A stretch of 48,348 nt of DNA, from the NCBI GenBank assembly GCA_001789045.1, contig MFYG01000020.1:1-48348 (forward strand), written 5' to 3'. This document shows positions 1 to 48,348 of the stretch, piece after piece. The number at the start of each line of letters is the position of its first letter. Positions within the stretch are counted from its first letter, which is position 1. This DNA comes from Candidatus Peribacteria bacterium RIFCSPLOWO2_12_FULL_55_15. GTDB lineage: Bacteria; Patescibacteriota; Gracilibacteria; Peribacterales; Peribacteraceae. The notes under the pieces were generated by a model that did not search any database, was not told the DNA's origin, and saw only the letters and a list, made by a program, of their open reading frames with translations. The translations under genes and the position numbers were made by a program.

Positions 1-1
1 C

Positions 2-1225
2 AAGGACATGTGCGAGGTGAACGAGACGATGTTGGAAAACTTCCTCGCGCACGTCCATTACCATCGGGGGGAGTACGCAACGGAAGCGGACTTCGCCGCC
101 ATCGCGAAGAAGCTCGCCACACTCGAGCACGGGTGGAAGGACGTTGTCCGTCTCGCCTATCTCTCCGTCCCCCCCGCGGTCTTCGCGCCGGTGCTGCATG
201 GTCTCTGCGCCGGGAAAGTTCATAGCCATTCCCGTGGCGGTGACTTCCGGTGCATCGTCGAGAAGCCCGTAGGACAGGACATCGAGAGCTTCGAGAGCAT
301 CGAAAGGGCTCTCACTGCATGCTTTGAGAAGAACGAAATTTTTCTCATCGACCACTATCTTGGCAAAGAGGCGGTACGGAACATCTATTACCTCCGCTTC
401 GCGAACCCCATCCTCGAACGCCTCCTCAAGAACACCCTCATCCACCACGTGGAAATCACCGCCCTGGAAGACGGAGGCACCGAGGGGCGCACGGGGTATT
501 TCGATCATGTGGGAACGTTTCGGGACATGTTCCAATCGCACCTCTTGGAAATTGTTTCCCTCCTCACCATGCGCATGCGGGAGGAAGAGGACGCATTTCA
601 GGACAGTCGCCAGAGCGCCCTCGAGCAATTCTACATTCCTCCGGCAACAAATCTCTCCGACGTGATCCTCCAAGGACAGTACGACGGCTATGCGACGGAG
701 GATGGTGTTGCGCCGCTCTCGCGCACGAATACCTTCATCGCCCTCAAACTCATGTCGCGCGCTTCCCGCTGGGAAGGCATCCCTTTCTACCTCCGCACCG
801 GCAAGCGTTGCGGGCGGAAGGTGACGCGCATCACCGTCCAATTCCAGGAGACGCAACACGTCAACGGCGGCGCGCCGAACCGCCTCGATATCATCCTCCA
901 GGGCGAGGCTGGCATGCGCCTGTATCTCCAGACGAAGCTCGGCGGCACGGAGCCGGCCTTCCGCCCACTCGTCCTGGAAGACCCCCTCGTCTGCGTCGGC
1001 GATTGCCTTCCGGAACACGGCCTTCTCCTCCTCGAGGCAATCCACGGCAAACAGCAGTGGTTCCTCGGCTTCGAGGAAATTCGCGCCGCGTGGCGCCTCG
1101 TGGATCCACTCCAGGCATACCTCGAACAACCGTCCACTGCGTTGCCCATCTATCCTGCGGGGAACGCCGGTCCGCCGGCCGCCGCTGCATGGATCGCGCA
1201 GGATTCGGTACAATGGTTCCCATGA
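2..1225 (+). CDS. zwf: Glucose-6-phosphate 1-dehydrogenase, 5' end cut by window edge
   Basis: Oxidises glucose-6-phosphate to 6-phosphogluconolactone with NADP, the first step of the oxidative pentose phosphate pathway, in the cytosol. About 405 residues are visible of a family usually near 480-510, so roughly the N-terminal 80-100 residues with the Rossmann nucleotide-binding loop lie off the window. Visible family motifs are VEKPVGQD and the substrate-binding and catalytic DHYLGKE. The stop TGA overlaps the ATG of the next gene (ATGA at 1222-1225). The pathway partner pgl follows one gene later, so the set is probably an oxidative pentose phosphate operon interrupted by a surface-protein gene. 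The function is secure; only the start is unseen. Confidence 0.95.
   Translation, partial: KDMCEVNETMLENFLAHVHYHRGEYATEADFAAIAKKLATLEHGWKDVVRLAYLSVPPAVFAPVLHGLCAGKVHSHSRGGDFRCIVEKPVGQDIESFESIERALTACFEKNEIFLIDHYLGKEAVRNIYYLRFANPILERLLKNTLIHHVEITALEDGGTEGRTGYFDHVGTFRDMFQSHLLEIVSLLTMRMREEEDAFQDSRQSALEQFYIPPATNLSDVILQGQYDGYATEDGVAPLSRTNTFIALKLMSRASRWEGIPFYLRTGKRCGRKVTRITVQFQETQHVNGGAPNRLDIILQGEAGMRLYLQTKLGGTEPAFRPLVLEDPLVCVGDCLPEHGLLLLEAIHGKQQWFLGFEEIRAAWRLVDPLQAYLEQPSTALPIYPAGNAGPPAAAAWIAQDSVQWFP
1209..1221 (+). promoter_or_regulatory. Predicted -10 element for leaderless SLH gene
   Basis: TACAAT at 1209-1214 is followed by 7 nt and then ATG 1222. It sits inside the 3' end of zwf and would allow separate transcription of the SLH gene with no leader. 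No good -35 is visible. Inferred from position and the pattern shared with many other genes here. Confidence 0.45.
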
Positions 1226-1953
1226 TGTTCTCCCGGCATCCGTGGACTCTGGTTTTTATGGTCATCGCCATCGGTTCCACGTTCGGTCTTGCGAATCGCC
1301 CACCAGGCAGCGCACAGGCTGCTTTCTCCATCATAGGAACTTTCCCCGATGTCCCCTTCTCGCACACAAACTATGATGCCGTCGAATACCTCGTCAACAA
1401 GGGGATCGTGAGCGGATACCACGATGGAACATTCAAGCCTGAACACGCAATCAATCGGGCGGAATTCACGAAAATTGTTATCGGAGTGCTCTTTACCCCC
1501 CTCGATATCGAGGGTTGCCTCGCGACGATTCCAACCTCTCGGATGTACACCCGCACGCTCATTTTTTCTGATGTCGCACGCCATCAGTGGTTTGCAAAAT
1601 ACGTCTGTCAGGCAAAAGTGGGAGGCATGATCGGCGGGTATCCCGATGGAACCTTCCGTCCAGGCATCGACATCAACTTCACCGAGGCGGCGAAGATCCT
1701 CGCGCATGGTTTCTCTCCTTCCGCCATCGCCCCATCGGATAGTTCCGCTTGGTACGAACCATTCGTGCTCTTCCTGGAACTACGACGGGCGATCCCGCCC
1801 TCCATCAAAAGCTTCGACCAAATCCTCACGCGCGGCGAGATGGCGGAGATGGCGTACCGTCTGCATGCAGACATCCGCCACCTCCACTCTCCCGCCTACG
1901 ACAAGCTTACCTCGAACAAATCCCCTCTCCCCCCCGAAGGGGGAGAGGGATAG
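1222..1953 (+). CDS. Secreted S-layer homology (SLH) domain protein
   Basis: A 243-residue surface protein. An N-terminal signal peptide (about residues 1-35, hydrophobic WTLVFMVIAIGSTFGLA) precedes three SLH-like modules. The first holds FPDV and GIVSGYHDGTFKP, with NRAEFTKIV. The second holds FSDV, MIGGYPDGTFRPG and NFTEAAKIL. The third is degenerate and ends in TRGEMAEMAYRL. SLH modules bind pyruvylated secondary wall polymers in classical systems; the ligand here is unknown. ATG 1222 is chosen because it overlaps the zwf stop and has TACAAT exactly 7 nt upstream. The last residues (PLPPEGGEG) and the TAG stop are encoded by a dispersed palindromic repeat, so the native C-terminus was probably replaced. 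With only SLH modules it may be a wall-anchoring subunit. Confidence 0.85.
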   Translation: MMFSRHPWTLVFMVIAIGSTFGLANRPPGSAQAAFSIIGTFPDVPFSHTNYDAVEYLVNKGIVSGYHDGTFKPEHAINRAEFTKIVIGVLFTPLDIEGCLATIPTSRMYTRTLIFSDVARHQWFAKYVCQAKVGGMIGGYPDGTFRPGIDINFTEAAKILAHGFSPSAIAPSDSSAWYEPFVLFLELRRAIPPSIKSFDQILTRGEMAEMAYRLHADIRHLHSPAYDKLTSNKSPLPPEGGEG

Positions 1954-1963
1954 GGTGAGGGAG
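1921..1963. repeat. CCCTCTCC/GGAGAGGG palindromic repeat, copy 1
   Basis: An inverted-repeat core (about 1922-1950) is followed by a TAGGGTGAGGG tail. It provides the last codons and stop of the SLH gene and the purine-rich run in front of pgl ATG 1964, so one repeat links two genes. Confidence 0.8.
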
Positions 1964-2752
1964 ATGACAGCCAGATTCCTCATAGAGCAAATGCAGACGG
2001 CGCAGCGTGATCATGGGACATGCATCGTTGGCCTCTCCGGTGGCTCAACGCCAAGACTGATGTATGAAGAAATAGGAAAAGCGCTTCGCATGGCCCTTCA
2101 CCCCAACCCTCTCCCGCCCCTCGGCCATGAGCTCGTCGCTCGAGACCCTGAAGGGTTCTCGGACCCTGAACGGGGGGTCGAATGGCGGGGAGAGGGGATT
2201 CACATCTTTCTCGTTGATGAGCGCTACGTTCCACCCGATCACCCAGAGAGTAACCAACGCATGGTACGGGAAACGCTCCTCCAACATCTTCCTCTCCCCG
2301 AAAAGAACCTCACATTTCCCAATACCAACCTCCAAATCGACGCCTGCGTCGCCGATTACGCGCGCCGCCTGAAGGCGCTCTGGAAATATCGGCTTCCTGA
2401 TCTCATCATCCTCGGAATGGGGACGGACGGTCACATCGCTTCCCTTTTTCCGCCACTCTCCGATCTCGCACTCGGAGATACATGCCTCGTCCTCCATACG
2501 CGGGCGCCGGAGGGCATCGGCCCCCCCGATGCGCGGGACCGGATCACGCTGTCACTGAATGCCATCTGCGCTGCGGATAAACAGGTTCTCCTTCTCCAAG
2601 GGGAAGAAAAGAAACGCGCGTGGGAGGAGATGCTGTCTCCCCTCTCCTGCCGCAGCGGGAGAGGGGACGGGGGAGAGGGTCAATGGCCGCTCAAGCGGGT
2701 CATTGCGACGGGAAATCTCACAGTCATAGGACCCGCAACGGCTACCGCGTGA
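1964..2752 (+). CDS. pgl: 6-phosphogluconolactonase with two repeat-derived insertions
   Basis: Hydrolyses 6-phosphogluconolactone to 6-phosphogluconate, directly after Zwf in the pathway. Family motifs are LSGGSTPRLMY, VDERYV and the catalytic-loop signature GMGTDGHIASLFP. At 262 residues it is long for its core. About 35 residues (46-80) between the GGSTP helix and VDERYV, and about 15 residues near 225-239, are translations of dispersed CCCTCTCC-type repeats and do not resemble Pgl; without them the protein would be near 215 residues. ATG 1964 is preceded by GGGTGAGGGAG, itself part of a repeat. It overlaps the convergent cohesin gene by 11 nt. Because the frame stays open through both insertions, it is probably functional, with the insertions in surface loops. 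Confidence 0.9.
   Translation: MTARFLIEQMQTAQRDHGTCIVGLSGGSTPRLMYEEIGKALRMALHPNPLPPLGHELVARDPEGFSDPERGVEWRGEGIHIFLVDERYVPPDHPESNQRMVRETLLQHLPLPEKNLTFPNTNLQIDACVADYARRLKALWKYRLPDLIILGMGTDGHIASLFPPLSDLALGDTCLVLHTRAPEGIGPPDARDRITLSLNAICAADKQVLLLQGEEKKRAWEEMLSPLSCRSGRGDGGEGQWPLKRVIATGNLTVIGPATATA
2098..2202. repeat. Composite palindromic repeat inside pgl, copy 2
   Basis: CCCTCTCCC on the left and GGGGAGAGGGGAT on the right flank an inner segment with CTCGGCCATGAG and GTCGAATGGC. The same inner words recur in the copy at 45160-45230. It is read in frame as about 35 residues of Pgl. Confidence 0.75.
2636..2680. repeat. Palindromic repeat inside pgl, copy 3
   Basis: CCCTCTCCTGCCGCAGCGGG continues into two GGGAGAGG-type runs. 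It is nearly identical over about 40 nt to the copy inside sufU at 43686-43728. It is read in frame near the Pgl C-terminus. Confidence 0.8.
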
Positions 2753-4559
2753 TTTTTTCCAGGCTTTTTTGCAAGTACGCCTCCATCTTTTTCATGTTTT
2801 CCTGCAGTTGCTTCAATGCGTACACACCCTCGACGCTTATGACGTCCTGCGAAGCTTTCGATAGGCGTTCCGCGTCATGCAGAATAAGCTTAAAAATCTT
2901 TGTCACTTCCGCTTCGGCCAATCCCACCCTCAAAGCGAGCTTCCCCTGGCGCTTCTTATAGAACCATGCGCCGCCGCCGAAGCTTCCGAGAAGGAGGAAC
3001 AGGAGAAGGAATGCCGCTCCTCCTTTGCCGAGCTGCATGGAACCGATCTGCAGTACGGGCGCGCTCTTGACCCGTATTGCGGGAGAATCCACGACGAGGC
3101 TGAGAGCGCCGCGCCCATCCCGACTCTGCGCGGTCACCGTGTAGCGCCCGTTGCGCAGTGGCTCGGTGAATGTGGATTCCCAATTCCCTTTCTCGTCAAC
3201 ATGCGCAGACCCCTGGTGAATAAGCTCCGCTTTCCCTGACCGCAAGAGCCGCTGCACCCGGAGCAGGACATCGCTAGCTGGAAATGCCGCTCCTTTAATT
3301 GTTATCCCCCGTTCCTCTTCCGCAAAAAGCTCGCGCGTCACAAAGGCTATCGTGGGAGAAGGAATGGGAAGAGTGGTGAGATCGACGTCGTCTTCGACGC
3401 TGTTGGCCGCCTCGTCGATCGCCCGGACCACCACCCTGTGCGCCCCCGGCGCCTGCAGCGGCAACGCATAGGTCCCCGTAAATCCAATAGCGGGAATGAC
3501 AATTACTTCGCCATCATCGATGCGCAATTGGTATTCCTTCAGACCCGAAAGGGCATCGGATGCTTTCCAATGGAAAACGGGCGCGGGATTGTCCGTCGTC
3601 TCCCCTCCTGAAACGCTCACCTCAAAGGGAGATGGCGGTTTTGTATCGATGGCGATGCGATAGTGCGCAACGGGACTCCAACCGACATTGTTCTTGAGCC
3701 GCACATGGACATACCACATGCCGTTTTCCAGTGCGCCGAATGCCTTTCCCGTGGCCAATTCCTTCTCCGCCGTCTGCGGAACGGTATGCGGACTGTGATC
3801 CAGGGCGGATGCCGCCGCAATCACGGAGTCGGGCATGTTCCAGAACACGACGGTTTCCTCAACATGATTGTTCCAGAGCGCCTCGTCCGGATAGAGAGGC
3901 ACGCGAAGCTCTGGCTTAGGTGGCAAAGAGAGTGCGGGAACGGCTTTTCGCTCAACTTTTACCGGCTGCGGTGCGGCAACCGGCTCCGGTTTCGCGGGCG
4001 GCGGAACCGCCGGCACGGCGGACGGCTCCGGTTGTACTTCTGGTTTTACTTCTGGTTTGACCTCCGGCGGAACCCCCTGCGCACCAACCGTATAGCTTGC
4101 GCCCGATACTTTCGAAAGAATGTTCGTCCCCTTGCCGTCACTCGCCGTCACCGCCGCGTTCGAAAGCGAAAGATTGGCTGTTCCAACGCCAATTGCCTTA
4201 AATTTCAATTTTAGAATCTGCAGCGCGCCCCCCGAAATACCCTTGGATGCGCCGCCGATGAAGCTGACGGCGTTCGCTCCGGCCGCCGCGACGGGTTCCT
4301 CCACCCAAAATTGAAAGACCGAGCCGTCTTTGCTGACCTCGACCAATTCTAAAACACTCGGAGGCCAGGAAATTCTGGCCTGGGCCGCATTGATGCTTTC
4401 CCCTTCGGCATTGATCCTCACATCCGCAACGACGGTCTCTCCGCGGGCATAATTCCCCTGCTTCGGCATCACGTAGATGCCCGCCGCCAGCGCGGCATCT
4501 GCCCCTGCGAAGAAGAGACAGAGAGCAACAACGCCAATGACGAAGCGCGGAGTGGACAT
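2742..4559 (-). CDS. Membrane-anchored cohesin-domain surface protein with Ig-like domains
   Basis: A 605-residue type I membrane protein. It has a signal peptide (about 1-26, cut near ALAA), then a cohesin-like beta module (about 27-160: VMPKQGNYARGETVVADVRI, later LQILKLKFKAIGVGTANL). A Pro/Lys/Glu-rich linker (about 168-215) with KPEVKPEVQPEP-type repeats and two to three Ig-like modules (about 220-500) follow. Near 512-535 is one transmembrane helix (FLLLFLLLGSFGGGAWFY), then KKRQ and a roughly 65-residue charged, helical cytoplasmic tail. Cohesins bind dockerins in cellulosome-like systems; the gene directly upstream in the operon, 5 nt away, encodes a dockerin protein, so the two are predicted partners on the outer face of the cell membrane. 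Cohesin assignment is from sequence pattern; a related bacterial Ig or CBM fold is the alternative. Overlaps pgl tail to tail by 11 nt. Confidence 0.75.
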   Translation of the reverse strand: MSTPRFVIGVVALCLFFAGADAALAAGIYVMPKQGNYARGETVVADVRINAEGESINAAQARISWPPSVLELVEVSKDGSVFQFWVEEPVAAAGANAVSFIGGASKGISGGALQILKLKFKAIGVGTANLSLSNAAVTASDGKGTNILSKVSGASYTVGAQGVPPEVKPEVKPEVQPEPSAVPAVPPPAKPEPVAAPQPVKVERKAVPALSLPPKPELRVPLYPDEALWNNHVEETVVFWNMPDSVIAAASALDHSPHTVPQTAEKELATGKAFGALENGMWYVHVRLKNNVGWSPVAHYRIAIDTKPPSPFEVSVSGGETTDNPAPVFHWKASDALSGLKEYQLRIDDGEVIVIPAIGFTGTYALPLQAPGAHRVVVRAIDEAANSVEDDVDLTTLPIPSPTIAFVTRELFAEEERGITIKGAAFPASDVLLRVQRLLRSGKAELIHQGSAHVDEKGNWESTFTEPLRNGRYTVTAQSRDGRGALSLVVDSPAIRVKSAPVLQIGSMQLGKGGAAFLLLFLLLGSFGGGAWFYKKRQGKLALRVGLAEAEVTKIFKLILHDAERLSKASQDVISVEGVYALKQLQENMKKMEAYLQKSLEKITR

Positions 4560-4564
4560 GGGGA

Positions 4565-6055
4565 CTACATTTTCATGGCCTGGAGGAAAATACTGAAATC
4601 AAAAATACTGATGGCACCGTCTCCGTTCATGTCGTTCTGCAGACGCACGCCTTCATCCTTGTGCCCCCAGCGAAAGAGAAAAATGCTCCAATCGCGGATG
4701 TCGACGGTAGCATCGATATTGAGATCTGCTTTTGGCGACGGAAGCTTTGAAAGTTCAAAAACGCGCGTGAAAGAAAAATTGCTCGCGCTGCCATCCGCGG
4801 CCACCTGCCGCACGCGCGCACTATGTTCCCCGTAGGCAAGATAGGTGGTATCCATGGCAATGGTCCAGAACCCTGAGGCATCCGCCTTTGCTGCGCCGTA
4901 CGTCGTTCCGTCCAGCTCCAATTCTACCGTGTGGTTGGGGGTGGCGAAACCCGCGATCTTCGTCACCGCATTTTTCGTCATAGTGAACTGCTCGAAGCTG
5001 ATGGTCGGCGGAACGAGGATGTCCTTCACCGTCCATACCTCCACATACTTCGGCACATTGAACGCCAGAATACCGGTATCGTTCCCCTCCCGGTCCTTCA
5101 CGCGCAGTGCGAAGAGGAATGCGGCGGCGTCCGTCAGTCCCGTATACTCCACAGAGAAGGAACCGTCCTCGGCCAGCGTCGTGCGTTCCGCGGGTTTGTA
5201 GTAATCGTCGTCGGCGGTTTTGCGCAGGATCTCGACGGTGCTGTCCGGATAGGCCAGGCCGGAGAAGATGACGCGCCGCGGCGGTTTTCCTCCACCTCCT
5301 CCTCCCGTTGTCGGAGAAGGCGCGGAAGTGGACGGCAAGGCCTCAAAGGAAGACGCCACGGAAGAACCGACAGAAGAAGAAATGTCCGAGGATGGCGGAG
5401 CGGAAGAGGCGGGAGCAGAGGACGATGCATCAGAAGAGGAGGCAGGAGCGGATGAGGAAGAGGGAAACGTGTACGTCACGGTCAACGACGGCCAATTGGC
5501 GGCCGTGCCGTTCTCTTTTGTTCCGAAATCAACCTGTTTATTGGTGCCGCTCGTATTGGAAGACCATATGATGCGCCAGCCGTAGTTTGTCACGCTGCCG
5601 TCGACGAAACTGGTCACGTCGCCTGCGACGTCCCACGTGTAGGACCCGACGACGGAAACGGCGGTCGTGGACGCCGGAGAACTCGCGAAATGCGTCCCCG
5701 CCGTGCTGCCGGGAGTATTCCAGGTAACCGTACCATCGGCCCAATCCGCCAGAATGCGGTGCGCGCCGTAATTCTTCACGGTGCTGGCGCTGCCGACGCT
5801 TGTAGCCACCAACGTCAATGTGGCCGACGTGATCGTGGCGCCGGAGGGAATGGCGCCGATATCGAACCGGACGAGACCGTCCCTCGTGTCGCTTGCATCC
5901 ATCACGATTTTGGAGCCGTTGTTCGCGTTCGGCGAACCGCTCTGCACGTAGGAATCGCCCGCTGGAGTAAAACTCTGCGTCTCCGCAAAAGCGACTGGAA
6001 CGTACAAGGAGCAGGATAGGAGAGCTATCGCCGCTACCGGACGGCTCCGCCACAT
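4565..6055 (-). CDS. Secreted protein with DNRLRE/CBM96-like domain, Ig-like domains and C-terminal dockerin
   Basis: A 496-residue secreted protein. A signal peptide (about 1-24, ends AFAE) is followed by a DNRLRE-type beta domain (about 25-195: DSYVQSGSPNANNGSK, GLVRFDIGAIPSGATITSATL, ILADWADGTVTWNTPG) as found on carbohydrate-binding surface proteins. Next come a Ser/Ala/Pro-rich linker (about 198-255), two Ig-like modules, and at about 443-496 a type I dockerin. The dockerin has two calcium loops, DLNIDATVDIRDWS and DMNGDGAISIFDFS, each with Asp/Asn at positions 1, 3, 5 and 12 and a following helix. There is no membrane anchor, so attachment to the adjacent cohesin protein is the obvious inference. 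The start is 1 nt after the response-regulator stop, with a weak GGAG 4 nt upstream. Expression is probably tied to the two-component system upstream. Confidence 0.85.
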   Translation of the reverse strand: MWRSRPVAAIALLSCSLYVPVAFAETQSFTPAGDSYVQSGSPNANNGSKIVMDASDTRDGLVRFDIGAIPSGATITSATLTLVATSVGSASTVKNYGAHRILADWADGTVTWNTPGSTAGTHFASSPASTTAVSVVGSYTWDVAGDVTSFVDGSVTNYGWRIIWSSNTSGTNKQVDFGTKENGTAANWPSLTVTYTFPSSSSAPASSSDASSSAPASSAPPSSDISSSVGSSVASSFEALPSTSAPSPTTGGGGGGKPPRRVIFSGLAYPDSTVEILRKTADDDYYKPAERTTLAEDGSFSVEYTGLTDAAAFLFALRVKDREGNDTGILAFNVPKYVEVWTVKDILVPPTISFEQFTMTKNAVTKIAGFATPNHTVELELDGTTYGAAKADASGFWTIAMDTTYLAYGEHSARVRQVAADGSASNFSFTRVFELSKLPSPKADLNIDATVDIRDWSIFLFRWGHKDEGVRLQNDMNGDGAISIFDFSIFLQAMKM

Positions 6056-6056
6056 A

Positions 6057-6458
6057 TCACTCCGCCGCCGGACGGCGCGTGGTGCCCTTGCGCCCCGCGA
6101 AATACTCCTTCGCTTTCTCCATCACTTCTTCAATCGGATGCTGGGACTTCACAAAATAATCATCCGCGCCCATCTCCATTGCCCGCTTGATTTCCGTATC
6201 CCCGCCGAGATTGGAAAGGACGATGACCGGAATGGAACTCCACTCGGGATTCTTCCGTATTTCTTCCAGCACGAAAAAACCGTCTTTTTTCGGCATCAGG
6301 AGATCCAGAAGGATGAGCGCCGGACGCTCCGCACGTAGTCGCTCCAGCGCCTCTTCGCCGTGGGAAGCGACGTCGACCGTGCACCCATCGGACTCGAGAT
6401 TGTCTTGGAGGGCCTGCCGCAAAAAATCTTCATCTTCAACCACAAGCACGCGCACCAT
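6057..6458 (-). CDS. Receiver-only (CheY-like) response regulator
   Basis: A 133-residue single REC domain with no output domain. It shows the acidic pair (VVEDEDF), the phospho-acceptor Asp in LILLDLLMPKKDG, Ser in VIVLSNLGG (Thr/Ser switch) and the conserved Lys in DYFVKSQHP. Such stand-alone receivers act by protein contact, so the immediate downstream effector is not visible. It follows the histidine kinase by a few nt and precedes the dockerin gene by 1 nt, so it is the cognate regulator. ATG 6458 is preferred over GTG 6473 because MVRVLVVEDE is the usual start and TATACT lies exactly 6 nt upstream. Confidence 0.9.
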   Translation of the reverse strand: MVRVLVVEDEDFLRQALQDNLESDGCTVDVASHGEEALERLRAERPALILLDLLMPKKDGFFVLEEIRKNPEWSSIPVIVLSNLGGDTEIKRAMEMGADDYFVKSQHPIEEVMEKAKEYFAGRKGTTRRPAAE

Positions 6459-6470
6459 GCCCACAGTATA
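6459..6470 (-). promoter_or_regulatory. Predicted -10 element for response regulator
   Basis: On the minus strand TATACT (6470-6465) is followed by GTGGGC and ATG 6458. It is an internal leaderless promoter candidate that would let the regulator, dockerin and cohesin genes be transcribed without the kinase. Confidence 0.45.
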
Positions 6471-6473
6471 CAC

Positions 6474-8345
6474 TCACCCCGCCCACAAGGGAACGCACAC
6501 GCGGAAGGACGACCACCGTCCCTCTTCCGATGCGAACGTGATCGCGGCGCCGATCCTCTTTGCAAGCATGGCGGCGATGTACAAACCGAGACCAGAGCCA
6601 TCCGGCCTCATTTTTTTGGCATTGGAAGCGCGGTAAAAACGCTCGAAGATTTTTTCCCGCTCCGCCGCGGGAATACCGATGCCGGAATCCTGCACGGAGA
6701 GCGTGATGCCGGCGGCATCTTCCTGTGCGTCCAGAATCACTTCCTGTCCACTGTTGGAATACTGAATGGCATTGGAGACAAAGCATTCGAGGATATTCCT
6801 GAGTATCGCCGCGTCGGTCTCCATCATCATGCCCGCGCGCTTGCCCACGGCGTTGCGCAGCACGACTCCCCTGTCCTTCGCAGCCGGTTCCATCATTACC
6901 AGAGCTTCTCCGTAGAGAGCGGCGACAGAGAGCTTCTCCCTTTTGGCCGCAGTGACGCCGGAATCGAGCCGCAAGGCATTCAGCATGTCGAACACGAGCT
7001 TGATCATCCGCTCATTGATCCGATAAATCTGGTGGAGGTACTCCTTCTGCCTGGGCGTCACCGGACCGAGTATTGTGCGATTGAGTGTATCGATCAGCCA
7101 CTTGATGCCGGAAAGCGGCGTGCACAACTGATGGGACGCAAGCGCCAAAAAATCCACGCGCAGTTTTTCCAGTTCCTTTTCCTTCGTAATGTCCCGCTCG
7201 ATGCCGACGAAAAATTTGACATTGTTGTTGGCGTCGAAGATCGGGGAAATGTAGAGATCCGCAACATATTCCCGGCCGTCCTTCCTCCTGTTTTTTATTT
7301 CACCGTGGAAGGTCTTCTTCTCGTCTTTGATGATTTTCCACATCGTGGCATAAAAAGCGCTGCTCATCTGCTTTCCCCAGAGAGACGGCCTCTTTCCAAT
7401 CATGTCCCGCACGGGGAAGCCGGTAATCTGCTGGGCGGCTTTGTTGGCGTAGAGAATCCCCCCATCGGCATCGGTGATGATGATCTGCTCCGCCGCCGCC
7501 TCCGCGGCTTCGTAGAACTTTTTCACGTTCTCCGCTTCGCGTTCGGCCTCGCGGACTTTTTCCCGCAGACTGCTGTAGGATGTACGCAATTTTGCGGCCA
7601 TTTCATTGAAAGAGCGGGCGAGATCGCCGACCTCGTTTTCGGTTTTTATATCAATACAATAGTCCAGATTACCAGTTTCAATTTCCCTAATGCCAATTCC
7701 AAGGCGCTGCAGCGGCTGTAAAATAGAACGTCTTGTAGCATACGAAATGAATCCGGCCGTTATTACAAAAATGAGGATGACCGCAGAAAAAATAACAAGA
7801 ATGTTTCGGTGTTTTCTTTGACTGCGATGGACATACGCCGCCACCATTTCATTATTTTTCCTCAACATTTCCGACCCGTTCTTCTCAATAAAATCTATTG
7901 CTGCAACAACTTGCGGGTTCGTTTCGCCATTGATAACTGTCGGTTCCCGCACAATAACCCCGGCGCGCTCTTTATACTGCTGCCACAGTTCCTCGGACGC
8001 CAATACGACAGGCAAGAGATCCTTCGGGGTCGGGGGGAGCAATACATCATTCGCGATACCAGAAGCAATGCCTCCGTTCTTCAGGGCATAAAAGGAAATG
8101 TCATGAAGATCAATTGCCATTTGCAGCTCCGCTTTGGCCTCTTCTGACCTTTTTCTCACGATCTGTTCTGCGTAGAATCCAATGCGTTGGGAGAGCATGC
8201 GATTTCTCCCTGAAGCATCTACGACGGCTGTATCTGTCTTTTCCAAAGACTGAAAATGATAAACAAGGCTAAGCCCGCCAATATCTACAAGAAAAACCGA
8301 CAAAAAAAGGATGCCGAATTTTTTATGTAAACGCATACTTCGCAT
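6474..8345 (-). CDS. Membrane hybrid-free sensor histidine kinase (PilJ-like sensor, HAMP, PAS, HisKA, HATPase)
   Basis: About 623 residues. TM1 (about 9-30) is followed by an extracytoplasmic domain with a PilJ/NarX-type signature (ASGRNRMLSQRI). TM2 (about 180-205), a HAMP (about 206-260), a coiled coil and a PAS/PAC pair (about 280-390: IIITDADGGILYANKAAQ, KNRRKDGREYVADLYISP) come next. HisKA has the phospho-His in ALASHQLCTPL (about 405), and the ATPase has the N-box VSNAIQYS, G1 DSGIGIP and G2 GSGLGLYIA. The usual HE/QLRTP has Cys in place of Arg. The stop abuts the response-regulator gene, giving a cognate pair and placing surface cohesin/dockerin genes under the same unit. The start is uncertain: ATG 8345, ATG 8336 and TTG 8357 are all possible. 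Confidence 0.93.
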   Translation of the reverse strand: MRSMRLHKKFGILFLSVFLVDIGGLSLVYHFQSLEKTDTAVVDASGRNRMLSQRIGFYAEQIVRKRSEEAKAELQMAIDLHDISFYALKNGGIASGIANDVLLPPTPKDLLPVVLASEELWQQYKERAGVIVREPTVINGETNPQVVAAIDFIEKNGSEMLRKNNEMVAAYVHRSQRKHRNILVIFSAVILIFVITAGFISYATRRSILQPLQRLGIGIREIETGNLDYCIDIKTENEVGDLARSFNEMAAKLRTSYSSLREKVREAEREAENVKKFYEAAEAAAEQIIITDADGGILYANKAAQQITGFPVRDMIGKRPSLWGKQMSSAFYATMWKIIKDEKKTFHGEIKNRRKDGREYVADLYISPIFDANNNVKFFVGIERDITKEKELEKLRVDFLALASHQLCTPLSGIKWLIDTLNRTILGPVTPRQKEYLHQIYRINERMIKLVFDMLNALRLDSGVTAAKREKLSVAALYGEALVMMEPAAKDRGVVLRNAVGKRAGMMMETDAAILRNILECFVSNAIQYSNSGQEVILDAQEDAAGITLSVQDSGIGIPAAEREKIFERFYRASNAKKMRPDGSGLGLYIAAMLAKRIGAAITFASEEGRWSSFRVCVPLWAG

Positions 8346-8369
8346 ACAGCATACCAAGGCAGACAGAAT

Positions 8370-8789
8370 TCACCACGGCACGACTTGCCATGATTTTTTG
8401 GGCCGGCACCGTTCATCGCGGACGCGGACATCGAGGATGTGTTCGATAACGGCGCTCCCCGCGATGCCAATGAGATCTAAACGGTATCCTCCATCGTAGG
8501 CATGTGTCGTCATCCAGCGACGCGCCGCGCGGAACATATTTCGCCGCTTCTCCTTCGTCAGATTAAGTGATGGAACGTAATCATCGTCCAGGCGTGCGCG
8601 ACTCTTCACCTCCACAAAGACGAGCACACGATCCTTTGGGTCCACAGCGATAATGTCGATTTCATCATGCCGCCCGACGCGGACGTTGCGATCAAGGATG
8701 CGATAGCCAAGTTTGCAGAGAAAGTGCGCGGAACAATTTTCTCCCTGTTCGCCGACGACAAAATGAGGATGGGGATTCTTGCATGGCAT
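8370..8789 (-). CDS. yraN: YraN/UPF0102 family endonuclease-like protein
   Basis: 139 residues, the usual length of the family. The family belongs to the PD-(D/E)XK nuclease fold; visible are G-x-x-G-E near the start (VVGEQGENCSAHFL), GYRILDRNVRVGRHDEIDIIA and VFVEVKSRA, which carry the Asp, Glu and Lys of the active-site pattern. Biological role is unknown in general; some members are linked to DNA processing, and comM lies divergently next door. ATG 8789 has TACACT exactly 6 nt upstream (8801-8796), consistent with a leaderless start. Confidence 0.9.
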   Translation of the reverse strand: MPCKNPHPHFVVGEQGENCSAHFLCKLGYRILDRNVRVGRHDEIDIIAVDPKDRVLVFVEVKSRARLDDDYVPSLNLTKEKRRNMFRAARRWMTTHAYDGGYRLDLIGIAGSAVIEHILDVRVRDERCRPKKSWQVVPW

Positions 8790-8801
8790 AAGAGAAGTGT
8801 A
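8790..8801 (-). promoter_or_regulatory. Predicted -10 element for yraN
   Basis: TACACT (8801-8796, minus strand) is followed by 6 nt and ATG 8789. It lies next to palindromic repeat copy 4. Confidence 0.45.
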
Positions 8802-8806
8802 GCCGA

Positions 8807-8840
8807 CCCCTCACCCTAACCCTCTCCCGCGGGGAGAGGG
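8807..8840. repeat. Palindromic repeat, copy 4 (divergent intergenic)
   Basis: CCCTCACCCTAACCC then CTCTCCCGCGGGGAGAGGG, the canonical form of the family. It lies between divergent yraN and comM. The rest of this 166-nt spacer (8841-8955) shows no clear promoter for comM. Confidence 0.85.
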
Positions 8841-8955
8841 AATTTGCTCGAGCACCTTCACAACATATTTCTTTCCCGTCCATCCAATCTCCTCGACAGA
8901 GGGGTGTACGAAAGTACACTCACATAGTCCTATCCATTCCATCCACCTCATCGTT

Positions 8956-10446
8956 ATGCTCACAAAACTTCTTTCCTTTGCGAACATCGGTCTCGATGGG
9001 GAAATCATCACGGTCGAAGTCGGCTCCACCCCGGGGGATTCCGGCATCTGCATCGTGGGCCTCGGCGACACCGCCGTCCACGAGAGCCGTCAGCGCGTCC
9101 GATTGGCGCTCCGCTCCTCCGGCTTCCGCCTCCCGACGGGACAGACCACCACCGTGAACCTTGCGCCCGCAGACGTGAAGAAAATCGGCCCGCGCTACGA
9201 TCTTCCGATTGCCCTCGGCGTCCTCCTCGCGCACGACGTGATCGCGCTGGAGCAGAAACAATTTGCGGGAACGCTGTTCATCGGCGAACTCGCGCTCGAT
9301 GGGAGTCTCCGTCATGTCTCCGGCGTTCTTCCCGCAACGATTGCCTGCAGGAAGCAGGGGATCCGGCGCATCGTTGTTCCCGCAGTGAATGGCCCGGAAG
9401 CCGCCCTCATCCCCGGCATCGACGTTGTCGCCGCCGAAAACATCACAGAACTCCTCGCCATCCTCGGCGGAGAAAAACCGGCTCCCGAAATTCCACCACC
9501 CGCCAGCAGCCCCGCGAGACAAGCGGATATGGATTTTGCCGATATCCGCGGACAGCAGCACGCCAAGCGGGCACTCGAGATCGCGGCGGCAGGCGGACAC
9601 AATGTGCTCATGAGTGGTGCCCCCGGTGCAGGGAAAACGCTCCTTGCGCGGGCGCTCCGCAGCATCCTCCCTCCCCTCACGCAGGAGGAATCCATCGAGG
9701 TGACGCAGGTGTACTCCATTGCCAATCGCCTTCCGTCCGACACCCCACTCCTCACCGAACGCCCCTTCCGTATTGTGCACCATACAGCGAGCGGTGTCTC
9801 GATCGTTGGCGGCGGACAAATGCCGGGACCGGGGGAAATCAGCCTTGCCCATCGCGGCGTCCTCTTCCTCGACGAGCTCGCAGAATTTCCTCCGCACGTC
9901 CTCGAAGTCTTACGCCAGCCACTTGAAGACCGGTGCATCACGATCACCCGCGCACAGGGATCGTTCACCTTCCCCGCCGATTTCCTCCTCGTCGCGGCGA
10001 TGAATCCTCCACAGTACACAACGGGAAGTCCCGAGCGGATTCGACGGCGCATTAGTACTCCACTCCTCGATCGCATTGATCTCCGCATCGATGTTCTCCC
10101 CGTACCGGTCGATGAACTCCAGAAACGAGGAACAGGTGAACCATCCGCAACAATCCTTGCTCGGATTGTCGCCGCCCGTGAGCGGCAATGCTCCCGCTTC
10201 CGCGAGCGCGGAATCCGCACGAACAAGGAAATGGGTGTCCGCGACCTCGAGAAATTTTGCCCACTTGACGCCCCATCCGAACATCTCCTGCGCCAGGCCG
10301 CAGAACGCATGAACCTCTCCGCCCGCGGTTACCACCGCACCATCAAGGTTGCACGGACGATCGCCGACCTTGCAGGCGCAGATGCAATTGGAGTAAGCCA
10401 CATCGCGGAGGCGTTGCAGTATCGGCAGATGACTGGGGTAGAGTAG
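8956..10446 (+). CDS. comM: YifB/ComM-family Mg-chelatase-like AAA+ ATPase
   Basis: 496 residues, full length for YifB/ComM. The N-terminal Lon-like domain (about 1-165) shows GIVGLGDTAV-type and LGVLLAHDV segments, the AAA+ core (about 190-400) has Walker A MSGAPGAGKT and Walker B VLFLDELAEF, and the C-terminal domain includes NLSARGYHRTIKVARTIADL. ComM is a hexameric branch-migration helicase that extends heteroduplex during natural transformation in Vibrio; a competence link here is inference. Starts at ATG 8956, MLTKLLSFANIGLDG, typical of the family. pyrF follows after 5 nt, so the two are probably co-transcribed. Confidence 0.93.
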   Translation: MLTKLLSFANIGLDGEIITVEVGSTPGDSGICIVGLGDTAVHESRQRVRLALRSSGFRLPTGQTTTVNLAPADVKKIGPRYDLPIALGVLLAHDVIALEQKQFAGTLFIGELALDGSLRHVSGVLPATIACRKQGIRRIVVPAVNGPEAALIPGIDVVAAENITELLAILGGEKPAPEIPPPASSPARQADMDFADIRGQQHAKRALEIAAAGGHNVLMSGAPGAGKTLLARALRSILPPLTQEESIEVTQVYSIANRLPSDTPLLTERPFRIVHHTASGVSIVGGGQMPGPGEISLAHRGVLFLDELAEFPPHVLEVLRQPLEDRCITITRAQGSFTFPADFLLVAAMNPPQYTTGSPERIRRRISTPLLDRIDLRIDVLPVPVDELQKRGTGEPSATILARIVAARERQCSRFRERGIRTNKEMGVRDLEKFCPLDAPSEHLLRQAAERMNLSARGYHRTIKVARTIADLAGADAIGVSHIAEALQYRQMTGVE

Positions 10447-10451
10447 ATCCG

Positions 10452-11330
10452 ATGCACTTCGCCGATGCCCTCACCCAGCGCATTCGGGACACTTCCCCTC
10501 TCTCCGTTGGCATCGACCCTGTGATGGAACGCCTTCCCGAAGGAATCCCGAAGACTATCGCCGGTGCCAGCGCTTTCTGTCGCGGCATCATCAATGCCGT
10601 TCACGATATCGCCGCATGCGTGAAGCTGCAACTCGCCTGCTACGAACTTCTTCGGGGAGAGGGAATGCAACTCTTCTGGAAAATTGCTGCGTATGCGAAA
10701 GAACGGGGCCTTGTCGTCATTGCCGACGGCAAGCGGAATGACATCGGATCGACTGCTGCACTCTACGCAGAAGCTTACTTGGGAAAAGGGAGCCCCATTG
10801 ATGCCCTCACCGTTAACCCATATTTGGGAGCTGACAGCATCCAGCCGTTCATCGAGCACTGTGTGCGGAACGACAAAGGAATTTTTGTCCTCGTGAAGAC
10901 GAGTAATCCTGGCTCCATGGATCTTCAGGATCTTCCTGTGGGAGCTGAATCGCTCTTTGAACACATTGGTCAATTGGTCCAACAATTGGGCTTACAACAC
11001 CTCGGTCCGCAGTCGCGCCTCTCCTGCATCGGTGCAGTCGTTGGTGCCACGTATCCGGAGGAACTGAAATATCTCCGCTCTCTTATGCCCAATATCCCTT
11101 TCCTCATTCCGGGCATTGGTGCACAGGGGGGAACAGTCGATGATGTGCACCATGGATTCCTTACGAATGGCACCGGAGCCATTGTTCACGCAACTCGCAG
11201 TGTCATCTATGCATCGAGTGGTAAAGATTGGCAGGAAAAGGCGCGGGCAGCGACAGCAAATATGGCACACTACTTTACTTCCCACTTTGTCCCCTCCGCG
11301 AGCGGCTCCGGCAAATCCACCCAATTGTAA
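10452..11330 (+). CDS. pyrF: Orotidine 5'-phosphate decarboxylase, type 2
   Basis: Converts OMP to UMP, the last step of de novo pyrimidine synthesis. At 292 residues it matches the longer type 2 PyrF group. The catalytic Asp-Lys-Asp array is seen in VIADGKRNDIGSTA, preceded by SVGIDPVMERLP and followed by GVVGATYPEEL-like and LIPGIGAQGG phosphate-binding segments (the first reads GAVVGATYPEEL). ATG 10452 is 5 nt after the comM stop and has TAGAGT exactly 7 nt upstream, partly formed by the comM stop codon. The last 61 nt overlap the convergent SLH-protein gene. Confidence 0.95.
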   Translation: MHFADALTQRIRDTSPLSVGIDPVMERLPEGIPKTIAGASAFCRGIINAVHDIAACVKLQLACYELLRGEGMQLFWKIAAYAKERGLVVIADGKRNDIGSTAALYAEAYLGKGSPIDALTVNPYLGADSIQPFIEHCVRNDKGIFVLVKTSNPGSMDLQDLPVGAESLFEHIGQLVQQLGLQHLGPQSRLSCIGAVVGATYPEELKYLRSLMPNIPFLIPGIGAQGGTVDDVHHGFLTNGTGAIVHATRSVIYASSGKDWQEKARAATANMAHYFTSHFVPSASGSGKSTQL

Positions 11331-12994
11331 TGACCGGCGCCATCGGACCAGCGGAGAGCGCCGCTCTCCCCGATGCTCCCTGGAGCATCAAGAGTCACCT
11401 GGAGTGAGGCATTGTCGCCTGTGCGCTTCACGTCGGCACGGAGAATGAACGTCGTCGGGAAGTCATGGAGAATGCCAAATTCCTCTGTAATAATAGGACA
11501 CGTCACTGTCATGTCGTCCCGGTAGGTGCGGAAGCACTCTATGGACGCCTTTTCTTGTCTCTCAAGCCTCCACCCGGACGCATCGACATTGTGTCTCCAA
11601 ACAGAGAACAGAAGTTCTTCGAGATGTAAGGATGTCTCTGGGAGGAGGTCTCCCTCAAAAGCAAAAGTTGCCACACCCATTTGCTTACCATCGTTCAGTG
11701 TGTCCTGCGCCTCTCCCGCATTGCGGACGCCGGTGATCCGCGCCTTGACGGTCTGATGAACGGGGAATGTCTGCTCCGCAGGCATAATCTCCCACGACAC
11801 GCCCGCCGCAGGATTCTGGAGCATGAGAGAAATGCGCTGGACCCGGAGGAGTTCCCCGGGAATTCCGCCCATTCCCCGCATTGCAAGCTCTGCCGCGAAG
11901 AAGAACGACTGTTCCGCCCCGGAAGAGAGGCGCGAAGCATTGGAAATGTCAAAATCGAGAATCCAGTTCCGGCGCTCCTCGGTATCATTGGTATCCACGC
12001 GAAGCGATCCGAGCTCGTTCCCCGCGGCATCGAGAACGTGAACCCCCTTCAACGATTTTACCTTGCGGTCGAGCCGGAGATGCACACGGCGGACCACGGC
12101 CTCATCCTGCGGATTCAAGAATGTCCCCCGCGCGATGGGCAGAGAGATTCCTCCGAGGAGAAGTTGCCGACTGCGCACGTCTCCATCGCTCCCTCTCACC
12201 ATGGGTGAGGGCTGGGCCTCCTTCTCACCCTCTGCAACCGTACCTTCCTGCTGTAACGTTTCACCCACTATACCCACCTGACCCACTGTACTCATCGCAC
12301 TCTCTTCGTCATCCTCTCCTCCCTCCCGCTCAAGATATTCCTTCAGCGCCCCCTCCCCCTCCGCACGGAATGCGGAGGCTAAGCGCGCCATCTGGCCACG
12401 GGTGAGAGGCGTTGCGAGAGGAATATCCGAAAAGAGAAATACCAAATGTTCTTTCGCGGCTCGTACAGAGGGAGAAAACCATTCATCGTTCGCCGCGACC
12501 GTACGAGGATACTCGTAGATACTCGCGAGCATTTTGAGTGCTTCCGCGTAATTGACAGGATTTTCGGGACGGAACGCTCCGTCAGAATATCCGGAAACAA
12601 TCCCCTGCTCCTTCCCAAAGCAGACGAACGGACTGAACCAGTCGTCCCGCCGAACATCCGGGAAACAGCGCATCGGGCGGGAAGGGAGTTCGCTCGAACG
12701 CGGGGAACTTTTAAGAACGATCTTCAGAAACTCCGCGCGGTTTAGCGTATCTCCCGGGCGGAAAGTTCCGTCGCCGTACCCTTCCACCGCGCCGAGCGAC
12801 GTGAGAAAGCCGATACCGGCAGCCTCCTCCATGGAAAACGGCGCATCGGTGTACTGCAAAGACCGATCGGCGTCCACAAGCACACTCGCAGGGAACGAAT
12901 GCAAGAGCCGACGTGCAAGGAAGGATGCCGCGCTGGCCGCCACCACGAGCGCGAGTACCAGTACACCAACGCCCGTTCGATGCCGCCATTGCAT
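11270..12994 (-). CDS. Large SLH-domain surface protein
   Basis: A 574-residue exported protein. An N-terminal hydrophobic segment (about 8-30, VGVLVLALVVAASAASFLA) may be a signal peptide or uncleaved anchor. Three SLH modules follow (about 55-240): GAVEGYGDGTFRPG plus LNRAEFLKIV, then FPDV and GIVSGYSDGAFRPE plus NYAEALKML, then a third ending TRGQMARLASAF. An acidic linker (about 245-300) includes TVGQVGIVGE from a 9-nt tandem repeat. The rest (about 310-574) is beta-rich with no family recognised (NPQDEAVVRRVHLRLDR, SFFFAAELAMRGMG). ATG 12994 has TAGCAT exactly 7 nt upstream. It is divergent from the methyltransferase gene with only 18 nt between starts. Role: likely an S-layer or wall-polymer-attached surface protein. 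Confidence 0.85.
   Translation of the reverse strand: MQWRHRTGVGVLVLALVVAASAASFLARRLLHSFPASVLVDADRSLQYTDAPFSMEEAAGIGFLTSLGAVEGYGDGTFRPGDTLNRAEFLKIVLKSSPRSSELPSRPMRCFPDVRRDDWFSPFVCFGKEQGIVSGYSDGAFRPENPVNYAEALKMLASIYEYPRTVAANDEWFSPSVRAAKEHLVFLFSDIPLATPLTRGQMARLASAFRAEGEGALKEYLEREGGEDDEESAMSTVGQVGIVGETLQQEGTVAEGEKEAQPSPMVRGSDGDVRSRQLLLGGISLPIARGTFLNPQDEAVVRRVHLRLDRKVKSLKGVHVLDAAGNELGSLRVDTNDTEERRNWILDFDISNASRLSSGAEQSFFFAAELAMRGMGGIPGELLRVQRISLMLQNPAAGVSWEIMPAEQTFPVHQTVKARITGVRNAGEAQDTLNDGKQMGVATFAFEGDLLPETSLHLEELLFSVWRHNVDASGWRLERQEKASIECFRTYRDDMTVTCPIITEEFGILHDFPTTFILRADVKRTGDNASLQVTLDAPGSIGESGALRWSDGAGHYNWVDLPEPLAEGTKWEVK
12268..12294. repeat. 9-nt tandem repeat in SLH-protein linker
   Basis: Three imperfect units of the CCCACTATA / CCCACCTGA / CCCACTGTA type are read on the minus strand as STVGQVGIVG. 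They resemble the 9-nt repeat at 38283-38318. Confidence 0.6.
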
Positions 12995-13012
12995 GGAAGG
13001 TATGCTAGCACA
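12995..13012. promoter_or_regulatory. Bidirectional promoter candidate between SLH and methyltransferase genes
   Basis: The 18-nt gap holds TATGCT (13001-13006, +), 6 nt before GTG 13013, and on the other strand TAGCAT (13007-13002), 7 nt before ATG 12994. The two hexamers overlap. With so short a gap both messages would have to be leaderless. Confidence 0.5.
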
Positions 13013-13993
13013 GTGGATATCGTTCGCTGCCCCATCGATCAACAAGCACTCCGGGAAGACGGAACGGCACTCCGATGCGCGCACAACCACCGCTACAACA
13101 TCGAGCACGGCCTTCCACTCCTCCTCACGCCGACGATAACCACAGAAGAGGAACGGGCACGGCAGACGATGCAGGCATTCTACGAAACTCACACGTTTCC
13201 CGGCTACGACGATGTTGATAGTCCGGCTGTTCTCATGGATAAGGCACAGAAAAGCGCCTTCGGCCTCTGGGTCGATCGGGCGATTTCCCCAACGGTCGCT
13301 GTCCTCGAAGTTGGCTGCGGCACGGGGCAGATGACAAACTTCCTCGGTCTCGTCCAAACGCGCACGGTGATTGGCGTCGACATGAGCCTGCCATCTCTGA
13401 AACTGGGACAGGGATTCAAAGAGCGTTTCGGCCTCCAGAATGTCTCTTTCGCTCAGGGGAACATCTTCGCCATGCCGATCGCAGAGAATTCTATCGACGT
13501 GCTCATCTGCTCCGGCGTCCTCCACCACACGCCAGATCCCAAGGGAGGATTCCAGAATCTTCTCAGGCTTCTCAAGCCAGGGGGGAACATCCTCATCGGC
13601 CTCTACAATACGTATGCACGGATACCTCTCGGACTCCGCAAGACTTTCTTCACGATGACGAGAGAATCCTGTCGCTTTCTCGACGCCCACATGCGTCGTC
13701 GTGACGTCGATCAAGCGAAGAAGGAAATCTGGTTCGCCGATCAGTACCGGAATCCCCATGAATCCTGGCACTCCGTCGACGAAGTCCTCCGATGGTTCGA
13801 TGAATCCGGCGTGAAATTCCTCAGCGCCGTACCAGCAATCAGTAAGAATCTCCCCGGGGAAGATTCTGGATTGCGTCTCTTGGAAGAACATCCGAGAGGT
13901 TCATCCCTCGAACATATCTCCCGGCAACTGTCCTGGATGTTCACGATCGGACGTGAGGGGGGATTGTTTGTCATGGTTGGAAAGAAACAGTAA
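13013..13993 (+). CDS. Class I SAM-dependent methyltransferase with N-terminal Trm112-like segment
   Basis: 326 residues. The N-terminus (DIVRCPIDQQALREDG ... LRCAHNH) resembles a Trm112-like segment of UbiE/MenG-type or rRNA methyltransferases, though only part of the zinc cysteines are present. The methyltransferase core has motif I VLEVGCGTGQMTNFLG, a post-I VIGVDMS and motif IV-VI segments DVLICSGVLHHTPDP and LLKPGGNILIGLYN. The substrate cannot be told; it lies at the edge of the glycan region. GTG 13013 is chosen because TATGCT lies 6 nt upstream and earlier starts would run into the divergent SLH gene. Confidence 0.85.
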   Translation: MDIVRCPIDQQALREDGTALRCAHNHRYNIEHGLPLLLTPTITTEEERARQTMQAFYETHTFPGYDDVDSPAVLMDKAQKSAFGLWVDRAISPTVAVLEVGCGTGQMTNFLGLVQTRTVIGVDMSLPSLKLGQGFKERFGLQNVSFAQGNIFAMPIAENSIDVLICSGVLHHTPDPKGGFQNLLRLLKPGGNILIGLYNTYARIPLGLRKTFFTMTRESCRFLDAHMRRRDVDQAKKEIWFADQYRNPHESWHSVDEVLRWFDESGVKFLSAVPAISKNLPGEDSGLRLLEEHPRGSSLEHISRQLSWMFTIGREGGLFVMVGKKQ

Positions 13994-14001
13994 TACAGTA
14001 G

Positions 14002-14078
14002 TGCGGAATGGGGTGGCTCTCGCTTGCCCGACGAATCCGAACCGCGTCGGTCTGCGTCTCGCGCCACCCCATTCCGCA
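14002..14078. repeat. Long nested inverted repeat (stem-loop)
   Basis: TGCGGAATGGGGTGGC (14002-14017) pairs perfectly with 14063-14078 (16 bp). Inside, CCGACG (14028-14033) pairs with CGTCGG (14045-14050). It starts 8 nt after the methyltransferase stop. There is no T-tract, so it is a weak terminator candidate; it could also be a mobile palindromic element or structured RNA. Confidence 0.7.
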
Positions 14079-14122
14079 GAAGCCCGCAAGAGCCGGATGG
14101 CGAAGAGATTTTCAAGAAATGC

Positions 14123-14135
14123 TATAGTTTCTACG
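14123..14135 (+). promoter_or_regulatory. Predicted -10 element for SGNH hydrolase gene
   Basis: TATAGT (14123-14128) with an upstream TG-like extension (ATGC) is followed by 7 nt and ATG 14136. A leaderless start is inferred. Confidence 0.5.
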
Positions 14136-15164
14136 ATGGATTCCAGAGCTAGAAACATCCTCATTCGCCTCTCTCTCCTCCTCGGAAGCACTCTGCTCTT
14201 CTTCGGTGGCATCGAGGTTGCGCTCCGCGTAACGGGTATCGTCAGCGTCAAACCCAACCCTCCAAAAATCTACCAGAAAAGCTCTGCCTCTGAGATCAGC
14301 TACGAACTCAAACCGAACATCTCCCTTCGTGCGTACCGTTCCACGGTCACCACCAATAGTCTAGGCTTCCGATCCCAAGAAGTAGACACTGAAATGCCTC
14401 TCATTGCCGTCCTCGGCGATTCCATCACGTTCGGGTACGGCGTGGACGATAACGAGACCATTCCAGCTCACCTCCAGCGGCTCCTCCCGCACCACACCAT
14501 TCTGAATGCTGGCGTCCCCGGCTACAACCTCGTTCAACAGCGCACGACCTATCGGGAGAAAATCCAGAAGCTCCATCCGTCCGCCCTCATTCTGCTCTTC
14601 CATTTCAACGATGTAGAGGAGACGAACATGGATATCGCCGAGCTCGATCGTGACGGCATCCTTCGACCGCAGGGATGGCAACCGCAGGCACAGACGTGCT
14701 CTCCCATTACCACAGGTCTTTTTGGCCTCTTCCCGGGAAAATGCTGGCTCGACCGGCACAGCGCATTCTACGTCGCCATCAAGAAATACCTGAACGCACA
14801 TCAAGCACAGGAAGATCTCAAGGAACAGGAACACACCTACCGCACGGATCCATTCGCAGAGAACATCCGCGATGAGAGTCTCCAGCGTTACGCAGTGGAA
14901 TTACATACCCTCCGTCAACTCCTCCCTCGCAATTTCCCTCGCCTCTTCATCATCTGGCCCGAACGTCACCTCCACTTCGTCGCGCGCCCCAAGCTGAAAG
15001 AGATTGCCCAGAAAGAGGGGTTCCGGGTACTCGATCTGTACGAGGTCTTCGGCAATCATCCGCAAACCCTCTCCTGGGACAACGTGCACCCCAGCCCGGC
15101 GACGAACGCTGAGGCTGCCCAGGTTATCGCCGCAGCTCTCGAGCATTATGAGCTCCTGCCATGA
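14136..15164 (+). CDS. SGNH/GDSL-family hydrolase with N-terminal membrane helix
   Basis: 342 residues. One N-terminal transmembrane helix (about 7-32, IRLSLLLGSTLLFFGGIEVAL) precedes an SGNH hydrolase domain: block I AVLGDSITFGYGV with the nucleophile Ser, block II Gly in LNAGVPGYN, block III Asn in LFHFNDVEE, and block V Asp-x-x-His in WDNVHPSPATN. Such enzymes de-acylate or acylate surface glycans; at the start of the glycan region, a role in modifying extracytoplasmic polysaccharide or lipid-linked glycan is likely but inferred. ATG 14136 is preferred over ATG 14097 because TATAGT lies 7 nt upstream. Confidence 0.88.
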   Translation: MDSRARNILIRLSLLLGSTLLFFGGIEVALRVTGIVSVKPNPPKIYQKSSASEISYELKPNISLRAYRSTVTTNSLGFRSQEVDTEMPLIAVLGDSITFGYGVDDNETIPAHLQRLLPHHTILNAGVPGYNLVQQRTTYREKIQKLHPSALILLFHFNDVEETNMDIAELDRDGILRPQGWQPQAQTCSPITTGLFGLFPGKCWLDRHSAFYVAIKKYLNAHQAQEDLKEQEHTYRTDPFAENIRDESLQRYAVELHTLRQLLPRNFPRLFIIWPERHLHFVARPKLKEIAQKEGFRVLDLYEVFGNHPQTLSWDNVHPSPATNAEAAQVIAAALEHYELLP

Positions 15165-15190
15165 AATGTTTCGCCGCACCTATCGTCCAA

Positions 15191-15232
15191 ACCCTCACCC
15201 TACCCTCTCCCTTGAAAGGGAGAGGGTGTTTT
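15191..15232. terminator. Palindromic repeat, copy 5, acting as terminator-like hairpin
   Basis: ACCCTCTCCCTT and AAGGGAGAGGGT form a 12-bp stem with a 2-nt loop, followed by GTTTT on the plus strand. It lies between the convergent SGNH and GT2 genes. It belongs to the dispersed CCCTCTCC family and looks co-opted as an intrinsic terminator for the plus-strand gene. Confidence 0.65.
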
Positions 15233-15287
15233 GATGAGCTCCCTCCATCCTTCTCGTTCGTGAGAGTCAATGAGCAGTTACGATGCG

Positions 15288-16085
15288 CTATCTCTGTACA
15301 GCTACTCTTTCCACTCTCCTCCACCGCAAACCCCAGAGTTTGAACAGTGTCCGCAGGTATTTTGTCCCCCGCCAGAAGAGCTGACGGAACGTAGTGCCGG
15401 TTTTACTCACCCCCGAGCGGCGCGGCGGGGAAACGAAGGGAATCTCTTTATACCGATGCCCCTGGAGAATGGCACGGTACATGATGTCCATGAAGTATTC
15501 TCCATAGTCACCAGTCAGACGATTCCGATCCAGAATGTGGCGTCGGACAGCGATGAATCCACTCGTGTAATCGTGGAACCGTGGGTCTAAGCTCCAACGG
15601 ATACCAACGTTAATGAAACGAGAAAGAAGGACGGCGAGAGCAGATTCATCTGCACCGAACCACTGAAGTCCGCTTTTATACTGCCCACCCGCTATGTAGC
15701 GGGAGGCAACCGCAAGATCGTGCCCTTCCATCACATGGGAAATAAGTTGCGCCATTGTTTCCGGCGGATGGGAAAAATCGCAATCCATCCAACAGATGAT
15801 TCCCCCACGCGCTCTGTCAATGCCATGCTGGATGCTCCGGGTGAGTCCTGGATTCTGCATCCGTCGCTCGATGCGTACAAAGGGATTACTCAGCACTATT
15901 TCCTCCACGATACGCCATGTTTCATCGGGAGAATTATCATCGACAACGATGATTTCATGCGGATGCGTGATGCACTGATGGAGAGCATTGATGATATCAA
16001 CGATATTCCCCGCCTCGTTGTAGGTCGGAAGGACGATCGACACGAGGGGGGGATTACCCGACATGGGCGATTGCGCGGATGGCAT
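15288..16085 (-). CDS. GT2 family glycosyltransferase, dolichol-phosphate mannosyltransferase-like
   Basis: About 265 residues with a GT-A fold. It has VSIVLPTYNEAGNI, the nucleotide-binding VVDDNSPDET and the metal-binding MDCDFSHPPE, then ASRYIAGG and FHDYTSGFIAVRR as in DPM1/polyprenol-phosphate glycosyltransferases. No C-terminal TM domain. It probably transfers a sugar from a nucleotide donor to a polyprenyl phosphate at the inner membrane, supplying the GT39-like membrane enzymes of the region. The start overlaps the DegT gene; ATG 16085 or ATG 16064 are possible. Confidence 0.9.
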   Translation of the reverse strand: MPSAQSPMSGNPPLVSIVLPTYNEAGNIVDIINALHQCITHPHEIIVVDDNSPDETWRIVEEIVLSNPFVRIERRMQNPGLTRSIQHGIDRARGGIICWMDCDFSHPPETMAQLISHVMEGHDLAVASRYIAGGQYKSGLQWFGADESALAVLLSRFINVGIRWSLDPRFHDYTSGFIAVRRHILDRNRLTGDYGEYFMDIMYRAILQGHRYKEIPFVSPPRRSGVSKTGTTFRQLFWRGTKYLRTLFKLWGLRWRRVERVAVQR

Positions 16086-17166
16086 GGCACACAGTATCAA
16101 GTTGTTCTTGGCTGAGTGCCAGCCCCGACGGCAAGTATAAACCGTGATCGGCAATGCGCTCCGTCACCGGATAGCGGCCACCTTCGCCGCAGTATTTCCG
16201 TGTAGCTGGCTGCGAGGAGCAGGATGTGAAGAAATCCCGGGTGTCGATGCCATGCGCAAGGAGCGCTTCACGGAATGCATCGCGGGAAAGCGGGAAAGCA
16301 TCTTCCACGAGCACGGCATACATCCAGTGGACGTTCGTCGCCCACTCCTTCGTGACTGGGAGACGGAGGCCGCGCACGCCGTGCAACTGCGAAGCATACT
16401 GCGCGGCCATCCACTCTTTCTTTGCGATGAACTCCTCGATATGGGCGAGTTGTCCGCAGCCAAGCGCCGCCTGGAGGTTCGTCATGCGGTAGTTGAACCC
16501 GAGTTCCTTGTGCCAAAAGCGTTTCTCCGGTGAGTGCGCGAGGTTCCGGAGCGTCCGCGCGTGTGTCGCAAGCGCATCGTCATTGGTGACCACCATCCCC
16601 CCCTCGCCCGTCGTAATGATTTTATTCCCATAGAAACTGAAAGCGTTGATATCACCGATGGACCCACAGAGCCGCCCTTTATAGCGAGCACCATGCGCTT
16701 CCGCGGCATCCTCCATCACCCAAAGATCGTGCCGTTCGGCAATTGCAATAACGGGATCCATATCCACCGGATGCCCATAGATATGGACCGGCATGATCAC
16801 CTTCGTTTTCTGTGTAATTTTCTCCTCGATCTTCTCCGGATCCATTGTAAAAATATCCGGATCGACGTCGACGAATACGGGCTTCGCACCCGTGTAGAGC
16901 ACCGCGAAGACGCACGCCATCATTGTAAAGTCAGGGAGGATCACCTCATCGCCCGGACCGATCCCCAGCGTCACGAGAGCGAGGTGGAGCGCCGTCGTCC
17001 CACTCGTCGTGGTGACGGCATGTTTCACACCAAGATACTTGGCAAACTCCTGCTCGAAACGTTCGATGAACGGCCCGCCGGACGACACCCACCCGCTCTC
17101 CATCGCCTCCGCGATGTAGCGTTTCGCGTCTTCGGTAATGATGGGTTCGTTGACAGGAACGTGCAT
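16054..17166 (-). CDS. DegT/DnrJ/EryC1/StrS sugar aminotransferase
   Basis: 370 residues, typical length. PLP-dependent transamination of a nucleotide-activated keto sugar. The PLP-binding Lys lies in FSFYGNKIITTGEGG; other signatures are TTSGTTALHLAL, GDEVILPDFTMMACV and PVHIYGHPVDMD. The pattern is close to perosamine-synthase (RfbE)-type enzymes, but the substrate cannot be fixed; dTDP-4-keto-6-deoxyglucose made by RfbA/RfbB about 18 kb away is one possible source. It lies 18 nt downstream of the cupin gene and overlaps the GT2 gene, so it is part of the 15288-18752 operon. Confidence 0.92.
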   Translation of the reverse strand: MHVPVNEPIITEDAKRYIAEAMESGWVSSGGPFIERFEQEFAKYLGVKHAVTTTSGTTALHLALVTLGIGPGDEVILPDFTMMACVFAVLYTGAKPVFVDVDPDIFTMDPEKIEEKITQKTKVIMPVHIYGHPVDMDPVIAIAERHDLWVMEDAAEAHGARYKGRLCGSIGDINAFSFYGNKIITTGEGGMVVTNDDALATHARTLRNLAHSPEKRFWHKELGFNYRMTNLQAALGCGQLAHIEEFIAKKEWMAAQYASQLHGVRGLRLPVTKEWATNVHWMYAVLVEDAFPLSRDAFREALLAHGIDTRDFFTSCSSQPATRKYCGEGGRYPVTERIADHGLYLPSGLALSQEQLDTVCHAIRAIAHVG

Positions 17167-17184
17167 ACGGGAGGAGTGAGCTTC

Positions 17185-17592
17185 TTAGAAAAATCGATAC
17201 ACTTTTGATTTATCTCCAAGGAATGGCCCCTGCTTTACCTCCACCATACGGCAGGACTCAAGGACTTCAAAGGAATGTCCACCAGCAAGAAGGAGGATGG
17301 CATCGCCGGCAGTGAGGAGTTCCTCCCCCACCACACCCCACACATCATCGTAGATGACAGCCTTCACACGACCGCGCTCGATACATAGAAATTCGCTCAC
17401 GGATGAGATTTGCAGTGACACCTGCGGATGTCGGTGCGGTTGTACGACGTAACCGCTTGGGCGCTCCATCACCCCAACCTGGAATGGGGATTCCTGCGAC
17501 GTGAAGAAACGCGCACCCTCTACAGAAAGACCTCGAGGCAAAATGAGAGCGTAGAGCTTGCCATCTTTCTCGATACGACGGGGTGACGTCAT
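17185..17592 (-). CDS. Small cupin-domain protein
   Basis: 135 residues forming a single cupin. QPHRHPQVSLQ carries the first-motif histidines, and the second motif (GDAILLLAGGHSFEVL) keeps one His. Cytosolic. In glycan clusters such cupins can be sugar epimerases, isomerases or binding proteins, but the sequence does not match RmlC or FdtA, so no reaction is assigned. Its ATG overlaps the upstream GT stop (ATGA). Confidence 0.75.
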   Translation of the reverse strand: MTSPRRIEKDGKLYALILPRGLSVEGARFFTSQESPFQVGVMERPSGYVVQPHRHPQVSLQISSVSEFLCIERGRVKAVIYDDVWGVVGEELLTAGDAILLLAGGHSFEVLESCRMVEVKQGPFLGDKSKVYRFF

Positions 17593-18752
17593 AATAGAGA
17601 AAGAATACGCTGCATCCGCGCTTCCCAGGAATACGGATGTACCCGCTCCTTCGCACGCTCAGCCATGCGCTCCGCCTCCTCCGGATGATCGAGGACCCAC
17701 GTAAGAGCGTCTGCAAGACTCTGCGGATCACCAGGAATACAGAAACGAACGACGGACTCATCCACCACATCACGGAGGGGTGGGAGATCTGCACAGACAA
17801 TCGGACGACCCGCCGCCATGTATTCGAATAGTTTCAGCGGTGATGTGTCCCGGATGAAATAGGGATGTCTGGATGTAGGAGCGGGATATACGAGAACATC
17901 GCAGGAACGCAGCGCACTCGAAGCAGCAGCAAATGGAATGATACCCTCCAATCGGACATCATCCTCTGTGAGTCCACGCGTTCGCGCTTCTTGGATATAC
18001 TTCTCCCGCCACACATTCGGTCCTCCAACGATCCACCCGAAGACCATTCTTCCTTGTGCTCGCAAAAGCGCCACTGCATCGAGAAGTTCGCGAGCTCCCT
18101 TCTCCAAGGCATCCACTGTCACCAGTGAACCGATATAGCCAATGACGGTTCGGTCATGTGGAATGAGCCACAGCGCCTTTGCCTCTTCCCTGTGCGGCAG
18201 CGCCCTAAAACGCAGAAGGTCAACGGCGTCTCCCTCTACAAGAATATGTTTTGCATCAAGTCCCCAGGTTACGAGCACGTCGCGCATTGTTCGTGTAAGA
18301 CAAATAACAGCTTTGCAACGACGACACCGCATGAGAAATGTGCGCCGTGCCATACGCGGTAGTGTATGGAGCTCGAGAACGACAGGAATGCCCGTTGCAA
18401 GAAGCGGCGGGAGTACTTGCGGAGTTCGCGCATAGAAAAGATCGGTGTGATGGAGATGGAGAAATGCAGAGAGAGCGTGCCGGAAGGAGTGCATGGCAAT
18501 GAGAAATGCAAGTTTCCCGGGCACCCAGCGTGAACTCAGTGCATCGAAGTTTTGGAGTCTGACGACGGAGAATACCGAGGACGGCATACCGTAGTACGCG
18601 AGTGGGTCCTCTTTGATGGCATTCCCCACTGTCGGCGTGAGGAGAGTGACCGTGTGACCGAGCCGCGCAAGCGCCTGGCACACGCTCGCAACCTGGAACC
18701 CGTGGGCTTTCTCCGTCGGAAAGCGCGTGTGGGTGACGTACGTGATGTGCAC
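17589..18752 (-). CDS. GT4-type glycosyltransferase
   Basis: 387 residues of GT-B fold. The N-terminal half starts HITYVTHTRFPTEKAHGFQV, matching the acceptor-side motif of GT4 enzymes. The C-terminal donor half has VIGYIGSLVT, ARTRGLTEDDVRLEGIIPFA, SPLKLFEYMAAGRPIVCADLPPL (E-x7-E region) and ends IQRILSLL-like. Cytosolic, probably adding a sugar to a lipid-linked glycan. GTG 18752 is chosen: it begins at the conserved HITYVTH and has TAGACT exactly 7 nt upstream. Confidence 0.9.
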   Translation of the reverse strand: MHITYVTHTRFPTEKAHGFQVASVCQALARLGHTVTLLTPTVGNAIKEDPLAYYGMPSSVFSVVRLQNFDALSSRWVPGKLAFLIAMHSFRHALSAFLHLHHTDLFYARTPQVLPPLLATGIPVVLELHTLPRMARRTFLMRCRRCKAVICLTRTMRDVLVTWGLDAKHILVEGDAVDLLRFRALPHREEAKALWLIPHDRTVIGYIGSLVTVDALEKGARELLDAVALLRAQGRMVFGWIVGGPNVWREKYIQEARTRGLTEDDVRLEGIIPFAAASSALRSCDVLVYPAPTSRHPYFIRDTSPLKLFEYMAAGRPIVCADLPPLRDVVDESVVRFCIPGDPQSLADALTWVLDHPEEAERMAERAKERVHPYSWEARMQRILSLL

Positions 18753-18765
18753 AAACGGTAGTCTA
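18753..18765 (-). promoter_or_regulatory. Predicted -10 element for GT4 gene
   Basis: Minus-strand TGCTAGACT, with hexamer TAGACT at 18765-18760, is followed by 7 nt and GTG 18752. Leaderless start inferred. Confidence 0.45.
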
Positions 18766-18799
18766 GCATTGCTATTTGACAAGAAAAAAATAGAATAAT

Positions 18800-19825
18800 G
18801 TGAAGCATTCTTTGGCTCCACCAATCGTCGCCTTCGGCTACCACGATCGGGAATCTCCCCGTCATTGGAGTGTCTGCAAAGCTCTCCGAGAAGATGGGTA
18901 TGACATCATCGAATGCCACACGGAGACCCAGGGGCTCCTCGGTAAGTACTGCGATCTCTGGAAAAAATGGAGGGCATTACAAACTACTCACTACACACTA
19001 CTCACTATTCTCGTCACATTTCCCGGACATGCCCTCGTGCCTATTGCCTGGCTCTTGACAAGATTTCCCAGAAGAAAACTCCTCTTCGACGCCTTCATTT
19101 CCCTCTACGACACCAACGTCTGCGACCGGAGACGTGCCCCCCGCTGGCATCCGCGCGCGTGGCTCTGGTACATCGTCGATTTCGTGAGTTGTCACCTCGC
19201 CGATGAGGTCATCCTCGACACCGAAGAACACAAAAAATACTTCGTGAAGACGTTTTTCTTAAAACCAGAAAGAGTCCGTGTGATCTATCTCCAGGCCCGC
19301 CCCGACCTCTTCTTTTCCGAAATCCGAAATCCCTGCCTTGCCGGCAGGCAGGCGAAATCCGAAATCCGAAATTCGTTTGAGGTGCTCTTCTACGGCTCTT
19401 ACATACCGCTCCATGGCATCGAACACATCCTCCGCGCCGCTGCCATCCTTCAGGATCGTTTTCCGCATATTCACTTCCGCATCGTTGGTTCCGGACAGGA
19501 ACATCCCGCCATGCAGGCGCTGGCACGAGAACTCCGCCTACAGAACACCACTTTCCTTCCTTCTGTTCCCCTTAGTGAACTCCCCGGTCTCATCCGCTCG
19601 GCCGACCTCTGCCTTGGCATTTTCGGCACGTCGAGCAAGGCGCAACGCGTCATCCCCCATAAGGTGCTCGATGCCGTCGCGTGCGGCATACCGGTGATCA
19701 CGGCCGATACCATCGCCATGCGAGAAAGATTCACCGACGGGAAGGACGTGTTCCTCTGCAAGCCCGGCGACCCCCAGGATCTTGCCCGGACGATCCTCCG
19801 CATCGAGCATCACAGGAGCGTGTAG
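18800..19825 (+). CDS. GT4-type glycosyltransferase with repeat-derived insertions
   Basis: 341 residues. The C-terminal donor domain is clear: FEVLFYGSYIPLHGIEHILRA, FRIVGSGQEH, FLPSVPLSELPGLI and SSKAQRVIPHKVLDAVACGIPVI. Two stretches look foreign. Residues about 61-70 (TTHYTLLTI) come from a 7-nt tandem repeat, and about 173-193 (SEIRNPCLAGRQAKSEIRNS) from an AAATCCG direct repeat around a GCCGGCAGGCAG element. The frame stays open through both. GTG 18800 is the first in-frame start, but no clean Shine-Dalgarno or correctly spaced -10 supports it, so the N-terminus is uncertain. Divergent from the GT4 gene at 18752. Confidence 0.88.
   Translation: MKHSLAPPIVAFGYHDRESPRHWSVCKALREDGYDIIECHTETQGLLGKYCDLWKKWRALQTTHYTLLTILVTFPGHALVPIAWLLTRFPRRKLLFDAFISLYDTNVCDRRRAPRWHPRAWLWYIVDFVSCHLADEVILDTEEHKKYFVKTFFLKPERVRVIYLQARPDLFFSEIRNPCLAGRQAKSEIRNSFEVLFYGSYIPLHGIEHILRAAAILQDRFPHIHFRIVGSGQEHPAMQALARELRLQNTTFLPSVPLSELPGLIRSADLCLGIFGTSSKAQRVIPHKVLDAVACGIPVITADTIAMRERFTDGKDVFLCKPGDPQDLARTILRIEHHRSV
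18980..19007. repeat. 7-nt tandem repeat in GT4 gene
   Basis: Four units of the type CAAACTA / CTCACTA / CACACTA / CTCACTA. 28 nt, read in frame. Confidence 0.75.
19317..19378. repeat. AAATCCG direct repeats flanking a GCCGGCAGGCAG element in GT4 gene
   Basis: CCGAAATCCGAAATCC on the left and GAAATCCGAAATCCGAAATT on the right surround TGCCTTGCCGGCAGGCAGGC. Read in frame as about 20 residues. Confidence 0.75.
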
Positions 19826-19834
19826 TATGGATGA

Positions 19835-21238
19835 GTGCGCCTGCGCATCATTCCATGGCTCCCAGAAATGGCCCTCATAGGGGTGGCGCTGTTTTTTTTC
19901 ACACGAGAACTGGGAACATTCCCTGCAGCGTGGGCTGACGACAGCCTCTTCATGATTGTCGCCCGTTCCATTGCGGATGGAAAAGGCTACACCCTTCCCA
20001 TCCTCGATCGCCCGTGGTCCTACCCCTACATCCTCGGAGTGGGCCCAACACTGCTCCTCCCCGTTGCGCTCGCCATCAAGCTCTTCGGATTCTCCGTCGC
20101 TATTGCGCGCCTCCCGATGCTCGATTTTCTTTGCGCAACGGCGTTCTGTATGTACATCTTCACAAATCATATCGCCGGAAGGAACGCAGCACGATGGACG
20201 AGCGCTCTCCTCATCAGCCTCTCCGCCTTCGTCAATACCGGTAAACCCGTCCTCGGAGAGGTGCCGGGATTCTTCTTCCTCCTCCTTGGCCTCCTCACCC
20301 TGCAATGGAAACCGAGAGGTTCTCTCTGGGGTTCTCTTGCCGGGATATGTTTCGGTCTTGCTGTTCTCACGAAAATTACCTACGGTCTCGTCTTTCCGGC
20401 CATCGGCGTCGCATGGGTAGCCTCCGCACTCCGCCGAGACTGGAAAAGCTCCTTCCACCTCACCATCGTTGGAATGTTTGCGGTGACTATCTACCTTCCA
20501 TGGCGACTCCTTGAGCTTCTATCACAACCCGGTCTCCTCAGAGATTTTCTCTTCCTCTGGGGAGGAAATGAGAATCATACCGCAGTACCATTCTCGTTCC
20601 TTCTGTCCCACCCCACAACCCTCTTCCGTCTCCCCTTCCTCGTTTTTGGTCTTTTCTTTCTCCTTGGTTCCATTGGCTTCTGGAGACTTCGTCCACGCCT
20701 CTCATTCTCTCTCCAAATTTTTCTTCCCACGCTGGCTGCTCTCTTCGTCCTCTACTTCGGGAGCAGTTTTCTCTGGTACCGTCACCTCCTCCCTGCCCAT
20801 CTCCTCCTCCTCCCTTTTGTGACCATGGGAATGCAAGTCATTCTCAAAAGACCATTTACAGAAATCGCCCTCATCACCATCGTTGCCCTCCAGGGGATCT
20901 GGCAACTCGACCATCGAGGAGCGAGTTACAACGCAGAGGCAATGAACGTTGCAACAACCATCGTGCAGGATTTCTCCGAGAAGCCTCTCATTATCCAACA
21001 AGCCGAGATCTTCGCGCGTCTGCCAGAAAATACTCAGTGGTTCTTCCTCACAAACCCCCTCATCACCCAACGCCTTCCCGCGCCACTCGGTATCCTCTCT
21101 CCAGCCCAGCGCTGTCTTCCCATCCTCCGTAAACTCAACGGAAAAGACCTCAGAGAATTTGGGGAACGAGCACAGAAGATTGAGGGACGGTACTTCGTTG
21201 TTTCTCCGCCGTCCTCTTGCCCCCTGCCCCCGGCGTAA
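19835..21238 (+). CDS. Polytopic GT39/ArnT-like membrane glycosyltransferase
   Basis: 467 residues with about 10-11 hydrophobic segments from IPWLPEMALIGVALFFFT onward. The first extracytoplasmic loop has the acidic pair WADDSLFMIVARSIADGKGY, as in GT39/PMT and ArnT-type enzymes that use polyprenyl-phosphate sugars, where an acidic residue in this loop is catalytic. Predicted to transfer a sugar outside the membrane from a lipid carrier made by the GT2 enzymes nearby. GTG 19835 has TAGTAT 6 nt upstream, overlapping the previous stop. ATG 19868 is a later alternative. The stop is 11 nt before gtrA. Confidence 0.82.
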   Translation: MRLRIIPWLPEMALIGVALFFFTRELGTFPAAWADDSLFMIVARSIADGKGYTLPILDRPWSYPYILGVGPTLLLPVALAIKLFGFSVAIARLPMLDFLCATAFCMYIFTNHIAGRNAARWTSALLISLSAFVNTGKPVLGEVPGFFFLLLGLLTLQWKPRGSLWGSLAGICFGLAVLTKITYGLVFPAIGVAWVASALRRDWKSSFHLTIVGMFAVTIYLPWRLLELLSQPGLLRDFLFLWGGNENHTAVPFSFLLSHPTTLFRLPFLVFGLFFLLGSIGFWRLRPRLSFSLQIFLPTLAALFVLYFGSSFLWYRHLLPAHLLLLPFVTMGMQVILKRPFTEIALITIVALQGIWQLDHRGASYNAEAMNVATTIVQDFSEKPLIIQQAEIFARLPENTQWFFLTNPLITQRLPAPLGILSPAQRCLPILRKLNGKDLREFGERAQKIEGRYFVVSPPSSCPLPPA

Positions 21239-21249
21239 TCCCTCTCTCG

Positions 21250-21636
21250 ATGTTTCATCTCATCAAACCCCATCTCTCGCAAATCGGCCTTTACCTCCTC
21301 AGTGGCAGCATCACCGCCCTCCTCGACTTTGGTTCCTATTTCTTTCTCCTCCGGATGGGAACGTGGTACGTAACAGCTAATATCGTGAGTAATGCCATCG
21401 GATTCCTCGGCGCCTTCCTCCTCCATAAGTATGTGGTTTTCCAAAAGAATGGGATGGTCTTTCACCACTTTTGTCGCTACTGCGTCCTCAATGGCATCAA
21501 TGTGGTTGTACAGTTCCTCTTCCTCATCGTCCTCGTCGAGACACTAGGAATGAATGAGAGCACCGCAAAATTTGTGAGCTGGTTTTTGAGCTCCCTCGGG
21601 AACTTCTTCCTGTATAAATTTCTCGTCTATGTCTGA
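21250..21636 (+). CDS. GtrA-family membrane protein
   Basis: 128 residues with four TM helices. It has the GtrA N-terminal pattern QIGLYLLSGSITALLDFGSYFFL and NAIGFLGAFLLHKYVVF, and the C-terminal SWFLSSLGNFFLYKFLVYV. GtrA proteins are thought to move polyprenyl-linked sugars across the membrane for GT-C enzymes, which fits its place between a GT39-like enzyme and a GT2 fusion. ATG 21250 lies after the preceding stop; an earlier in-frame start would overlap that gene. Confidence 0.88.
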   Translation: MFHLIKPHLSQIGLYLLSGSITALLDFGSYFFLLRMGTWYVTANIVSNAIGFLGAFLLHKYVVFQKNGMVFHHFCRYCVLNGINVVVQFLFLIVLVETLGMNESTAKFVSWFLSSLGNFFLYKFLVYV

Positions 21637-23038
21637 AAAGCTCCCCATCAGCGTGCACATCCTCACCTGGAACTCAGGAAAAACACTCCGCCGCGCCATC
21701 GAGAGCGTGCGCACCTGCGCGGAAATCCTCGTCATCGACGGCGGCAGTTCCGACGACACGCTGCACATTGCAAAGGAGTATGGAGCCAGAGTGATTTTGC
21801 AGCCAATGCAGCACTGTCCGATTGAAGATTTTTCCGTGGTGCGAAATCTTGGATTGAAACATGCAACTCAGCCATGGATTCTCGCACTCGACAGTGATGA
21901 ATATGCTTCCACGGAACTCATGATCGATCTCCAACATACGGTTTCCCGAGAACTGCCTTGCGCATGCTTTATTCCCCGGAAATATGTGCTTCCAGATGGG
22001 CGGATCGTCACGCACGCCACTACCTACCCGAATGAGCGGTTCTACTTTTTTCACCTCACTACAGTCATCCGTTGGATAAAACCAGTCCATGAACGACCGG
22101 AGATCGTCCAAGGTGTTCCTCTCCTCCATCTCAGAGGAGCTAGCCTCGCCCCTCTTGGGACACTGGAGGACTACACAATGAAAAACCTACGATATGTGCA
22201 GATTGAAATGGAAAAATCGCGCGGGAAGAGCTTGGGTCATTGGTTTTACCACCGTCTCCTGAACACCCTGTGTTCTCGCTTCGCTGCCTCCCTCAAACTC
22301 CTATGGATCTTGTGCCTCCCGCATCAAAACTGTGTGCGACTTCCCCTTCGTCACGAGTTCCTCCGTTTCTGGTACGGATGGAAATTAGTAGTAACGACAT
22401 GCCCTATGAAAAACACTCTCGACCGTTACTACCGCTACATCCGCCCACTGCGTCCACTCTACGGCTGGGCGAAGGATCGCGTCACGAAGGCGCACTGCAA
22501 CCGCCGCGCGGAAGAATGGCGCGCAAAAGGATTCCGCGGCGCAAAACTCGACATCTGTGGTGGGAGAAATCCCTGGAAACCGGGGGAATTTCTCAATGTT
22601 GATATCGTGCCCCTCCCACAGGTCGACCTCATGTTCGACATTCGTACACGATTTCCCATTCCCGATGGCGTCATCGCGGAAATCTTCTCCGCCGCAACCC
22701 TCGAACACTTTCGCGAGCAGGACAACCTCCACATCCTCCGCGAATTTTACCGGATCCTCCAGCCGGGGGGCCTCCTCCAGATCTCCACTCCCGATATCGA
22801 GGCCATCGCTCGCGGTCTTCTTGCTGGGGACGATCTTAACCTCATCAATCAGCATTTCTTTGGAAAATTCAAAGGAGACATAACGGAAGATTACGACCTC
22901 CACCGCTGGATGTACCCGGCATCAAAAATGATCGAGGTTCTCCAAGGTATTGGCTTCGTTGACGTCAAACAGATCCCAAACACTACGGGATTACATGATC
23001 CAAAGTACAACTACCTCATCCGCGCCCGAAAACCGTGA
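21629..23038 (+). CDS. GT2 glycosyltransferase fused to a SAM-methyltransferase-like domain
   Basis: 469 residues in two parts. The N-terminal GT2 (about 1-260) is of the WaaE/KdtX-like type: SVHILTWNSGKTLRRAIESV, LVIDGGSSDDT and ALDSDEYAS (metal-binding acidic site). The C-terminal part (about 300-469) resembles a methyltransferase: KLDICGGRNPW (motif I variant), FLNVDIVPLPQVDLMFDIR, AATLEHF and REFYRILQPGGLLQISTPD. The fusion suggests a sugar is added and methylated by one protein, but motif I lacks the usual GxGxG. The start overlaps gtrA by 8 nt, indicating translational coupling. Confidence 0.85.
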   Translation: MSEKLPISVHILTWNSGKTLRRAIESVRTCAEILVIDGGSSDDTLHIAKEYGARVILQPMQHCPIEDFSVVRNLGLKHATQPWILALDSDEYASTELMIDLQHTVSRELPCACFIPRKYVLPDGRIVTHATTYPNERFYFFHLTTVIRWIKPVHERPEIVQGVPLLHLRGASLAPLGTLEDYTMKNLRYVQIEMEKSRGKSLGHWFYHRLLNTLCSRFAASLKLLWILCLPHQNCVRLPLRHEFLRFWYGWKLVVTTCPMKNTLDRYYRYIRPLRPLYGWAKDRVTKAHCNRRAEEWRAKGFRGAKLDICGGRNPWKPGEFLNVDIVPLPQVDLMFDIRTRFPIPDGVIAEIFSAATLEHFREQDNLHILREFYRILQPGGLLQISTPDIEAIARGLLAGDDLNLINQHFFGKFKGDITEDYDLHRWMYPASKMIEVLQGIGFVDVKQIPNTTGLHDPKYNYLIRARKP

Positions 23039-23049
23039 TCCTCAACAAC

Positions 23050-23087
23050 TCCCCTCACCCTGCCCTCTCCCACAGGGAGAGGGTGTT
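23050..23087. terminator. Palindromic repeat, copy 6, terminator-like
   Basis: CCCTCACCCTG, then CCCTCTCCCACAGGGAGAGGG followed by TGTTTG. It sits between convergent genes and encodes the stop and final residues (NTLSLWERAG) of the minus-strand membrane protein. Confidence 0.65.
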
Positions 23088-24704
23088 TGCCACTTTCCAC
23101 AGTGACCATCCTTCCCCCTGACCCACTTTTTCCAGCGGGACGCGCAGGCGCTTGAGATCCCACTCCGGCTCACGTTGCTCGTTCCAAAGAATGTGCGTCG
23201 CGCCGTACCGCATGAGGAACGATCCGGGATCCCCATCGACTTCCGCACAGACTTCCTGGATACCTTGGAGTTTCTGGCTGCGTTCCGATGGGAGCATGTC
23301 CGACACAGGAAACATCTTCTGGAGATGGGAGAGATCCCCGTGTTCGCGACGACTGACTGGGAGAGGGAGCACCATTAAACAGTATCGTTCGGTAAATTCC
23401 CGATTACTCATGAGCGTGTGCTTGAGGTACAGAGAGTACAAGACATCATGGTGAGATTGCCCTGCAATGAAGAGTGACGTATGAGTATCGGAGAGAATAC
23501 GCGATCGAGATATTGCATCGAGAACAGGAAGAATGGTCACGAGATGCTGATCCTCGAATCGACCAGGGAGAACACGCCACTGAGAGAGCGCCGCTCTCCC
23601 ATCGTAGGCAATACCGGCGAGGAATATCGCACTCGCGAGAGCTCCCGGAATCATCCACCGTGATCGCACAGCAAAGGAAAGGAGAATAGCCACTATCCCT
23701 GCGAAGACGAGAGGGAAGAGGTAATGAGAACTGAATTGGAGGACCGTCCCATGAAGAATTTGCTGATTGAGGACGAGGAATGCTGCGAGAACGACTGCGG
23801 CAGCATTGCGATGGAGAGGGGAATTGCGCGCTCGGGAAAATCCACCGAAAATGGCGGATACGGCCATCACGAGAAAGAAGCCACTTCTCAGCCACGACTC
23901 CGGAAGTCGGGATTTGAATACTTCATTACGGAACTGCACTTCGGGGAAAAAGGGATCCTGGGATAGAACGTACGTGTGGAGGAGAAATGGAAGAGCGATG
24001 GCCATCCCGATACCACCGGCGAGGATGAGTGCGGAAATGGCGGTGGGCTTCCTGGATCGATTCTGCAACCAGACGCAGGACTCCCAGAGAAGAAGCATGA
24101 GCCAGAAAGCCCACGCAAAGGTGTAGCTCCAGAAGTACACGCCGACGAGGAGGCCCAAGAGCATTCCGCCGAGCACCGATGCCCGGCGCTGTCCGCGCAT
24201 CCCGGTGATGAGGCATGTGCATGCAAGGACAACGAGGAGAAAACTCGCTCGTTGATGCACAGGGCGGTTGAGGCTATAGAGCTCAAGAAGAACGAACAGC
24301 ACGGACCCCGTCAGCGCTTGGACACGCGAAAAACCGGCGATGGTAAGGAACGCAATGAGAGCAAGGAAGAGGAGCGGAGGTTCAACGGAATCCAGAATCT
24401 GGAGCACCGTCGCCGCCCGCCACCCCGTCCATCCAAAGAGAATCCCATACGTCTGTTCGATAACCGCACCCTGAAGTGATCGAATCCTGGGATCCCCCAC
24501 AAGACCCTCCGATGCCTGACTCATGCGCCCACGAAGAGCCTCCATCACGCGCGGGAGATAGTAGTACTCATCCGCATTCAGTTGGACGAGAACGCCCCGG
24601 AACCGTGCATCTCCCATGTTCCGCCACTGCGGCGCCTGCATGAGCAAAGCGAGTGTGAGGCAGCAAAAGCCAAGAACGCCATACCAACGAAGCCCAGTCA
24701 ACAT
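23055..24704 (-). CDS. Polytopic membrane protein, function unknown (GT-C-like layout)
   Basis: 549 residues. About 10 hydrophobic segments in the first 370 residues precede a soluble C-terminal region of about 170 residues. The first loop contains LNADEYYYLPRVMEALRG, with an acidic pair like the catalytic loop of GT-C enzymes; C-terminal motifs such as GQSHHDVLYSLYLKHTLMSN and MRYGATHILWNEQ recall STT3/DUF6541-type C-terminal domains. No family is claimed. The last residues are repeat-encoded. ATG 24704 has TATACT exactly 6 nt upstream. Confidence 0.75.
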   Translation of the reverse strand: MLTGLRWYGVLGFCCLTLALLMQAPQWRNMGDARFRGVLVQLNADEYYYLPRVMEALRGRMSQASEGLVGDPRIRSLQGAVIEQTYGILFGWTGWRAATVLQILDSVEPPLLFLALIAFLTIAGFSRVQALTGSVLFVLLELYSLNRPVHQRASFLLVVLACTCLITGMRGQRRASVLGGMLLGLLVGVYFWSYTFAWAFWLMLLLWESCVWLQNRSRKPTAISALILAGGIGMAIALPFLLHTYVLSQDPFFPEVQFRNEVFKSRLPESWLRSGFFLVMAVSAIFGGFSRARNSPLHRNAAAVVLAAFLVLNQQILHGTVLQFSSHYLFPLVFAGIVAILLSFAVRSRWMIPGALASAIFLAGIAYDGRAALSQWRVLPGRFEDQHLVTILPVLDAISRSRILSDTHTSLFIAGQSHHDVLYSLYLKHTLMSNREFTERYCLMVLPLPVSRREHGDLSHLQKMFPVSDMLPSERSQKLQGIQEVCAEVDGDPGSFLMRYGATHILWNEQREPEWDLKRLRVPLEKVGQGEGWSLWKVANTLSLWERAG

Positions 24705-24726
24705 GGCTGCAGTATACTGCCAGAGC
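24705..24726. promoter_or_regulatory. Symmetric bidirectional -10 element
   Basis: The perfect palindrome GCAGTATACTGC (24709-24720) reads TATACT on both strands. It is 6 nt from ATG 24704 (-) and 8 nt from ATG 24727 (+). The whole intergenic gap is 22 nt, so both transcripts would be leaderless. Confidence 0.6.
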
Positions 24727-25803
24727 ATGCATTCTACTGAACCCATGCGCAGGTCGTACGATCGGCTCCTCCCGTACGCCTTCCGGCGGTTTTCTCTCCT
24801 GAGCGCACGGAGAACATTGGTTCCAACGATTTTGTACTATGGACTGTCTCGATTGCCCCTCACTCACAGGGAGAGGGAATATATTCTTCCTCCTTCGTAC
24901 AAACCTGCACTATTTACCATGAACATCCTCCCCCCCATGGCGACCGTCTGGTACCACTTCGTGCGGAAGAATCTCGGAGATTCGGTCGACGCCGTCATCT
25001 TTGATTGTTCGGGCAGGCTCAACCCCGAGAATTTTCCCGGAGCGCGCGTCCAAAAATTCCTCAACTTCTATGCAGCGACAAAATCAGATGAATTCCTCTA
25101 CCACATCGCAAAGAATCGCCGCATTGGTTGGCTCTGCGACGATGATATGTTCCCCATGAGTCCGACGATGCTCACCATTCTGGAACGAGAGTTCGCCGTC
25201 CCGAATACCGCCTCTGTGAGCTTTCGCCCACGCGACTGGTGGCACTTCGTCATCGATGGAAAAACTCATGAGGTGAGCAGCAGTTACTGTACGGCCATCA
25301 ATCGCGAGATATTCGTCGAGAAAGAACATCTTTCCCTTCAGCCTGCAGACGGGAATACGCACCCATCGCACATCGGGAAACATCTGCGGCGCTACGATAC
25401 GTTCGACAAGGCGAATGAGATCCTCCTACAAAGGGGATACCGATGTTCCGTCGTACCGAAAGAAGAGCGTGACGCCTCCCTCACCGGATTCAGCGGCATG
25501 AGCGGGGCGGTGATCCTTCTCTCGTACTTCCGCACTCCCGAAGAAACGCTGGATTACTATCGATCTGCACCCCTAGAGCGATGGAGTGGGAATGTTCTCT
25601 TTGGAACCCTCTCTTCACTCCTTGCCATCTGTACGATCCAAGAGCTCTACACGCGCCTTACAGGGAAGGCCTACGCCCTCCCTTCTCTTCCAAAACGAGC
25701 GGAACTCGAGCGTATCCGTGAAAATCATCGGACACAGCTACGCCCTGACCAATCCGTCACGTGGTTCGATACCGTTGCCGACCGACTCCATGCATCTCTA
25801 TGA
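24727..25803 (+). CDS. Uncharacterised GT-A-like protein with a DDD motif
   Basis: 358 residues, not confidently assigned. Features seen are VDAVIFDCSGR, an acidic LCDDDMFPMSP placed like the DXD metal site of GT-A glycosyltransferases, then SVSFRPRDWWHF, TAINREIF and SGMSGAVILLSYFRTPEE. No TM segments. Residues about 43-52 (LPLTHREREY) derive from a truncated palindromic repeat. It heads an operon with the SDR and GMC genes (the stop overlaps the next ATG as ATGA). A glycosyltransferase or glycosidase-like role in the glycan region is the best guess. Confidence 0.7.
   Translation: MHSTEPMRRSYDRLLPYAFRRFSLLSARRTLVPTILYYGLSRLPLTHREREYILPPSYKPALFTMNILPPMATVWYHFVRKNLGDSVDAVIFDCSGRLNPENFPGARVQKFLNFYAATKSDEFLYHIAKNRRIGWLCDDDMFPMSPTMLTILEREFAVPNTASVSFRPRDWWHFVIDGKTHEVSSSYCTAINREIFVEKEHLSLQPADGNTHPSHIGKHLRRYDTFDKANEILLQRGYRCSVVPKEERDASLTGFSGMSGAVILLSYFRTPEETLDYYRSAPLERWSGNVLFGTLSSLLAICTIQELYTRLTGKAYALPSLPKRAELERIRENHRTQLRPDQSVTWFDTVADRLHASL
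24854..24880. repeat. Truncated palindromic repeat, copy 7
   Basis: GCCCCTCACTCACAGGGAGAGGGAA retains the CCCTCAC and AGGGAGAGGG halves. It is read in frame within the gene at 24727. Confidence 0.6.
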
Positions 25804-27122
25804 GAGGAACCATCCTCCTTACCGGCGCAACCGGGTTCATCGGCCAGGCGGTTGTCCCCCGCTTCCTCCATGCAGGCTTCCGCGTCCGCGGGCTCCTTCG
25901 GCCGGATAGCATGTGGCCCTTTGTGGAGCATCCAAACCTCGAACGGGTCGTCGGCGACGTGCGGGATTCGGCATCGTTGGAGCGGGCATGCGAGGGAATG
26001 GACGGCGTCTGCCATCTGGCCGCGGCGAAGGCGGATGAAGCGTGCAGCGCGCAGACGAACGTCGATGGAGCAAGACACCTGCGCTTTGCGGCGGAGAAAA
26101 GCGGGATGGCATTCATCATCAACATCAGCACACAATCCGCCAAGCTGGTTCGGCGCGGCGTCTATGCCAGAACGAAAGCCGAAGCCGACGCCATCCTTTC
26201 TTCGGCGTCTGTCCCCGTTACCACGCTCTATCCAAGTCTCGTGTGCGGTGGAAAAGGGAGCGGCGCCTTCGAAACACTCTGGCGCATCAGCGGGCTGCCG
26301 GTCGTTCCGGTCTTCGGTGGCGGGAACGCCGTGTACTACCCCATCCACAGAAACGATCTCGCGGAGCTCATTGTCCGCGCCGCGCACGCGCGGGAAATGT
26401 TTGGAAGGAGCTACGATGCCGGCGGCCCGGAGGCAATCACGCTCATACAGCTGATACGACTGCTCGCTTCTCACAGAGGCAGATCTCCCGCTTTTCTTCC
26501 GATACCGCTCCCCATCGGTCTTCTTGCGGCGCGCCTTCTCTCCTTCCTCCCGCGTCCGCCGTTCACCGCAAGCAACGTCCTCGGCGGCGCCGAGAGCGTC
26601 ACGCTGGACTCCTCGCCGCTTTATCGCGCTGCCGCATTCACTCCGCGCCCTATTTCACGCATCCTCACCGAAGAAACGGCGCTTCTTAAAATGCCTGCGG
26701 ACAGCGATCCCGTCGCCGATGAACTCGCAATCCTTTCCCGCTACATCCTGTCCATGGAATGCCAGCGATGGAAACCGGGTCCGGTGGAAGCCGCATGGTA
26801 TGCGCAGGCACTCCGCGGCCACACCACCATCGCGACGCACAGTCTCGGCATCGTGCGGCGCTGGCCGTTCCTTTTGGGAGGACTGGACGCCATCACCAAA
26901 CGCTTCCGCGACGGCCCGCTGCAGAAAAAATTACTGATCGTTGCGACCATCGTGGAATGTCATCCTGTTTCAGCGGCATGGCTCCTCCCTCAAGATCACT
27001 CCCGCATCTCCATCATCCTCCTCGCCCTCCTCGCCTGCGCGCGCATGGGCGGAAAAATGCTTCTCGGCGCTTTTTTTCTGCCGTTCCCCGGTTTCGTCCG
27101 CCGTCATGTCTCACATGTATGA
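25800..27122 (+). CDS. NAD-dependent epimerase/dehydratase (extended SDR) with C-terminal extension
   Basis: 440 residues. The Rossmann start TILLTGATGFIGQAVV gives the G-x-x-G-x-x-G motif. The extended SDR domain continues with VVGDVRDSASL, and the active site has Ser in IINISTQSAK and YARTKAEAD (Y-x-x-x-K). A 120-residue C-terminal extension (from about 320) carries a hydrophobic stretch SIILLALLACARMGGKMLLGAF and is not recognised. Translationally coupled to both neighbours (ATGA upstream, 17-nt overlap downstream). Probably acts on the same substrate as the following GMC oxidoreductase. Confidence 0.85.
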   Translation: MRGTILLTGATGFIGQAVVPRFLHAGFRVRGLLRPDSMWPFVEHPNLERVVGDVRDSASLERACEGMDGVCHLAAAKADEACSAQTNVDGARHLRFAAEKSGMAFIINISTQSAKLVRRGVYARTKAEADAILSSASVPVTTLYPSLVCGGKGSGAFETLWRISGLPVVPVFGGGNAVYYPIHRNDLAELIVRAAHAREMFGRSYDAGGPEAITLIQLIRLLASHRGRSPAFLPIPLPIGLLAARLLSFLPRPPFTASNVLGGAESVTLDSSPLYRAAAFTPRPISRILTEETALLKMPADSDPVADELAILSRYILSMECQRWKPGPVEAAWYAQALRGHTTIATHSLGIVRRWPFLLGGLDAITKRFRDGPLQKKLLIVATIVECHPVSAAWLLPQDHSRISIILLALLACARMGGKMLLGAFFLPFPGFVRRHVSHV

Positions 27123-28707
27123 CGCCATCGTTATCGGCAGCGGTGCCGCGGGCGTCCATGTCGCACTCCCCTTGGTGGAAGCCGGACTCCGCGTCCTCAT
27201 GCTGGACGGCGGCGTCCCCGCCCCTCCCATTCTCCGGAAACCGCCGGGCGGCGGCTTCGCGGAGTTCCGCAAGCGGTCCTACGAGCAAATCCGATGGTTC
27301 GTCGGCGAAGACCTCTCGCTGCTGTGCTCCAATATGGAACTCAGCGGCATGGTCGGCGGCAACAGGGGCTTCGTCTCTCGACACACAAAAGAGCTCCTCC
27401 CGCTCAGCGTAGAGCGCGAAGACATCCTCCAGACCCTCGCGGAGGGGGGCCTCGCAAGCGCATGGGGCGGCGCCTGCACATACTTCGACGACGCCACGCT
27501 CCGCATGCTCGGCCTGCCGCCGCAGGAAATGCGCCGCGCCTACGAGGAAGTGACGCGCGTCGTCGGCGTCTCCGGACCGCAGACGTTTCCTTCCGTCCAG
27601 CCGCCGCCGCGCCCCAATCACCACGCACGCGCGCTCCTCGCCGCAGCCGCGCATCGCGCGAAGCGCCTCGCGCTCCTCCATGCCACGATCCGGCAGCCGC
27701 ATACGGCGGCGTTGACGGAAACGCTGGGAGCACGGTGCGCCTGCACGTACAACGACCTCGAATATTATTCCGACGCGGACCAATCCCTGTATCGCGCATA
27801 CTTCACACTCGAAATGCTGCGACAGCATGCGTGCTTTACCTATCGCCCATCCGTGCGGGTCGAGCGCATCGAGGAGAGAGACGGCGCAGCCCACGCGCAT
27901 GGTCATCTCTTCTCCGACGGGCGCGCGACGACCGCGATCCACGAGCAGGGGAGAACGGCGATCATCGCCGCCGGCGCCGTGGGGACGGGGCGGATCCTGC
28001 TCACAAGTCTCCGCCTCCATGAAACACCCATCCCGCTAGTGAGCATGCCGCACGTGTTCACCGCCTGCCTCCATCCGCGGACATTGGGACACGCAGGGGA
28101 CGACCGGCGCTCGAGCCTCTGCCAGGTGCTTGCGACCATTCCCCGGGGAACGGATCACAGCGGAATCTGCGCCCAGCTCTACAGCTACCGCTCCTTCCTT
28201 CTCTGTCGCCTCCTCCCGCTGCTGCCTTTCCCCATCCCGGAAAGCCTGCAGATTCTGCGCCTGCTCACCCCGTCACTCCTCGTCGCCGGCATCCGCTTCG
28301 AATCCGCGTCAGCGAATGGCACGCTCGCCCTTGGGAAAGACGGCGCGCTCTCGGTGCATATTCCCGAGAGCACGAAGAGCAACGCGCGATGCCGAAAAGC
28401 ACTCCGGAATATGAAGCGCGTTCTGCGCGTCATCGGCCTCATGCCGTTCCGCACCAAATACATGCCCGAAGGATCGGCATACCACTACTCCGGCACCGTC
28501 CCCATCACGACGGACGGCGCGGCATTTCTGAGCGCGGACGACAACGGACGCGTGCGCCAGTTCCACCGTACCTACGTCGCCGACGCCTCCCTCTTTCCCA
28601 TGTTGCCGGCCGAACCGCACACGTTGACCATCATGGCAAACGCCCGGCGGATTGGACAAAAACTCAGTGTTCGCTTGCGGAATACTTCGTGCACTCCGCC
28701 GCCGTAA
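27106..28707 (+). CDS. GMC-family FAD-dependent oxidoreductase
   Basis: 533 residues. The FAD-binding N-terminus is YDAIVIGSGAAGVHVALPL with an acidic residue (MLDGG). GLASAWGGACTYF and AAGAVGTGRILLTS match the GMC FAD and substrate segments, and the C-terminal domain has SAYHYSGTVP (a His in the active-site position), YVADASLFPMLPAEPHTLTIMANARRIG. It oxidises an alcohol or sugar hydroxyl; the substrate is unknown. Starts ATG 27106 or 27115, overlapping the SDR gene, so the two enzymes are made together. The 3' end overlaps the convergent gene by 44 nt. Confidence 0.88.
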   Translation: MSHMYDAIVIGSGAAGVHVALPLVEAGLRVLMLDGGVPAPPILRKPPGGGFAEFRKRSYEQIRWFVGEDLSLLCSNMELSGMVGGNRGFVSRHTKELLPLSVEREDILQTLAEGGLASAWGGACTYFDDATLRMLGLPPQEMRRAYEEVTRVVGVSGPQTFPSVQPPPRPNHHARALLAAAAHRAKRLALLHATIRQPHTAALTETLGARCACTYNDLEYYSDADQSLYRAYFTLEMLRQHACFTYRPSVRVERIEERDGAAHAHGHLFSDGRATTAIHEQGRTAIIAAGAVGTGRILLTSLRLHETPIPLVSMPHVFTACLHPRTLGHAGDDRRSSLCQVLATIPRGTDHSGICAQLYSYRSFLLCRLLPLLPFPIPESLQILRLLTPSLLVAGIRFESASANGTLALGKDGALSVHIPESTKSNARCRKALRNMKRVLRVIGLMPFRTKYMPEGSAYHYSGTVPITTDGAAFLSADDNGRVRQFHRTYVADASLFPMLPAEPHTLTIMANARRIGQKLSVRLRNTSCTPPP

Positions 28708-30751
28708 GCGCGTACACAGAGAACTGCGGATGATTTCGGGTAATGTACTCGGGAACTCGCAGCATCGAATCTCGATCGGGAGCCAGAATAACATAGGCGG
28801 GACGCTCACAGGAGAGACGGGTCCGCACTGCGATATCCGACCGCAACCGATGAAAATTCTCCAATACGGGGATATCCCCGATAAATCTTTCCGAAAGCTC
28901 GGCATCGACGGGAGCTGCACCCCCTATCCAATCAACCGCTTCCTGAAAACTCTCAAACCCCTCCTGCGTCCATCCAAAGTCTTTCGGGAGCAGCGGAATG
29001 TCGAAACGATCGATCGCTGCGTGACACTGGGGCAGACTGTAGAAACAAACAAAACTCGCCTGCACGGAGAGTGCGACCATAAGGAAGGGAAATAGGAGCC
29101 ACCGTGGCCACTTCTGCCATGCATCTTGCATTCCGAGGGCAGCGAAGAAGAGGAGCAACGGGATGGTGACGACCATGAATCGCACCGTGACCGCGTGGTA
29201 GATCAAAGCAAGGAGCATTGATCCAGGTATCGCAATGCTTACCAGAAGATGGCGCCGTCCATGGCGCACCAGTCCCCACACGGCTGGAATTGCGAGCAAC
29301 ATGATGCTGTGCACGGGGTTCAGGTAGTAGAGGATGTTGTGCCAGACGTATCCAAGCATGTCGCCCTCGCGGCTGAACTCATTCATAAGATGACCGTCAC
29401 GCAGAGAACCGAAGAGGAGGGCATTCCGCATCGGCCAGAGCGAGAAGAGTCCGATGGCAATCAAAAATTGGAGCCAGAAATACGCACTGCGGAGATCCTT
29501 GCGCCTCACGAGCAGTGCATGGAGACCGATAATGGGAATGAGCGTGAGACCGGGATACCGACTGAGACTCGCAAGCCCTATGAAGAGTCCGGAGAGGAGA
29601 TAGAGGCGTGGATGCGCCTGCGCCCTGAGGTAGCTGATGAGCGCAGCGAAGAAGAGGACGGCAAAGAAGGTGTCCGCATTGCCAAGAGAAAGAAGCCAGA
29701 TTGTTGGAAAAGAGAGAAGAAGGAGCGACAGCGTGAGGACCGGCGTCACGCGGTCGGATGGGCAAAGCAACCGCGCGAAAGCGAACACAAGACCGTACAG
29801 GGCAATCCCGTACAGGAGAGAGGCCACCTTGAGTCCGTAATTGAAGCCGAAAAGGAGAATGGACCAGTACGACGCGATGGGAAAAAGCGGCAAGTGGTAC
29901 CGGTGCGGTACCCCTTGAAACTGGTAGGACCACGTCGTCCAGAAGTTCTGAGAGAGATGAGCGTACTCCATAGAATCGCTGACGATGGGATACCGCAAGT
30001 TCGGCAGCCACAGGAGGAAGAGCGCGACGGATATGCCAAGGAGGAGCAAAACATCATGTCTCGGCCAACATCGCATGACGGTGAGGAGCAAGATTGACCG
30101 CATCCAGTCGCTGTATCCGATCTTCTTGCCCTCGGCGGCGGTGCGCGGGGCGTACGAAATAGGGAGCTCGAGAATATGGTGACCGTGACGTCGGAGGAAG
30201 ACCGTCATCTCACAATCGAAACGAAAATCGTTGTGACGAAACGGGAAAGATTGCGCGAGGTCTGTCCGAACGAGTTTGTAGCAGGTGTTCTGGTCTGTGA
30301 GACGGGTCCCGTATAGGAGATTCACGTAGGAGGTGAGGAGAACCCCACCGATGTAATACTTGACGTGTGCGACCGGTGGCCGCCCCCGGAGACGCCGAGA
30401 GCCGTACACTGCCGGAAGCGCGTCCGTCTCGGCCTTCTCGAGAAGTGTGAGAATCTCTTTTGGGTCATACTCAAGATCGGCGTCCTGAACGATGACATAT
30501 TTCCCCGTCGCATTAGCAAATCCAAGACGTACGGCAGATCCCTTCCCCTCATTTGGTTTCGTGAGGACGAGATCGCTGCCCTTTCTCGCTCGCGCGCGCG
30601 CAACAGCGAGAGAGGCGTCCGTCGACCCGTCGTCCACGAGAACAAGCTCTGCGAATGGACAGGCGTGATGGACACGGTCCATGAGAATACCGAGTGTCCG
30701 CTCCTCATTGAAGAACGGAATGACAATGCTCAAACGATACTGCGGTTGCAC
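28664..30751 (-). CDS. GT2 polyprenol-phosphate glycosyltransferase fused to a GT39-like membrane domain
   Basis: 695 residues. Residues about 1-230 form a DPM1/GT2 enzyme: RLSIVIPFFNEERTLG, VLVDDGSTDASL, VIVQDADLEYDPKE, YGSRRL and TDQNTCYKLVR. Residues about 240-600 hold about 10-11 TM segments, with an acidic loop LRYPIVSDSMEYAHLSQNFW after the first helix like GT39 catalytic loops. The fusion would make a lipid-linked sugar and use it. A soluble tail follows. GTG 30751 is chosen: TAGGCT lies exactly 7 nt upstream and translation begins just before the conserved RLSIVIP. TTG 30772 is less likely. Overlaps the GMC gene tail to tail by 44 nt. Confidence 0.88.
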   Translation of the reverse strand: MQPQYRLSIVIPFFNEERTLGILMDRVHHACPFAELVLVDDGSTDASLAVARARARKGSDLVLTKPNEGKGSAVRLGFANATGKYVIVQDADLEYDPKEILTLLEKAETDALPAVYGSRRLRGRPPVAHVKYYIGGVLLTSYVNLLYGTRLTDQNTCYKLVRTDLAQSFPFRHNDFRFDCEMTVFLRRHGHHILELPISYAPRTAAEGKKIGYSDWMRSILLLTVMRCWPRHDVLLLLGISVALFLLWLPNLRYPIVSDSMEYAHLSQNFWTTWSYQFQGVPHRYHLPLFPIASYWSILLFGFNYGLKVASLLYGIALYGLVFAFARLLCPSDRVTPVLTLSLLLLSFPTIWLLSLGNADTFFAVLFFAALISYLRAQAHPRLYLLSGLFIGLASLSRYPGLTLIPIIGLHALLVRRKDLRSAYFWLQFLIAIGLFSLWPMRNALLFGSLRDGHLMNEFSREGDMLGYVWHNILYYLNPVHSIMLLAIPAVWGLVRHGRRHLLVSIAIPGSMLLALIYHAVTVRFMVVTIPLLLFFAALGMQDAWQKWPRWLLFPFLMVALSVQASFVCFYSLPQCHAAIDRFDIPLLPKDFGWTQEGFESFQEAVDWIGGAAPVDAELSERFIGDIPVLENFHRLRSDIAVRTRLSCERPAYVILAPDRDSMLRVPEYITRNHPQFSVYALTAAECTKYSASEH

Positions 30752-30764
30752 AAATGGCAGCCTA
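30752..30764 (-). promoter_or_regulatory. Predicted -10 element for GT2-GT39 fusion gene
   Basis: Minus-strand TAGGCT (30764-30759), then 7 nt and GTG 30751. Lies in the short gap after the GT4 stop at 30782. Confidence 0.4.
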
Positions 30765-30781
30765 CAAGGCAAGCATTATGC

Positions 30782-31798
30782 TCACAACGGAGACATTTCC
30801 TTACAGAGACGCCCGATGAGTCGGGAAAGACTGTGGTGCTCCGTCACCGTATGACGAAGTGTCTGCCGCAGATTATCCTGCTCATGTTTTGGAAGGGAAC
30901 AGAACCACTGAACTACTCCTGCCATCTGTTCAGGAGATGTGCGCAAGGTTTCCGGAAGAACGGACTGGACAACGTCTGAACAAGAAACCACGGCACAGCC
31001 ACACGCCATTGCTTCGAGAACTGCCTTATCGAGCGCCGTCTCGCTCGCATGGAGGAAGAGCGTCGCACGTTGGAGAATGGATGGAAGCGCGGCATTTGCC
31101 ACCGTACGGATCACAACGCGATTCTGGAGATGAAGACGGCGGATGAGATCATGAAGTCCCGTATTTATGCTACGGTCTTCTACGGTGACAGGCACACCGA
31201 CAATGACGAGGTGGTATGGCTCCTCGAGCGCAGCGAGCGCATTCAGAATGATTGAAAAGCGTTTTGCAGCAGTGATACGACCGACGGTGACGAGGAACAT
31301 TGCATCACGTGGCACCTCTCCGGGAACGAACCGATCAATATCGATGCCATGACCAACGATGACGCTTTTCCATGTCCACACAGGCATGCCGCGTGTTGAC
31401 GCACTGAACACTTTTCGCACACAGAGTGATGCAATGCGGAGTGGCCACCGTCCCCCCCGAGCCTCGTACCAGAGGTAGATTGGTTTTCGGAGAACAAACC
31501 AAAGCTTCCATCCGAGAACAACCCATATCGGCGTCATGTGAACAAGTACAGCATCGTACGCATGTCTGTGATGAACGATGAGAAGCCAGAAACGAATTAC
31601 TTGGAGAAAACGCGGCCATCTCTTCTCTTTCCTGAGCGACAAGACATGAACGTTCGATGGGAGTTCATACCTGCCAACATACTGCCCGATCACCGTCACC
31701 TTTTCGCAGCGCTTCGAAAATTCCTCGATCCATCGATGGAAGAACCCGAGGATCGGGTGATCGCAATCGACGATCTGAGTGATAATAAGAAGTTTCAT
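30782..31798 (-). CDS. GT4-type glycosyltransferase
   Basis: 338 residues. MKLLIITQIVDCDHPILGFFHRW at the start is cut here as MKLLIITQIV and DHPILGFFHRW; GT-B acceptor features follow. The donor domain has MFLVTVGRITAAKRFSIIL, YHLVIVGVPV, VIRTVANAALPSIL and FLHASETALDKAVLEAMACG, with E-x7-E-like placement. ATG 31798 is chosen because it starts the conserved domain; GGGGGAGGG from a palindromic repeat lies 7 nt upstream and could serve as the ribosome-binding site. It follows the GT4 gene that ends within the same repeat. Confidence 0.88.
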   Translation of the reverse strand: MKLLIITQIVDCDHPILGFFHRWIEEFSKRCEKVTVIGQYVGRYELPSNVHVLSLRKEKRWPRFLQVIRFWLLIVHHRHAYDAVLVHMTPIWVVLGWKLWFVLRKPIYLWYEARGGRWPLRIASLCVRKVFSASTRGMPVWTWKSVIVGHGIDIDRFVPGEVPRDAMFLVTVGRITAAKRFSIILNALAALEEPYHLVIVGVPVTVEDRSINTGLHDLIRRLHLQNRVVIRTVANAALPSILQRATLFLHASETALDKAVLEAMACGCAVVSCSDVVQSVLPETLRTSPEQMAGVVQWFCSLPKHEQDNLRQTLRHTVTEHHSLSRLIGRLCKEMSPL

Positions 31799-31803
31799 AG
31801 ATT

Positions 31804-31842
31804 TTCCCTCCCCCGGCGGGGGAGGGTTAGGGAGAGGGGATA
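31804..31842. repeat. Palindromic repeat, copy 8
   Basis: CCCTCCCCCGGCGGGGGAGGG stem, then TTAGGGAGAGGGGAT. On the minus strand it contains the stop of the GT4 gene at 31827 and the purine run upstream of ATG 31798. Confidence 0.8.
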
Positions 31843-33026
31843 CGATAACTGAAAGATTGGAGAAACTCTGCGTATTCCATGATGAGTTTTTTACGTTCAA
31901 ATTTCTGGATAACGGCACGTGCGTTGTTGCCGAGGCGCGTCCGGAGGACATCGTCAGCAAGAAGTACGCGAATTTTCTCCGCAATGTCCTCTGGCGTCCC
32001 CGTCGTAATCAGGCCATTTTCACGGTCACGGATGACATCGGGAACGACGCCGACATTCGTCGCGATAACCGGGAGTCCGAGTGCCATGGCCTCGAGGAGA
32101 ACGCGTGGCCCCCCCTCGCTTTTGGAGCACATGACAAAGATCTTCACTGATTGTATGGCCCGGTAAACGTCGCGTGGAACGGGGAGCCAGCCAGCAAACG
32201 TGACGTGAGTTTTCAGGTTATAGCTTTCAGCTTTTAGGTATTGAAGGAGAGGGCCGTCGCCGATGACCAGGAGCCGTAGCGACTGTGTCATCCCGAGCGT
32301 AGTCGATGGATATACCGTCGCAATGGCCTCCATGAGATTCTCGATCCCTTTATTCACCACAAGCCGTCCGCAAAAAACGACGTCGTACTTCTTCTGAATG
32401 GAAGGATCCGGATTCAGGAGTTCGTGATCAAGATAGAAGGACGGCACAACATGGATACGCTCCTGCTGCACCCCCCACCGGGCAAGCAGATCTCGCGTCC
32501 CGGCGTTCACGACCCGAAACGCTGAAGCTTTTCGCCCAATCGTACGAAGATAGAGTGGATACATCCTCCTCCCGACCCACTCTCGAAAATCCGCGGCAAC
32601 TGGATAGCCGACGACATGGTGGATTTCCGCAATCCATGGCATGTCCTCCGCGCGGTGGAGCAGCCACGCGCCAAGGCCATTGTAGAACGGCGGGTAGTCA
32701 TGGACTGTCATGACATTGTATTGACGTTGTCTACACAATTCTTTTCCCTTCCGCAGAATCCAGAGCGGCTGGTACCAGAGACCACTGGGGGAGTGGTGGA
32801 GGAAGACATTATGGAAAATAGTGTCACCCTGAGCGGAGACGAAGGACGACACTATTGGTTGATGTGATGGTTCGTCTCCGCTCACCATGACACATCTACC
32901 ACTCGCCCTAGGACAAATCACATCAATCCTCTCCCAATGTTTTCGCAGTTCCTCGAGTGTCACATAGAACGCCCCCAGCTTCCCGGAAGCAAGCGACCTG
33001 TCGCCGGAAATCATCAGAAGATTCAT
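31827..33026 (-). CDS. GT4-type glycosyltransferase with two repeat insertions
   Basis: 399 residues of GT-B fold: MNLLMISGDRSLASGKLGAFY at the start (cut MNLLMISGDRSLASGK), NVMTVHDYPPFYN, VFCGRLVVNKGIENLMEAIA, LLVIGDGPLLQYLKAE and VMCSKSEGGPRVLLEAMALGLPVIATNVGV (E-x7-E). Residues about 45-69 (VMVSGDEPSHQP and SSFVSAQGD) come from an inverted pair of CTGAGCGGAGACGAA elements, and about 240-248 (YPSTTLGMT) from a related GCTCGGGATGAC element. Both inserts are in frame. The ATG overlaps the upstream gene stop (ATGA). The last residues are encoded by palindromic repeat copy 8. Confidence 0.88.
   Translation of the reverse strand: MNLLMISGDRSLASGKLGAFYVTLEELRKHWERIDVICPRASGRCVMVSGDEPSHQPIVSSFVSAQGDTIFHNVFLHHSPSGLWYQPLWILRKGKELCRQRQYNVMTVHDYPPFYNGLGAWLLHRAEDMPWIAEIHHVVGYPVAADFREWVGRRMYPLYLRTIGRKASAFRVVNAGTRDLLARWGVQQERIHVVPSFYLDHELLNPDPSIQKKYDVVFCGRLVVNKGIENLMEAIATVYPSTTLGMTQSLRLLVIGDGPLLQYLKAESYNLKTHVTFAGWLPVPRDVYRAIQSVKIFVMCSKSEGGPRVLLEAMALGLPVIATNVGVVPDVIRDRENGLITTGTPEDIAEKIRVLLADDVLRTRLGNNARAVIQKFERKKLIMEYAEFLQSFSYRIPSP
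32285..32310. repeat. TCGAC-type dispersed element inside GT4 gene
   Basis: GTGTCATCCCGAGCGTAGTCG then ATGGA; its complement reads TCCATCGACTACGCTCGGG. Same family as the elements at 32821 and 35708. In-frame. Confidence 0.7.
32821..32895. repeat. Inverted pair of TCGTC/GCTCAGGG-type elements inside GT4 gene
   Basis: TGTCACCCTGAGCGGAGACG (then AA, to 32843) is matched by its near-complement at 32871-32892, differing at three positions. The 75-nt insertion is a potential stem-loop that stays open in the gene's frame. Confidence 0.75.
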
Positions 33027-34213
33027 TGGAGAGATCTCCCCTCTCCCTTTGAAGGGAGAGGGTTAGGGAGAGGATTGATTAAAGCAGAAAATAACATGAC
33101 ATATTCCTCACAAACCTTTCCCCACAGCCGTTCCGTCGGCAACTTCGCCGCCTCTGCGACCACGTGTTCATATGTCACCATCACTTCCTGGACAGCATCC
33201 CGAATTTGCTCCTGCGTCCGGAGTTTTCGCACAACCATTCCTTGCTGCAACTGCTCACTCAATCCTGTTTCTTCGGTCAGGAGCACTGGCAGCCCTGCTG
33301 CACGCGCTTCGAGTGCGGTATTTGGACTCATTTCTGTAACAGATGGGATCACGAGAAGATCGTGCTCGCGGAACAGAATATCTCGCTCGGTCGAAGTTAC
33401 CTTCGAGCGGAAGGTGACCTGGTCCGCAAGTTGTAACCCCAGCACGTTCCCCTCAAGAAGATGCTGGAGGGGTCCTTCCCCCACAAGTGTGAGGGTGACA
33501 CCAGAGAGTTCTGTCATCGCACGCAGAAGTGTAGAGATATTTTTGAATGCGACGAAGCGGCCGAGGAAGAGGAGACGGAAGGGCGCATGTCTCGTTCTCC
33601 CCTCTCCCCGTCCGACCGCGTCCGGGCGGGCTGCCGCAGCGGTGGAGGGGTCGGGGGTGGGGGCAGGAAGCGCATTTTCAATCACCAAATGTTCTGGTAA
33701 TCCTCGGTAGTGTTTCTCATAAATCTCCTCCTGCAGTTTTGTCGAGAAAACCAGGTAATCGAAAGTGCGTAGCAAGCGTTGAACGAGCCAACGAGCTAAC
33801 GAGCTAACGATTTTCCAGAAACGCGATTCATACCATTCTCTCAAACCCAACGTTCCCCCGCAATCCGTATACCTCTCCCACAGAAAATCTCCCCCAAGCC
33901 GAAGAATCTTTTTAGGTTTCCTCAATCCCGCCAACCACAGCGGCATCCCCACGCTCACAAGCGAGAATGCAAGAACAGCATCCGCATCTGCCGCATGTTT
34001 TTTAAGAGCCCGCGCATACCGCCACCAGCGGAGGGGTGGCCCACCCCACGACCACACGTGTACCACGTTCCATTTATCGTCACTGACACCTGCATACGTC
34101 ACCACGACCATCTCTATCCCCCGTCCTACGAATTCCTGTGCAAGATTATGCACATACGTCGCTGGTCCACCGATATCGGGTGGATAGATGCCAGTCGCAA
34201 GGACGATTTTCAT
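33023..34213 (-). CDS. GT4-type glycosyltransferase with internal and terminal repeat insertions
   Basis: 396 residues. MKIVLATGIYPPDIGGPATY is the classic GT4 start. The donor half has RLLFLGRFVAFKNISTLLRA, LTLVGEGPLQ and SVTEMSPNTALEARAAGLPVL. Residues about 184-206 (PAPTPDPSTAAAARPD...) are a translated repeat between the two Rossmann domains, and the C-terminus (NPLPNPLPSKGEG) is another repeat copy. An 8-nt tandem repeat (AACGAGCT) gives VSSLARWLV near residue 135. ATG 34213 is used as it begins the domain; upstream sequence is a repeat shared with rfbB's end. Confidence 0.88.
   Translation of the reverse strand: MKIVLATGIYPPDIGGPATYVHNLAQEFVGRGIEMVVVTYAGVSDDKWNVVHVWSWGGPPLRWWRYARALKKHAADADAVLAFSLVSVGMPLWLAGLRKPKKILRLGGDFLWERYTDCGGTLGLREWYESRFWKIVSSLARWLVQRLLRTFDYLVFSTKLQEEIYEKHYRGLPEHLVIENALPAPTPDPSTAAAARPDAVGRGEGRTRHAPFRLLFLGRFVAFKNISTLLRAMTELSGVTLTLVGEGPLQHLLEGNVLGLQLADQVTFRSKVTSTERDILFREHDLLVIPSVTEMSPNTALEARAAGLPVLLTEETGLSEQLQQGMVVRKLRTQEQIRDAVQEVMVTYEHVVAEAAKLPTERLWGKVCEEYVMLFSALINPLPNPLPSKGEGRSLQ
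33036..33073. repeat. Palindromic repeat, copy 9
   Basis: CCCCTCTCCCTTTGAAGGGAG then AGGGTTAGGGAGAGG. Encodes the C-terminal residues of the GT4 gene that ends at 33023. Confidence 0.85.
33597..33664. repeat. Palindromic repeat, copy 10 (expanded), inside GT4 gene
   Basis: CTCCCCTCTCCCCGTCCGACC, then CTGCCGCAGCGG and GGAGGGGTCGGGGGTGGGGG. It carries inner words shared with copies 3 and 13 and is read in frame as a Pro/Ala-rich linker. Confidence 0.7.
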
Positions 34214-34229
34214 AGACAAGAAGCAAGAG

Positions 34230-34267
34230 CCCCTCACCCTAACCCTCTCCCGCTGGGAGAGGGGATC
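34230..34267. repeat. Palindromic repeat, copy 11
   Basis: CCCCTCACCCTAACCC then TCTCCCGCTGGGAGAGGGGAT. Encodes the last residues (RRSPLPAGEG) and stop of rfbB, just upstream of the next gene. Confidence 0.85.
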
Positions 34268-35207
34268 TTCTTCCTGCACGTCGATACCACTCCACAGTTC
34301 TCCTCAATCCATCCTCAAACGATATTTTCGGCTTCCAATCAAGTGCAAGGATGCTTGACGCATCGAGCGCATAGCGCCAGTCGTGACCGGGACGATCCTC
34401 CACGAATTCAATGAGGGAATGTGGTTTTCCGAGTACACTGAGAAGTTGTTTTGCTGCATCGATATTCTGTAGCTCGGCATCTGCTGCAATGAGATATATC
34501 TGACCATCTTTCCCCTTTGTGAGCACGAGTTCGATGGCATCGGTATGATCGGACACATAGAGCCAATCGCGTTTATTTTTCCCTTCCCTATAGACGGGAA
34601 TCCTCTCGTCTTTCATCGCATGGCGAATCACCGTCGGTAAAAACTTCTCATCTGCCTGGTGCGGACCGTAGTTATTCGTGCACCGCGTGATGCGCGCATG
34701 GATGCCGAACGTGCGGATAGCAGAAAGAAGCAGAAGATCCCCTGCTGCTTTTGTCGCGGCGTAGGGCGAGCTCGGCCGGAGAACCGTATCAACCGTGCAA
34801 GGAGGATCGCCGTCTTTCAGATCTCCGTACACTTCATCTGTAGAAATATTGAGGAGGAGAATGTGCGGAGACTTTTTGCAAACTTCGATGAGCGACTGGA
34901 CGCCGAGGATATTTGTATGGATGAAGGGAACGGCATTCTGAATGCTTCGATCAACATGCGTTTCTGCCGCGAAGTTCACCATTGCATCAATCGCATACTG
35001 CTTCGCGAGATCCGCAACGAGGAGCGTGTTCGTGATGTCTCCATGGATAAAGCGGATCCTGTCGAGCACCGGCTGCAAATACTCCTTCTTCCCTGCATAG
35101 GTCAGTTTGTCGAGGACGACCAGAAAATCATCGGGGAACCTCTCTTTATGCCGAAGCACAAAGTGCGACCCTATAAACCCCGCACCACCCGTGACAAGTA
35201 CATTCAT
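34239..35207 (-). CDS. rfbB: dTDP-glucose 4,6-dehydratase
   Basis: 322 residues, within family size. Makes dTDP-4-keto-6-deoxyglucose from dTDP-glucose. NAD-binding MNVLVTGGAGFIGSHFV, FAAETHVDRSI, active-site ISTDEVYGDL (Thr-Asp-Glu triad) and SSPYAATKAAGDLL (Y-x-x-x-K), then TRCTNNYGPHQ and RDWLYVSDH are all present. The last 10 residues are repeat-encoded. ATG 35207 has TATGCT 6 nt upstream with a TG-like extension. Divergent from rfbA, its pathway partner; rfbC and rfbD are not in the window. Confidence 0.96.
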   Translation of the reverse strand: MNVLVTGGAGFIGSHFVLRHKERFPDDFLVVLDKLTYAGKKEYLQPVLDRIRFIHGDITNTLLVADLAKQYAIDAMVNFAAETHVDRSIQNAVPFIHTNILGVQSLIEVCKKSPHILLLNISTDEVYGDLKDGDPPCTVDTVLRPSSPYAATKAAGDLLLLSAIRTFGIHARITRCTNNYGPHQADEKFLPTVIRHAMKDERIPVYREGKNKRDWLYVSDHTDAIELVLTKGKDGQIYLIAADAELQNIDAAKQLLSVLGKPHSLIEFVEDRPGHDWRYALDASSILALDWKPKISFEDGLRRTVEWYRRAGRRSPLPAGEG

Positions 35208-35281
35208 GGCTCCAGCATAGCAAAAAACCGGTGGAAAAGCCTTCCACCTGCAACCGAGAACCTATACCCTACAATCTACGT
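35208..35281. promoter_or_regulatory. Divergent rfbB/rfbA promoter region
   Basis: Minus strand: TGCTATGCT (hexamer 35219-35214) 6 nt before rfbB ATG. Plus strand: TACAAT (35270-35275) 6 nt before rfbA ATG 35282. Both positions predict leaderless messages from a 74-nt shared region. Confidence 0.5.
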
Positions 35282-36124
35282 ATGCGCGGCGTTCTCATTT
35301 GCGGCGGAACGGGGTCCAGACTCAAACCTCTGACCGATATTACGAATAAGAGCCTGCTCCCAATCTATGACAAGCCGCTCATTCTCTACCCTCTCCAAAA
35401 ACTTCTCGATGCCGACATCCACCATATTGCCGTGGTCACCAGCACCGAGCACATCGACCAGATGACGTCATTCCTTGGATCCGGCGAGCGCTTTGGATGC
35501 GAATTTTCCTACCGTGTTCAGGAGAAGCCCGGCGGCATTGCCCAAGCCCTCGGCATTGCCGAAGACTTCACCCAAGATGAAAGCATCTGCGCCCTCCTCG
35601 GCGACAACGTGTATTTCGATGACCTCGCCCCCGCCATCCGGTCATTCACAAAAGGCGGCCATGTATTTCTGAAAGAAGTCCCGGACCCGGAAAGATTCGG
35701 CATCGCGACCCTTCGACGGGCTCAGGGGGACACCGCTCATGTCCGTGTCGAATCCATCGAGGAGAAACCAAAACACCCCAAGAGCAACCTCGCCATCACC
35801 GGCTGCTACCTCTACGACGCTCGCTGCTTTGACATCATCCGCAATCTGAAACCATCCGCCCGCGGCGAACTCGAGATCACCGACATCTCCCGCTGGTACC
35901 TCGACCACAGGGAACTCACGGCCTCCATTCTTGAGGAAGAGTGGATTGATGCAGGAACCTTCGAAAGTCTCTTCACTGCCGCCTCTCTCGTCCGAGAGCG
36001 CAGCTGGGCAGCACAAGCGCCTCGTAAATCCCCGCATACTTCTCCGCAATCCCCGACCAATCGTACTGCCGGGCATGTTCCACTGCCGCGGAGGAAAGTT
36101 TCCCCCGCAACTCCTGATCTTTGA
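35282..36124 (+). CDS. rfbA: Glucose-1-phosphate thymidylyltransferase (RfbA/RmlA type)
   Basis: 280 residues. Makes dTDP-glucose. Nucleotidyl-transferase signature GGTGSRLKPLTDITNKSLLP with YDKPLI, then EKPGGIAQAL, LLGDNVYFDD, ESIEEKPKHP and WIDAGTFESL. Residues 143-151 (TLRRAQGD) are a translated TTCGACGGGCTCAGGG element inserted before the conserved VESIEEKPK. After about residue 240 the protein runs into about 42 basic, Pro/Ser-rich residues that are the antisense of the convergent GT4 gene: a 152-nt tail-to-tail overlap, as if the native stop were lost. ATG 35282 has TACAAT 6 nt upstream. Confidence 0.95.
   Translation: MRGVLICGGTGSRLKPLTDITNKSLLPIYDKPLILYPLQKLLDADIHHIAVVTSTEHIDQMTSFLGSGERFGCEFSYRVQEKPGGIAQALGIAEDFTQDESICALLGDNVYFDDLAPAIRSFTKGGHVFLKEVPDPERFGIATLRRAQGDTAHVRVESIEEKPKHPKSNLAITGCYLYDARCFDIIRNLKPSARGELEITDISRWYLDHRELTASILEEEWIDAGTFESLFTAASLVRERSWAAQAPRKSPHTSPQSPTNRTAGHVPLPRRKVSPATPDL
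35708..35733. repeat. TTCGAC/GCTCAGGG dispersed element inside rfbA
   Basis: ACCCTTCGACGGGCTCAGGG followed by GGACAC. Read in frame as TLRRAQGDT. Confidence 0.75.
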
Positions 36125-37109
36125 GAAGGAGCGCGAGCGTTGTCGTCGCCGCTTCCGGATCATCAGAGGGAATGAGAATCCCCGTTTTCCCATGGAGGAC
36201 AATCTCTGGAACTCCGCCCACGCGCGTCCCGATGACCGCACACCCCGCCGCCTGCGCCTCGAGGAAGACGTTCCCCATCGCCTCACTCAGCGAAAGCGCG
36301 CAGAAAATTTCCGCCTCCGCATATTCACGCCATAGAGAACTGTCAGAGAGGTATCCGAGAAAATGGATATGATCGTGGCTAACAAGCTGTGAGCTGTGAG
36401 CTGTGAGCTGTGAGTGCATGGAACCGTCACCGACAATCCTGAGATATGCCTGTGGGAATTTTCCTACAACCTCACTGAAGGCAGTGAGAAGTGTATCGAC
36501 CCCCTTCATTTTCTCCAGCCGTCCGACAAAGAGAATCCGCCCCGGAGCCTTCGGATACCGTGCGCACGCCTCCCGTATTGCCCAGTAATCGATGCCATTT
36601 GGAATGAGCTTGGCATCCCGACCACACCGCTTTGCAGCCTCTACAAGAACAGAACTGATGGCCATCACACGATGCGCCGAGCGGATGATCGGACACTTCA
36701 AGAATGATCGGTTTGTCGTTTGTAGAGTGAGAATACGCCGTGCTTGTGGATACACCCATCGGCAGAGCAGCAGCGCTGCCCCTGCGAACGTCTCCAGCAC
36801 CGCATGGACAATGTCCGGCCGCAGCCTCCGCACAACGAAAGGTGCCAGGAACGGATAGAACCACTTGTCGAAAGAGTAGCCCAGACCAACCCGGATAACG
36901 GTAATAGTTTGACCCCCTCTCCCTAACCCTCCCACCAAGAGGGAGGGGATTTCGCCCACTCTTGGCAGATCCCTCCGCATCTTCGCTGTCACAATCGTAA
37001 TATCAAACCGATCAGCAAATCGCGCAGCCACCTTTTCCACACACACCTCCGCTCCACTTCGGAATGGAAAGAGAAAAGCCGAGAGAATGATAACGTTCGG
37101 CTTCTGCAT
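35973..37109 (-). CDS. GT4-type glycosyltransferase with repeat insertions
   Basis: 378 residues. N-terminal FPFRSGAEVCVEKVAARFA; donor half RILFVGRLEKMKGVDTLLTA, LRIVGDGS, ALSLSEAMGNVFLEAQAAGCAVIGT (E-x7-E) and VGGVPEIV. Residues about 54-66 (EIPSLLVGGLGRGG) are a palindromic repeat and about 233-242 (LTAHSSQL) a 7-nt tandem repeat located right after the GDGS strand, a surface-loop position. ATG 37109 has TATGGT exactly 7 nt upstream. The 3' 152 nt overlap rfbA. Confidence 0.9.
   Translation of the reverse strand: MQKPNVIILSAFLFPFRSGAEVCVEKVAARFADRFDITIVTAKMRRDLPRVGEIPSLLVGGLGRGGQTITVIRVGLGYSFDKWFYPFLAPFVVRRLRPDIVHAVLETFAGAALLLCRWVYPQARRILTLQTTNRSFLKCPIIRSAHRVMAISSVLVEAAKRCGRDAKLIPNGIDYWAIREACARYPKAPGRILFVGRLEKMKGVDTLLTAFSEVVGKFPQAYLRIVGDGSMHSQLTAHSSQLVSHDHIHFLGYLSDSSLWREYAEAEIFCALSLSEAMGNVFLEAQAAGCAVIGTRVGGVPEIVLHGKTGILIPSDDPEAATTTLALLLKDQELRGKLSSAAVEHARQYDWSGIAEKYAGIYEALVLPSCALGRERRQ
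36385..36412. repeat. 7-nt tandem repeat (AGCTGTG x4) in GT4 gene
   Basis: Four perfect AGCTGTG units followed by AGTG. A change of one unit would shift the reading frame. Confidence 0.85.
36912..36950. repeat. Palindromic repeat, copy 12, inside GT4 gene
   Basis: CCCCCTCTCCCTAACCCTCC then CACCAAGAGGGAGGGGAT. In frame on the minus strand. Confidence 0.8.
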
Positions 37110-37112
37110 GCC

Positions 37113-38303
37113 TTATACCATAGCGGAGGTTCGTGAACCTCCGCTACAGGAAAGAAATTCTTCAAATAGCCTCCGATACTCCTCTCCCACCTTCTCCCAT
37201 GAAAATACCTCCTCGATCCTCTTCCGCGCCGCCTGCCCGAGCGCGCGTCGCTTTATGGGATCTTCGATGAGTCGCCGGACGTGGGCCTTGAGCACCTCGC
37301 GGTCGCCCGGCGGAAAGAGGAAGCCGGAGATGCCGTTCTGGATGAGGAAACGATTTCCACCGACATCGGATACGACGCACGCACACGAACTCGCCATCGC
37401 CTCCATGATCGCATTGCTCAAGCCCTCGCTGTAGCTCGGCATGACAAAAATGTCCGTCGTAGCGAGAATCGCCGGAATATCATCGCGCAGTCCCGTGAAG
37501 ACCACCCGATCCTTGTATTTCGCCACCAGCGAATGCCCCTCCTTGTACCATCCCACGACTTGCACCGTGAGGTTTGGGAAATCTCTCTTCAATGGGACCA
37601 CTGCCTCTACGAAATCGTCGGCGCCCTTCACGGATTCGAGACGCCCGATGTAGGTGACAACAGTGTCCGTGTGGAAGGGGGTAGGGAGTAGAGAGTAGGG
37701 AGTAGGGTCGATTCCTGTGGGAATGACTTGCGATTTCTTCCATACCCAAAGCCTCCGCAAAAGTTTCTCCGGCTGCGGGTGGAAGAATATGATTCTCTTT
37801 GCACAGAGCATAATGAGCCATCCAAGTGTCCACGCGTAGATGCGCGAGGCGAGACGGAAAGCAGGCGTCCGCCCCCACCACGTCATCCCCACGAGGGCAT
37901 CGGTGAGGAGAATGACGCGGTACCCCCGAAGGCACAGAGGAATCACTGCAAGCGAACTCCAGAAGAGAATTTTGTTGCACACAATGATATCTGGCTTCTC
38001 TTCCTGTATGACCTTGTGCACAAACCCTGCAAAACCAATGGCAATGCCGTAGTTCCATGGATCGGGGAGAAAGACATCCTTCTTGCGATAGAGAGCGAGA
38101 GACGGAGACGGCCGCTCGAGAAACGCGCAACGAGCAAACGCGCAACGTTCGCCAACGCCCCCCCCCATACACACCACAACAACCCGATACCCCAGCCGCT
38201 GCCAAAGCTCAGCAAGTTTCACGCTGCTTACCATCCAGCGGTGCTTCTCTTTCCAATAAGGACTCACGAGAAGGATTGTTTTCACAATACCAACAATACC
38301 CAC
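37113..38303 (-). CDS. GT4-type glycosyltransferase with repeat-rich ends
   Basis: 396 residues. KTILLVSPYWKEKHRW, then EEKPDIIVCNKILFWSSLAV in the acceptor half; VVTYIGRLESVKGADDFVEA, VQVVGWYKEGHSLV, FVMPSYSEGLSNAIMEAMASS (E-x7-E) and SDVGGN in the donor half. Residues about 199-208 (PYSLLPTP) are a 7-nt tandem repeat. The C-terminus SGGSRTSAMV is a hairpin shared with the next gene's promoter. A 9-nt tandem repeat at the start offers GTG codons at 38312, 38303 and 38285. GTG 38303 is chosen as TAAGGT, overlapping the DUF2304 stop, lies 7 nt upstream; the true start is open. Confidence 0.85.
   Translation of the reverse strand: MGIVGIVKTILLVSPYWKEKHRWMVSSVKLAELWQRLGYRVVVVCMGGGVGERCAFARCAFLERPSPSLALYRKKDVFLPDPWNYGIAIGFAGFVHKVIQEEKPDIIVCNKILFWSSLAVIPLCLRGYRVILLTDALVGMTWWGRTPAFRLASRIYAWTLGWLIMLCAKRIIFFHPQPEKLLRRLWVWKKSQVIPTGIDPTPYSLLPTPFHTDTVVTYIGRLESVKGADDFVEAVVPLKRDFPNLTVQVVGWYKEGHSLVAKYKDRVVFTGLRDDIPAILATTDIFVMPSYSEGLSNAIMEAMASSCACVVSDVGGNRFLIQNGISGFLFPPGDREVLKAHVRRLIEDPIKRRALGQAARKRIEEVFSWEKVGEEYRRLFEEFLSCSGGSRTSAMV
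37122..37145. repeat. Perfect hairpin AGCGGAGGTTC/GAACCTCCGCT
   Basis: An 11-bp perfect inverted repeat with a 2-nt loop. It codes for the end of the GT4 gene that stops at 37113 and abuts the TATGGT -10 candidate of the GT4 gene at 37109, so it could terminate one and insulate the other. Confidence 0.75.
37681..37708. repeat. 7-nt tandem repeat (GTAGGGA-type x4) in GT4 gene
   Basis: Units GTAGGGA, GTAGAGA, GTAGGGA, GTAGGGT. In-frame in the minus-strand gene. Confidence 0.8.
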
Positions 38304-38318
38304 AATACCCACCTTACC
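38283..38318. repeat. 9-nt tandem repeat at GT4 gene start
   Basis: Units CACAATACC, AACAATACC, CACAATACC and CACCTTACC. On the minus strand they encode GIVGIVGIV and repeat the GTG start codon. Confidence 0.8.
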
Positions 38319-38688
38319 CAACCCTCTCCTTCCCCCTTTCTCCATCCTCGTGCGATAACCCTGCTTCCCGCAACGCCATTGCCCGTATCAATCGGACCTG
38401 TCGTTGTTCCATCTCTTCCAATCGCATGATCATGTAGAAAACCATAAAAAATAGGATCCCTATACATGTGACAAGAATGGCATTCACTTGATCTTTAATG
38501 CCTGTAGCAGCCGTGAGGTATGTGAGAATATCCGGGTAGAAAGCAATGAGAGCAATGCTTGCCCAGAAGAGCGTCCACAGTGCCGCCTCCCATAGAGTTT
38601 TCTTCTGGCGGTACCAGAGATTCCACGCGTAGACCAAGGAAACTACAGAAACAAGGGGCGCGACGATTTGGTACGACGTGATGTCCAT
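38314..38688 (-). CDS. DUF2304 small membrane protein
   Basis: 124 residues with three TM helices: QIVAPLVSVVSLVYAWNLWY, ALWTLFWASIALIAFYP and AILVTCIGILFFMVFYMIMRL, then a charged coiled tail (EEMEQRQVRLIRAMALREA). DUF2304 genes are regularly paired with a polyprenol GT2 and are thought to anchor or assist it. Here the GT2 stop and this ATG are adjacent (TAAATG), supporting the pairing. Confidence 0.88.
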   Translation of the reverse strand: MDITSYQIVAPLVSVVSLVYAWNLWYRQKKTLWEAALWTLFWASIALIAFYPDILTYLTAATGIKDQVNAILVTCIGILFFMVFYMIMRLEEMEQRQVRLIRAMALREAGLSHEDGERGKERVG

Positions 38689-39375
38689 TTAGCGGAGGAA
38701 TGATCGTAGCAGAATCTGGAGAGCAGTCTTCACCCCAATCGCAAAAGATTGCCCCTTCGCCAGAGTATATGCCGAGTACACCACTTTCACTGGAACCTCG
38801 GCAATGCGCCAGTGGTGACGCCGGGCCTCACGGATGACCTCAGTACAGAATTCGAATCCCCGCGTTTGGAGGTGCACCCCACTGAGCGCCTTCGGACCGA
38901 AAACCTTGAAGCCGCACTGGCTGTCTCTGACCCAAAGTCCTGCTGCGAGAAATGTGACGACATTCCCAATAGTATTGAAGAGGCGACGGATGGCAGGAAT
39001 GCGATTGCGGCTCCTGCCCAATGAAGTCGACCAGAACCGATTCGCAAACACAACATCTGCGCGCCCCTCTCGCACCGGCTGGAGGAGAGCGGGGATATCC
39101 CGAGGATCGTGCTGTTCGTCGGCGTCAATGGTGACGATGATGTCTGCTCCGAGTGCACGCGCTGCTTCAATACCCGTCATGGTCGCGGCGCCAGCGCCCG
39201 CGTTCTCCGGGTGTCGGACAACAAGAGCTCCAGCTGCCGCTGCGGCCACACCAGTCGCATCGATCGACCCATCATCCACAACGACAACACGATCTACATA
39301 CTGTCGTGCGGCATGCACAACGGCACCCACTCGGGATGCCTCGTTATAGGCAGGAATGACAGCGACAATCTTCAT
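38689..39375 (-). CDS. GT2 glycosyltransferase (polyprenol-phosphate type)
   Basis: 228 residues: VAVIPAYNEASRVGAVV, VVVDDGSIDAT, ADIIVTIDADEQHDPRDIPAL (D-x-D-x-x-x-x-D) and DSQCGFKVFGPKAL. The size and motifs fit the DPM1 family. Cytosolic face of the membrane. Together with DUF2304 and the large membrane protein upstream it forms a coupled operon (ATGA overlap with the gene ending at 39372), a typical lipid-linked sugar synthesis and use module. Confidence 0.92.
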   Translation of the reverse strand: MKIVAVIPAYNEASRVGAVVHAARQYVDRVVVVDDGSIDATGVAAAAAGALVVRHPENAGAGAATMTGIEAARALGADIIVTIDADEQHDPRDIPALLQPVREGRADVVFANRFWSTSLGRSRNRIPAIRRLFNTIGNVVTFLAAGLWVRDSQCGFKVFGPKALSGVHLQTRGFEFCTEVIREARRHHWRIAEVPVKVVYSAYTLAKGQSFAIGVKTALQILLRSFLR

Positions 39376-42176
39376 GGAAGAATAACGAATGCCACACCCT
39401 CCTCAAGATCATTCACAACAACCTGGAGCCCAAGAGAACGATCATTGAGAAAATCAACAAGCGCCTGGACCTTCGTATGAAGCGACCCCTGAGAGTCGCG
39501 CTCAATGGTTGCGGTGTTCGTATCGAAGATGATGCTATTGAACCCGAGTTGCTGGAGACGTCGCAAGGTAAGCTTATTATCTCGCTCCTGATGAAGACAA
39601 CTGAAAAAATCAAGCTGATGGTCCGACAAGGCTATGATCTCGAGATTCCGGGGAATAAAATATGGAATGAATGTCCCCACGCGGTAGAGGTATGGACGAT
39701 TTGGGTTGTCCGCATTGAGCTGCAGAACGATATCACGGATGTTGTCGTAGTAGGGAATGGTGCGCTCCCGCATCACTTCAGCAGATGCTTTCCCCATGGG
39801 ATACTCGAGAAGATTGCGCATCTGATCAAACTGCCAGAAGCGGTTCGCAAGAGAGATGAGAAGGGAACACGTAATAAAAGCACCAACAACCTTCCGTGTC
39901 ACGGCATCATTTGCCTTATAGCAAAGCACCGCAAGTAACACACAGAGACCAAGGAACATCCCGACGCCGTACCAGAGAATCCCATTGGCAAGGAACATCC
40001 ACTCCACAATGAAGAACGCCGTCCACAGCCACAACCAACGCACCCATCGTCCCTCCTTACGCCAGAAAAAGGGGAGGAGGAGTAGGAGTGGAAAAAGGAG
40101 AAGGCCTGGCATCGTGGTGACGTAGTACCCAGCAGAATCGAGGTTGAGGACAGCACGCCACGGCAGTGTGAGGTAATGCCGCCAGCCATTCTGAAATCCC
40201 CAGTAACGGTCGAGTTCCTCCTTGCTTCCCGTCGGCTGGCTGCATGCGGGATCGGCAGTATTGACGACAAGCTCCGGCGGAAGGGAATACACGGTCTCCC
40301 CCGGACTGGCAGACCGCTGCCCCTTTATATCGAGAATGGGAACAAGGACACGCGGTGGTTCCGCGCCCATGAGTGCTCGCGCTGAGGATAGAACCGTTTC
40401 CTGCCACATCCAGGGAGCAACGACGACGGCCGCGGCAACGCCGAAGACCCCAACGCGACCGAGGAGTGTGCACCACGAACGCCATCGTGTGCGGATGCTG
40501 GGGAGGAGAAGGACGACACAGCACCCCCAGAGAAGAAATGCAAGCGCTCTATTACTCAGAGGGGGCACCCCCCATCCCGCGCGCAGGAAGATGGAAGAAA
40601 AATCAAAGACATTGCGCCAGGCGTAGAGCCCCCACACGAAGAGGAGCGCTGGGAAGGACGCCCACCAGCGCACCGTCGCACCGAGGAACACGGGAAACAG
40701 CGCAAAAATTCCCATGACAGCAGTCGATTTCATCCCAAATGCAAAACCAGCGAACACTCCGCTGACGATTGTCCAGCGAACTCGATGACGTTCTTCCAAG
40801 GCGTCTGACGGCGGGAACAGGCCGAGAAATAACGCAAGAACGCTATATGCTCCCATGGCGAAGACGGCATTGTCCACCTTCATATCTGCAAAGGAGAAAT
40901 GTCCGACCAGCGGCAATGTGTAATAGAGCAGGGCAGCCAGGAGACCACCCCCTCCAAGAAACACACGGAGAAACGTGAAGATAGCAAGCACCGCGAGAAT
41001 CCCCGCCATCCAGTTCACCATGAGGGAGGCGATCGTTCCAAAGGTACTGTCGTAGCCAAAAAGGAGGAACCCGAGCGATGTGAGGTACTCCCACTGAAAG
41101 GAATACATGGAGCGAATGAAGTGTCCGTAGCTTATGAGGAGCCGCGGCCGGTTGAGGTAACTCCCGAGATCATCCCATCCAATGGGAAAGGGGCGGACGA
41201 CGTTGAGAAAATTCAGCGCAAAGTAACTCAGGAGCAACCATAGCAGCAACCATGTGGGATCTCTCCAGGAGAGAGGGACGGTCCACGATGCGAAGAGGAA
41301 ACGGCGAAGCCAGTAGACCGCATGGCGGAAGAGGAGCATTGGTATTCCAAGAACGAGGATCCATCCCACGGGAGAAATGAGAACATGACCGACGGCCAAT
41401 GCCCATAGCGCCACCACCCACAAGCATGCTCCGAGCGCCGCGCTGTATGTACACTCTAGGAGAAGGGATTTGGAAGGCACACGGAAGAGACGAAAGACCG
41501 CCCGTCCGACAATGAGCCATTCCCAAAAAAGGAGGAGCGCGAAGAGGAGCGGCGGGAGCACGCGCACAATGAACGAGCGCTGCACACACCACTGTCGGTA
41601 CATGTAGAGATTCATTCCACGATTCGTTTGACCGATGAAGCGAAGACACCCATCGCTCCTCAATTTCTGAAAATTTTCTTGAAGGACCACGAGCGCATTA
41701 TCCTTCGCGTTCGTGTATACCTCCGGAACCGGCTCCACCATGCGGCGAACGGGGTGATCGCCCTCGGTTCCATAGCTAAACCCTGTGAGGAGGAGCCAGA
41801 GCGCCAGACCGAAGAGTGCGACAATTTTCCATGGAGAGAGGCGAATTTCCGCCATCCATTCCCCTCTCTTTAACCACGAAATCCCAAAGAACACCACAGC
41901 CAGAACCACACTCCCGATACTGAAGAAGAGAAACGGGGAAGATCTCACAACAACATGGCGAAGGAATGGGACGAAGGAATACCACCCCCGACACAGGAGG
42001 ATCGACGTGTTGTTACTCTCACCACAAATATCCTTCACGAGCGTTTGCGCATCCGGCAGGAGAATGACTGCCCCATGGACCGGCACACCAAGGTACACAA
42101 GGAGCGTGTACCCCCCCCAAAGGAGAAGCGCGAGAAAAAAAGCGATCGGCAAATACTGGTCTCTCTGCACAAACAC
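39372..42176 (-). CDS. Very large polytopic membrane protein, GT-C-like, function unknown
   Basis: About 934 residues with roughly 14-17 hydrophobic segments. Distinctive parts are a periplasmic loop GDHPVRRMVEPVPEVYTN, LNVVRPFPIGWDDLGSYLNRPRLL (acidic pair as in GT-C catalytic loops), ADMKVDNAVFAMGAYSVLALF and a soluble C-terminal domain ending VVNDLEEGVAFVILP. Bacterial members of such glycosyltransferase-like families are called hypothetical. A role as GT39-like transferase using the sugar lipid from the coupled GT2 is inferred. GTG 42176 has TATGCT 6 nt upstream; ATG 42182 is directly adjacent to that hexamer. Confidence 0.78.
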   Translation of the reverse strand: MFVQRDQYLPIAFFLALLLWGGYTLLVYLGVPVHGAVILLPDAQTLVKDICGESNNTSILLCRGWYSFVPFLRHVVVRSSPFLFFSIGSVVLAVVFFGISWLKRGEWMAEIRLSPWKIVALFGLALWLLLTGFSYGTEGDHPVRRMVEPVPEVYTNAKDNALVVLQENFQKLRSDGCLRFIGQTNRGMNLYMYRQWCVQRSFIVRVLPPLLFALLLFWEWLIVGRAVFRLFRVPSKSLLLECTYSAALGACLWVVALWALAVGHVLISPVGWILVLGIPMLLFRHAVYWLRRFLFASWTVPLSWRDPTWLLLWLLLSYFALNFLNVVRPFPIGWDDLGSYLNRPRLLISYGHFIRSMYSFQWEYLTSLGFLLFGYDSTFGTIASLMVNWMAGILAVLAIFTFLRVFLGGGGLLAALLYYTLPLVGHFSFADMKVDNAVFAMGAYSVLALFLGLFPPSDALEERHRVRWTIVSGVFAGFAFGMKSTAVMGIFALFPVFLGATVRWWASFPALLFVWGLYAWRNVFDFSSIFLRAGWGVPPLSNRALAFLLWGCCVVLLLPSIRTRWRSWCTLLGRVGVFGVAAAVVVAPWMWQETVLSSARALMGAEPPRVLVPILDIKGQRSASPGETVYSLPPELVVNTADPACSQPTGSKEELDRYWGFQNGWRHYLTLPWRAVLNLDSAGYYVTTMPGLLLFPLLLLLPFFWRKEGRWVRWLWLWTAFFIVEWMFLANGILWYGVGMFLGLCVLLAVLCYKANDAVTRKVVGAFITCSLLISLANRFWQFDQMRNLLEYPMGKASAEVMRERTIPYYDNIRDIVLQLNADNPNRPYLYRVGTFIPYFIPRNLEIIALSDHQLDFFSCLHQERDNKLTLRRLQQLGFNSIIFDTNTATIERDSQGSLHTKVQALVDFLNDRSLGLQVVVNDLEEGVAFVILP

Positions 42177-42310
42177 CCGCATAGCATACGCCTTCCCTGA
42201 CTCGACACACAGACCTTGTTCGATTTCAACGCAGCGACGATTCTGGAATCGTCGCTGCTGGCACTGTGGCCACAATGCGGACAGGACTCTATACTGGATC
42301 AACAAGCCGT
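42177..42310. promoter_or_regulatory. Divergent intergenic region with hairpin and -10 candidates
   Basis: Minus strand: TATGCT (42188-42183) before GTG 42176. Plus strand: TATACT (42290-42295), 15 nt before sufS ATG. Between them a 13-bp perfect stem, GCAGCGACGATTC (42231-42243) with 42246-42258, loop TG. Confidence 0.5.
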
Positions 42311-43627
42311 ATGTCGCTTCCCATTGCAAAAATCAGGCAGGCATTCCCCATCCTCCGACGTCTCATAGACGGCCATCCTCTCGCCTATCTCGATAACGCC
42401 GCGACCACCCAAAAGCCGGACGGCGTCCTCGATGCCATGAACGCGTACTACCGGACGCAGAATGCCAACGCGCACCGCGGCATGCATCCCCTCGCGGAGG
42501 AAGCGACCGATGCATACGAAGGCGCACGGGGGGTGGTGCAGAAATTCCTCCACGCATGCCACTCCGAGGAAATCATCTTCACGAAGAGTTGCACGGAAGC
42601 CATCAACCTCGCTGCAAAGAGTTGGGGACGTACTAACCTCCACCCGGGTGACCGCGTGATCCTCACGATCCTGGAACATCACAGCAACATCATCCCCTGG
42701 ATACAGCTCAAAGAGGAAAGAGGAATAGAACTTCAATGGGTGGATATCGATGATGATGGCAATCTTCGCTTCGATCGACTCGAACGGTTCCTCCATGAGG
42801 GGAATGCCAAACTCGTGGCAATCACAGGCCAGAGCAATGTCCTCGGGATGCAGCCTCCACTGCAAGAAATTATCGGACGATCCCATGCCGCAGGCGCGCG
42901 CGTCCTCGTCGATGCGGCACAACTCGTCGCCCACCACCCCATTGATGTCCAGAAACTCGACTGCGACTTTCTCGCATTCTCCGGACATAAGCTCTACGGA
43001 CCAACCGGCATTGGTGTGCTCTATGGGAAGCGCGAATTTCTCGAACATATGCCGCCGATGCTCGGTGGCGGCGGTATGGTCCAGAATGTAACAGAGGAGT
43101 CTTTCATTCCTCTCGATCCCCCCGCCCGCTTTGAAGCGGGCACTCCCCCAATCGCCGAGGCTGTCGGTCTCGCAGCGGCCATCGACTGGCTATCGCAATT
43201 TTCCTGGGAAGACATCATTCACCACGAACAACAGCTCCTTGTCCACGCAGGGGTTGTCCTCTCATCAATACCCAACCTCACCATTCTCGGAAGGTTTCCC
43301 CTACAACCTACCCCCTACAACCTACCCCCTCGCACAGGCTGCCTCTCCTTCACTCTCGATAACCTCCACCCACACGACCTCACGGAAATCCTCGGAAGAG
43401 AAGGCATCTGCCTCCGTGCCGGCCACCATTGCGCCGAGCCGCTCCATCGCCGTCTCGGCTTCGCCGCCTCCACCCGCCTCTCCATCGCCCTCTACAACAC
43501 CCCCGAAGAAATCAACCGCCTCCCCGCCGCCATCGAGCGAGCCAGAGAAATTCTCACTGGCAAGACTGCCGATTCGGCCCGAGCTCACGGCCGAGTGGCA
43601 AACTACAAACTACAAACTACCCACTAG
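42311..43627 (+). CDS. sufS: Cysteine desulfurase SufS-type
   Basis: 438 residues; removes sulfur from cysteine for Fe-S cluster assembly, PLP-dependent. Seen: YLDNAATTQKPDGVL, SCTEAINLAA, LEHHSNIIPW, PLP Lys in FLAFSGHKLYGPTGIGVLYG, and the catalytic Cys in LRAGHHCAEPLHRRLG. Residues about 331-340 (QPTPYNLP) come from a 14-nt duplicated repeat and the C-terminal ANYKLQTTH from AAACTAC x3, a 7-nt tandem repeat. ATG 42311 has TATACT 15 nt upstream, so a short leader is possible. sufU follows after 4 nt; SufBCD are not in the window. Confidence 0.95.
   Translation: MSLPIAKIRQAFPILRRLIDGHPLAYLDNAATTQKPDGVLDAMNAYYRTQNANAHRGMHPLAEEATDAYEGARGVVQKFLHACHSEEIIFTKSCTEAINLAAKSWGRTNLHPGDRVILTILEHHSNIIPWIQLKEERGIELQWVDIDDDGNLRFDRLERFLHEGNAKLVAITGQSNVLGMQPPLQEIIGRSHAAGARVLVDAAQLVAHHPIDVQKLDCDFLAFSGHKLYGPTGIGVLYGKREFLEHMPPMLGGGGMVQNVTEESFIPLDPPARFEAGTPPIAEAVGLAAAIDWLSQFSWEDIIHHEQQLLVHAGVVLSSIPNLTILGRFPLQPTPYNLPPRTGCLSFTLDNLHPHDLTEILGREGICLRAGHHCAEPLHRRLGFAASTRLSIALYNTPEEINRLPAAIERAREILTGKTADSARAHGRVANYKLQTTH
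43301..43328. repeat. 14-nt tandem duplication in sufS
   Basis: CTACAACCTACCCC occurs twice in direct tandem. In-frame. Confidence 0.8.
43600..43620. repeat. 7-nt tandem repeat (AAACTAC x3) at sufS 3' end
   Basis: Three perfect units, then CCACTAG with the stop. The repeat sets the C-terminal residues of SufS. Confidence 0.85.
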
Positions 43628-43631
43628 TCCC

Positions 43632-44057
43632 ATGGATCTCTACGCCGAAAACATTCTCGACCACTACCGGAACCCACGCGGCAAATCCCCTCTCCTGCCG
43701 CAGCGGGAGAGGGGTCAGGGGAGAGGGCCCATACAACACACCGAAAGTAACCCCGCCTGCGGCGACGAAATCACTGTCGGCATCTCTCTCCAGAATGACC
43801 ATATCTCCGAGATATGCTGGGACGGCACTGGCTGTGCGATTTCCCAAGCTGCCATGTCGATGCTGAGTGAAGAGCTGGAAGGAAAAACTCTTGAAGACAT
43901 TGATCATCTGACAAAAGACAGCCTGCTTGCTCTTCTCGGTGTCCCCATCGGCCCCCGTCGCCTCAAGTGTGCCCTCCTTGGGCTCCACGCCTGCAAAAAT
44001 GCTCTATGCCAGTTTCAGAAAATCCCACTGAGGAGTTGGTCAGAAACGGTGGCATGA
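43632..44057 (+). CDS. sufU: Iron-sulfur scaffold protein, SufU/IscU type, with repeat insertion
   Basis: 141 residues. Scaffold and sulfur acceptor of SufS. The start MDLYAENILDHYRNPRGK is family-typical, and the three ligand cysteines are in NPACGDEI, TGCAISQAAM and RLKCALLG. Residues about 19-33 (SPLLPQRERGQGRG), where relatives have a variable loop, are encoded by a palindromic repeat almost identical to the one in pgl. It also lacks the SufU-specific 18-21 residue insertion, so it is intermediate between SufU and IscU. The gene follows sufS by 4 nt. Confidence 0.9.
   Translation: MDLYAENILDHYRNPRGKSPLLPQRERGQGRGPIQHTESNPACGDEITVGISLQNDHISEICWDGTGCAISQAAMSMLSEELEGKTLEDIDHLTKDSLLALLGVPIGPRRLKCALLGLHACKNALCQFQKIPLRSWSETVA
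43686..43728. repeat. Palindromic repeat inside sufU, copy 13
   Basis: CCCCTCTCCTGCCGCAGCGG and GAGAGGGGTCAGGGGAGAGG. Near-identical to copy 3 in pgl. Confidence 0.85.
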
Positions 44058-44064
44058 ACACGAA

Positions 44065-44140
44065 TGGAGCCGCCGACCGGAATTGAACCGGTGACCTACA
44101 CATTACCATTGTGTTGCTCTACCAACTGAGCTACGGCGGC
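44065..44140 (-). tRNA. tRNA-Thr (GGT)
   Basis: Read on the minus strand: acceptor GCCGCCG paired with CGGCGGC, D arm GCTC-AGTTGGTAGA-GC, anticodon loop ATGGTAA with anticodon GGT, T arm ACCGG-TTCAATT-CCGGT, discriminator T and an encoded CCA (44067-44065). All stems pair. 76 nt. Confidence 0.95.
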
Positions 44141-44160
44141 ATGTGACGTAGCTTAGAGAC

Positions 44161-44829
44161 TCAGAGCAACCCCGCAACCCCCTCAAAAACTCCCAGCACC
44201 GCATCGCTGATACCAAAGACCCACACCGAGAGAATCGGGAATGGTAAAAACGATTCGAAGAGGAGGAGCCCCAGGAGAATGTACGGCCCGTGCCGCATGA
44301 ACCGCTCATAGGCGAGTTCGTGACGGTACGGGACGAATCCCTCCACAATCTTCGATCCATCGAGCGGCGCGATGGGAAAGAGGTTGAATGCCATGAGAGC
44401 AAGATTCACGAAGAGCAGACCCCCGCACAGCTGAAGGAGGAATGTCTGCACAACAGAGGCGCCACGGAGGGAAAGGAGATCGAACGATCCGCCCCACGAA
44501 ATACCGAGGAGAAGAAGACCGGCGAAAGCGATGCCCGCAAGGAGGAGATTGCTGGCCGGTCCCGCAAGCGCCACGAGCGCGTTATCCCGCTTCGGATGAC
44601 CGAGACGCGCGGGATTCACCGGCACCGGCTTTGCCCAGCCGAAGCCGACGACGAGGAAGAGGAGCGCTCCCATGGGATCGAGATGGGAAAGGGGATTGAG
44701 TGTGAGACGCCCCGCATCCTTCGCCGTATCATCCCCCAACCTGTACGCCGCGTACGCATGGGCACACTCGTGGACTGCAATCGCAATGAGGACGGCGATG
44801 ATGTACGTGGGGCGGAGAAAGGGAGTCAT
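44161..44829 (-). CDS. Site-2 protease family (M50) membrane peptidase
   Basis: 222 residues with about six TM segments. The zinc motif is [21 protein letters not shown] at the N-terminus (HECAH), and the third ligand is in [14 protein letters not shown], the family NPDG-like motif. Short M50/RseP-like members without PDZ domains are common in bacteria; the substrate is unknown. ATG 44829 has TATCCT exactly 6 nt upstream (44841-44836). Confidence 0.92.
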
Positions 44830-44841
44830 GGAACAAGGATA
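44830..44841 (-). promoter_or_regulatory. Predicted -10 element for M50 gene
   Basis: TATCCT (44841-44836, minus), then 6 nt and ATG 44829. Confidence 0.45.
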
Positions 44842-44899
44842 CCAATGATTCCGAGGAAACCGAACCTATGCACCTGCAGGCAGGCATGGAAACCGAGGA

Positions 44900-44928
44900 T
44901 TGACGAGCGTTCACCATCCCCCTAACCT
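44900..44928 (+). promoter_or_regulatory. Strong promoter for rpmB
   Basis: TTGACG (44900-44905), 17-nt spacer, TAACCT (44923-44928). The start site would fall about 4-5 nt before ATG 44940, giving a nearly leaderless message. The only promoter here with a clear -35. Confidence 0.6.
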
Positions 44929-44939
44929 CATTACCGCAT

Positions 44940-45149
44940 ATGTCCCGCTGCTGCACTAAAACTGGCAAGAAGACATCCTTCGGGAATACCCGGAGCCACT
45001 CTCTCCGTCATACCCGACGGCAATGGCACGCGAATATTCAGAAAAAGCGCGTGTTCGACCCAAAGACAGGAACATTCCACGTCATGAAGATATCGACTGC
45101 CTACCTGCGGACACTCGCGAAGAGATTGCAGGAAGGAAAAAGCGCCTGA
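44940..45149 (+). CDS. rpmB: Ribosomal protein bL28
   Basis: 69 residues, basic. The bL28 pattern is clear: [20 protein letters not shown], then [27 protein letters not shown]. Binds 23S rRNA in the large subunit. Standing alone, without the usual partner rpmG. Ends just before palindromic repeat copy 14. Confidence 0.9.
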
Positions 45150-45159
45150 GGCGCCATGG

Positions 45160-45230
45160 ACCCCCTCTCCCCCCTCGGCCATGAGTTCGGGGCCGAATGG
45201 CTAGCCCTCTCCCCTGTGGGAGAGGGGATT
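45160..45230. repeat. Double palindromic repeat, copy 14
   Basis: A CCCCCTCTCCCCCCTCGGCC unit with ATGAGTTCGGGGCCGAATGG, then CCCTCTCCCCTGTGGGAGAGG. It contains the stop of the minus-strand release-factor gene and separates it from convergent rpmB. The inner words match copy 2 in pgl. Confidence 0.8.
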
Positions 45231-45617
45231 TCCTCGCGTCTTCTTCGTCTCCCCCCGCTGTTTCTTCTCCCTCAATACCCGCTCCTGCACACCGCGCGGA
45301 CGCCGTGCGTGACGCTTGCGTGTTAGGAATTTCTCTTGTGCTTCCGCCGCCTTCCGTTCTTTCACGAGCGCCTGAACTTTTTCGAGGAGGTGCACGTATG
45401 CACGGAGACGATTCTGATATTGATCGCGCTCGTCGTCACACCGCACGGAGATACCAGTCGGCATATGTCGGAGCATCACGCACGTGCTCCTCTTATTCCG
45501 CCGCTGCCCCCCCTTCCCGCTCCCCCGTGTGAAGGTTTCTTCAATATCCTCCGGACGCACGGAGAGGAGCGCCGCGCGCTCGATAAGATCGGACGGGAAA
45601 TCCGGAGGAAATGACAT
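45201..45617 (-). CDS. Release-factor-like GGQ-domain protein (peptidyl-tRNA hydrolase type)
   Basis: 138 residues, only a domain-3-type fold. The catalytic GGQ lies in RGSGKGGQRRNKRSTCV, and the rest (MLRHMPTGISVRCDDERDQYQNRLRAYVHL) follows RF1/ArfB/PrfH-like architecture. A basic C-terminal tail rich in K/R (RKHRRPRGVQERVLREKKQRG-like) suggests ribosome rescue by entering the mRNA channel, as for ArfB. The tail's end (NPLSHRGEG) is repeat-encoded. ATG 45617 has TAGACT exactly 7 nt upstream. It is 24 nt downstream of tRNA-Ser. Confidence 0.85.
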   Translation of the reverse strand: MSFPPDFPSDLIERAALLSVRPEDIEETFTRGSGKGGQRRNKRSTCVMLRHMPTGISVRCDDERDQYQNRLRAYVHLLEKVQALVKERKAAEAQEKFLTRKRHARRPRGVQERVLREKKQRGETKKTRGNPLSHRGEG

Positions 45618-45641
45618 GGAGATAAGTCTAGCCGAATCGAA

Positions 45642-45732
45642 TGGCGGTGGGACAGGGATTCGAACCCTGGAACCCCTTGTGGGGGTTACACGCTCTCCAA
45701 GCGTGCGCCTTCAGCCACTCGGCCATCCCACC
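45642..45732 (-). tRNA. tRNA-Ser (GGA)
   Basis: Minus strand: acceptor GGTGGGA with TCCCACC, D arm, anticodon stem around loop TTGGAGA (anticodon GGA), a long variable arm (AACCCCCACAAGGGGTT) typical of Ser, T arm CAGGG-TTCGAAT-CCCTG, discriminator G and encoded CCA. Its 5' end follows the stop codon of the gene at 45733 with no gap. Confidence 0.95.
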
Positions 45733-45987
45733 TCACTTCTTCTCCCCTTTGATCGTGCACCCGCAACAGTGACACATGAACTTCGCCCAGAGCGTCGTCG
45801 TCACCGCAAATGCTAGGATGGAGAGCGACCCGCTAGTCGTACCAAAGACCATGCCCCCTCCCAGAAAATGCGCCTTGTAGACGCCGACGAACCCCGCAAT
45901 TGCTGCAAGGAAGAGAAGGAGGGTGACCACCCACCCGACAACCATACATGCACTGCAGGGACAGGAAGAATGCTTCTGGAAAAACAT
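45733..45987 (-). CDS. Small Cys-rich membrane protein, function unknown
   Basis: 84 residues with two hydrophobic segments (VVGWVVTLLLFLAAIAGFVGV and LSILAFAVTTTLWAKF). Cys residues are clustered at both ends (SSCPCSACMVV and MCHCCGC), which could bind metal or form disulfides. The stop codon immediately precedes tRNA-Ser. No homologue recognised. ATG 45987 lacks both Shine-Dalgarno and a 6-8 nt -10; a TATACAAT on the minus strand about 24 nt upstream could be its promoter. Confidence 0.7.
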   Translation of the reverse strand: MFFQKHSSCPCSACMVVGWVVTLLLFLAAIAGFVGVYKAHFLGGGMVFGTTSGSLSILAFAVTTTLWAKFMCHCCGCTIKGEKK

Positions 45988-46057
45988 ACGAGAGATGGGA
46001 AAAGGAACACCATTGTATACCGGGCGACACTCAGTGGCAAAAGAACTTGGAATCGCG

Positions 46058-46070
46058 TACGCTCTTCCGT
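46058..46070 (+). promoter_or_regulatory. Predicted -10 element for pheT
   Basis: TACGCT (46058-46063), then 7 nt and GTG 46071. No Shine-Dalgarno. Confidence 0.4.
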
Positions 46071-48098
46071 GTGAAAATTTCCCTCCATTGGCTCCAGGAT
46101 TTCGTCCGCTTCCAAAGCAGTGATGCGCATCACATCGCAGAACGTCTGACGGAGTCCGTCGCGGAAGTAGAGCGCGTAGAAGAACTCGGCCTCACCGATG
46201 TCATCTTTCACATCGATAACCACGCAATCACCCACCGCCCCGACCTCTTCTCCCATAAGGGATTCGCGCGCGAATGCGTTTCCATCGGCCTTGCAAAATG
46301 GAAAAAATTAAAAAATAAAAATGGGAAATTAGTACGTTTTCCCTCGTCTCCTCTTCCATTCCGCATCACCGTACAAGACAAATTCCTTATTCCTCGTTAC
46401 TACGCCTGCACCATCCATATCGATAGTCCCGGAGAAACCCCTTTATGGATGCGTCAACGCCTTCATAGTATCGGTTGTCGTTCTGTGAGTCTTCCAGTCG
46501 ATATCACGAACTACATTGCCGCAGAAATCGGTGTTCCACTCCATAGCTTCGATTGTGCAAATCTAAGCGGAGATATTACTATCCGCCCATCAAAGCGCGG
46601 TGAGCACATCGTCACTCTCGACGGCATTGATCGTGAGCTCCCTGATTCCGCAATCGTCATGAGCGACACTCAGGGGATTTTCGACCTCCTTGGTATTATG
46701 GGAGGGCTGCGAAGTTCAACAAAACGCACAACGCACGATATTCTTCTCCACGCTGCAACCGCTAACCCAATAGCTATCCGGCGAACGATTCTTGCGACTG
46801 GCCACCGCACAGAAGCGGCGACTGTGTATGAAAAAGGCATCCCCTCTGTATTGGTTTGCAAGGGGTTCCTACGGGCAGTTGATCTTTTCCTCGCCCTCGT
46901 CCCCGGTGCGCGTATCACATCCAAAAAGGTATCGTTTGGGACCGACGGGGAGCCGTCACATCTTCTCTTGTCCCTCGATCGCGCCTCCCGCACCATCGGC
47001 ATGGATATTCCAAAGAGCAAGGCAATTTCTATTCTCGAAAATCTTGGCTGTGATGTGAAGAGCTCAAAGCTCAAAGCTCAAAGCTCAAAACTCATTGTCA
47101 CCCCCCCTCTCTACCGCCTCTTGGATCTCCGGAAAGAACATGATCTCATCGAAGAACTTGCACGTGTGTATGGGTACGACCGCCTCCATGCTGTTATGCC
47201 CTCTGCACCATGTCACCACCCTCACCGCGACCACCGTTTGCATCAGATACGTACACAGGCAAAAGAAGAGGGATTCCTCGAGGTTCTCCCTCTCTCACTC
47301 GTTGGCCCTCCGCTCCTTCGCCGCTCAGGCCTCTCAAAAACAAAGTGTATTGCGGTAGAGAATACCCTGGGAGAGGAGCTCTCCCTCCTCCAACCCTCCG
47401 CCCTCCCACGGCTCCTTGAGCACGCAGAGAAGGCTTTCCGTCCGGCGGGAACTTCCCTTTACACCTTCACCATCACTCATGTTTTTTCCCAACCAAATGA
47501 GGAGTCTCAGACTCTAACTCTTCTTTTCATACAAAAAAATGCTCCCTTGCTTCGTTCTTCTCCACCACTCCTCCTGAAAAGCCACATCACCGCAATCCTT
47601 CAGAATGCCGGATACTCTCCTGCTTTTTCCTCGCGATCTTCATCATCGCCTCTCGCCCACCCCGCGCAATACGCAGAACTTTTCTATCACGATCAAACTA
47701 TAGGAGAGATCTTTACCGTTCATCCTGATGTGTGTGCGGCTTTCGATCTTCCTGCCTCTACGGCTGCAGCCTCTGTGAATCTTGATGTGCTCTTTGCCCT
47801 CCCAGTCGCCCCGCGTCCCTTCCGTGCTCTTCCTGCTTTCCCCAGTGTCAGTTACGACATTACCCTCCCACATGCGCACTCTGCAGTTCCTCTTCGACAT
47901 CTACTCGAAAAGGCACGTAAGGTTTCCCCCCTCCTCACAGATATCTCTGTTGCAGACCTCTTCGATGGAAAACCTCTCATGAAGGGAGAGTATAACGTGA
48001 CGCTCCGCTGCGTGTATCAGGACCCGACAAAAACGCTCACCGAAGAAGAGGCAAAGAAAGAACACGAGAAGGTGACTCATGCACTACAATCAGAATGA
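46071..48098 (+). CDS. pheT: Phenylalanyl-tRNA synthetase beta subunit, short form lacking tRBD
   Basis: 675 residues; charges tRNA-Phe with PheS, cytosolic. The start VKISLHWLQDFVRF is family-typical, but the roughly 110-residue N-terminal tRNA-binding (EMAP/OB) domain is absent: EVERVEELG passes straight to VIFHIDNHAITHRPDLFSHK. B3/B4 editing, B5 (about 295-360) and the C-terminal anticodon-binding FDX-ACB (FPSVSYDITLPHAHS to end) are present. Residues about 331-340 (SSKLKAQSSKL) come from a 7-nt repeat AGCTCAA in B5. GTG 46071 is chosen because the sequence begins at the family start and TACGCT lies 7 nt upstream. Coupled to the next gene. Confidence 0.95.
   Translation: MKISLHWLQDFVRFQSSDAHHIAERLTESVAEVERVEELGLTDVIFHIDNHAITHRPDLFSHKGFARECVSIGLAKWKKLKNKNGKLVRFPSSPLPFRITVQDKFLIPRYYACTIHIDSPGETPLWMRQRLHSIGCRSVSLPVDITNYIAAEIGVPLHSFDCANLSGDITIRPSKRGEHIVTLDGIDRELPDSAIVMSDTQGIFDLLGIMGGLRSSTKRTTHDILLHAATANPIAIRRTILATGHRTEAATVYEKGIPSVLVCKGFLRAVDLFLALVPGARITSKKVSFGTDGEPSHLLLSLDRASRTIGMDIPKSKAISILENLGCDVKSSKLKAQSSKLIVTPPLYRLLDLRKEHDLIEELARVYGYDRLHAVMPSAPCHHPHRDHRLHQIRTQAKEEGFLEVLPLSLVGPPLLRRSGLSKTKCIAVENTLGEELSLLQPSALPRLLEHAEKAFRPAGTSLYTFTITHVFSQPNEESQTLTLLFIQKNAPLLRSSPPLLLKSHITAILQNAGYSPAFSSRSSSSPLAHPAQYAELFYHDQTIGEIFTVHPDVCAAFDLPASTAAASVNLDVLFALPVAPRPFRALPAFPSVSYDITLPHAHSAVPLRHLLEKARKVSPLLTDISVADLFDGKPLMKGEYNVTLRCVYQDPTKTLTEEEAKKEHEKVTHALQSE
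47061..47088. repeat. 7-nt tandem repeat (AGCTCAA x4) in pheT
   Basis: Four perfect units, in frame, in the B5 region. Confidence 0.85.
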
Positions 48099-48348
48099 TG
48101 TCCATCGTCACGAAAACAGGGGATAATGGAACGACAGGACTCCTTGGAGGTTCTCGTGTTTCCAAAGCCTCTCCCCGCATCCACGCCTGTGGCTCCATCG
48201 ATGAACTCAATGCAACTCTCGGCCCCGTCCTTGTAGAGAAAAATATCCCCCAAAGACTTCGCGAGCAGCTCACCCATCTCCAACACCTCCTCTTTCGTGT
48301 TGGGGCCGATATCGCGACCCCGATACCTCTGTCCCGTGGCACCACACG
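48095..48348 (+). CDS. Cob(I)alamin adenosyltransferase (PduO/MMAB type), 3' end cut by window
   Basis: Adds the adenosyl group to cobalamin. Visible start SIVTKTGDNGTTGLLGGSRVS (ATP-binding Thr-Gly-Asp-x-Gly-x-Thr) and HACGSIDELNATLG are PduO-type signatures; the frame runs off the window at 84 codons. The ATG overlaps the pheT stop as ATGA, or ATG 48098. Its presence suggests use of adenosylcobalamin, for example by a B12-dependent ribonucleotide reductase, which is not visible here. Confidence 0.9.
   Translation, partial: MMSIVTKTGDNGTTGLLGGSRVSKASPRIHACGSIDELNATLGPVLVEKNIPQRLREQLTHLQHLLFRVGADIATPIPLSRGTT

Follow-up and report, generated by a model that had tools for sequence, protein, structure and literature searches.

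The window analysed here, a stretch of 48,348 nt, contains four open reading frames on the minus strand, all of them open, in the order sensor histidine kinase (HK), receiver-only response regulator (RR), dockerin protein and membrane cohesin protein. Successive genes are separated by gaps of 0, 1 and 5 nt. This order, with gaps of 0–15 nt, had been claimed in an earlier sequence-only reading together with a small genome size, and both statements hold: the genome is a draft of 24 contigs and 0.896 Mb. The cassette lies inside a single contig of 154,843 bases. Its features are the following (window coordinates).

2742..2752: left junction, where the PGL-like gene (plus strand) and the cohesin gene (minus strand) overlap by 11 nt at their 3' ends
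2742..4559, minus strand: membrane cohesin protein (the anchor), 605 aa, with a signal peptide recognised by eye
2745..2963, minus strand: tail behind the transmembrane (TM) helix, aa 533–605, with a positively charged start
2964..3032, minus strand: single C-terminal TM helix, aa 510–532 (hydropathy)
3036..3944, minus strand: Ig-like region, aa 206–508 (Big_13 at 448–484, 29 vs. 27 bits)
4062..4487, minus strand: predicted cohesin module, aa 25–166 as modelled (AF2 pLDDT 93.9; structural matches)
4565..6055, minus strand: putatively secreted CBM96/DNRLRE protein, 496 aa, ending in a dockerin and with a signal peptide recognised by eye
4568..4729, minus strand: dockerin module, aa 443–496, two calcium-type loops (Dockerin_1 score, family profile, model)
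5474..5980, minus strand: putative CBM96/DNRLRE module, aa 26–194 (CBM96 57.8 vs. 26 bits, E 1.5e-15; DNRLRE 87.5 vs. 34 bits, E 1e-24)
6057..6473, minus strand: RR, 138 aa, GTG start (Response_reg 88.4 bits, cut-off 30.2)
6135..6149, minus strand: KSQHP motif of the RR, aa 109–113, after the conserved Lys (motif class K[STA][QS]H[PAS])
6474..8357, minus strand: HK, 627 aa from a TTG start, two hydrophobic segments
6486..6815, minus strand: HATPase_c domain of the HK, aa 515–624 (75.2 bits, cut-off 26.4)
6957..7160, minus strand: HisKA domain of the HK, aa 400–467 (42.3 bits, cut-off 26.9)
7944..8240, minus strand: PilJ-type sensor domain of the HK, aa 40–138 (PF13675, 36.4 bits, cut-off 26.6, E 5.9e-9)
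8357..8370: right junction, between the HK and the YraN-like gene (8370–8789, minus strand)

TM segments were called with a hydropathy window and signal peptides by reading the sequence. The names SLH, PGL, YraN and PyrF are putative assignments made by eye.

The genome has one match to the Pfam cohesin family (PF00963) and the anchor one cohesin module. At a cut-off of 24.1 bits, the Pfam check proposed for this module narrowly failed by hmmscan (23.2 bits) but succeeded in the genome search (26.7 bits), and the relative L054 reached 32.7 bits. Among the matches listed for the model, cohesin entries represent 49 of 50 Foldseek rows and 49 of 50 VIA rows, the sole other entry being 9ifr, a CLIPPER adhesin domain. 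The best VIA alignment (Z 15.3, rmsd 2.3, 131 aligned) also points to the cohesin fold that had been proposed for about residues 27–160. The single C-terminal TM helix was likewise recovered by hydropathy, and an LPXTG-like motif was not found in the sequence. A tail of about 72 residues behind the helix had been overlooked in the first reading; it is probably cytoplasmic and helical. Its mean identity is 0.26, vs. 0.45 for the cohesin module, and similar tails are also present in anchors without kinase. No contact between tail and receiver is therefore indicated. A strongly conserved receiver-docking site is unsupported at such an identity, and a histidine phosphotransfer domain was rejected as the tail alignments have no conserved His.

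Two complete D-x-N-x-D...D loops are visible by eye in the dockerin of the window, and in alignments of 23 and 56 sequences the loop ligand columns, with Asp/Asn ligands, are more than 90% conserved at most positions. The two intact calcium-type loops of the sequence-only reading are borne out, as is its DNRLRE-like, putatively carbohydrate-binding module, given the DNRLRE and CBM96 scores. The Pfam check of the dockerin (Dockerin_1, PF00404) gave a divided answer: the window protein alone scored 15.1 bits (17.5 in a second search), below the cut-off of 22.9, but 8 of the 10 related dockerin proteins scanned passed it and the family profile found a PDB dockerin as its best match (2y3n_B, E 5e-11). 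For the dockerin model, Foldseek returned the same entry first with a weak E value (0.07), and all 16 VIA rows were dockerin entries, the best with a middling Z of 6.2 (rmsd 2.6, 56 aligned). Separately, a subtilisin-like protein (L002) carries a single loop.

Cohesin and dockerin modules accompanied by a carbohydrate-binding module could also form a complex that carries enzymes for polymer degradation, such as a small cellulosome, and cohesin/dockerin genes of one CPR lineage are so interpreted in PMC9123182. However, neither the window dockerin protein nor any of the ten related ones scanned, among which the payloads differ, has a recognised catalytic domain. The window genome has no match to GH5, the only cellulase family searched. 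A multi-cohesin scaffoldin, as expected of a cellulosome, was not found in this genome either, and the anchors of the clade described below have one cohesin each. We consider such a complex very improbable. Cellulosomal pairs (PDB 2y3n, 6kgc, 2vn5) resemble the present pair in the predicted fold of the cohesin, probably in that of the dockerin, and in the two-loop C-terminal dockerin on a secreted protein. In the cassette, by contrast, a single dedicated cohesin sits on a TM anchor, enzyme domains were not seen, and a kinase and a receiver are clustered with the pair. Archaeoglobus (2xdh) and Clostridium perfringens NagJ/NagH (2ozn), found among the structural matches, also have cohesins or dockerins outside cellulosomes. 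To our knowledge, neither a tailed membrane anchor nor a linked two-component system has been described for them.

In the HK, the PilJ, HAMP, PAS, HisKA and HATPase_c domains each exceed their Pfam cut-offs, and the two hydrophobic segments are clear, in agreement with the membrane histidine kinase with a PilJ-like sensor first described. An alternative ATG start at 8345, the boundary used in that description, gives a protein 4 aa shorter. On domain content at Pfam cut-offs, a kinase with HisKA and HATPase_c and its receiver partner would constitute a two-component system. Pilus contact, which had been suggested as the signal, is unsupported. PilJ is a family name, and in McpN the ligand bound by this domain is nitrate (PMC6381276). 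The exact nitrate N-box given there, [IVL]-[ND]-x-A-G-x-Q-R-M-L-[ST]-Q, is absent from the window HK, 8 of the 10 specified positions agreeing in a comparison by eye. Searched alone against the PDB, the sensor region gave a single match (E 0.8). The input domains of the kinases vary among related loci, and therefore no one signal defines the system.

The RR consists solely of a receiver domain, with no DNA-binding domain in the Pfam scan. The K[STA][QS]H[PAS] motif was found in 24 out of 31 receivers at kinase-linked loci vs. 0 out of 17 other receivers, a comparison set (20 fetched, 17 yielding an ORF) which is biased away from the window RR because it was drawn from its lower-ranked matches. 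Seven receivers at these loci lack the motif, and five of them sit at loci whose second receiver has it. For the two others, another receiver lies on contig C50, outside the motif count (L127, genome G440), and a motif-bearing receiver is found at a contig end (L215) of the same genome (L143). The L133 receiver, which bears the motif, was left out of the 31. In a search of 32 genomes, eight of the ten top-ranking matches to the window RR, itself excluded, are located at such loci or in contig-end pairs (54–66% identity), and the best match from its own family has 48% identity. At the sequence level, the receivers at kinase-linked loci are a distinct kind; the motif could reflect kinase pairing rather than output.

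Then, we considered the distribution of the pair in Patescibacteria (CPR). At least 57 of the best 70 dockerin matches have a cohesin match within 5 kb, and 13 have none among the cohesin matches listed. Most cohesin–dockerin loci of the phylum have no kinase. For the anchor tree, we used ORFs of more than 390 aa matching both the cohesin and the Ig-region profiles; L016 (broken frame), L061, L147, L148 and L006 are outside it. Only the best-scoring loci were taken, from 25 of 383 genomes, and with the ORF filter this makes the clade sizes lower bounds. The window anchor belongs to a clade of at least 27 rows (support 100/100), and this clade is of common ancestry. A kinase or receiver occurs within three genes at 19 of its 27 loci vs. 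0 of the 39 rows outside the clade. Among the eight remaining loci, L133 has a receiver directly downstream that ORF picking had missed, and for six others (L126, L128, L129, L142, L143 and L145) a kinase–receiver pair faces a contig end elsewhere, as a putative continuation of the anchor contig. These seven, all those followed, are consistent with the link; L048 (genome G190) was outside the contig-end search. With the motif counts above, these figures indicate that the surface pair is tied to a two-component system non-randomly, as the sequence-only reading had it. That reading had also proposed conservation of gene order as a check, and the identical four-gene order does recur on Kaiserbacteria (L016) and Lloydbacteria (L017) contigs. 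Further contigs share it as well, and an order due to chance is therefore ruled out. A second candidate pair of the window genome, P0010/P0011 (L003), is dockerin-like by hhalign (probability 74); its cohesin reading has a probability of 8.7 and a Pfam cohesin was not found.

The kinase and receiver could nevertheless be inherited with the surface pair without direct coupling. They would then only share its operon, or control its transcription, and that of other genes, by way of an unlinked factor. An RR with no DNA-binding domain and no known target would suit this explanation, as would the mostly kinase-free loci of the phylum. Against it, the receiver lies upstream or downstream within the clade loci and the link is kept either way across the anchor clade, and the locus receivers form a kind of their own. 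We therefore regard co-inheritance alone as quite unlikely.

We also compared the loci of the same family as the window. The PGL and YraN genes are adjacent with no insert at 4 of 8 such loci; at the other four, they are about 0.5 kb apart (one locus), PGL is near ComM with no YraN match (two loci), or neither is found (one locus). Since members of this family show the two flanking genes side by side with no block between them, the block was probably acquired as a unit, by horizontal transfer; loss of the cassette in other family members is the alternative. The nearest anchors to that of the window come from another class. Composition does not show transfer, since the GC content of the cassette (0.559) equals that of the window (0.561). 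Such distant anchors in a 24-contig draft could also arise from an assembly or binning artefact, a piece of another CPR genome having been joined in. But the cassette is internal to its contig, with this equal GC, and its flanks are of own-family ancestry (ComM 64–71%, Zwf 58–66%) and in conserved order. Flank ancestry and order rule this artefact out for practical purposes.

Overall, we favour, with a probability of about 0.58, a dedicated membrane anchor for one secreted adhesin-like protein, whose display would be coupled to the two-component system, the block having probably been transferred. After export, the dockerin protein would be retained at the cell surface through docking of its C-terminal dockerin into the cohesin module of the anchor, probably with calcium. 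Its N-terminal CBM96 module would bind a glycan or another outside target, while the kinase and the receiver-only regulator would couple display to the environment through phosphotransfer.

Coupling could also run from the outside in, the anchor acting as a receptor. The occupancy of the docked protein, or a pull on it, would pass through the TM helix and the tail to the kinase, the receiver and unlinked targets. Among 15 complete locus kinases, five have no hydrophobic segment and three more have one marginal window, so such kinases may need a partner to sense the outside; the anchor does possess a tail behind its TM helix. However, the other seven kinases, including that of the window, have clear TM segments and often their own input domain, and the tails are poorly conserved and occur in kinase-less anchors too. 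Outside-in sensing is therefore an unlikely reading, and control from the inside out is more likely. The conserved core of the locus is constant while kinase inputs and payloads vary. A bolder version of the anchor reading, which we hold only as a speculation, would be a mobile cassette forming a signal-gated, non-covalent display switch in CPR. PilJ-type, FAD/NAD redox, CHASE or GAF inputs, acting via a KSQHP-loop receiver, would decide whether and where the dockerin adhesin is held by its own cohesin anchor, attachment to host cells or particles being switched post-translationally from inside. Comparable in mode of action only, with different proteins and a different second messenger, is the Lap system of Pseudomonas (LapA/LapD), in which signalling decides the surface retention of an adhesin.

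We found no description of a kinase-linked cohesin–dockerin cassette in the cohesin/dockerin literature searched, and nothing on cohesin together with Parcubacteria, within a coverage without preprints and most subscription papers. Cohesin/dockerin genes are reported in CPR Shapirobacterales (PMC9123182), and SEML1_0315, a dockerin protein, has been reported to be essential in a Patescibacterium grown in culture (PMC10633639). The modules are of the kinds seen here and the bacteria belong to the same broad group, but the passages concerned describe no adjacent pair, membrane cohesin anchor or kinase link. The report of an essential dockerin protein in a cultivated strain makes the general idea testable.

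The question behind this is how CPR bacteria retain their surface proteins and time their attachment; many of them are believed to live on other cells. With a recurrent dockerin–cohesin pair, they would have a non-covalent anchor at the surface, and its kinase-linked subclass would make attachment, i.e. holding on to other cells or surfaces, a regulated trait. Cohesin–dockerin biology would then extend from plant-wall degradation to signalling and adhesion.

The window opens a contig of 154,843 bases in a draft source genome of 0.896 Mb and 24 contigs, which its size and named relatives place probably among the Patescibacteria (CPR). It carries the following cassette:

2742-8357, minus strand: four-gene cassette (kinase, receiver-only regulator, dockerin protein, cohesin protein), with intergenic gaps of 0, 1 and 5 nt

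This confirmed the operon-like order of four minus-strand genes described in the sequence-only reading. Pfam and NCBIfam scans showed a kinase with the domain order PilJ-HAMP-PAS-HisKA-HATPase_c, a response regulator consisting of the receiver domain alone, a dockerin protein in which a CBM96/DNRLRE module is accompanied by a weak match to dockerin, and a cohesin protein (the anchor) that also bears an Ig-like domain. As had been proposed, the anchor has a single C-terminal TM helix and lacks a cell-wall sorting motif (no LPXTG-like motif). About 72 residues follow the helix as a tail. Two S-layer-homology-like proteins, recognised by eye, flank the region (808-1953 and 11270-13891).

Taken alone, the two modules of the window are borderline: they match the expected Pfam families, but score below the cut-offs in hmmscan (23.2 of 24.1 bits for the cohesin and 15.1 of 22.9 for the dockerin). 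Adding the sequences of relatives makes both identities clearer. The AF2 model of the cohesin module, built from 64 sequences, reached a pLDDT of 93.9. When it was compared with the PDB by Foldseek, the top 47 rows, and 49 of the 50 best matches listed, were cohesin entries, and VIA-align matched it to 6kgc_A with a Z of 15.3 and an rmsd of 2.3 over 131 residues. Structure prediction thus agrees with the cohesin fold first assigned from the sequence. For the dockerin, a profile of 56 sequences retrieved the PDB dockerin 2y3n_B (E 5e-11), next other dockerins and then EF-hand proteins. Its model has a pLDDT of 86.4; Foldseek support is weak (best E 0.07), but VIA-align listed dockerin entries in all 16 of its rows, with a best Z of 6.2.

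In a scan of named genomes, the dockerin protein retrieved two contigs, L016 of Kaiserbacteria and L017 of Lloydbacteria. Both present a receiver, a DNRLRE-dockerin protein and a cohesin-TM protein in sequence, with a PAS kinase upstream, and the gene order was thus found again when its conservation was checked. We then surveyed 379 genomes, an even sample of the phylum: the cohesin protein is matched in 96, the dockerin in 121 and both in 69 (Fisher p 3e-21). Among the best 70 dockerin matches, 57 have a listed cohesin match no more than 5 kb away and 13 have none at that distance. From this co-occurrence and proximity, adjoining dockerin and cohesin genes are a recurrent feature across the phylum.

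The annotated flanks of these pairs fall mainly into two classes, some kinase-free loci being laid out otherwise. Type B loci have a dockerin protein of about 300-450 aa, a small (about 300 aa) and a large (about 590 aa) cohesin-TM protein, and no adjoining kinase; type A loci have one dockerin protein (often large), one cohesin-TM protein, a kinase and a receiver. In a tree of 66 anchors, type A forms a single clade of 27 rows that includes the window (support 100/100). A kinase or receiver lies within three genes in 19 of these 27 rows, against 0 of the 39 outside, and the association of two-component genes with the pair, proposed from the window, is therefore not due to chance. Seven of the eight remaining rows were followed up, L048 (genome G190) being the eighth. 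L133 has a receiver directly downstream. In the six others a contig end truncates the anchor or dockerin gene, and each genome carries at another site a kinase-receiver pair that faces a contig end, followed in five of the six by an open-ended ORF. These contig-end pairs putatively join the six cut anchor loci. The receiver stands before or after the surface pair depending on the locus, so the kinase link persists through rearrangement. The kinase and receiver are bound to the surface pair by evolution.

The receivers point the same way. In 32 genomes, the ten proteins that best match the window receiver, itself excluded, include eight beside type A anchors or on contig-end pairs (54-66% identity), the other two being G557:C14 and G305:C2; the best own-family match has 48% identity. 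The motif K[STA][QS]H[PAS], after the conserved Lys, is present in 24 of the 31 receivers from type A loci and in 0 of 17 others, the latter being a set biased towards lower similarity to the window receiver. By sequence, type A receivers are a distinct kind. As the loop after this Lys often contacts the kinase, the motif may be a signature of pairing with the kinase rather than of output. Receivers without a KSQHP-type motif also occur at L016, L125, L127, L135, L140 and L146, five of these six sharing another pattern around YYL.K..W or similar.

Around this constant core, kinase inputs and dockerin-protein payloads vary. The kinases of ten relatives carry FAD/NAD oxidoreductase, CHASE, GAF, PAS and, in one weak match, dCache domains, where the window has PilJ. 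Ten other type A dockerin proteins have CBM96 with fn3, InlB-type repeats, YDG repeats, VPS10/BNR or Ig-like domains, or show nothing recognised beyond the dockerin; no catalytic domain was recognised among these ten.

Based on fold, topology and conserved gene pairing, the dockerin protein would be exported and present its CBM96 module outside the cell; its dockerin is predicted to dock, probably with calcium, into the cohesin of the anchor, whose TM helix would retain the complex. We prefer to read the kinase and receiver as controlling this display. They might instead read the occupancy of the anchor; in favour of this, five of 15 complete kinases have no hydrophobic segment and three only a marginal one. 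A simple contact between anchor tail and receiver is disfavoured, because the tail is poorly conserved (0.26 vs. 0.45 for the cohesin) and anchors without a kinase carry similar tails. Of the signal-regulated attachment first proposed, the modules, the membrane anchor and the two-component association are supported, but the suggested pilus-contact signal is not: a PilJ domain does not imply pili, and that of McpN binds nitrate, a property not shared by every PilJ domain (PMC6381276). The window domain differs from the nitrate N-box at 2 of 10 specified positions.

We also considered the origin of the cassette. The cohesin module has no match in 47 own-family genomes, and four of that family match the anchor only around residues 299-405 (Ig-like region). 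On one flank, ComM has 64-71% identity to own-family copies vs. 45-52% to the copies in type A carriers; on the other, Zwf has 58-66% identity to own-family copies, and ten type A carriers yielded two weak matches (27-30%). The genes on either side of the cassette, PGL and YraN, adjoin without it at four of eight own-family loci (L186, L187, L189 and L190). Genome G468, sampled from the class to which G305 belongs, has the nearest anchor in the tree (58% identity; dockerin 72%), and the kinase core and receiver are likewise closest to type A carriers. This pattern would fit transfer of the four genes as one block into the source lineage; loss elsewhere, rather than gain, is possible. The cassette GC equals that of the window, so a transfer would not be recent.

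Other cohesin- and dockerin-like genes were encountered. The source genome (G000:C4; L003:1345-2806, also L240) encodes a two-loop dockerin-like protein of 109 aa, which overlaps the beginning of an fn3 protein of 390 aa; this larger protein has a putatively cohesin-like N-terminal part and a C-terminal TM. It has matches in 48 of 59 related genomes, some via fn3 only, and at 5 of 12 loci inspected a two-loop protein immediately precedes it; the two are perhaps a native pair of the source family. A subtilisin-like protein (by eye; G000:C19, L002:1390-2325) carries a single loop of the dockerin type close to the C terminus (19 of 22.9 bits). A 255-aa protein (L050:6890-7654) joins cohesin-like and dockerin-like modules, both below cut-off, in a natural adaptor-like fusion. 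Runs of dockerin-matching open frames of about 600-720 aa (G143:C27; G169:C33 and C36), with 7 and 8 matches in the two genomes, may be tandem arrays of dockerin proteins; among the cohesin matches listed in the phylum survey, none is from either genome. In G061, of the same class, a 748-aa protein (L006:1225-3471) adjoining a DnaA-like gene has internal hydrophobic segments and two regions that resemble the cohesin part of the anchor.

In the parts of the published texts available, cohesin and dockerin genes of a CPR lineage are expressed and interpreted as cellulosomal (PMC9123182), a cultivated Patescibacterium has an essential dockerin protein (PMC10633639), and our literature search found no description of the paired cluster or its kinase link. 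Cohesin-dockerin anchoring itself is known; the form proposed here is single and dedicated, is held in the membrane and is linked by evolution to a two-component system.
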